The position numbers and the translations under genes are program-made. Shown in pieces: positions 1 to 35,340 of a DNA stretch of 35,340 nucleotides. This stretch comes from Deltaproteobacteria bacterium. Lineage in GTDB: Bacteria; Desulfobacterota; Dissulfuribacteria; Dissulfuribacterales; QOAL01. Every line of letters starts with the position of its first letter. The stretch's first letter is position 1. The stretch covers positions 1 through 35,340 of the forward strand of contig JAJRZR010000071.1 of the NCBI GenBank assembly GCA_024275145.1, read 5' to 3'. The notes under the pieces were generated by a model. The model worked only from the letters and a program-made list of their open reading frames with translations. It had not been told where the DNA came from and did no database searches.

Positions 1-291
1 CAGGGGGCTGAAGGTCTTGTCCAGGATACTGTTCCACCCCATGAGGATGCCCATAATCAGCCCTGCGATAGAGCCTGCGCAAAAGCCGATCAGGACCCTG
101 GTCAGGCTGCTGAAAAAATTGGCTGTCAGGATCCCGCTGACAGTCAATTCATAGAATTGTTGCATGACCTCCGAAAAGGGAGGAAAGAAAAACCGGCCCG
201 GAATCAGATGAAAACGGGCCGCGGCCTCCCACAGGACGACAAATGCAACCACAGGCAACAGACCCTGGCCCAGCCTCATCCGCCTTTTCAT
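1..291 (-). CDS. ABC transporter permease, SsuC/TauC type (N-terminal part)
   Basis: Inner-membrane permease of an ABC importer of the nitrate/sulfonate/taurine class, cut by the window edge after 97 codons. The visible part starts MKRRMRLGQGLLPVVAF, has a first membrane helix (about residues 10-25), then the segment FFFPPFSEVMQQFYELTVSG and the beginning of the permease core (SSLTRVLIGFCAGSIAGLIMG) typical of SsuC/TauC proteins. Its ATG overlaps the stop codon of the upstream binding-protein gene in an ATGA arrangement (288-291), so the two are translationally coupled. The substrate cannot be read from sequence. The ATPase gene is expected just outside the window. Confidence 0.85.
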   Translation of the reverse strand, partial: MKRRMRLGQGLLPVVAFVVLWEAAARFHLIPGRFFFPPFSEVMQQFYELTVSGILTANFFSSLTRVLIGFCAGSIAGLIMGILMGWNSILDKTFSPL

Positions 292-1304
292 TTCATGAAC
301 TCCAGGTCCAGGACATCTTCAGCCCTAAAGCCCTTTTTCAGATATCCAAGTCTTACCAGATAATCGATTACCTCCTGGACCATCTCTGGATCGACTGAGG
401 TCGTATATTCCATTCGGGCCATGGAGGCCTCAAGTACTTCAGGGGCCATCTCGAATCCAGCAGCCGCCTTGACCGCCTTGGCAGGAAAGACCTTTTCACC
501 GGTCAATGACAACTCCCTGGCCAGGATTTGGGCCGATTCGTGTGGATGCTGGTTGATCCAGTCAGTGGCCTTCCTGGTCACCCTTACAAGTGCCCTGACC
601 TTGTCCAGATGTTCCTTGATCAATTCCTCTTTTACCACCAGGACGCTTCCCTGCATGTTGGGCCACAGGTCCCTGGCAGTAAGCAACATCCTGAAACCAT
701 AGTCCGTGGCCATGGTAGCCCACTGCTCCGGAAGAAAAGCAGCGTCCAATTGCCCCGTCTCTATGGCAAGCAGCTGCCTCGGGGGATTCATCCGCTGTAC
801 CTTGTTCAGTATCCTGGATGAATCCAGGCCAAACCGGTCAATGGCCTTGTGAAGCAGGACGTCCACTGCCCCTCCTTCCCTGACACAGCCGATCCGTATG
901 CCAGGCCCTTCCAGGTCTTTTATTACCTTTATTTTCCGGGGATCGACTACCAGGCCGTAGCCATACCTGTGGGTCCCTGCAACAATCCTTATTGGCACCC
1001 CGGCATTGGCATAGCAATTGAGGGCAGGCACCAGGCATATGTACGCTGCCTGGATGTCTCCTCTGGCCAGGGCCGCGGCCAAGGCCATGCCAGTTACATA
1101 ACTTTCATAAGCGGATAGCCTCAGCCCTTGATCCCTGAACCAGCCCTTATTGCGGGCCACATAGGCGCTGGCTGCATGGTCCATGAACTCTACCGCCATG
1201 CCTATGGGCTGCCCGTCCCGGGCGGCGAGGCAAAAAGGTGTATAGGAAAGAAACAACCCTGCCAGAAGTGGCATCAGTATTCCAAGATCTGGCAGCCTTT
1301 TCAT
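288..1304 (-). CDS. ABC transporter solute-binding protein, NMT1/SsuA family
   Basis: A 338-residue periplasmic binding protein that should deliver a small organic or anionic ligand to the permease encoded directly downstream. It has an N-terminal signal peptide (MKRLPDLGILMPLLAGLFLS, cleavage near CLAA) followed by the NMT1/SsuA-like fold: the 'YVARNKGWFRDQGL' segment near residue 50 is the hallmark in which the protein recognises the ligand pocket start, and 'AALARGDIQAAY' follows. A strong Shine-Dalgarno (AGGAGGA, 7 nt spacing) fixes the ATG at 1304. It lies 26 nt after the porin gene and overlaps the permease gene by 4 nt, so all three are probably one transcript. Sulfonate, nitrate, bicarbonate and thiamine-precursor importers use the same fold, so the ligand is open. 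Confidence 0.88.
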   Translation of the reverse strand: MKRLPDLGILMPLLAGLFLSYTPFCLAARDGQPIGMAVEFMDHAASAYVARNKGWFRDQGLRLSAYESYVTGMALAAALARGDIQAAYICLVPALNCYANAGVPIRIVAGTHRYGYGLVVDPRKIKVIKDLEGPGIRIGCVREGGAVDVLLHKAIDRFGLDSSRILNKVQRMNPPRQLLAIETGQLDAAFLPEQWATMATDYGFRMLLTARDLWPNMQGSVLVVKEELIKEHLDKVRALVRVTRKATDWINQHPHESAQILARELSLTGEKVFPAKAVKAAAGFEMAPEVLEASMARMEYTTSVDPEMVQEVIDYLVRLGYLKKGFRAEDVLDLEFMK

Positions 1305-1330
1305 TATTGATTCCTCCTGGTTAATCCCTG

Positions 1331-2686
1331 TTACAGACTGGCTCTGCTAAAACGGTAGTGAAATTGGAGAAAACCCCAGTCGGCCTGGGTATCCTCAGCC
1401 ATCCTTTTGACAAATCTCCCCGGCCAGAAATGGCCATAACCAAATTGTACCTCCAGGCCATTGAAAGGGGTGGACCACCTGCCGGTAACATCAAATTCCC
1501 AGCCAAGGTCCTTGCCGGATCGTCCACTCCTGTCCCTGTAGAGCCTTTGGTTCAGGTACCAGGCATCCCTGGCCTCGGCCAGCCAGAACTTGTGTAACCC
1601 GGTCTTGAATCCAAGTCTCTCCCGCGGCTTGAATTCCAGGTTGATCTGCACGTCCTGAAGGTTTTTCCAGTCCATGAGATTCATCCTGCCGTACATCTTG
1701 TCCCGTGCCCCGAATACCCCGTCAAAAGTACCCTTGTCCCTGTCTATGGGGTTTCTGTCGCCAGATGCATAGGAAAACTCAATGCTTGCACGAGGTCTCC
1801 AGGGTATCCCCGCGGGCTTGTATCCAGCCATAATATGATAGCCGTAAGCCTCCAGATCATCGTGGGCCCAGTGGCCTGATTGCCAGACAAAGGTAAGATC
1901 ATAATCAAATCCAGGCAGGGGTTCGGAATACGTACGCAAGCCATAATAGTTTGAAGCAAAATCACCGAATTTGCTGTCCTCACCCCTGAAATTGTCGTGG
2001 TTGTCAAATTTTCTGACCATAAACGGCTCCAGGTAAAGGATCCTTTTCTCCACTGGCAGGCGGAAATGGCTATAAACCGCCACGCATCCGAAAAAGTGGC
2101 GGTGGTCCAGGGTGAGCCTTTCCGGGTCATGGACGATATTTTTGCCATAAAAGGCATCTATGAAGTTTTCACTGTATTTATATGAAACCTTGACTGCATC
2201 CCAGATATATCTTCCTGTATTCCCCCATTCGCCTGGACCAAAGATTCTCTTGTCCCCATAGGCTATAATCTGTCTGCCAGCCTTAAGGCTGAGTCTGTAG
2301 TTGAAGAGATTTTTCAACTCAAGATAGGTATCAAAGGGTTCCCAGTAGTCCTTGTTGGGATTGTGATAGAGTCCTAGTCGCGAATTATAGAAGGCATGGT
2401 CGGGAAGAGCGACATTATAGGCCCTGGAGTCCTGGACCCCTGCTGAAAGATATATGTTTTTGCCTGGTTGATAACCAACGATAAACCTGATCCTCTGAAG
2501 GAGGAAACCGTTGTTTGCCTTGCCATAGGCTGGATATTTTCCATAATATTTTTGATTGAATCTATTTTCATATTCCCATCTGTACCTTATATCTGCCTTG
2601 ATACCTACCAATCTGTCTGCTGCAGCTGCAGAAGATACGCTTGTCAAAAGAAGCAGAAAAACAGTCAACGTACCTTTTTTCCTCAT
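1331..2686 (-). CDS. Outer-membrane porin, alginate-export family
   Basis: A 451-residue exported protein with a clear signal peptide (MRKKGTLTVFLLLLTSVSSAAAA) and the aromatic, alternating beta-strand pattern of an outer-membrane barrel that ends in a phenylalanine-rich strand (FHYRFSRASL). The body ('DIRYRWEYENRFNQKYYG', 'LSLKAGRQIIAYGDKRIFGPGEWGN', 'FDAVKVSY'-like strands) matches the alginate_exp group of porins (PF13372), which in many deltaproteobacteria are general channels unrelated to alginate. The frame is open for another 65 codons upstream, but the ATG at 2686 is preceded by GGAGGG at good spacing and begins the signal peptide. It sits between modC and the binding-protein gene, so it may bring the ligand of either importer across the outer membrane; this is inference. 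Confidence 0.82.
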   Translation of the reverse strand: MRKKGTLTVFLLLLTSVSSAAAADRLVGIKADIRYRWEYENRFNQKYYGKYPAYGKANNGFLLQRIRFIVGYQPGKNIYLSAGVQDSRAYNVALPDHAFYNSRLGLYHNPNKDYWEPFDTYLELKNLFNYRLSLKAGRQIIAYGDKRIFGPGEWGNTGRYIWDAVKVSYKYSENFIDAFYGKNIVHDPERLTLDHRHFFGCVAVYSHFRLPVEKRILYLEPFMVRKFDNHDNFRGEDSKFGDFASNYYGLRTYSEPLPGFDYDLTFVWQSGHWAHDDLEAYGYHIMAGYKPAGIPWRPRASIEFSYASGDRNPIDRDKGTFDGVFGARDKMYGRMNLMDWKNLQDVQINLEFKPRERLGFKTGLHKFWLAEARDAWYLNQRLYRDRSGRSGKDLGWEFDVTGRWSTPFNGLEVQFGYGHFWPGRFVKRMAEDTQADWGFLQFHYRFSRASL

Positions 2687-2808
2687 GACTGCCCTCCAGA
2701 TTCTTCCAATGGTTATACCCTCTGGGGCATAACGGTTGATCCAACGAGGTCCTTGGATGTTATCAAGCCAACTAAGCCTTGGGGTGGATGTTATACCAAT
2801 TTTTTCTT

Positions 2809-3507
2809 TTATCCAGCAGACTGGTATGCGGTGTTCGTACATACCCCGTTTTGCCAGATGGATAAAAAACGGGATAGCCAATCCGGGGCCGTTTTCCCCT
2901 GCTCAATGGGTAGAATGTCGTCGGCCAGGAAGCGGGCTTCGTAGAGGTCGTGGGTTACAAGAACAACCGGTATAGAAAGTTGATTTTTTAGTGATTTCAA
3001 GTCGTTTCTCAACTTCATCCTGGTAGCCACGTCAAGGGCCGAGAAGGGTTCATCCAGCAGAAGCACCCCGGGTTTTCTGGCAAGTGCCTGGGCCAGGGCC
3101 ACCCTTTGCCGTTCTCCTCCTGAAAGTTGGTGAGGCCTGCGCCTTCTCAGGTGCCGAATTCCGAACAGCTCCATCAGGTTCTCTACCACACTTTCATCTA
3201 CGCCGGCAAAGGCGATATTTTTTTCCACTGTCAGGTGGGGAAAGAGGCTGTATTCCTGGAATACGTAGCCGAGTTTCCTTCCTTGGGGTGGAAGCCAAAT
3301 CCCTTTTCCGGTATCGCTCCATATTGTGTTGTTACAGACGATCAAGCCTTCATCTGGTCGTTCAAGACCGGCGATCAGGCGTATTATGGTGGTCTTGCCT
3401 GCGCCAGAGGGACCCACAAGCGCAATAAGCCTGCCACTAGAGCATGAAAAGGAGATATCCAGGTCAAATTCCTTGAGTCTCTTAAATATTTTTACATCAA
3501 GAGCCAT
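2809..3507 (-). CDS. modC: Molybdate-type ABC transporter ATPase lacking the TOBE domain
   Basis: Cytoplasmic ATPase that would power the ModB permease. Walker A (GPSGAGKTT, near residue 34), the Q-loop (GYVFQEYSLFPHL), the signature LSGGERQRVALAQALARKP and Walker B LLLDEPFSALD, with the switch histidine in LVTHD, are all intact. At about 232 residues it is far shorter than usual ModC (about 350): the C-terminal TOBE/Mop molybdate-sensing domain is absent and the protein ends shortly after the ATPase core. Two ATGs are possible (3513 and 3507); the second has AAAGGA at normal spacing and is used here. The gene overlaps the end of modB by 11 nt. Assignment to molybdate rests on the adjacent modA and modB. 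Confidence 0.85.
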   Translation of the reverse strand: MALDVKIFKRLKEFDLDISFSCSSGRLIALVGPSGAGKTTIIRLIAGLERPDEGLIVCNNTIWSDTGKGIWLPPQGRKLGYVFQEYSLFPHLTVEKNIAFAGVDESVVENLMELFGIRHLRRRRPHQLSGGERQRVALAQALARKPGVLLLDEPFSALDVATRMKLRNDLKSLKNQLSIPVVLVTHDLYEARFLADDILPIEQGKTAPDWLSRFLSIWQNGVCTNTAYQSAG

Positions 3508-4162
3508 GTCCATTCCTTTGATTCAGTATGTTTACTATCACTAGTACCAGGTAGCTTATCACTGCCAGGGCAAGGGAAAGCATGTTGGCCTCCCTGTACC
3601 TCAGCGCCTCGACATATTCATAAATGGCTATGGATGCCACCTTTGTCTTACCGGGGATGCTCCCTCCAACCATCAAGACCACTCCGAATTCTCCCATTGT
3701 GTGGGCAAATGTCAGGATTGCCGCCACCAGTATGCCGCCCAGGCTGTTTGGGATTATGACCCTGTAAAAGGTCTGGAGGCGTGAACATCCCAGTACGTAG
3801 GCCGACTCGATCATCCTGTGATCGATCTTTTCGAAGGCCGCCTTGAGTGGTTGCGCGGCAAAGGGGAAGCTGTATACCAGAGATGCCAAGACTATCCCCG
3901 TAAACGTAAAACAGAGACGTTGGCCGGTAAGATCTTCCCAAAACCGGCCCATTACACCATTTGGTCCCATGACAACCAGCAGATAAAAACCCAGTACGGT
4001 GGGGGGCATCACCAGCGGTAGGCTTATTAGGGCCTCCACATAGGGCCGTGCCGGGAAACGGAAATAGGCGCAGCAATAGGCAACCGGCGCAGCAACGAAC
4101 AGCAGCATCGTAGTCGTGATGAGGGCCAGTTTGGCTGAGAGATACAGGGGAAGGGTATCCAT
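3497..4162 (-). CDS. modB: Molybdate ABC transporter permease
   Basis: A 221-residue inner-membrane permease, the normal length for ModB, with about five or six membrane helices. Family marks include the N-terminal 'LPLYLSAKLALITT' helix, 'LISLPLVMPPTVLGFYLL' and the cytoplasmic coupling (EAA) loop 'ESAYVLGCSRLQTFYRVIIPNSLGGI' followed by 'FAHTMGEFGVVLMVGGSIPGKT', which is very characteristic of molybdate permeases. The start lies 7 nt after the modA stop with no clear ribosome-binding site, so translation is probably coupled to modA. It pairs with ModC to form the membrane part of the importer. Confidence 0.93.
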   Translation of the reverse strand: MDTLPLYLSAKLALITTTMLLFVAAPVAYCCAYFRFPARPYVEALISLPLVMPPTVLGFYLLVVMGPNGVMGRFWEDLTGQRLCFTFTGIVLASLVYSFPFAAQPLKAAFEKIDHRMIESAYVLGCSRLQTFYRVIIPNSLGGILVAAILTFAHTMGEFGVVLMVGGSIPGKTKVASIAIYEYVEALRYREANMLSLALAVISYLVLVIVNILNQRNGHGS

Positions 4163-4168
4163 TTTCGG

Positions 4169-4918
4169 CTATCTATACCCATATTTCCTCAATATGGGTT
4201 TTACCTCCCCGGAAGTCAGAAACCTGAGGAACCGCTTGGCCGCCACCTTGTTTTTCGCCATCTTCAGGATGCAGGCCTCCTGGGTAATAGCCGGGGCCTC
4301 TGGAAGCGGCCACCAGCAACCCTTCTTGCCATCATTCGATAAGGCATATGAAAGGGCCGTGAAACCAACATCTGCCCCTCCCATTTCGGCATACTGAAAG
4401 GCCTGGCCAACTGATTGGGCGAAAATCAATCTGGAAGCCACCTTCTTCCAGATGCCTGTTTTCTTAAGCGCCCTGGACGCCGCATCTCCATAGGGCGCGG
4501 TTTCCGGATTCGAGATACTGATCTTTTTGATACTGTTTTTGGCCAATACAGCCTTCCATGCTTGCTCGCTACATAGGTCCCTGATCCCGGTCCACAATAC
4601 CGCCTGACCCCGGGCATATACGACGGGTTTTTCAACAAGCCCTTCCTTGTAAAGGATGTCCGGCCTTCGACAATCGGCCGCCAGGAAGACATCAAAGGGT
4701 GCCCCGTTCTTGATCTGGGCATAAAATTTTCCTGTGGAAGAATAGGTGGGTTTTAATACTATCCCAGTTTTCTTGACAAAAATGTCAACTAATTCCTCCA
4801 TTGGTTCTACAAAATTGGCCGCCACCGCTATATCAAGGCCTTGGGCTCCTGCTACGCCTACAGGATTACTAGCCGATAATACAAGGATAAAAAAACACAG
4901 GATCCAAAGATTCTTCAT
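4169..4918 (-). CDS. modA: Molybdate-binding periplasmic protein
   Basis: A 249-residue periplasmic protein that captures molybdate (or tungstate) for ModBC. The signal peptide MKNLWILCFFILVLSASNPVGVAGA is followed by 'LDIAVAANFVEPMEELVDIF', 'YSSTGKFYAQIKNGAPFDVFLAAD' and 'ISNPETAPYGDAASRAL', which are the standard ModA blocks that build the oxyanion pocket (the SSTG and AADxxRP segments). The ATG at 4918 has GGAGG upstream; a longer open frame to 4978 exists but would place extra residues before the signal peptide. It is the first gene of the modABC-porin-importer series, and molybdate uptake fits an anaerobe that uses molybdopterin or tungstopterin enzymes. Confidence 0.93.
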   Translation of the reverse strand: MKNLWILCFFILVLSASNPVGVAGAQGLDIAVAANFVEPMEELVDIFVKKTGIVLKPTYSSTGKFYAQIKNGAPFDVFLAADCRRPDILYKEGLVEKPVVYARGQAVLWTGIRDLCSEQAWKAVLAKNSIKKISISNPETAPYGDAASRALKKTGIWKKVASRLIFAQSVGQAFQYAEMGGADVGFTALSYALSNDGKKGCWWPLPEAPAITQEACILKMAKNKVAAKRFLRFLTSGEVKPILRKYGYR

Positions 4919-4976
4919 AAGTAGGCCTCCTCTTATCTGTTTGTTATACGAGCATGGCAATATATATACCAAAAGC

Positions 4977-5004
4977 ATTATACCCCAGAGGGAATAACGA
5001 TCAA
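4977..5004 (-). promoter_or_regulatory. Likely sigma-70 promoter of the mod operon
   Basis: On the minus strand a perfect -10 hexamer TATAAT (4977-4982) is preceded at 16 nt by TTGATC (4999-5004), a 4/6 match to -35. Transcription would start near 4970, about 50 nt before the modA ATG. The leader then contains an AT-rich stretch (TATATATA near 4951-4959 and GTATAAC near 4942) that resembles the halves of a ModE operator, but the spacing is wrong for the E. coli consensus, so molybdate control by ModE is only a possibility. Confidence 0.55.
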
Positions 5005-5039
5005 GAAAAAAATATGTAATAATCCTGTAACCGGCTACG

Positions 5040-8000
5040 TTACATAAGAATGTTGTTTGTTATATCCGCACCCAGTTGCAGGAACTCCTTTAACGCCCGG
5101 GCGGTATGGGTATCTTTATTCAACAGCCTGTGAACAGGCCCTTGGAATAGCAGATGTCCGCCGGCATCACCCCCTTCGGGGCCAAGGTCGATTACCCAGT
5201 CTACCTGTTTTATCACCTCCAGGTTGTGTTCTATGATTAGCACCGTGTCCCCCCGTTCTACCAGCGCCTGGATGAGTTTCATCAGCCTTGCGACATCTGC
5301 CATGTGCAGTCCGGTGGAAGGTTCGTCCAGGATATAAAGGGTCTTACCCCTTCTTCCCCTTATGAATTCGGCTGCAAGTTTTATCCGTTGGGCCTCGCCG
5401 CCTGACAGGCTAGGGCTTGCCTGCCCCAGGGTGAGGTAGCCAAGCCCTAGCCCGCACAGCACCTCGAGTCCCCTGGCCAGGGCCGGTACCGCTTTGAAGA
5501 ATTCCCTTGCCTCCTCCATGGTCATGTCCAGTACCTGCGCAATGTTGCGGCCCTTGTAGCGTATCGAGAGGGTCTGCTCGTTGTAGCGGTTTCCGCCGCA
5601 TACCTCACAGGGGATGTAGACCCCAGGCAGGAATTTCATCTCCACCTTCAGCCTTCCCTGTCCCTTGCAGGCCCCGCATCTGCCTTCCTTGGTGTTGAAT
5701 GAGAATCGCCCCGCTTCCCATCCTTTGCTCCTGGATGCAGGTAGACCGGCAAAAAGGTTCCGGATGTGATCCATGAGCCCTACATAGGTGGCAGGGGTGG
5801 ATCTTGGGGTCCTGCCTATGGGACAATGGTCCACTACCAGCACCCTGGACAGGTCATTGTATCCTTCCAGGCCCTTCAGACAGTGGAGTCGCCTTTCCTC
5901 CACTGGTCTCTTGGAACGGGACAGTGCGGTTTCCAGGTTCCTGTGCAACACATCCATCACCAGGGTGGACTTTCCGGAGCCGGATACCCCGGTCACCCCG
6001 GTGAGGGCAGAAAGGGGGATCTTGACATCGATCCCCTTGAGATTTCTGGCCATGGCCCCATTTAGCTCCAGAAAGCCCCTGGGTTCCCTGTGCCTGGATG
6101 TTATCCTGTACCGGTTGTTGTCCTGCAGGGCGGAGGCGGTGAGTGATTCCCTGGCATTTTTGATCCCCCTGGGCGGGCCGGCATAGACCACCTTTCCGCC
6201 GGTCCTTCCGCCTCCAGGGCCAAGGTCCACCAGGAAGTCTGCGGCCTTGATGCATTCTTCGTCGTGTTCTACCACAAGCACCGTGTTGCCCTTGTCCCTT
6301 AGCCTCGAGAGGGCACGGAGTAACATGCGGTTATCCCTGGGATGCAGGCCAATAGTGGGCTCATCCAGGACATAACATACCCCTGAGAGATTGGAGCCTA
6401 GTTGGGCACAGATCCTTACCCTCTGCGCCTCCCCCTCTGATAATGTATGCCCTCCCCTGGAAAGGGAGAGATAGGATAGGCCCACATCGCACAGGAATGA
6501 CAGCCTGGAGGCGGCCTCCGAAACCAGCATGGTGGCCGGGCTACTGGTGTCTTCGTGAAACTCGCACTGGTTCAGGAATGTGAGGGCATCTGCAGCAGGC
6601 ATGGCGCATAAGGTACCTATGTCCATGCCCTTTATCCTGAAGGCAAGGGCCTCTGGCTTGAGCCTTGTACCAAGGCACTCCGGGCAGGTGCGTCCGTTGA
6701 TTTCCCCTAAGCCCTCACATCTGGGGCATGCCCCGGCCTCGGTATTGAAGGAGAAGAGCAATGGGTCAGGTGAAGGAAGGGATATATTACACTTGGGACA
6801 GGAAAGGCGGCGGCTCAAAAAGAGTTCCCCTCTGCGGCCCATCACCACCAGTTCCCCGCCACCTTCGTCCAGGGCCATGGAAATGGCCTTTGCCAGCCCC
6901 TCCATGTTGCCTTTGTTTATCAGCCTCCTTGCAACACACACCTCCACGGTGTGCTCTTTGAACCTGGAAAGGCTGGGTATCGGCGTTAGTTCCTGGAGCC
7001 TGCCGTCTATGCGTACCAGGCTGAAACCTGCCTTGGCAGCGGCTTCTAGTACCGGTCTGTGTAGGCCCTTACGTCTTTTGACCTTGGGTGCCAAAAACAG
7101 GACTTCCTCTCCATGGAACCGTTCAATCACCCTGCCAGCCATGTCCCCAGGCGCCCTTCCGGAGAGCATTTCACCGCACGTGGGGCAATAGGGCTTTCCG
7201 GCCCTGGCATAGAGAAGGCGCAGGTAGTGGTAGGCCTCTGTGAGCGTGCCCACGGTGGAGCGGGGCCCGGTCCTGCTGGTCCGTTGTTCGATGGCAACGG
7301 TGGGGGGAAGTCCGGTGAGTATGTCTACCTCAGGCTGTTCGTATAGTTTGAGGAATTGGCGGACGTAGGCCGGCAGGCTCTCTATGTAGCGGCGCTGGCC
7401 CTCGGCGAAGATGATGTCGAAGGCAAGGGTTGATTTTCCAGAACCTGAGATCCCAGTTATCACGGTAAGGCACTTTCTGGGTATCTCCAGCGAGATGTCC
7501 TTTAGGTTATGATGCCTGGCCCCTTCCATGTGGATGCCGCATGGAGGCTGGGGTAGGTTTCTATTTGTCTTGTATTGGCTGCTATCTACTCCTCCCTTGC
7601 CTTCCAGGTAACGGCTGAGCCAGCGTCCGGTTGCCGATTCTTTTATATCCAGGATGCCATCCACCGGCCCCTGGTATACGAGCCGTCCTCCCAGGGTGCC
7701 TCCTCCAGGGCCAAGATCCACTACCCAGTCGGCGGATCTCAAGACCTCCATGTGGTGCTCCACCAGAACCACTGTATGCCCCTTGTCCCTTAGCATGGCA
7801 AGGGCCTGTAACAACCGGGAGACGTCCTCCATGTGCAGTCCAACCGTTGGTTCGTCCAGGAGGAAAAGCGCGTTTTTACCTTGGGGCAGGAAGAGTTCCC
7901 TTGCAATCTTGAGCCGCTGGGATTCCCCTCCCGAAAGGGTGCTTAGAGGCTGGCCTAACCTGAGGTAGCCAAGGCCTACCCGCCTGGCCTGCTCGAGCCT

Positions 8001-10331
8001 CCTGGTTATGGACGGATGCCCGGCAAAGAATCCAATGGCCTCGGTGATGGTAAGCTCCAGGATCTCTGAAACATTCCTGCCATGGTAATGAACCGAAAGT
8101 ACCTGTGGCTGGAAACGCCTTCCCCTGCACTTGGGGCAGGGCAGATAGAGATCGGGCAGGAACTGCATCTCCACCACCTCCACTCCCAGCCCCTTGCACT
8201 GGGGACATTGCCCTAAGCTGGAGTTGAAGGAAAAGGTGGAGGGTGTGAATCCTAGTTCCTTGGCCTCTGGGGTGCGGGCAAGGAGTGGGCGGATGTGGTC
8301 ATAGGCCTTTAGATAGGTGGCAGGGTTGGCCCTGGGGCTTTTGCCTATAGTGGCCTGATCCAGGAGGACTATCTGGTCCATGTCCTGGGTTCCTGTGATC
8401 TTTTCGTACCTGCCCGGCCTTTCCGTTGGTTTGCCTTTCTGCCTCAGGATTCCCCTGTACAGGACGAGCTCCAGCAGTGTGGACTTCCCGGAACCTGATG
8501 GTCCTGTAATAACCGTAATTCCATGGCGAGGGAACCCTACATCTATGTCCCTGAGGTTGTTTTCTGCTGCACCCTTTACCCTGACAAATCCTGAAAATTT
8601 CCTTTTACCCCTTGGCAAGGCCTTTGGTCTGGTTACCTTTTCCATAGCCATGGCGGTAGGGGTCTGCAGCTTCAAGAGATTTTCAGGCATTCCGGCAAAG
8701 AGCAATTTCCCGCCGTGTTCCCCTGCACCTGGTCCCAGATCCAGCACGTAATCCGAGGCCAGGATGACCCCTGGGTCGTGTTCCACAACTATCACGGTAT
8801 TTCCCCCGGCAGAGAGCCTCCTCATTAGGTCGATTATCCTGTCCGTGTCCATGGGATGGAGACCGGTAGTGGGTTCGTCCAGCACGTACAAGGTCTCTAC
8901 GAGTTCCGAGGAAAGTGCCCTGGTAAGCATTACCCTTGCGACCTCTCCCCCGGAAAGTGTCCTGCTCTGCCTGTCCAGTGTCAGGTAGTGGAGCCCTACT
9001 TCTTCAAGATATTCGAGGCGCCTGGTAACCTCTTTTGCAAGGAGCACCGATGCCCTGTCGAGTCCTGTATCAAGGCGCAGGAGTTCCTTTATCCACCCAA
9101 GTGCCCTTGGTATTTCCATAGCATAGAAATCGGGAAGGGCCAGCGCATTCAGGCGGAATGCCTTGATTCCTGGACCAAATCTGCTCCCCTGGCAGGCCGG
9201 GCATTTCAGGTAGGCCCTGTAACGGGACAGGATTATCCTCACATGGGTCTTATAGCGTTTGGATTCCAGCCACTGGAAGAACCCCTCTACCCCATACCAG
9301 TTCCCGTGTCCCAGAAGGACGCGATCCCTTGCCTCCCTGGGAAGATCCTTCCAGGGCACATCCAGGGGAATACCTGCCTGCCTGGCATATCTTGTAAGAT
9401 CCTCTTTGATCTCCCATGCGGATGGCATCTCCAGGATGGTTATGGCTCCATCTCCTATGGAGATGGCCTTGTCCGGGATCACTAGATCCCAGTCCACCCC
9501 TATCACCCTACCGAACCCGTGGCATTCGGGGCAGGCCCCAACCGGGCTATTGAATGAAAAAAGCCCCGGACTCCGCACTGGCACCTTGAAGCCGCATTCG
9601 GGGCACCGGTTTCTGTTACTGAAAACAAGGGGCTTGCCGTAGGGCAGGTAAACCATGACCTTGTCGGACATGCGGAGACCCTGTTCGAAGGCCTCAAGGA
9701 GCCTTGTAAGGTCACTGCCCCTGATCCTCAGGCGGTCCAACACCACCTCTATTTCTTCAGGTGCCTCTTCAAGGGAATCCATGTCGCGGATTCTTTGGTC
9801 CACAAAGGCCCTGAAGTATCCTGCCTGGATCAGGCCATCCCGCAGAAGGGACGGGTTCTCCCTGGCGACCACCCTGGCGGTTATAGTGACCGTGTTACCC
9901 TGGTGGCCTGACAAGAGGCTACGGGCAGCAGAAATGGGATCATATACCTGGACAGGCGCATGGCATGCGGGGCACCATGGGGTTGATGCCCTGTAGAAGA
10001 GCATCTTCATGAAGTGTGTTATCTCGGTGAGGGTGCCTACCGTGGAGCGGGAACTCTTGACCGGATTGGTCTGGCCGATGGCCACTGCCGGCGGTATGGA
10101 ATCTATCTCCAGAACGTCAGGCCTGGGCAGGCGTTCCAGGTACTGCCTTATATAGGCCGAGAATGTCTCGGCATATCGTCGCTGTCCTTCGGCGTAGAGG
10201 GTGTCAAAGGCAAGTGAACTCTTTCCGGAGCCTGAGACCCCGGTTATGCAGATCATCCGATGGAGGGGTAGGGTGAGATCAAATCCCTGTAGGTTGTGTT
10301 GATGGATGCGCTTTATGTCTATGGACTTCAT
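5040..10331 (-). CDS. uvrA: Tandem (double-length) excinuclease ABC subunit A
   Basis: A 1763-residue DNA-damage recognition ATPase of nucleotide excision repair, formed by two UvrA units in one chain (junction near residue 930) where ordinary UvrA is about 940. Four Walker A motifs are seen near residues 31 (GVSGSGKSS), 609 (GPSGSGKST), 962 (GISGSGKST) and 1455 (GVSGSGKST), each with a signature and Walker B. Signatures are LSGGEVARV, LSGGESQRL, LSEGEAQRV (degenerate) and LSGGEAQRI. Zinc modules of the CxxC type occur in both halves, and both keep an insertion after the first Walker A equivalent to the UvrB-binding domain. The second half resembles canonical UvrA but has a shortened signature domain. 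The architecture recalls the double-length UvrA known from Chlamydia. No strong Shine-Dalgarno precedes the ATG at 10331. Confidence 0.96.
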   Translation of the reverse strand: MKSIDIKRIHQHNLQGFDLTLPLHRMICITGVSGSGKSSLAFDTLYAEGQRRYAETFSAYIRQYLERLPRPDVLEIDSIPPAVAIGQTNPVKSSRSTVGTLTEITHFMKMLFYRASTPWCPACHAPVQVYDPISAARSLLSGHQGNTVTITARVVARENPSLLRDGLIQAGYFRAFVDQRIRDMDSLEEAPEEIEVVLDRLRIRGSDLTRLLEAFEQGLRMSDKVMVYLPYGKPLVFSNRNRCPECGFKVPVRSPGLFSFNSPVGACPECHGFGRVIGVDWDLVIPDKAISIGDGAITILEMPSAWEIKEDLTRYARQAGIPLDVPWKDLPREARDRVLLGHGNWYGVEGFFQWLESKRYKTHVRIILSRYRAYLKCPACQGSRFGPGIKAFRLNALALPDFYAMEIPRALGWIKELLRLDTGLDRASVLLAKEVTRRLEYLEEVGLHYLTLDRQSRTLSGGEVARVMLTRALSSELVETLYVLDEPTTGLHPMDTDRIIDLMRRLSAGGNTVIVVEHDPGVILASDYVLDLGPGAGEHGGKLLFAGMPENLLKLQTPTAMAMEKVTRPKALPRGKRKFSGFVRVKGAAENNLRDIDVGFPRHGITVITGPSGSGKSTLLELVLYRGILRQKGKPTERPGRYEKITGTQDMDQIVLLDQATIGKSPRANPATYLKAYDHIRPLLARTPEAKELGFTPSTFSFNSSLGQCPQCKGLGVEVVEMQFLPDLYLPCPKCRGRRFQPQVLSVHYHGRNVSEILELTITEAIGFFAGHPSITRRLEQARRVGLGYLRLGQPLSTLSGGESQRLKIARELFLPQGKNALFLLDEPTVGLHMEDVSRLLQALAMLRDKGHTVVLVEHHMEVLRSADWVVDLGPGGGTLGGRLVYQGPVDGILDIKESATGRWLSRYLEGKGGVDSSQYKTNRNLPQPPCGIHMEGARHHNLKDISLEIPRKCLTVITGISGSGKSTLAFDIIFAEGQRRYIESLPAYVRQFLKLYEQPEVDILTGLPPTVAIEQRTSRTGPRSTVGTLTEAYHYLRLLYARAGKPYCPTCGEMLSGRAPGDMAGRVIERFHGEEVLFLAPKVKRRKGLHRPVLEAAAKAGFSLVRIDGRLQELTPIPSLSRFKEHTVEVCVARRLINKGNMEGLAKAISMALDEGGGELVVMGRRGELFLSRRLSCPKCNISLPSPDPLLFSFNTEAGACPRCEGLGEINGRTCPECLGTRLKPEALAFRIKGMDIGTLCAMPAADALTFLNQCEFHEDTSSPATMLVSEAASRLSFLCDVGLSYLSLSRGGHTLSEGEAQRVRICAQLGSNLSGVCYVLDEPTIGLHPRDNRMLLRALSRLRDKGNTVLVVEHDEECIKAADFLVDLGPGGGRTGGKVVYAGPPRGIKNARESLTASALQDNNRYRITSRHREPRGFLELNGAMARNLKGIDVKIPLSALTGVTGVSGSGKSTLVMDVLHRNLETALSRSKRPVEERRLHCLKGLEGYNDLSRVLVVDHCPIGRTPRSTPATYVGLMDHIRNLFAGLPASRSKGWEAGRFSFNTKEGRCGACKGQGRLKVEMKFLPGVYIPCEVCGGNRYNEQTLSIRYKGRNIAQVLDMTMEEAREFFKAVPALARGLEVLCGLGLGYLTLGQASPSLSGGEAQRIKLAAEFIRGRRGKTLYILDEPSTGLHMADVARLMKLIQALVERGDTVLIIEHNLEVIKQVDWVIDLGPEGGDAGGHLLFQGPVHRLLNKDTHTARALKEFLQLGADITNNILM

Positions 10332-10813
10332 CGGAAAACAGAAATTTATCAGAAAAGAGGGGCCGGTGCAAAATACGCCGCTGCCTGAGATATATCATCC
10401 GATAAGGCTCTGTCTTTTTAATGAATGTTAAACTGCTTGTAACTTTAGAATTGTACAAAATAAATCATTCTATCAGGCACTCGAGGTGCATAATCTTGGT
10501 TCAATCCTGGATCTTGAATACAGGTCATAGGCAGATTCTATGGGATATATGTATCGGATGATTACGCGTATGCGGTGGGGGATAGTGGTTTTTACATAGG
10601 AGTTTTGGATCCATCCAGCCCTTGTGTTACAGGCAGGTTCGATGCTGGCTGGGCAGCCCGGGTGCCATTATTGGGCGGTTAGGCCTATTTGGTTAACGGC
10701 CTTTCAGACCTCAAGTGGATGCCTCATCAGATCCTGACAGCCCTTATCCCTTTGCTATCTAAGGCCAAGATCCCGATACTTGCAGGGACCTTGGGCAGAA
10801 GGTCATCTCCATT
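10332..10813. other. Intergenic region between uvrA and the diguanylate cyclase gene
   Basis: About 480 nt with no convincing gene. A small hairpin GACCTT-N6-AAGGTC (10787-10804) lies just past the diguanylate cyclase stop and could help end its transcript, but there is no T-run. A 44-nt segment at 10481-10524 resembles one at 31691-31737 (see repeat entries). The uvrA promoter should lie here, but no convincing -35/-10 pair was recognised. Confidence 0.5.
10481..10524 (+). repeat. Possible intergenic repeat element, copy A
   Basis: The segment reads TCGAGGTGCATAATCTTGG, then TTCAATCCTG, then an 11-nt loop and CAGG. It aligns with 31691-31737 over 29 nt with 5 mismatches, and in both copies the aligned block ends in CCTG that pairs with a downstream CAGG. 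Both copies lie in gene-free DNA. A chance match of this quality is not excluded in 35 kb. Confidence 0.3.
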
Positions 10814-11986
10814 TTATGTCTCGTCGGTCCATATTACCCGGTTCCTTCCCATCTTTTTGGCGGCATAGAGCCGCCTGTCTGCCTTTCTGACCAGGGGTTC
10901 TTGTTCGCAAGTCTCCAGTTCCGATGCGGAGGCAACTCCGATGGAAACGGTTACCAGGATGGTCACGCCGTGGTAATCGAAAGGGGTGCGCGCTATCTTC
11001 TGGCGCAGACGTTCGGCGAACTTCCTGCCGCTATGCAGGTCTCCCATGGACACGGCGTAAAATTCCTCGCCACCATAGCGTCCAACCCTTTCCTCTTTCC
11101 TTGTTATGTCGTTCATAAGCTCTGCGAGGGATGCCAGGACATGATCCCCGGCCAGGTGGCCGTACTGGTCGTTTATCCTTTTGAAATGATCTATGTCCAG
11201 CATGAGAAACGAGAAGTCCTTGATATGGCCCCTTTGGAAATGGCCGAAATTCACCTCGAGGATCTGTTCCAGGATCTTTCTCTTGGGTAGCTTGGTAAGT
11301 TCATCGAAATAGCCTATTTTTTCAAGCAGTTCCTTCTGCTCCATCTCTTTCGTGACGTCGGTTAGGCAACCTACGGACAGGTTTATGTCATCCTTGGGGA
11401 ACCTCTTGATGGTAGCAAGATCCTTGAGCCATATGGTATTCCCGAGGGGAGGTGTCAGTTTATAAAGGGCCTCTAGTTGGCCCTGTTGGATACCTTGTCC
11501 CCTGAGACGCTGTCGTCCCCTCTGGATTTCGTGCGCTGTGACGATCTCTTCATATATCTCCTTTCTGGCAGGTCTGCGTTTATATATCCTTCTTTCCCTC
11601 AGCGATGAGCGGAACACCTCGGAGGCATGCGCGATATCGCACCGCAAAAGATTCAAAAGGCCCTGGCTTACGTATTCATACCATATGTCCCTTCCATTCT
11701 GGCGCCAGGCTGCGATATACGGCATGGATGGGCAGCCGCAAAGATCGAATTTATAATTTGCCTCCAGGAAGAAGAGCAATGTGCCCTTGAGATTGTCACT
11801 GCAACCCGATTTCAGGATACGGCCACAATAATCATGGGGAATGTATTTGTTGTGTGTAAAAGGGGATAAGGATTTCATAGTTGGATAGTAGGTCGCTATC
11901 AGTTGATCGTTCTGCCAAACCTGTAATTTGGTTGCGATATCATTTCTATCATCTGTCCAATTATCATGGGCAGGGCATATACGCAA
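10814..11986 (-). CDS. Diguanylate cyclase (GGDEF) with unrecognised N-terminal sensor region
   Basis: Makes the second messenger cyclic di-GMP. The C-terminal GGDEF domain (about residues 225-385) is intact: 'GYFDELTKLPKR' start, 'FLMLDIDHFKRINDQYGHLAGDHVL' and active-site loop RYGGEEF near residue 306. The usual inhibitory I-site RxxD five residues before GGEEF reads RKEE, so product inhibition is probably altered. Upstream 'LSVGCLTDVTKEMEQKELLEKIGY' is the tail of a PAS-like domain; the first 200 residues include several cysteines (GCSDN, LCGCPSM) and match no family I recognise. The 390-residue reading uses a TTG start at 11986 without a good ribosome-binding site; the first in-frame ATG is at 11878. 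It may be monocistronic and is divergent from the GATE-domain gene. Confidence 0.85.
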   Translation of the reverse strand: MRICPAHDNWTDDRNDIATKLQVWQNDQLIATYYPTMKSLSPFTHNKYIPHDYCGRILKSGCSDNLKGTLLFFLEANYKFDLCGCPSMPYIAAWRQNGRDIWYEYVSQGLLNLLRCDIAHASEVFRSSLRERRIYKRRPARKEIYEEIVTAHEIQRGRQRLRGQGIQQGQLEALYKLTPPLGNTIWLKDLATIKRFPKDDINLSVGCLTDVTKEMEQKELLEKIGYFDELTKLPKRKILEQILEVNFGHFQRGHIKDFSFLMLDIDHFKRINDQYGHLAGDHVLASLAELMNDITRKEERVGRYGGEEFYAVSMGDLHSGRKFAERLRQKIARTPFDYHGVTILVTVSIGVASASELETCEQEPLVRKADRRLYAAKKMGRNRVIWTDET

Positions 11987-12091
11987 TGCGTTTTCGTCAC
12001 CATCCCAGGTTCTGTTATCGGGTTGCCCTGGCCTTTATCTTGAAACTCAACCTTTTCACGCTCTCTATCTGTTGGTAAGTTTCCCAGACAC

Positions 12092-13180
12092 ATGTCAGCC
12101 AACAGGGAAAGCAAAAACGGCCATGTAAATAGAAGAGGGACAAGATGGCCCTTGTCCCTATGGTTGGCCATCGTATCAGCCATCATCATAGCCTTGTTCG
12201 CGTTTCCGGGTACGACTTGGCCACTGGTCATACACAGGATTCTCTGGCCTCTGGTACGGCTTTTACTAATCATGTCGGCAAGCCTTGGTCTCAGTGCCGT
12301 GGTAGAGGGGATGGGATGGTCTAGATTCGTGGCCAGTCTTGCCAGGCCCCTTATGCGTCTTGGCAATCTCAGTGACTGGAGTGGTACGGCATTTACCACC
12401 GCATTCCTATCCGGTGTCGCAGCCAGCACCCTTCTCTGGAATGCATACCAGGATGGCAGGATCTCAAGACGGGAGATGATACTTGCCACGTTGATGAATC
12501 TGGGCCTGCCATCCTATATACTTCACCTTCCCGTAACCTTTGCCATCATCGTACCCCTAGTCGGTTCCGCCGGTCTTATTTACATGACGATAACCTTCCT
12601 GGCCGCTGTACTCAGGACACTCGTGGTGCTCGCCGTCGGGCGCCTATTTTTGAAAAGGATACCAGGTAGCCTCAACGAGGTGGACATACCTCATGCAGGA
12701 GCGGCTACAGGGGGTGAAGACAGGAAGAAAAGGATTAGGCGGCTTCTCGGAGTGTACCTTTCGGACAGGCTGTCCAGGATCGTCATGTATACCGTGCCCA
12801 TCTATATACTGGTGGTGCTTCTTCAGGAGTGGGGCTTTTTCACGTGGCTCCAGGGAGCCGCCACCTCTCTCGTAAGGCTCAAGGCCTTTCCGGTAGAGGG
12901 GATCTCTGTGGTCGTGTTTAGTATAGTCGCAGAATTTACCGCAGGGGCCGCTGCCGCAGGGGCTATGTTAAGCGAAGGGGTGTTGACAGTGAAAGAGACG
13001 GTCCTTGCCCTCATCATGGGTAACATTGTTGCCACTCCTGTCCGCGCCCTCAGGCACCAGCTACCAAGGTATCTGGGGATATATCAACCCAAGACGGGTA
13101 TACAACTGCTGCTGGCAGGTCAAACCATGAGGATAATCAGTGTGATGATAGTGGGATCGATTTATTATTTCTTTGTTTGA
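12092..13180 (+). CDS. Nucleoside-recognition (GATE) domain membrane protein
   Basis: A 362-residue polytopic inner-membrane protein with about eight hydrophobic segments. Two related halves are visible: 'LLLIMSASLGLSAVVEGMGWSRFVASLARPLMRL...' with 'TAFTTAFLSGVAASTLLWNAYQDGRI', and 'IPIYILVVLLQEWGFFTWLQGA' with 'FSIVAEFTAGAAAAGAMLSEGVL...LIMGNIVATPVRALRHQLP'. The arrangement matches the GATE/nucleoside-recognition family also found in spore maturation proteins and in nucleoside transporters; the actual substrate in these stand-alone bacterial forms is unknown. The ATG at 12092 has only a weak ribosome-binding site. It ends 29 nt before the peptidase-ChaN fusion and is probably co-transcribed with it. 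Confidence 0.75.
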   Translation: MSANRESKNGHVNRRGTRWPLSLWLAIVSAIIIALFAFPGTTWPLVIHRILWPLVRLLLIMSASLGLSAVVEGMGWSRFVASLARPLMRLGNLSDWSGTAFTTAFLSGVAASTLLWNAYQDGRISRREMILATLMNLGLPSYILHLPVTFAIIVPLVGSAGLIYMTITFLAAVLRTLVVLAVGRLFLKRIPGSLNEVDIPHAGAATGGEDRKKRIRRLLGVYLSDRLSRIVMYTVPIYILVVLLQEWGFFTWLQGAATSLVRLKAFPVEGISVVVFSIVAEFTAGAAAAGAMLSEGVLTVKETVLALIMGNIVATPVRALRHQLPRYLGIYQPKTGIQLLLAGQTMRIISVMIVGSIYYFFV

Positions 13181-13209
13181 AGAGATCAATACGTTTGAAA
13201 GGAGCCCTT

Positions 13210-16200
13210 ATGAAATATGTTTTGATAACCCTTGCCTGTTTGCTTGTCGTTTGTCACGTGGATCACATCTGGGCAATGGAAACAGGCCGGCAGTACTATG
13301 ACCGCTATCCCCTGTTTCATCTGGACATAGGTCTGGATTTCAAGAAGGCCGTGGTGAATGGACTGGCATGGTTCGACCTGGAATCAGGTGGAAAGGTGTC
13401 GTTGGACATCAATGGCATAGAGGTGCTGGGTGTCTCGCTTGCCGGGCACGACGTCGGCCATATGGTACAGGGAATGCTTACTATAGGTCCGGTAGGTAAC
13501 AGCGGAAGGGTTGAGATCAGGTTCAGGAAGATGTTTCCCGAATCGTCCGGTACAGGATATGGCGGGGCAGATACGGGGGACTTCTTCACGGGCGATTCCG
13601 CCGTGCTGCTGGACAATTGGTGCCCAACTTTTCCCGGTCTTGCCAGATATGAACTCAAGGTCAGGGTACCCGCGGGTGTCACGGCTGTTTCAGAGGCCGA
13701 CAAGGTTTTGGTCAAGGGCGATGGGACTACTAGATCCTTCTCCTTTGTGTTCCCATATCCCAGGCCGGGGATCTCCCTGGTGGCAGGTCCATATTCGATT
13801 TCAAGTACGCATTACAAGGGGATAGAGATCGCCACGTATTTCTTTAAAGAAGATGAGGGGCTTGCCGCCGGGTATCTCAAGAAGGTCAGGCATTACCTCG
13901 ATCTTTATCAGGGCCTGCTCGGCCAGTATCCATACCGGCGTTTTGCAGTGGTGGAAAACAGGGCGCCGACCGGCTACGGCATGGCCACTTTTACACTCCT
14001 CGGTCAGCAGGTTGCCAGACTGCCCTTCATAGTGGATACCTCGCTGGGTCATGAATTCCTGCATTCATGGTTTGGCAATTCCGTTTACGTGGATATGGAC
14101 CAGGGTAACTGGTGTGAGGGATTGACCGTATATCTGGCTGATTATAGGTATGAAGCGGACAAGGGCAAGGGCGTGGAGTACAGGCACCAGATACTGACCA
14201 ACTATCAGGCCTATGTGCATGGAGAGAATGCCATGTCCCTTGCCGAATTCAGGCAAGGTGTTGACAAGGCCTCCAGGGCGGTGGGCTATGGAAAGGGGGC
14301 CATGGTTTTCCACATGCTTGAATCCATCATAGGGACGGAAAGATTTGACAGCGGACTTAGGGCCTTTATCAAGGAGTTCATGTTTCGCAGGGCATCATGG
14401 TCAGATATCGAATCGGTATTTTCCAGGGTGTCGGGTGAAAAACTTTCGGGTTTTTTCGACCAATGGCTTCATAGGAGGGACGTACCAGGGCTGGAGATAA
14501 AGAGCGCCAGGGTGAGGACCCTTTTTTCAGGAAAGAAGGAGACGGAGATAGAGATACTCCAGACGACGGAGAAGCCCTACGATTTGTCTGTCCCCGTGGT
14601 GCTTAAGGGCGCTGGTGATGACGAAAGGAGGATTATAAGGATATCAAAGGGCAGTGAAAGGATAAGGCTTGTCTCTGATAAGGAGCCATGGGAGGTGGTC
14701 GTAGATGGTGCCTTTGATGTCATGAGAGGGCTCCATGACGAGGAATACCCGCCGGTACTTTCAAGGCTGTTAGGGGCTGAACGCAGGTTGTTCGTGGTAT
14801 CAGGCCATGACAGGGGGATATACAAGGGAATTGCAGCCATTTTAAGGGAGAAGGGTTTCTTGTATAAGAGGGCAGAGGAACTCGACCATCGTGTCCTTTC
14901 AAACGCCTCCCTTTTGGTACTTGGCAGGCCACAAGGACATATGTTGCGTCTGTTCTGGCCCGTTGAATCCCCTGAGGATGGGGTGGTCTTGAAGGTCCTG
15001 GACAATCCATTCAACCACATGCAGGTAGTGGCCAATCTCCAGGCATCTTCTGCCCAGGAGCTGGACATGATAATTCCGAGGCTGTTTCATTACGGGAAAT
15101 ACAGTTCCTTAAGATTTGAGAATGGAAAGGTCGTGGCCAAAAGTATAAAAAAGACCGAAAATGGTATAAGAGGCCGTGTTGCCAGGGAACCGAGGGGCAT
15201 AGCAGCCAGGGATTTGACCCCTATGGGTCGTATCCTGGATACCGTTTCCGGCAGTAAGGTGATCTATGTCGCCGAAAAGCACGATCGCATGGGGGATCAC
15301 ATGGCGCAGTTCGAGGCTATAAAGGGGCTCTATGACCGAGGGATTCCGCTCAGTGTCGGCATGGAGATGTTCCAGCGGCCTTTTCAAGGGGTCATAGACC
15401 AGTACATGGCAGGCAGGATCAATGAACGTCAGTTCCTTGAAAAGACAGAGTACTTCAAGAGATGGGGCTTCAATTACCGTTTTTATAGGCCAATAGTAGA
15501 GTTTTGCAAAAAGAACCATATACCCTTGGTGGCCTTGAATCTCAGGAGTGAGATCTCCAAGCAGGTGGCAAGGGAAGGGCTGGCCTCTTTGTCAAAGGAA
15601 GAACGGGGACAACTACCGAAGGAAATCGATCTGTCAAACACCGCTTACAGAGATAGGCTGCAGGAAATATACGATGAGCACGATGCCATGGCAGGCCTGT
15701 CGAATTTTAACAATTTTTTCGAGGCCCAGGTATGCTGGGACGAGACCATGGCCCAGTCCATATCCGACTTCTTGAAGGATCATCCTGACAGTCACATGGT
15801 AGTTATCGTGGGTATGGGGCACGTCATGTACAGGTACGGAATCCCTGATCGGGTCGAGAGAAGGGGGATAAAGGCGCAATCCGTCATCGTGAACGACCCG
15901 GAAACGGCGCTCGAACCGGCTATGGCAGACTATTTCATGTTTTCCCCTGAGGAAGAGGCACCCTTTGTGGCAAGGCTTGGCGTAATGCTCATGCCTTCAA
16001 AAGGGCACCTAGTGGTAAAGGACGTCATGCCGGGCAGCCCAGCCATGCAAGGCGGGATCAAATCCGGGGATATACTATTGGCCTTTGATGGTCAGCCTGT
16101 AAAGGACATCTATGCCCTAAAGCTGGATCTCTTCTTCAAAAAGAAAGGCCAGCGGGCCAGGCTCAAGATTAAGAGAATAATTCGGTTTGCACCGGATAAG

Positions 16201-16278
16201 ATACTCGATCTTGAAACAGGACCGTTTGAACCATTCTCCTTCGGTATGTCGCCTGGCCATCATCATATGTCGAGATAG
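13210..16278 (+). CDS. Exported M1-type metallopeptidase fused to ChaN and PDZ domains
   Basis: A 1022-residue exported protein with three recognisable modules. The signal peptide (MKYVLITLACLLVVCHVDHIWA) is followed by an M1-like aminopeptidase region: zinc motif HEFLH (H281, E282, H285), a third ligand E303 in GNWCEG, and catalytic tyrosine Y360 in VGYGKG. An unassigned spacer (about 430-660) leads to a ChaN-like domain ('IYVAEKHDRMGDHMAQFEAI' at 685, 'LSVGMEMFQRPFQ', 'VVIVGMGHVMYRYGIP'), a family linked to iron or haem uptake. A PDZ domain (about 917-990, 'VKDVMPGSPAMQGGIKSGDILLAFDG') ends the chain. GGAG with AAAG upstream at 5 nt fixes the ATG at 13210; a TTG start at 13177 is less likely. 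It follows the GATE-domain gene closely. Confidence 0.88.
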   Translation: MKYVLITLACLLVVCHVDHIWAMETGRQYYDRYPLFHLDIGLDFKKAVVNGLAWFDLESGGKVSLDINGIEVLGVSLAGHDVGHMVQGMLTIGPVGNSGRVEIRFRKMFPESSGTGYGGADTGDFFTGDSAVLLDNWCPTFPGLARYELKVRVPAGVTAVSEADKVLVKGDGTTRSFSFVFPYPRPGISLVAGPYSISSTHYKGIEIATYFFKEDEGLAAGYLKKVRHYLDLYQGLLGQYPYRRFAVVENRAPTGYGMATFTLLGQQVARLPFIVDTSLGHEFLHSWFGNSVYVDMDQGNWCEGLTVYLADYRYEADKGKGVEYRHQILTNYQAYVHGENAMSLAEFRQGVDKASRAVGYGKGAMVFHMLESIIGTERFDSGLRAFIKEFMFRRASWSDIESVFSRVSGEKLSGFFDQWLHRRDVPGLEIKSARVRTLFSGKKETEIEILQTTEKPYDLSVPVVLKGAGDDERRIIRISKGSERIRLVSDKEPWEVVVDGAFDVMRGLHDEEYPPVLSRLLGAERRLFVVSGHDRGIYKGIAAILREKGFLYKRAEELDHRVLSNASLLVLGRPQGHMLRLFWPVESPEDGVVLKVLDNPFNHMQVVANLQASSAQELDMIIPRLFHYGKYSSLRFENGKVVAKSIKKTENGIRGRVAREPRGIAARDLTPMGRILDTVSGSKVIYVAEKHDRMGDHMAQFEAIKGLYDRGIPLSVGMEMFQRPFQGVIDQYMAGRINERQFLEKTEYFKRWGFNYRFYRPIVEFCKKNHIPLVALNLRSEISKQVAREGLASLSKEERGQLPKEIDLSNTAYRDRLQEIYDEHDAMAGLSNFNNFFEAQVCWDETMAQSISDFLKDHPDSHMVVIVGMGHVMYRYGIPDRVERRGIKAQSVIVNDPETALEPAMADYFMFSPEEEAPFVARLGVMLMPSKGHLVVKDVMPGSPAMQGGIKSGDILLAFDGQPVKDIYALKLDLFFKKKGQRARLKIKRIIRFAPDKILDLETGPFEPFSFGMSPGHHHMSR

Positions 16279-16288
16279 AGGCCGGAAC

Positions 16289-16315
16289 AGGTAACCGATC
16301 GCATGGTTGTTACCT
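16289..16315. promoter_or_regulatory. Inverted repeat upstream of the cation-efflux gene
   Basis: A perfect 7-bp inverted repeat AGGTAAC / GTTACCT separated by 13 nt, 11 nt past the stop of the peptidase-ChaN gene and about 50 nt before the cation-efflux ATG. There is no T-run, so it is not a classical terminator. It could be an operator for metal-dependent control of the efflux gene or a transcript-stabilising hairpin. Confidence 0.35.
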
Positions 16316-16364
16316 AAGATTGTGAAAAGTTCCTGATACGTATGCGGTTATACATGCAGAAGCC

Positions 16365-17207
16365 ATGAAATCAGTAAATATCGCCATAAGCGTAAATACA
16401 TTGGTTACGTGCTTGAAATTCTTTGTCGCCCTTACCGGGGGCAGCGCCACCATGCTCGCCGAGGCCATCCACTCTCTGGCGGATACTGCCAACCAGGCGC
16501 TTCTATGGATAGGGCTCAAGAGAAGCAGAATAGGTCCGTCAAAGGAATTCCCCTTCGGTCGTGGCCAGGAAAGGTTCGTATGGGGCCTCATATCCGCCTG
16601 CGGAATATTCTTTGTTGGGGCGGGCGTTACGGTCTATCATGGGATACACGGACTGATGTATGGTCACGAACCGGAGATAAACCTTTGGACCGTTGTGGTT
16701 CTGGCGGTTTCCTTCTTTGCAGAAGGCGGATCGCTTTTGGTCGCCTGGCACGAAAGGAAAAGGGGCGATACAGCCAATCTGGCGGTACTGATGGAGGACA
16801 GCGCGGCGGTCATAGGTGTGATTATAGCGTGCATCGCCTTGACGATGGCCCACTATACAGGTAAGCCGTATTGGGATTCCATGGGCTCCATCGTGATCGG
16901 GATCATCCTTGGAATCATTGCTATCATACTTATAAGGGAGAACCTCCACTACCTGATAGAGAAGTCATCCCCCAGGGAACTTCAGCAAGAGGTCAGAAAG
17001 GTGCTTGAGTCCTTTCCCCTGGTGGAAGATGTAAAGGATATCAGGATGATAGTTCTGACCCCAGAGTCCCACACAGTAAGGGCCGAAGTGGAGATCAATG
17101 GTTATCTACTGGTCAAGGAAATGGAAGACAGCCTCAGGGATGATTTCCAGGAGGTCGAGACCTTTGGCGATTTTTGCAGTTTTGTGCGGCCTTTGCAAAC
17201 AGGGTAA
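16365..17207 (+). CDS. Cation diffusion facilitator, ZnT9 (SLC30A9)-like, C-terminus frameshifted
   Basis: Inner-membrane exporter for zinc or another divalent metal. The reading frame gives 280 residues with about six membrane helices: 'TGGSATMLAEAIHSLADTANQALLWIGL' with the first metal-site motif HSLAD, the ZnT9-type loop 'EFPFGRGQERFVWGLISACGIFFVGAG', and 'AVLMEDSAAVIGVII', where the usual DH is replaced by ED as in ZnT9 relatives. A cytoplasmic domain follows ('SSPRELQQEVRKVLESFPLVEDVKDIRMIVLTPESHTVRAEVEI'). The frame stops at 17207, but the natural C-terminal tail is readable in another frame to 17299 (see next entry), so the gene is probably about 311 residues when intact. No strong ribosome-binding site precedes the ATG. 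Confidence 0.85.
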   Translation: MKSVNIAISVNTLVTCLKFFVALTGGSATMLAEAIHSLADTANQALLWIGLKRSRIGPSKEFPFGRGQERFVWGLISACGIFFVGAGVTVYHGIHGLMYGHEPEINLWTVVVLAVSFFAEGGSLLVAWHERKRGDTANLAVLMEDSAAVIGVIIACIALTMAHYTGKPYWDSMGSIVIGIILGIIAIILIRENLHYLIEKSSPRELQQEVRKVLESFPLVEDVKDIRMIVLTPESHTVRAEVEINGYLLVKEMEDSLRDDFQEVETFGDFCSFVRPLQTG

Positions 17208-17299
17208 CAAGGACGGTAGGAGCCAAGATAGACGAAATGGAAGATGCGCTGAAGAAGAAAATAACCTATTTGAAATACGTGGATATCAAACCATCTTAG
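17208..17299 (+). other. Out-of-frame C-terminal tail of the cation-efflux gene
   Basis: Shifting by -1 at or near the T5 run at 17171-17175 continues the protein as 'FLQFCAAFANRVTRTVGAK' and 'IDEMEDALKKKITYLKYVDIKPS' before a stop at 17297-17299. Such a tail is the expected end of a ZnT9-like protein (an amphipathic helix and a final strand ending near IxP). One missing T, whether a true mutation or an assembly error at the homopolymer, explains everything. A programmed shift is less likely because the slip site does not re-pair well. Confidence 0.7.
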
Positions 17300-17335
17300 T
17301 ATGGACATCAGCCTTTTATTGGGGAACTATAAGCT

Positions 17336-17710
17336 ATGGCCAAGATAGTAGTATTAGATGATGTGGTGGATGCGGGTGTTCTCATCAAAAAGATCCTTGA
17401 GAGAAAGGATCATGAGGTTCATCCATTTATAGTAGAGGAAGAGGCGATTGATTTCCTGAAGGAGAACAAGGTGGATTTGGTCATCTTGGATATGAAGCTG
17501 AAGAAGATGACGGGCATCGAGGTGCTAGAGGAGATTAAAAAGTTTGACTCTGGCATCAGGGTCATGATGCTTACCGGTTACCCTACCATCGGAACCGCAA
17601 AGGAGGCCCTGAGCCTTGGGGCCGAGGAGTATTGTGTAAAGCCCATAGACAAGGAGGAACTTGAGGAAAAGGTGGCCGCCATATTGGGCAGAGATACGTT
17701 CATCCCATGA
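17336..17710 (+). CDS. Stand-alone response-regulator receiver protein
   Basis: A 124-residue CheY-like receiver domain with no output domain. Acid pocket D8/D9 (VVLDD), phosphoacceptor D52 (LVILDMKL), switch threonine T80 (MMLTGYP) and lysine K102 (YCVKPID) are all present, so it should accept phosphate from a kinase. It follows the cation-efflux gene by 36 nt (using the frameshifted end) and may be co-transcribed. No kinase is adjacent; the nearest is at 32586. Its partner and role are unknown. Confidence 0.92.
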   Translation: MAKIVVLDDVVDAGVLIKKILERKDHEVHPFIVEEEAIDFLKENKVDLVILDMKLKKMTGIEVLEEIKKFDSGIRVMMLTGYPTIGTAKEALSLGAEEYCVKPIDKEELEEKVAAILGRDTFIP

Positions 17711-18156
17711 TAAATGGCAGGAATGTGGCCATTGATGGAAAGGCTAACAACAAAACGATACAGACGATAAAGGCGGGCAGGAAGTAGGCCGTGTCCCTGA
17801 AGACGGTTGAGGTGGAAAGGCCACCGAGCTGGATTTTTGATAGGTTTTCCCTGGAGGTTATATTTTGATAGAAAGCCGCTATTCATACGCTGATCCCACG
17901 TACTTCATGGGAGTATTATCTCTGTTTGTCCCCCTGTTTTTGATTTGTAAAGCCCTCTACGTCCATAGGCGCGCTTTGAACCCAATACATGTTGAATACA
18001 CGAGATTGTACAGCTCGTAAGTTTGCCTAAGATGACAGATGGAGGGCTTAGGTAGGTAGTTTCCATGTGTCTGGCAACGCGGTAGATACCTGTCCCGTGA
18101 CCGGTATGGTTCACGGATTTTAATAATTAGCGAGCACCTTGCGGTCGGTTACGGCA
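17711..18156. other. Convergent intergenic region
   Basis: About 445 nt between the receiver gene (plus) and the Usp gene (minus). A small reading frame of 26 codons (17707-17787) starts with an ATGA overlap on the receiver stop, but it matches nothing I know. A 6-bp inverted repeat CCGTGA-N10-TCACGG (18095-18116) followed on the plus strand by ATTTTAAT is a weak terminator candidate. Nothing else was recognised. Confidence 0.45.
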
Positions 18157-19122
18157 CTAACCTTCCTCGGTGGCAGAGGCCAGTGCAATGGTGATCTCAT
18201 GGCAGCGGTAGACCACTCCGCGGCTTACACTACCCATTAGGATATCTTTCAGTGCGCTTCTGCCATTTCGTCCCATGAAGATAATGTCCGTATTTTTGGA
18301 TCTTGCCTCGGTGGTTATGACCTCGGCCGGTTCTCCATAGGCAGTCTTCTGGATAATCTTCTCCGTGGGAATGCCTGCCCCCTTCAGTATCGAGACGGCC
18401 CGTTCCATGCCTTCCTCGCCCACATCGTCCTTTACACTTCCTTCAGAGAGCAGAGATGCGAGTCGGCTCGGCTTTACTACCCGTATAATAACAATCTCTT
18501 CCAACTCCGGGACGCATGCGCCAGCAAGGATCGCAGCCTCTTCGACGGCTGCAATGGAAGATTTGGAGCCGTCTACTGCAATTACATATCTCCTTCCAGG
18601 GCAACGGATTCCGTGGACCCCTGTGGTGCCTACCACATAGATGGTCGCTTGGGCATTCGAATGGAGTATGCCAGAGGTGACACTTCCCATGAGAAGCTCC
18701 TTGGCAGGAGAAAGGCCCCTTCTTTCCATGATGATGGACGAATAATTTCCCTCTCTGGCAACCCGGAGGATCTCATCCACTGGATCCCCGTCCAGGATGA
18801 GCCTTTCAACGGGAACATTGGATTCCTGGGCCAGGATCTCCCTTTCCATCTCGTCGAGGATCGGGGTGATTCCTTCGTCTATGTATTGCTGCCTAAGGCG
18901 TCTGAACTGGTCGCTTTCAAGTATCTGCTCGGCCCTGAAATCTATATTGACCATGTGCTGGCTCAGGTATCTTCCTGCCATGACATGGAGGAGCGTGATC
19001 AATTCAACCCTTCCTGCCAGCAGTGCCGCGATTCTTCCTGCCAGAACCGCAGGCCGTTTTATGTTTTGATCGCCGTCGACAGGCAGCAGTAATTTCGTCA
19101 GTGGAACGAGTTCCGTATGCAT
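18157..19122 (-). CDS. Tandem universal stress protein
   Basis: A 321-residue cytoplasmic protein made of two UspA domains (about residues 1-165 and 170-321). The second domain ends with an intact ATP-binding loop, G-x2-G-x9-G-S, in MGRNGRSALKDILMGS. The equivalent loop in the first domain reads MERRGLSPAKELLMGS, where the first glycine is a glutamate, so that domain may not bind ATP. The ATG at 19122 has a strong GGGGGAGG upstream; the longer frame to 19161 would overlap the transporter gene. It starts 17 nt after the end of the upstream permease gene and is most likely the last gene of the three-gene operon. Tandem Usps next to membrane transporters usually act as regulators sensing ATP; here that is inference. 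Confidence 0.9.
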   Translation of the reverse strand: MHTELVPLTKLLLPVDGDQNIKRPAVLAGRIAALLAGRVELITLLHVMAGRYLSQHMVNIDFRAEQILESDQFRRLRQQYIDEGITPILDEMEREILAQESNVPVERLILDGDPVDEILRVAREGNYSSIIMERRGLSPAKELLMGSVTSGILHSNAQATIYVVGTTGVHGIRCPGRRYVIAVDGSKSSIAAVEEAAILAGACVPELEEIVIIRVVKPSRLASLLSEGSVKDDVGEEGMERAVSILKGAGIPTEKIIQKTAYGEPAEVITTEARSKNTDIIFMGRNGRSALKDILMGSVSRGVVYRCHEITIALASATEEG

Positions 19123-19139
19123 TTTTGACCTCCCCCTTT

Positions 19140-20966
19140 TCAATAGAAGAGCAAAAGCCATACATTGGCTATGGCTACGCTGATAATCATGTACAGGAAG
19201 CCCACCTTCATATAGCCAAAGAATTTTATTGGGTAACCAGCGGATTCAGCTATACCCAGGGTGACCACGTTGGCACTTGCACCTATCATGGTACCGTTTC
19301 CGCCAAAACAGGCACCAAAGGCAAGTGCCCACCATAGAACGCCGGATTCAGCCCCTGGAATCACCTTCGTAAGATAAGCTACTATGGGAAGCATGGTAGC
19401 AGTAAAGGGTATGTTGTCAACGAAGGCACTCATGATGGCAGCTACCCAGAGAATCAGGCAGATGGATGCAGTGAGGTTTCCATGGGACAAGTGGAGAACC
19501 CAGTCGGCTATCATGTCAAGGAGACCGGTTTCCTCCACTGCTCCCACCAGTATGAAGAGAAACATGAAGAAGAGCAGTGTGGTCCATTCGATGTCCTTTT
19601 CTATAAGCTCGAGCAGATCCACCTTTTTCGTGAGCAGTCCATATGTAAACAGCAAGGCGGCCCCGAAGAGTGCGGCGATGCTGACCTCCATGTGCCATAT
19701 TCCATGGGTGAGGAACATCGCTATTACGATTCCCATGATGATGAGACCTACCGTAAGGAGGGTGGAGTCGGTGATTTTGTATTCCTCCCTGAGCCTTACG
19801 ATAAAGGCCTGGATGTCGTCCACCGATGCCTTTGAATACTCCCTGCCGTAGGCGATCTTGGAGTAGCCGAAAAGGGCTATCATTGCAACCAGGCAGACCG
19901 GTGCAAGGTTGATCACAAAATCCATGAAGGTAAGCCCAGCATAGGAACCGATCATTATGTTGGGTGGGTCACCGATCAGGGTGGCCGTACCACCAATGTT
20001 TGAGGCCAGTATTTCCGGGATCAAAAGGGACACGGGAGAGATGCCCAGGGATAGTGCTATCTCTATGCTCACAGGGGTCAGGAGGAGCATGGTCGTGACG
20101 TTGTCCAGAAACGCAGATGCGAACGCAGTAAACGCCATCAGGATGATGGACAGTATAATGACGTTACCCCTTGCAAGCTGGTAGCATTTATAGGCACACC
20201 ACTGGAAGACCCCTGTATGTTTCAATATGCCGACGATTATCATCATTCCCATTAGGAGGAATATGACATTCATATCTATGGCGTGGATGGCACTTTCATA
20301 TGAAAGGATATGGTATTGAGGGTTGATGGTGCCGATCGTATAGCTTATGACCAGCATGGTCGCAGCCCCCAACATTGCGGCAAGTGTCCTGTGCAAGAGT
20401 TCAAAGGAGATAAGGATATAGGCCAGCAGGAATATGACCGTGGCTATCCAGAAGGCAGGTCCCTTGGTCCTTTTGATCTTGAGGTCGGCCTTGAGCGTAT
20501 AACCCGAAGGGGTATGCAGAAGACGGTCAAGGGATATGGTATCCGATTCCTCGGTATAGCTCGGTTTAAAGACCTTTATGGTGATCTTGGAGGTTTTGGT
20601 CAGCTCGCCGGGCAACCTGAGGGATGCCTGGAAGGTCCCGTCAGGTGCAGAGATGATCTCTGCCGGACCATGCTTGTGCTGTCCGTGCACCTCTGGTTTC
20701 AACGCCTTGCCATTCAGGAAGACCGCTATCTTCGCATCATCCACCCCGGTATTGTGGGGATTTACGATCTTTCCATATATGTCCAGGATCGGGCCTGAAT
20801 GGGAAGCCTGATCGGCAGATACGGCCCCTTTCTCCCCAAGTGCCCAGCCTGTTCCCGTCAGGCTGAATATCGTGAATAGAATGAACGCCACCAGGCCGCT
20901 ATGGCGGAAGATTCTATTCACGAGGTTGGTCCTGTTGGGACCGGTTTCCGAAGTCCATAGAAACAT
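19140..20966 (-). CDS. ArsB/NhaD/SLC13-superfamily permease with exported Ig-like N-terminal domain
   Basis: A 608-residue secondary transporter. A signal-like helix (about residues 24-43) is followed by an extracytoplasmic beta-sandwich (about 60-150, 'LDIYGKIVNPHNTGVDDAKIAVFLNGK', 'SAPDGTFQASLRLPG') of the carboxypeptidase-regulatory/Ig-like type. The rest is about eleven helices of the ion-transporter superfamily, with the two re-entrant repeats visible: 'SAFLDNVTTMLLLTPVSIEIAL ... NIGGTATLIGDPPNIMIGS' and 'SAFVDNIPFTATMLPIVAYL ... GGNGTMIGASANVVTLGIAE'. Arsenite, Na+/H+ and anion permeases share this core, so the substrate is open. GGGAGG precedes the ATG. It lies 14 nt after the next permease gene, in the same operon. 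Confidence 0.85.
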   Translation of the reverse strand: MFLWTSETGPNRTNLVNRIFRHSGLVAFILFTIFSLTGTGWALGEKGAVSADQASHSGPILDIYGKIVNPHNTGVDDAKIAVFLNGKALKPEVHGQHKHGPAEIISAPDGTFQASLRLPGELTKTSKITIKVFKPSYTEESDTISLDRLLHTPSGYTLKADLKIKRTKGPAFWIATVIFLLAYILISFELLHRTLAAMLGAATMLVISYTIGTINPQYHILSYESAIHAIDMNVIFLLMGMMIIVGILKHTGVFQWCAYKCYQLARGNVIILSIILMAFTAFASAFLDNVTTMLLLTPVSIEIALSLGISPVSLLIPEILASNIGGTATLIGDPPNIMIGSYAGLTFMDFVINLAPVCLVAMIALFGYSKIAYGREYSKASVDDIQAFIVRLREEYKITDSTLLTVGLIIMGIVIAMFLTHGIWHMEVSIAALFGAALLFTYGLLTKKVDLLELIEKDIEWTTLLFFMFLFILVGAVEETGLLDMIADWVLHLSHGNLTASICLILWVAAIMSAFVDNIPFTATMLPIVAYLTKVIPGAESGVLWWALAFGACFGGNGTMIGASANVVTLGIAESAGYPIKFFGYMKVGFLYMIISVAIANVWLLLFY

Positions 20967-20980
20967 TCTGTTGCCTCCCT

Positions 20981-22837
20981 TTAAGCCGAAATACCATAAA
21001 AGAAATATAGAACGCCCATCATAACCGCCAGGTACAGGATGGTCATGCCACTGCCGGCCCGTACATAGTCAAGGGTCTTGTACCCGCCTGGTCTCATGAT
21101 AAGGGCGTTGACCTGGTGCGTGGGAAGAACGAAGGTGTTCGATGCGGCGATCCCCACTACCAAGGCCGCCATCTTGGGATCTGCCCCTGCCTCCAGGGCC
21201 ATGTTCATGACCAGGGGGACCAGCAATACCGTCGCCCCGACATTTGATGCAACCAGGGTAAAGAACGATGTCAACAATCCTATTACCAAGAGGAGCATGA
21301 ACGGGCTGATACTCCCCAGGGCCTGCATGATGGTTGTGGCGATAAAACGGGCGGCTCCAGTGGTTTCGAAGGCTATACCCAGCGGGATAAGGCCTGCCAG
21401 CAGGAAGATCGTCATCCAGTCAACGGATTGATAGGCCTCATCTATAGACATAACCTTTAAAAGTACCATCCCGATCGCACCCGATAGAAGTGCAATGGAC
21501 AGTTGAACGTGAAATCCGAGCGCCATTACAAGGGCAAGGACGAGACATGCCACTGCGTACGGTGCCTTTTCCGTGCGCATGATCTCACCTTTCAGGTCCT
21601 CTGTAAACAGGAGGACGCCACGTTCCTTTAGTACGTGAAATTTCTCCCAGGGGCCCAGAAGTAGTATGGCATCGCCGGCCCTCAGTTTCATCCTGGATAT
21701 GTTGGCCCTCAGAATCTTGTTGTCCTTGTAGAGGGCTATCGGATTTACCTGGAATTTTTTCCGAAAGTGTAGCTCGCGCATGGTCTTGCCTATGAGTTTC
21801 GAGTTTGGCGGGACCACGGCCTCTACTACCCCTGCATTGTTCGGTGAAAGTGCCTCGGCGAAGATGTCCAGGTCTTCCTTGAGGTTCCAGCCAAGGTCGG
21901 AGGCGGCCCTTTTGACGTTTTCAGGCAGGCCCAGTACTGCGATGACGTCCCCCGGTCCTATGGTATCTTCCCTTACCGGCGACATGATCAATTTTCTCCC
22001 CCCATCCTTGCTGATGGCCACGATGGTACATTTGTAGGTGGGGCGGAAGTTCAACTCATCCAGGGTTTTTGTCTCCCAGTTTTCCGGTATGTCTATCTCA
22101 AAAATTTTTTTGCCTACCTTGGTGGAGTAAAGTGTTTCCGTATGGGAGGTCATGAGGGTGGCGTCTCCCTTTGATCTTACGGCTGGCAGGATCCACCTGC
22201 CCATTAGGGCAAAATAGGCTATGCCGGCTGCAAGAAGGGCTACTCCCATTGGAGTCACGGTAAACAGGCCAAAAGGTTCGAAGGCGATACCGCCGATTAG
22301 GGATTGGTTGTTGTTCCACCATGATTCCATGAGGTCATTTAGAAGGATCAAGGGGCTTGATCCAACCAGGGTGATACACCCCCCGATAATGGCGCAGAAG
22401 CCCATAGGCATCAGTATGCGGGATACCGGCACGGCCAGTTGCTTGCTGATCCTGGTGGCGGCCGGCATGAAGAGGGCCGCAGCTCCTATGTTCTGCATGA
22501 AACTCGATATAAAGCCCACAGTGGCTGCAATCATGGCCATGATCCTGGTTTCCGACTTGCCCGCAAGTTTTATTATGTGCCTTGCCAGGATGTTCATGAC
22601 CCCGGTCTTGTCAAGGCCTGCCCCTATGATGATTACGGCGATAATGGAGACTACCGCATTGGAACTGAGTCCACTGATTGCCTGTTTCGGAGTGATTACG
22701 CCAAGGAGTGGCAGCACGATCATCATTATGATGCCGACCACATCTACCCTGACCCATTCAAAAATGAAAAGGAGTATGGCAAAGGTCAACACCCCTAGAA
22801 CGATCATAATGTCTGTTGTCATGACAAATTCTTGCAT
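20981..22837 (-). CDS. SLC13-family permease with two RCK_C (TrkA-C) domains
   Basis: A 618-residue anion permease of the type often linked to sulfate or dicarboxylate uptake. Membrane helices at both ends flank a cytoplasmic insert (about residues 230-405) holding two RCK_C domains: 'KIFEIDIPENWETKTLDELNF ... GPGDVIAVLG' and 'VVEAVVPPNSKLIGKTMRELHFRKKF ... RAGDAILLLGP'. These domains normally bind small ligands such as nucleotides and gate transport. Re-entrant motifs 'ISSFMQNIGAAALFMPAATRIS' and 'FTLVASNVGATVLLVPLVMNMAL' are the two halves of the transport core. It is the first gene of the operon with the second permease and the tandem Usp. A second ATG five codons in is also possible. Confidence 0.87.
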   Translation of the reverse strand: MQEFVMTTDIMIVLGVLTFAILLFIFEWVRVDVVGIIMMIVLPLLGVITPKQAISGLSSNAVVSIIAVIIIGAGLDKTGVMNILARHIIKLAGKSETRIMAMIAATVGFISSFMQNIGAAALFMPAATRISKQLAVPVSRILMPMGFCAIIGGCITLVGSSPLILLNDLMESWWNNNQSLIGGIAFEPFGLFTVTPMGVALLAAGIAYFALMGRWILPAVRSKGDATLMTSHTETLYSTKVGKKIFEIDIPENWETKTLDELNFRPTYKCTIVAISKDGGRKLIMSPVREDTIGPGDVIAVLGLPENVKRAASDLGWNLKEDLDIFAEALSPNNAGVVEAVVPPNSKLIGKTMRELHFRKKFQVNPIALYKDNKILRANISRMKLRAGDAILLLGPWEKFHVLKERGVLLFTEDLKGEIMRTEKAPYAVACLVLALVMALGFHVQLSIALLSGAIGMVLLKVMSIDEAYQSVDWMTIFLLAGLIPLGIAFETTGAARFIATTIMQALGSISPFMLLLVIGLLTSFFTLVASNVGATVLLVPLVMNMALEAGADPKMAALVVGIAASNTFVLPTHQVNALIMRPGGYKTLDYVRAGSGMTILYLAVMMGVLYFFYGISA

Positions 22838-22905
22838 TTGAAGCCCCCTTTCCTCTGTCGCTCACCTGTAGGACGCGGATTTTTGTCGGGTCCTTCCAGG
22901 GGCGT

Positions 22906-22946
22906 ACTATAACTGCGAAATCGGCCCCCCTCTATTCAGCCGATTT
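22906..22946 (-). promoter_or_regulatory. Promoter and operator of the SLC13-Usp operon
   Basis: On the minus strand a -10-like TATAGT (22906-22911) lies 69 nt before the first gene's ATG, with no good -35. Over the -35 position sits a perfect 8-bp inverted repeat, AAATCGGC (22918-22925) and GCCGATTT (22939-22946) with a 13-nt spacer, followed by a further GCCGATT direct copy at 22947-22953. A poor -35 covered by a dyad is what an activator-dependent promoter looks like. No regulator gene is adjacent. Confidence 0.45.
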
Positions 22947-23575
22947 GCCGATTAAAACAACGGTCGATTCCAACTACCTGTAAGGCCTTGGGAAGGCCCT
23001 CAGGCCTTCGTATGGCCATGCACCTGATACCGATCCTTTGGTATAAAGACTTGGCCTGCCTCGATACCACGTTTTCGTGATGAACTTTCATGTACGCCCA
23101 GCCACTTTCATCCCCTGAACATGGAAAAATGCAGCCCTGATGGAAGATGCATTTTCACTGTGGTTACACAGTCTGAAGATATGTTGAAGGGGCACGTTTG
23201 GGGGTGACATGGCAGAAAAAAAATGCAGGGGAAACTGCCTGGGACTTCATAGGGAAAAGGCACGGTTACGTCATTTGTCATTGTGCCCGTCTTGATAATT
23301 TTGCAAGAGGTCTCAGGTAAAATCAATCGATGCCCCCGCTGGATACAGTCGCCGTGCGAAATACCTTGCCTCACATCCTGGACTTTCATGCGGTTCCTTG
23401 CACTCGCTGCCGCGCTCCGGGTACCAGGGACGATTCCGATGGAGGTGGATTTCCACGGTAAATTTATACCAATATTATCGGTCGAAATTTTTAAATCTTA
23501 AACAGATACAGCCGATAACGTCCTTTAGGCCATTACCCATGTTCATACGTGCCAAGGGTTTTATTGGTGAAAAAG

Positions 23576-23600
23576 GTTTGGGCAATATATTTGCCCAAAC
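23576..23600. repeat. Perfect 10-bp inverted repeat
   Basis: GTTTGGGCAA and TTGCCCAAAC are separated by TATAT, making a perfect hairpin or dyad with no mismatch. A T7 run follows only about 20 nt later, too far for a classical terminator. It could be an operator or the stem of a small RNA. Confidence 0.6.
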
Positions 23601-24421
23601 TGTTACAAATCGCAACATCTTTTTTTCTTATCCTGGAAATGCTCGGACTGAAATCAATATTCCGAATTGTCGGCAAGGACCTTGCCGTAGGTGTGCGCCA
23701 ACGCTTTGTGGCATAATATTAGGTTGAAATAATAATCAATTTTGGATTAGTCTATTACTTAATAGAGATTTCGATGTAATTCTGGAATTGGGATGTCCAG
23801 ACTGGTTAAATACACTGAGACAAAGTTTGTTGCAAAAATGGACAATAGGTTTCAGCCTTTAACAATTTTTGGGACCTTTGGGGATGCGCGCCGTGTCCAA
23901 GAACAATGCAACAGGCCGGGCAACATGAAGGCCTGGTCAAATTTCCATTTTCCCCTGTATGTACATGATAAGGGCGGCCACTAATGCGAGGATACATGTA
24001 CGTAGGTGATTAGATGTTCACCTATCAGACAGGGGAAAATCCTGTATCCTGTAAACCACGAGGTTTTCCAGGGTATTCATTCAGCAACGGATAGGGGGTG
24101 ATTTCTGTGAATCTTAAATAAGAGGGCTCAACGCCTACACACATGGGATGGTTTTGCCCTTGGGACCACTTTCCGGCAGGATAACGGAGCAGATACTGTT
24201 TCGTTGCCTGGGCAAGCACTGTCACATGATCGGGGTTTAAGGTATTTCTTGTTTGAAAACAGAGTGTTCTGATGACTGACCGGTTTTCTTTTTGCAGGTG
24301 GTTGGTGTGAAAATACATCCTTGTGCCTGGCCATGTTTTAATGCCGGGAGGCGGCCTCGGATCCATGGGGCCGCTTTAACACTTGTGAAATATTGGCCAA
24401 ATGAGAAGGAAGGAGTGAATC

Positions 24422-25213
24422 ATGCATAATAACAGGTTTTCAGCCGTTTTGGTCATTTTATTGGTACTGGCTGTGTGTGTTCCGGCTGTTGCGGACAGTG
24501 GTGAAGCGTCAAAGAATACGTTTACCAACAGTGTTGGTATAGAATTTGTTAGGATTCCAGCCGGTACCTTTTTTATGGGGGCGAACAGACATTTTGAAAA
24601 TGCAGATTCGGACGAACTGCCAAGGCATAAGGTTCGGATCACCAAGCCCTTTTATTTAAGTAGATATGAAATTACTCAGGCCCAGTGGGTGGCCGTAATG
24701 GGAAGCAACCCAAGCCATTTCAAGGGGCGGAACAGGCCCGTGGAACAGGTATCCTGGTATGATGTCCAGAAGTTCATCGAGAGGTTGAATGCCAGGGAAA
24801 ATACGGATAAGTATAGGCTGCCAACCGAGGCAGAATGGGAATATGCTGCCAGGGCCGGGGGCGACGGCAGTTATTGTTTTGGGGATATGATAGATGATCT
24901 TGTACTGTATGCCTGGTATTACGTTAACGCTGGGCAGAAAACCCATCCTGTGGGCCGGTTGAAGGCAAATGATTTCGGACTTCACGATATGCACGGGAAT
25001 GTATGGGAATGGTGCAATGATTGGTATGCGGCTGACTACTTTTCTCATTCACCCTTAGAGGATCCAAAAGGACCATCCAGTGGAACTTTGAAGGTTGAAA
25101 AGGGGGGAGGTTGGGATTCCCTGGCGGATAGTTGCAGGTCAGCATATCGTCATGGCATAGTACCGGAAAAAAAGAATTCAGCCCTGGGCTTTCGTTTGCT
25201 CATGGTGGAATAG
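24422..25213 (+). CDS. Exported SUMF1 (formylglycine-generating-enzyme-like) domain protein
   Basis: A 263-residue exported protein: signal peptide (MHNNRFSAVLVILLVLAVCVPAVA) followed by one SUMF1 domain, from 'NSVGIEFVRIPAGTFFMGAN' through 'FYLSRYEITQAQWVAVMG', 'PVEQVSWYDVQKFIERLN', 'YRLPTEAEWEYAARAG', 'DMHGNVWEWCNDWY' to 'SALGFRLLMVE'. These are all the family's landmarks at normal length. The paired cysteines that bind copper in true formylglycine-generating enzymes are absent: the region reads GGGWDSLADSCRSAYRHG with a single cysteine, so sulfatase maturation is unlikely. Such proteins are usually periplasmic binding or scaffold domains. AAGGAAGGAG gives a strong start. It stands alone between two non-coding stretches. 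Confidence 0.88.
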   Translation: MHNNRFSAVLVILLVLAVCVPAVADSGEASKNTFTNSVGIEFVRIPAGTFFMGANRHFENADSDELPRHKVRITKPFYLSRYEITQAQWVAVMGSNPSHFKGRNRPVEQVSWYDVQKFIERLNARENTDKYRLPTEAEWEYAARAGGDGSYCFGDMIDDLVLYAWYYVNAGQKTHPVGRLKANDFGLHDMHGNVWEWCNDWYAADYFSHSPLEDPKGPSSGTLKVEKGGGWDSLADSCRSAYRHGIVPEKKNSALGFRLLMVE

Positions 25214-25688
25214 ATGGATCCGGATTTGTGTACTTCAGATACCTGAGAAAAGGATCTTATTTGAAATAATTCAATGAATTAGTCGTAATTTATCGAACTA
25301 GTTCCTGTATTGAAAAGGTGCAGTTTTATCCAGTATCATATCCAGGCATTTGGGGCTGCAAGGGGCTTGCAGGTTTACTGAACATGCTGTTTGCCGAGGC
25401 ACTCGGGGTATAAAAGATCCTTTAGTGTCTGGGCCTTGCATTTTAGGCAAACCTGTGAGCCACATGACTATGGCGACAAACGTGGCTGGTATTTTATCAT
25501 CTGAAAGCCGGGCGTCTCATTTGATGGGGGGCGCCTTCGAGTTGTTTCAGGTAAGGCATTTTTTTTTGTTTAGCCTGGTTTATCGATAAAAAGATTTGTG
25601 AAGCGCGAAGAAATCGGATAAAAGAATTGGTTTCAGATTTACACCGGCAGAGGCGTTTCTTAATGGCATAGAGAAGAAACTACTTGCT
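25214..25688. other. Intergenic region after the SUMF1 gene
   Basis: About 475 nt without a supported gene; the longest frame (25350-25589) has no ribosome-binding site or family likeness. The stretch GGCACTCGGGGTATAAAA (25399-25414) partly resembles the repeat elements at 10481 and 31691. No terminator was recognised. Confidence 0.45.
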
Positions 25689-26207
25689 ATGGCAAAAGAG
25701 ATTGCGCTCATCATGGATGCAAGCGATGCGGACCTTTGGGCAAGTTATTGCTCCGTTGAGCTTGCAAAACGAAGTGGTTGTGGTATCCAGGCCCTGTTGA
25801 TGCCTTCAACGGTCCCTGATAGGGATGACAGCCGACAGGTAGGCGCGCATAGGGATCATTATTCCAATCCATATGATTTGAGGGGGACATTCAGTTTTGT
25901 TGTTTCCTTGGCCAATGCGAGAGGGGTATCCATAAACTGCCATTTTCTTAGGGGCATTGTTGAAGACGAGTTGGTGGATTTTTTCAAAATGAAGCGGATC
26001 ACATGCCTAGTCATCAGTGCCCAGGAAGAGGACCAGCTCAGGGCCAGGGTGAGGGCTATCGCTGCGATAAACAACCAGTTGAACAAAGACGAGCGGTGGT
26101 ATAATGGGCCACTCAGAATGCTGATTGCCAGGCCATGGGACGCAGAGACCTTTGACCGTATTCTGGCAGATATCCATTCGTCGATGCAACTAAATTTTGC
26201 GTGGTGA
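25689..26207 (+). CDS. Usp-like (Rossmann-fold) small protein
   Basis: A 172-residue soluble protein. The first strand and helix ('AKEIALIMDASDADLWASYCSVELAKRSGCGIQALLM'), a middle region 'FSFVVSLANARGVSINCHFLRGIVEDELVDFFKMKRITCLVISA' and the final strand 'LRMLIARPW' follow the pattern of a universal stress protein. The ATP-binding glycine loop is missing, so it belongs to the non-ATP-binding group or a distant relative. It lies 127 nt before the TauE/SafE exporter gene on the same strand, which suggests a functional link, as with the Usp at the end of the SLC13 operon. The ribosome-binding site is weak. Confidence 0.65.
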   Translation: MAKEIALIMDASDADLWASYCSVELAKRSGCGIQALLMPSTVPDRDDSRQVGAHRDHYSNPYDLRGTFSFVVSLANARGVSINCHFLRGIVEDELVDFFKMKRITCLVISAQEEDQLRARVRAIAAINNQLNKDERWYNGPLRMLIARPWDAETFDRILADIHSSMQLNFAW

Positions 26208-26334
26208 ATGAAGGATTTATCGGGAGAGTGATTTGAAGAATCTCGAGCGGATGCAGTAAAGAGATAAATCAATAAATATCAGCCTGAATCGGGCAATGAG
26301 AGAGCACGATCCAGGTAAAAAGGGAGGAGTAGAG

Positions 26335-27261
26335 ATGCACATTTATTTACCTATTGCTTTGACAAGCGTTAATATCTATCTGGTAATAGGCCTGGGGCTC
26401 CTTATCGGGCTTCTTTCCGGCCTGTTCGGGGTGGGAGGCGGCTTTCTCATGACGCCTCTTCTCATGATGATCGGCATACCGCCTACAGTCGCGGCTGCCA
26501 CGGATGCAAACCAGATTGTTGCTGCCTCTGCATCCGGCACCTTGGCCCATTGGCGCTTGGGTAACGTCGATTTTAAGATGGGATTGATGCTGCTGATAGG
26601 CGGTTTTACCGGGGGCGCGGCAGGTGTTCACCTCATCAAGATATTGAGGGCCACCGGAGGTGCTGATTTCCTGATCAAGATGACCTACGTGGTGATGCTC
26701 GGTAGTGTGGGGACCTTCATGTTCTTCGAGAGCCTTAATGCCTTGAGAAAGGCGAAGGCTGCTCCAGCCAAGGAGGAGACGAAGGAGGTCAAGAAGTCTT
26801 CAGGTGGTTTCTTGAGCTCGCTGCCCATGCAGATCTATTTTGACAAATCCGGTGTTACACATTCCGCTATCCTGCCTATCGGGCTTGGTATCTTTGTGGG
26901 TGTGCTTGCTGCTATCATGGGTGTTGGCGGTGGTTTCTTGATGGTGCCTGTCATGATTTACCTTCTGCGGATGCCCATGCACGTGGTCGTTGGCACAAGC
27001 CTTTTCCAGATCATGTTTACGTGTATAGAGGTTACCTTTCTCCAGGCATACAGTAACCATACGGTCGACATCATACTAGCCATACTGCTTCTTCTGGGTT
27101 CAACTATCGGTGCCCAGATAGGTACTCAATTGGGTAAAAAGCTCAAGGGTGACCAGCTCAAGATATTGCTTGCTATGCTGGTACTTGGAGTAACGATTAA
27201 GATGATTCTGGGATTGGTACTTGAACCATCACTGCTTTTAGCACACGCAGGAGGGCACTAA
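26335..27261 (+). CDS. TauE/SafE (TSUP) family anion exporter
   Basis: A 308-residue inner-membrane protein of the sulfite exporter TauE/SafE family, which moves sulfite, sulfoacetate or other sulfur-containing anions. The two repeats are obvious: 'GLLSGLFGVGGGFLMTPLLMMIGIPP' near residue 25 and 'GVLAAIMGVGGGFLMVPVMIYLLRMP' near residue 200, with about eight helices and a lysine/glutamate-rich cytoplasmic loop between them (about 143-165). The ATG at 26335 is chosen over the in-frame start at 26296 because GGGAGGAG lies just upstream. It ends 2 nt before the PF09608-type gene, with which it certainly forms one unit. Confidence 0.9.
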   Translation: MHIYLPIALTSVNIYLVIGLGLLIGLLSGLFGVGGGFLMTPLLMMIGIPPTVAAATDANQIVAASASGTLAHWRLGNVDFKMGLMLLIGGFTGGAAGVHLIKILRATGGADFLIKMTYVVMLGSVGTFMFFESLNALRKAKAAPAKEETKEVKKSSGGFLSSLPMQIYFDKSGVTHSAILPIGLGIFVGVLAAIMGVGGGFLMVPVMIYLLRMPMHVVVGTSLFQIMFTCIEVTFLQAYSNHTVDIILAILLLLGSTIGAQIGTQLGKKLKGDQLKILLAMLVLGVTIKMILGLVLEPSLLLAHAGGH

Positions 27262-27263
27262 TT

Positions 27264-28052
27264 ATGATGTTGAGCAATAAGACATATATAATAAGATTGG
27301 GTATATGGTGGATTGCCACGTTTATTGTTGCCTGCTTCATGTTGGATTCGAATAGCGTCCAGGCTATGAATTTGACGGTAACACCAAGTGAAATCCATAT
27401 ATCCATCGGGTATGGCGGCAAGAACCTGGTTATCAAGGGTACCACTTCGGAACCTGGTGAGGTTATCATCAAGATCTCATCCAAGACCGAGGCTGCACGC
27501 TTCAAATACAAGGGAAAGGCCGCGGGGCTTTTTTGGATGAAGATTGGTGACATAGAATACAAGCCAGTCCCCAGTGTCTATAAGGTATACAGTACCGGCA
27601 AGATCAACGAGATACTTAACGCAGACGAGCGGGCCAGTTATTACATTGGATACGATTCACTTGAAAACATGGTCCAGATCGAAGGGGGCCCCAAGGAACT
27701 GGACAAGGATCTATGGTTCAAGCAACTGGTCAAGTTCAAAGAAGAAAACGGTCTTTATAGTATTCAGGAAGGGACTGTAAGATTTACATCGGACAATCAA
27801 TTTGAATGCAAGATACATTGGCCCTTCCAGGCGATGCCTGATGATTACAAGGTGGAGGCGTTCCTGGTAAAGAACCAGCATATACTTGATAAGGCCGATA
27901 CCGTGCTCAAGGTGAAACGGGTTGGTATAGTAAAACAATTCACGTCTATGGCCTTTGGAAAACCAGCAGTCTATGGTGTCATGGCAGTCGTGATAGCCAT
28001 AATAGCAGGTGTTGCTGTAGGCATGGTCTTCAAAGGTGGTGGAGCCCACTAA
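27264..28052 (+). CDS. TIGR02186/PF09608-type membrane-anchored protein, partner of TauE/SafE
   Basis: A 262-residue protein with an N-terminal export signal (helix at about 11-32, then NSVQA), an extracytoplasmic beta-rich domain ('NLTVTPSEIHISIGYGGKNLVIKGTTSEPGEVIIKISSK ... GLFWMKIGDIEYKPVPSVYKVYST') and a C-terminal membrane helix (about 235-257, 'VYGVMAVVIAIIAGVAVGMVF'). This matches the family of putative transmembrane proteins (Alph_Pro_TM) that is regularly encoded next to TauE/SafE exporters. Function is unknown; an extracytoplasmic accessory of the exporter is the natural guess. It is separated by 2 nt from the exporter gene and followed by a terminator at 28249. Confidence 0.85.
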   Translation: MMLSNKTYIIRLGIWWIATFIVACFMLDSNSVQAMNLTVTPSEIHISIGYGGKNLVIKGTTSEPGEVIIKISSKTEAARFKYKGKAAGLFWMKIGDIEYKPVPSVYKVYSTGKINEILNADERASYYIGYDSLENMVQIEGGPKELDKDLWFKQLVKFKEENGLYSIQEGTVRFTSDNQFECKIHWPFQAMPDDYKVEAFLVKNQHILDKADTVLKVKRVGIVKQFTSMAFGKPAVYGVMAVVIAIIAGVAVGMVFKGGGAH

Positions 28053-28907
28053 TCCGATCCTGTACAGTATCGTAGGGCCCCAGCCATACATCCCACACTT
28101 GTAGTAACTCGAACTGTAGATGCAAGGTGTTCATCAACAGGACGGATCTTGTCATCAGACCGGTTCCTCAAAAACGAGGTACCAGTGGATGCTTCCTGTT
28201 GACAACAGGGCAGGCATGGAGCCTGTTATCACCCATGAAATCTCATTCCCATTCTTGTTGGGCAGGTTAAACCCGCCCAGCAAGAATGGTTTTTACTTTC
28301 TCCGTACATTAATAGGTTAATAAGAGTCCGTTCTGGCCCTACCGCATCATCAGTGGCCGCATAACTGAAGCCATCCCTCCTGGGGAACAAAGAATACCAA
28401 TCCAGTATCATACTATTCAATATAATCTGGTCCGTTACCGGGCTCCTTGAAAGAATTTTTGTGGCAGGTTTGGCCAGCCTTTCTTGAATTTTCAGATTTC
28501 AGTCTGGGCGTTGTGGCACATATTGAGATGAAGGCTTTAACAGGATGTCACGTCTGTTTGGCTTGAAATATGGTTGGAGAGCTTGCCGCACCGCCATATC
28601 TTTCTAAGGCTTGTGAAAGGAGCATGGCATAGAGGTTTTTCCCCGTGTTTGATCCTGCTGAATAGGTTGACAGAGGGGAATCTATAACTTGCCCAAGACA
28701 GCCAAGACTAATAAACTGGAATTTTATCATGAAAACACGTCTTGTCTACGGGCCGTATTCTTCAAGCCCTAGGTGGTTTCAGGGATGCTGGCTGCTGCTG
28801 GCTCACCATGCAAATTAATCACTTGCCGGGATCGTGTTTTTTCATTTCTTGGTCTCAACATATGGTGGGTCGGTATGAGTGTATGGATTAAAGGGAGGTG
28901 GATTTCC
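28053..28907. other. Intergenic region before the PEP-synthase-like gene
   Basis: About 855 nt with no supported gene. It holds a three-part repeat (CCTGTT 28195-28200, AACAGG 28204-28209, CCTGTT 28222-28227) that can form two mutually exclusive hairpins, followed by the strong terminator at 28249-28294. The promoter of the PEP-synthase-like gene should lie between 28300 and 28900; no convincing -35/-10 pair was found. Confidence 0.5.
28249..28294 (+). terminator. Rho-independent terminator of the TauE/SafE operon
   Basis: A 15-bp stem (28249-28263 with 28275-28289), complete apart from one G-U pair, has an 11-nt loop with further pairing, and is followed directly by TTTTT (28290-28294). It lies about 200 nt past the PF09608-type gene. 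The opposite strand has no T-run, so it acts on the plus strand. Confidence 0.88.
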
Positions 28908-31499
28908 ATGCTGGATTTTTTGAAGAGGCTATTTCCCCCTTGGTTCCCTAGAAAGATTGCCGGGGATTCATCCAGGCCTTCGTCCACGGAGCTGGTGTTT
29001 AAGAGATTCAGGGGAGTCCTCAAGTGTAACAATGCCGCTTTGGAAATTATGGCCGATATGGGTGAGAAACTTGGTGGAAATTACATATTCGACAGGCACT
29101 ATGTGGTTTCCTCTGTAGAGGCACTTGCCGATGCGGTCCTACGTTCCATCCATGCATTGAATCTGCTTTGCAACAACCGTTATCAGAATTTGTATCCTGT
29201 TTACGACAGGTTGACTGAGAACCTAAAGGCCATCCTTGAAGGGCGAGAGGATCAGGAGGGTCCGCTCCTGCTGGATCTGGAGAAGGTGCCCAGGAGATAT
29301 CTTCCTATAACCGGTGGAAAGAATGCAAACCTTGTAAAGATAATATCGGATCTTCACCTCAAGGTTCCCGAGGGCTTTATCATAGCCACGCCGGCATACC
29401 ATGAATTCATACGTTACAATGAACTCCAGGGGATACTCGATATCTTTGAGGCGGCGCTGGCCAATCCTGAGGGAGATAATACAAGACTCGAAGAGTTGCG
29501 GTTGGAGATAGAAAACACTATACGGGAAGCTAGGTGCCCTCCGTTGATCGAAACCGAGATAAAGAGGTCACTGGACGCCATGGAAAAGCGTTTTTCAACC
29601 TCGTACTTCCTTGCTGTCCGCAGCAGTGCCCAGGAGGAGGACAAAGATTTTTCTTTTGCAGGGCAATTTACAACCGTTCTAAACGTGCCACCCAGGCCTA
29701 AAGAGGTTTTTGAAGCATATCGTACCGTAGTGGCCAGCCTTTTTGGGAAAAAGGCGGTTCTCTATAGGCGGGCCACCTTCCCTGGACAGGGTCAGATGTC
29801 AATAGCCGCTGGATGCCAGAGAATGATCGATTCGATAGCCAGTGGTGTGGTCTATTCGGTAGACCCGATGGACCCGGGGGGTAAAACCATAGTGATCGTA
29901 AGCGCCTGGGGGCAAGGAGAGGCAGTGGTCGAGGGGGACTTCGCAACGGACAGGTTTTTAGTTCGCAAGGGTATGGATCCTGCCATCCTTGAACGTCATG
30001 TGGCCAGAAAGACGAGTGCCCTTTTCCTCTGCCCCAAAGGCGGGCTTGAGAAACGGCCCGTATTGGGGGACAAACAGAGACAGCCCAGTTTGGATGATCC
30101 CGATATATTGCGGCTTGCAACCTATGCCATGAGGCTTGAGAACTACTTCAAACGGCCACAGGATATCGAATGGGCAAAGGATAGTTCGGGCACCTTGTAT
30201 ATCCTTCAATCGCGTCCTCTGGTATTGAGGACGGAAACTATACAGCCGAGGGCGCTACCAGAGGCCTTGGGCCATTATGATATCATAGTGGCCGACAAGG
30301 GAGAGGTGGCACAGCAGGGTATCGGCGCGGGGCCTGTCAAGATAATACATGGGCTTGGAGAACTCGATGACTTCCCGGACGGCGCTGTTCTTGTAAGCCG
30401 CAGGGATTCATCTCACTATGTCAGGATCATGCACAGGACCGCGGCTATTGTCACCGAAGTGGGGACCCCGGTGAGCCATATGTCCACGTTGTGCCGGGAG
30501 ATGGGGGTACCCTGTCTTGTAAATGTCGAGGGTATATTGAACTTGGTTGAGGACGGTATGGAAATTACCGTTGATGCGGAGGACAGGCGCATATATAAGG
30601 GTCGGGTTCCAGAGTTGTTGGCCTATCATGCTTCAACCAGTATGAACCTGTTTGGAACCCCGGAATTCAGGCTTTTGAAGAGGGTGTTGAACGCGGTTGC
30701 CCCCTTGAACCTGGTGGATCCTTTGATAAAGGAGTTCGCCCCGGAGTACTGCCAGACCTACCACGATATATTGCGGTTCGTGCATGAAAATGCGGTCCAA
30801 ACCATGGTTAGCTTGGGCAAGAATGAACGAAATCTTCTCAAGGAGCACACCGGCAGGCACCTGGACTTGCCGATTCCAGCAGGTATTCTGGTGATCGACA
30901 TAGGGGGTGGGCTTGTCGAGGATGCCCCCCAGGATAATGTCCAATTCAAGGACGTGGCCTCGGTGCCCTTCAGGGCCATCCTTGAAGGTATACTTTTCCC
31001 CGGGGTATGGCACCGAACCGGGATGCACGTGAGGGCCAAGGACCTGATGGTCAGCATGTTGAGTGTTCCAACGGATACGCTCCAAGGCCAGTATTCAGGG
31101 CACAATATTGCCATAATAGGCCGGGAATATATGAATTTGAGCTTTCGGTTAGGGTATCATTTCAATATAATAGATGCCTTTTGCAGTGAATACGATCGGG
31201 ATAACCACATCTATTTCAGGTTTCTGGGAGGGGCCACGGATATCTCCAAAAGGTCAAGGAGGGCGAAACTGATAGCCAATATATTGGAGGCATTCGATTT
31301 CAACGTAAAGATAAAGGGGGATATCGTAACGGCACGTTCCGGTAACGTCCCCCAACAGGAAATGGTCAAGACCCTGGATATATTGGGAAGGCTTATAGGC
31401 TTTACGCGCCAGCTGGATGTCCAGATGGAAAGTGATGCCATTGTATCCAGATACGTGGACGCATTTCTTAACGGTGACTATGAAATCGTCTGTACCTGA
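28908..31499 (+). CDS. PEP-synthase-like protein: ATP-grasp + phosphohistidine domain + unknown C-terminal domain
   Basis: An 863-residue cytoplasmic protein. Residues 20-125 form a helical N-terminal region; about 140-475 is the PEP/pyruvate-binding ATP-grasp domain ('ITGGKNANLVKI', 'FLAVRSSAQEEDKDFSFAGQF', 'VVYSVDPMDPGG', 'DIEWAKDSSGTLYILQSRPL'). Residues 480-560 are the swivelling domain with the phosphorylatable histidine H524 in GTPVSHMSTLCREMGVPCLV. True PEP synthase then has a PEP-binding TIM barrel; here about 290 residues of an unrecognised domain follow ('EYCQTYHDILRFVHENAV', 'ILVIDIGGG', 'NHIYFRFLGGATDISKRSRRAKLIANIL'). It should be able to move phosphate from ATP to H524 but the acceptor is unknown. 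GGGAGG supports the ATG at 28908 rather than in-frame starts upstream. Receiver, kinase and NtrC genes follow. Confidence 0.85.
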   Translation: MLDFLKRLFPPWFPRKIAGDSSRPSSTELVFKRFRGVLKCNNAALEIMADMGEKLGGNYIFDRHYVVSSVEALADAVLRSIHALNLLCNNRYQNLYPVYDRLTENLKAILEGREDQEGPLLLDLEKVPRRYLPITGGKNANLVKIISDLHLKVPEGFIIATPAYHEFIRYNELQGILDIFEAALANPEGDNTRLEELRLEIENTIREARCPPLIETEIKRSLDAMEKRFSTSYFLAVRSSAQEEDKDFSFAGQFTTVLNVPPRPKEVFEAYRTVVASLFGKKAVLYRRATFPGQGQMSIAAGCQRMIDSIASGVVYSVDPMDPGGKTIVIVSAWGQGEAVVEGDFATDRFLVRKGMDPAILERHVARKTSALFLCPKGGLEKRPVLGDKQRQPSLDDPDILRLATYAMRLENYFKRPQDIEWAKDSSGTLYILQSRPLVLRTETIQPRALPEALGHYDIIVADKGEVAQQGIGAGPVKIIHGLGELDDFPDGAVLVSRRDSSHYVRIMHRTAAIVTEVGTPVSHMSTLCREMGVPCLVNVEGILNLVEDGMEITVDAEDRRIYKGRVPELLAYHASTSMNLFGTPEFRLLKRVLNAVAPLNLVDPLIKEFAPEYCQTYHDILRFVHENAVQTMVSLGKNERNLLKEHTGRHLDLPIPAGILVIDIGGGLVEDAPQDNVQFKDVASVPFRAILEGILFPGVWHRTGMHVRAKDLMVSMLSVPTDTLQGQYSGHNIAIIGREYMNLSFRLGYHFNIIDAFCSEYDRDNHIYFRFLGGATDISKRSRRAKLIANILEAFDFNVKIKGDIVTARSGNVPQQEMVKTLDILGRLIGFTRQLDVQMESDAIVSRYVDAFLNGDYEIVCT

Positions 31500-31892
31500 G
31501 ACAAGGTAAGGGCATGCCTTTGAACAGCTTGAAGCTTTCTCCACGGGCTCTGTACAGCTTACGAGCCCCCATGGCTTCAAATGTTGAACAATTTTGCTCA
31601 GGGTTTCAGGTAACCTTTCGGATAAATTATCTTACAGGCAAGCGTGGCATAGTTTCCTGAAATACGGATGAAATATAGTTTGTTAGACCTTCGGGGTACA
31701 TAATCCTGGTTCATGCCTGTCCGGTTATTTTTACAGGCGTCTTCAGACACGAAGACATAAGACACTAGCCTTTGACTGGATTGTATTTTTTTACGGCCTT
31801 TTCAATGTGGCCTATACCCCCTGGTATTGCATTCAGGCATGAAAATGCGGCCCAAAGCCCAGGATGTATTCTACGGTGAAAAGGAGTAGTAA
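31500..31892. other. Intergenic region with several stem-loops
   Basis: About 390 nt without a gene. A nested hairpin has outer stem TTGAAGC/GCTTCAA (31529-31535, 31574-31580) and inner stem GGGCTC/GAGCCC (31545-31550, 31563-31568), lacking a T-run. Further on are two hairpins back to back: GCCTGT-N12-ACAGGC (31715-31738) and GTCTTC-N6-GAAGAC (31739-31756). The first overlaps the repeat element at 31691. They may form a structured leader of the receiver gene or a small RNA. Confidence 0.5.
31691..31737 (+). repeat. Possible intergenic repeat element, copy B
   Basis: Reads TCGGGGTACATAATCCTGG, then TTCATGCCTG, a 14-nt loop and CAGG, aligning with 10481-10524 over 29 nt with 5 mismatches and sharing the final CCTG/CAGG stem. 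It lies about 155 nt upstream of the receiver gene. Confidence 0.3.
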
Positions 31893-32276
31893 ATGGGGAG
31901 CAATGTTCGATTGATGGTTATTGATGACGAACCCATAGTGGGGAAACGTCTTAAGCAGGTTTTTGAGAAGATGGGCTTCGAGGTCGAGGCGTATACGAAT
32001 CCCAGAATTGCCATTGAGGCCATGGGCCGTAAACCCTTTGACATCGTAGTGACAGACCTGAAAATGGAAGATATGGACGGCATGGACGTGCTGACAAAGA
32101 CCCGGCAGATAAATCCTGACGCAAAGGTCATAATTATTACAGGTTACGCCCAGCCTGAAACCGCATCGGAGGCATTTCGTGAAGGTGTGTTTGATTTTAT
32201 GGTAAAACCATTTAAACTGGATGAATTGAAGAATACGGTTTGTAAGGCAATGAAAACGATAGGCAACTCCAGTTAG
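31893..32276 (+). CDS. Response-regulator receiver protein
   Basis: A 127-residue single-domain receiver. Acid pocket D11/D12 (VIDDEP), phosphoacceptor D55 (IVVTDLKM), T83 (IIITGYA) and K105 (FMVKPFK) are intact. It is most like the receiver domains of NtrC-type regulators but has no output domain, so it probably acts as a phosphorelay intermediate or by protein contact. AAAAGGAG at good spacing fixes the ATG. It lies between the PEP-synthase-like gene and the kinase gene, making the membrane kinase downstream its likely partner. Confidence 0.93.
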   Translation: MGSNVRLMVIDDEPIVGKRLKQVFEKMGFEVEAYTNPRIAIEAMGRKPFDIVVTDLKMEDMDGMDVLTKTRQINPDAKVIIITGYAQPETASEAFREGVFDFMVKPFKLDELKNTVCKAMKTIGNSS

Positions 32277-32585
32277 GCCCGGTACATAGGCCGATGCTAA
32301 GTCTTCCGGGCACTCCTGGCCCGTGCGCAGGTTGGCACTGCATCTCTCTCATGCGGAGGAGGGGCATTGTTTGCCAGGCAGGCATAGCCTGCAGCCATAA
32401 ATTGGAGATATGGGCGAGGCCATGGATAGGTGGGCATGTGCTCAAGAACATTCCGTATACCCAGGCCTTCATACATACAGCCTCTGTATCGCCTGGCCCA
32501 TATCCCTGGATACGAGGATACAGATCGGATGAAGGACGTATTCGACAGTAGGGTGGTCATAATTAGTCTGAACGGTTGATCAAAC
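32277..32585. other. Intergenic region between receiver and kinase genes
   Basis: About 310 nt with no supported gene or terminator. The only structure noticed is an 8-bp inverted repeat TCTGTATC / GATACAGA with a 26-nt spacer near 32480-32525, probably of no consequence. Confidence 0.4.
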
Positions 32586-34103
32586 ATGACTAGTAAAAGA
32601 AGGGCCTCTATAAAACCAGGCGAATCCAGCGGGGAGCGGAAGGAGGAAAGTTGCCCGCCACCCCGCAGAGGATCTCCAAGGGGTCTTTCATTTTTCGTTC
32701 CCCGGTCCCTTCGCGGGAAAATGATTCTGGCCTTCTTTACGGTTTTCCTTGTTACCAGTATGGGGGCCTTTGCCTTTCTTTACACCCTTTCCAATGTGGA
32801 AAGCAAGATCAGGGTCATCGAACTATTCGATAGCATAAATCAGGAAATACTTGAGGTCCGACGTAACGAGAAGAATTTTTTGCTCTACGGGAACAAGGCC
32901 GACCTGATGGACGCCCTCGAGGGCCTGGACAACGTCAAACTGTTAATGCAGAAGCTCCGTTCCCGTATCTCCTCCTATGAGGCGGTAAGCATCCTGGAAG
33001 AAGTGGATATAGGTACCTATTCAGCGCTTTTGCACCGATTGTCGCACGCCGGTTCCGACAGCGAGTCTAACAAGTTGAAGGAACTGCTGAGGACTAAGGG
33101 GCATTTTCTTATGAAGAAAATTGCCCAGATTGATGCCATGGCGAGGCAGGAGGTGGAAAATGAGATAAGGATATACAAGGTTATAGCGAGGATCCTATTG
33201 TGGGCTGCAATCCCTATCGGAGCCTTGTTGAGCATCGCCCTTGCGAATTGGATAATGGCTCCGCTCCAGTATATCCAGCGTTCCGTGTCACAGGTCATGA
33301 ATGGCGAACTTGCATATATACCTGATATCAGAAGTTCTTCGGAGTGCATCGAGTGCAGTGCCCTTATAGAGTCCTTGAACAAGATGTTGACATCGCTCAA
33401 ATCCAAACAGGATCAACTGCTTCAGTCTGAAAAACTCGCCGCTATAGGAAAGGTCACCGCCGGTATAGCCCACGAAATCAACAATCCTCTAAACAACATA
33501 TCCTTGACGGCCGAGGTGCTCAGGGACGAGATGTCCGAGATGTCTCCAGAAGAGTGCACAGAAATGGTGGATGATATTCTGGTGCAGACGGACAGGGCAA
33601 GGGAGGTCGTCCGCCATCTTCTTGATTTTTCGCGGATGCGCAAGCCAAAGGCCTGGGAACATATCAACCTCGTGGATATCGTAAGGGATACCCTTGCGCT
33701 TCTAAAGAATGAGATAAAGATAAAACACATCAAAACCGAGGCAGAGCTTCCTGATGAACCGGTGACTATTTTGGGCAATCCGAATCAGTTGCAGCAGGTC
33801 TTTGTTAATATTATTCTCAATGCGGTCCAGGTGATGGACAAAGGTGGGTTGCTTTCCGTGAAGGTCATGGTGGATGAGGATGAGGAACAGGCCATTGTGT
33901 CGATAAGTGATACCGGGCCAGGCATACCAGAGGACGTACTTGAACATATCTTTGAACCGTTTTTCACCACGAAAAGTTATGGGACTGGCCTAGGGCTTTC
34001 GGTCAGTTACGGAATAATCCATGAACATAAAGGGGAAATCATAGTTGACAGCGAGGAAGGCAAGGGTTCAACGTTCCGCGTCATCTTGCCATTGTGGCAA
34101 TAG
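32586..34103 (+). CDS. Membrane sensor histidine kinase with HAMP domain
   Basis: A 505-residue inner-membrane kinase. Layout: basic cytoplasmic N-terminus of about 44 residues, helix 1 (about 45-67), a periplasmic four-helix-bundle/CHASE3-like sensor containing RRNEKNFLLYG (the sequence typical of such bundles), helix 2 (about 199-221), HAMP (to about 275), HisKA with phospho-accepting H296 in GIAHEINNPLNN, and HATPase_c with N-box (QQVFVNIILNAVQ), G1 (DTGPGIPED), F-box (FEPFFTTK) and G2 (GTGLGLSVS). All catalytic elements are intact. It overlaps or abuts the NtrC-type gene downstream, which should be its main target; the single receiver upstream is a second candidate. The start has no good ribosome-binding site. 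Confidence 0.92.
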   Translation: MTSKRRASIKPGESSGERKEESCPPPRRGSPRGLSFFVPRSLRGKMILAFFTVFLVTSMGAFAFLYTLSNVESKIRVIELFDSINQEILEVRRNEKNFLLYGNKADLMDALEGLDNVKLLMQKLRSRISSYEAVSILEEVDIGTYSALLHRLSHAGSDSESNKLKELLRTKGHFLMKKIAQIDAMARQEVENEIRIYKVIARILLWAAIPIGALLSIALANWIMAPLQYIQRSVSQVMNGELAYIPDIRSSSECIECSALIESLNKMLTSLKSKQDQLLQSEKLAAIGKVTAGIAHEINNPLNNISLTAEVLRDEMSEMSPEECTEMVDDILVQTDRAREVVRHLLDFSRMRKPKAWEHINLVDIVRDTLALLKNEIKIKHIKTEAELPDEPVTILGNPNQLQQVFVNIILNAVQVMDKGGLLSVKVMVDEDEEQAIVSISDTGPGIPEDVLEHIFEPFFTTKSYGTGLGLSVSYGIIHEHKGEIIVDSEEGKGSTFRVILPLWQ

Positions 34104-35340
34104 GGATAAGGCATCACACGGGGGGGGGCATCAGGATAAACCGCTTATCGTAGTCGTAGACGATGAACTTGTTACGGTAAAACGCCTGGTGCGGGCATTG
34201 GCCAAAGATGGGCGGGTAGAGGGATTTGTATCCGCTGAAGAGGCATTGGCTTTTATCAAACGGGAGGTTCCCGATGTATTGATAAGCGATATCCGCTTAC
34301 AGGATGCCGATGGGGTACATCTCATGCAGCAGGTCCTATCGATGTCCGATGAGATAGCTGTTATCCTGATGACAGGCTATGCATCCATAGATCAGGCCGT
34401 CGAGGCCACCAAAAAAGGTGCCTTTCACTATCTGGAAAAGCCTTTCCATATATCTGTTCTCAAGAGGGTGCTCAGAAAGGCCTTGGCTTCTATGCAGGCC
34501 AGGAAACAAATGTTCCTGATATCCCATGAGCTTGTCAAAAATGGTGGTTTCGGGAAGATGATAGGCCTTTCTGCCCCGATGCGCCAGGTCTTTAATACCA
34601 TTGCCAAGGTCGCCCCATTGGACTGCAACGTGTTAATCCAGGGGGAGAGCGGGACAGGCAAGGAATTGGTGGCCCGCTCACTGCACGCCAATAGTCCCCG
34701 TTCCTCCCGTCCCTTTGTGTCATTCAATTGCGGGGCTTTCTCGGAAGATCTCATAGCGAACGAGTTGTTTGGACATGAAAAGGGTGCCTTTACCGGGGCC
34801 TTGACCACAAAGGTGGGGCTCTTGGAGGCGGCAAACGGTGGCACCGTACTCCTGGATGAGGTGGGAGAGATGCCAATCTCCATGCAGGTAAAGCTTCTGC
34901 GTGTCATCCAGGAAAGAACCTTTTTGAGGGTGGGGGGCATAAAACCTATAGAGCTTGACGTCAGGTTCATTGCCGCCACCAACAAAAACCTTGAGAAGAT
35001 GGCCGCTGCCGGTGACTTCAGGTATGATTTCTTCTATCGTTTGAAGGTGGTCACGGTCGAACTTCCGCCTCTGAGGGAGAGGCGGGAGGATCTCATGCCC
35101 CTCATGCTCCATTTCGTCGAAAAGGCGGCCAGGAAGTTCGGTAAGCCGGTACCCAAGCTTTCCGATGGATTTGTTGAACCGCTGGAGTCTTACCCGTTTC
35201 CTGGAAACGTGCGGGAGATGGAGCATATCATCGAAAGGGCGGTGGCCCTTTCCCAGGGTGATACACTCAGGGCCTCAGACCTGCCACCCGACTTGAAGCT
35301 AATACGTCCTGAGCCGGTTGAAAAACGGCAGGAAGAGGGA
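34045..35340 (+). CDS. NtrC-family sigma-54 response regulator (C-terminus beyond window)
   Basis: A DNA-binding activator of sigma-54 RNA polymerase. The receiver domain begins 'KPLIVVVDDEL' (34138 on), with phosphoacceptor Asp at 34288-34290 (LISDIRL) and a lysine in YLEKPFH. The AAA+ domain follows: Walker A GESGTGKE (near 34642), GAFTGA sigma-54 contact loop (34783-34800) and Walker B VLLDEVGEM. The helix-turn-helix lies outside the window. The start is unclear: the only in-frame start codon before the receiver is a TTG at 34045, overlapping the kinase gene by 59 nt and with no ribosome-binding site. A GTG at 34094 would be in frame only if the G9 tract at 34120-34128 had ten Gs. Confidence 0.85.
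   Translation, partial: MTARKARVQRSASSCHCGNRDKASHGGGHQDKPLIVVVDDELVTVKRLVRALAKDGRVEGFVSAEEALAFIKREVPDVLISDIRLQDADGVHLMQQVLSMSDEIAVILMTGYASIDQAVEATKKGAFHYLEKPFHISVLKRVLRKALASMQARKQMFLISHELVKNGGFGKMIGLSAPMRQVFNTIAKVAPLDCNVLIQGESGTGKELVARSLHANSPRSSRPFVSFNCGAFSEDLIANELFGHEKGAFTGALTTKVGLLEAANGGTVLLDEVGEMPISMQVKLLRVIQERTFLRVGGIKPIELDVRFIAATNKNLEKMAAAGDFRYDFFYRLKVVTVELPPLRERREDLMPLMLHFVEKAARKFGKPVPKLSDGFVEPLESYPFPGNVREMEHIIERAVALSQGDTLRASDLPPDLKLIRPEPVEKRQEEG
34120..34128 (+). repeat. G9 homopolymer at the start of the NtrC-type gene
   Basis: Nine consecutive Gs lie immediately before the receiver-coding sequence. Adding one G would join the frame to a GTG at 34094, giving M-AIGIRHHTGGGHQDKPLIVVVDD. 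Such tracts change length by slipped-strand mispairing, so this could be a phase switch, or a sequencing or assembly error. Confidence 0.7.

Follow-up and report, generated by a model that had tools for sequence, protein, structure and literature searches.

The window, by which we mean the whole stretch of 35,340 nucleotides analysed here, contains at 13210–16278 (+) an open reading frame that encodes 1022 amino acids, with an ATG at 13210 and a stop at 16278. A Pfam scan divides the product into an M1 match (residues 279–419, E = 1.7e-16), a ChaN match (residues 676–882, E = 2.3e-66) and a PDZ_2 match (residues 922–989, E = 1.1e-10), all of which exceed the gathering cut-offs; the initial annotation of three modules in one chain is thus borne out. 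We refer to this protein as the fusion. It would carry a single signal peptide for all of its modules, as had been correctly proposed: the N-terminus is hydrophobic in the window and in the homologues and, judged by eye, MKYVLITLACLLVVCHVDHIWA followed by ME looks like a Sec-like signal. The beta region that comes next (residues 30–125) is weakly conserved among homologues, and phmmer aligns the fusion to TRI-F3 from residue 36. A structural model of residues 24–668, built with the window and L003 sequences as input, reached a pLDDT of 33 and a pTM of 0.24 and was discarded as unusable. Besides the fusion, we found no M1 or ChaN gene in the window's genome.

The gene belongs to a cluster that is conserved across the window's order, where it stands between the genes for a Gate-domain membrane protein and a CDF transporter (table 1). 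The Gate-domain protein has a strongly conserved AEFTAGAAAAGAML-type segment and an HQLP motif; the window's copy scores below the Pfam cut-off. The CDF protein matches its family profile (TIGR01297, 140.7 bits against a cut-off of 82), and its TM2 retains the HxxxD of the FieF metal site, whereas the H/D of TM5 is out of register. Compared with L003, a T run near 17173 in the CDF gene (16365–17299) has lost one base, so that the conserved C-terminal part is read in another frame, up to 17299; this is either an assembly error or a real frameshift. Among the other window genes that were scanned are those for a universal stress protein, CitMHS transporters, an FGE-like factor, TauE, PPDK and a histidine kinase. 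A separate observation concerns 5040–10331 (−), a UvrA-like open reading frame whose 1763 amino acids make it roughly double the normal size; it contains two UvrA interaction domains.

Table 1. Features of the fusion gene and its neighbours in the window (residue numbers refer to the fusion protein).
Feature	Coordinates	Strand	Basis
Gate-domain membrane protein	12092–13180	+	adjoins the fusion in 16/21 order loci
Shine–Dalgarno AAGGAG	13199–13204	+	sequence; 5 nt before ATG 13210
Putative N-terminal signal peptide, residues 1–22	13210–13275	+	hydrophobic N-terminus in window and homologues
N-terminal beta region, residues 30–125, in place of M1 domain I	13297–13584	+	phmmer match
M1-like catalytic module, residues 126–440	13585–14529	+	Pfam M1; profile match to puromycin-sensitive aminopeptidase, E = 1e-17
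APTGYGM, residues 252–258, at the M1 GAMENW position; Glu replaced by T254	13963–13983	+	alignment; 81-sequence columns
HEFLH, residues 281–285; zinc ligands H281 and H285, base E282	14050–14064	+	conserved 81/81
E303, third zinc ligand, x17 after H285	14116–14118	+	conserved 81/81
Y360, catalytic Tyr of M1	14287–14289	+	conserved 81/81
Beta-domain, residues 441–514, in place of M1 domain III	14530–14751	+	profile alignment, homologue conservation
‘Spacer’ domain, residues 515–665	14752–15204	+	family-conserved
ChaN / TIKI-superfamily domain, residues 676–882	15235–15855	+	PF04187, E = 2.3e-66; PDB 2g5g, E = 2.7e-9
E689-x-H691, first part of 2His/2Glu set	15274–15282	+	invariant
E719 of 2His/2Glu set	15364–15366	+	homologue columns
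H871 in GMGH, of 2His/2Glu set	15820–15822	+	homologue columns
HtrA-type PDZ domain, residues 922–989	15973–16176	+	Pfam and phmmer matches
C-terminal tail GPFEPFSFGMSPGHHHMSR, His-bearing in the window's order	16219–16275	+	tail comparison
CDF-family cation efflux transporter	16365–17207	+	adjoins the fusion in 19/21 order loci

Is the M1-like module a classical aminopeptidase? Membership of family M1 is clear from its score (PF01433, 60.9 bits against a gathering score of 27.7), and the zinc site is intact, as first described from HEFLH, E303 and Y360: H281, E282, H285, N300, W301, E303 and Y360 show no variation across the 81 homologues. The spacing of classical clan MA/M1 enzymes is HEXXH-x18-E (PMC10343166). 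The interval of 17 residues between H285 and E303, correctly noted at the outset as departing from this, recurs in 79 of the 81 homologues. Since the site around it is intact, we conclude from the alignment that x17 is the signature of an M1-like subfamily and not a defect. The term ‘aminopeptidase’ fares less well. The Glu of GAMENW binds the amino end of the substrate (PMC10343166); in the fusion APTGYG stands in its place, and in 78 of the 81 homologues the corresponding column holds T, S or V, whereas Glu occurs there in none. The score against the NCBIfam aminopeptidase N equivalogs is 37.9 bits, where the curated cut-off is 718.2. With the GAMENW Glu replaced throughout, classical aminopeptidase action is not supported.

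The stretch from about 430 to 660 had been described as an unassigned spacer. Its first part, to about residue 514, is the tail of the M1 beta-domain, so that the description holds for residues 515–665 only, a separate conserved domain without a Pfam match that ends in HYGKYS..L.F..G. A profile of this domain searched against the PDB gave one marginal match, YckF (E = 0.1), which we did not use.

What of the ChaN domain? It is present whole (PF04187, 224 bits against a gathering score of 27.7, profile positions 2–213 of 213). It also carries the 2His/2Glu catalytic set of the TIKI superfamily as E689, H691, E719 and H871, invariant across the window's order and kept in every fused and adjacent ChaN sequence in which the column is present. 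In RRSP, a TIKI-superfamily endopeptidase, E3900, H3902, E3930 and H4030 are each essential, and ChaN is listed among its structural relatives (PMC6254334). In both proteins the second Glu lies 28 positions after the His (H691–E719 in the fusion, H3902–E3930 in RRSP). From these residues we infer that the ChaN domain of the fusion is catalytic. The alignment with 2g5g places EKH...E...H residues in C. jejuni ChaN also, though that protein is described as haem-binding; the 2His/2Glu set therefore permits catalysis but does not prove it. The literature searched yielded no enzyme activity for any member of the ChaN family.

The PDZ domain is of the HtrA type (PF13180, 42.1 bits against a gathering score of 27). 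Beyond it, the C-terminal tail contains at least one His in every member of the order, compared with 4 of 16 members outside it. This only suggests metal transfer, and it comes from one lineage, so that it is not independent evidence.

Might the cluster then be an envelope metal-homeostasis unit, in which CDF exporter and Gate protein work with a periplasmic metal sensor or buffer made of the zinc site, the ChaN site and the His tail? The constancy of the neighbours within the order (CDF adjacent in 19 and Gate in 16 of 21 loci) and the His-bearing tails speak for such a unit. But the tail difference is that of a single lineage, the FieF site residues are not aligned in the CDF, and no CDF or Gate gene was found beside the fused loci of other families. 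The core function of the fusion consequently does not need either partner, and we hold a metal-homeostasis unit to be quite improbable. One locus outside the window, L107 4013–7948 (−), has M1, ChaN, PDZ and CDF in frame over 1312 amino acids; we discounted it as evidence because an A7 run, a GAGG site and an ATG at the junction cast doubt on a genuine fusion: the CDF is probably translated alone, or a stop has been lost.

A search for the same domain order elsewhere was productive. Forty of the 45 genomes examined from the window's order carry the M1/ChaN pieces of the fusion, most of them as one open frame of about 1020–1060 amino acids; it is missing or incomplete in G003, G013, G026, G034 and G037. 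About ten other families have the fusion as well. When the 345 genomes of the phylum were searched with a profile of the M1 part, 80 gave a match to the module, a few of these being weak matches to other M1 proteins. At 81 loci the module is fused to ChaN-PDZ in 38 and to M28 in 10, stands as a single M1-like gene with ChaN beside it in 10, and lacks such a partner in 23. The gene at L114 is a fragment of a fused gene interrupted by a run of N. An unrooted M1 tree places the fused sequences in two deep regions and gathers the remaining arrangements into a single well supported region, the exceptions being L076, L088, L115 and L131. No relatives were found in the viral contigs searched. Two findings had been named beforehand as fatal to the annotation, namely modules that are always separate and a non-functional zinc site; what we see instead is a zinc site kept in 81 of 81 homologues and a fusion that, by these comparisons, is old and conserved and not an artefact.

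A few fusions have decayed. L168, L169 and L173 (family f83) have lost the M1 catalytic part, and L171 (family f39) the M1 zinc motif, and all four keep the ChaN 2His/2Glu set and the PDZ domain; L174 (family f39) has lost both sites. The first four bear on the idea that the M1-like half is the sole enzyme, with ChaN and PDZ serving as non-catalytic substrate-binding or chaperone domains. It is true that every member retaining the M1 catalytic part has an intact M1 site, and that substrate tethering is a common role of PDZ and accessory domains (PMC6411480). However, a ChaN set that outlasts the M1 zinc site points to selection on ChaN for itself, and we regard a sole M1-like enzyme as rather unlikely.

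Are M1 and ChaN associated where they are not fused? Eight further families have an M1-like gene and a ChaN gene side by side on one strand, the ends mostly overlapping, and on a plasmid of Azoarcus sp. KH32C the ChaN-PDZ and M1 genes, the pair WP_015451851/WP_015451852, overlap by 4 nt. These separate neighbours represent at least two or three unrelated arrangements, one of them that in Azoarcus. ChaN occurs in 33 of 35 genomes with the M1 module as against 46 of 163 without it (Fisher p = 1.4e-13, kinship not corrected). A ChaN tree from a short search, with SH-aLRT support only, separates the fused domains, the downstream-adjacent genes and the L092/Azoarcus genes from one another and sets M1-linked ChaN apart from most unlinked ChaN genes. 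Since fused and adjacent ChaN fall in different clades, M1 and ChaN probably came together on more than one occasion. Two smaller observations concern individual loci. At L080 3008–7018 (+) ChaN genes flank the M1-like gene on either side and are each other's nearest relatives. In family f66 no ChaN gene adjoins the single M1-like gene, which is followed by a gene of about 305 amino acids without a Pfam match (L075 6480–7394, L077 6478–7386).

Families f55, f92, f32, f101 and f18 have an M28 peptidase, and usually a PDZ domain, behind the same M1 module. This exchange, the 2His/2Glu set of ChaN and the recurrent linkage argue for two cooperating protein-cutting sites rather than for the handling of haem or iron. 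The coupling of peptide cleavage to haem or iron handling suggested by the initial annotation derives from the Pfam name of PF04187, and we find no support for it. In its fuller form, the ChaN domain would bind haem or iron that the M1-like peptidase frees from (haemo)proteins in the periplasm. Such a role draws on the naming of PF04187 for haem binding, on the C. jejuni ChaN reported to bind haem, on the position of phuW, which we take to be a ChaN homologue, in the P. aeruginosa haem uptake set, and on a Bacteroides fragilis ChaN protein that changes together with HmuY and a TonB receptor. Against it, the scanned window genes include no haem or iron uptake gene, M28 takes the place of ChaN in sister proteins, and the genome's only ChaN is that of the fusion, beside which the lineage has a transporter of the cation-efflux type and not an importer. 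We judge a haem or iron function unlikely.

We therefore favour, at about even chances and from sequence comparison, an exported hydrolase that has two active sites and holds its substrate through the PDZ domain. The domain order, the conserved residues, the recurring linkage and the M28 exchange are seen directly in the sequences; export, catalysis at either site, the part played by PDZ and the supply of metal are deduced from them. The M1-like module, with its complete zinc site, would cut peptides in the periplasm; lacking the GAMEN amine anchor, it would probably not act as a classical aminopeptidase. The ChaN domain may be a TIKI-type hydrolase (2His/2Glu) acting on the same or the resulting peptides, and the C-terminal PDZ domain may hold substrates by their C-termini, the role that such domains have in HtrA and Ctp proteases. 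Within the window's order, metal exported into the same compartment by a dedicated CDF could load the enzyme, a speculative step. A broader generalization, that the ChaN branch of the TIKI superfamily is a peptidase partner, and that exported M1-like proteases repeatedly recruit ChaN or M28 behind one and the same module together with a PDZ tether, forming a two-site peptide processor, and in one order are loaded by their own CDF exporter, is put forward tentatively, as something we would not yet expect to hold.

A survey of 2019 listed among its uncharacterized families both ChaN-PDZ proteins and PDZ-bearing peptidases of the M61 and M28 types (PMC6411480). Our search found no paper on an M1-ChaN-PDZ chain, most subscription journals and domain-architecture databases lying outside its reach. 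The fusion is a new arrangement built from known domains. The haem-binding label of PF04187/ChaN stems from one structure and spreads by annotation; the fusions, adjacent genes and M28 exchange, in pointing to peptide hydrolysis, offer an alternative that is testable on one small domain. If true, it would define an M1-like subfamily without GAMEN and with a swappable partner domain, useful for understanding envelope protein turnover in such bacteria.

How does the fusion compare with known systems? With the M1 metallopeptidases (puromycin-sensitive aminopeptidase, aminopeptidase N, TRI factor F3, LTA4 hydrolase) it shares the HEXXH...E zinc site, the Tyr in Y-x-K-G, the W-F/W-G-N helix and the order of the beta-domains. 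It differs from them in having x17 rather than x18 and no GAMEN, in that no alpha-helical domain IV is recognized, a domain of about 150 amino acids without a Pfam match taking its place, and in scoring far below all NCBIfam aminopeptidase N cut-offs. With C. jejuni ChaN (2g5g) and ChaN-PDZ proteins such as DVU_3254 it has a whole ChaN domain in common, and ChaN followed by PDZ is the order of a described family (PMC6411480); unlike these, the fusion has an M1-like peptidase and a spacer domain upstream in the same chain. The TIKI enzymes (RRSP, Ere/Bcr135, Tiki) resemble it in a 2His/2Glu set that includes ExH and has its second Glu 28 positions after the His, but the fusion has no membrane-localization lobe and the activity of the ChaN branch is putative. 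HtrA and Ctp proteases likewise possess a PDZ_2 domain of the HtrA type, joined to a serine protease domain where the fusion has metallo- and TIKI-type domains. The M1-spacer-M28-PDZ proteins of the same phylum (L066, L068, L070–L072, L119–L121) match the fusion in their M1-like module, C-terminal PDZ and similar size, and carry an M28 aminopeptidase-type domain where the fusion has ChaN.
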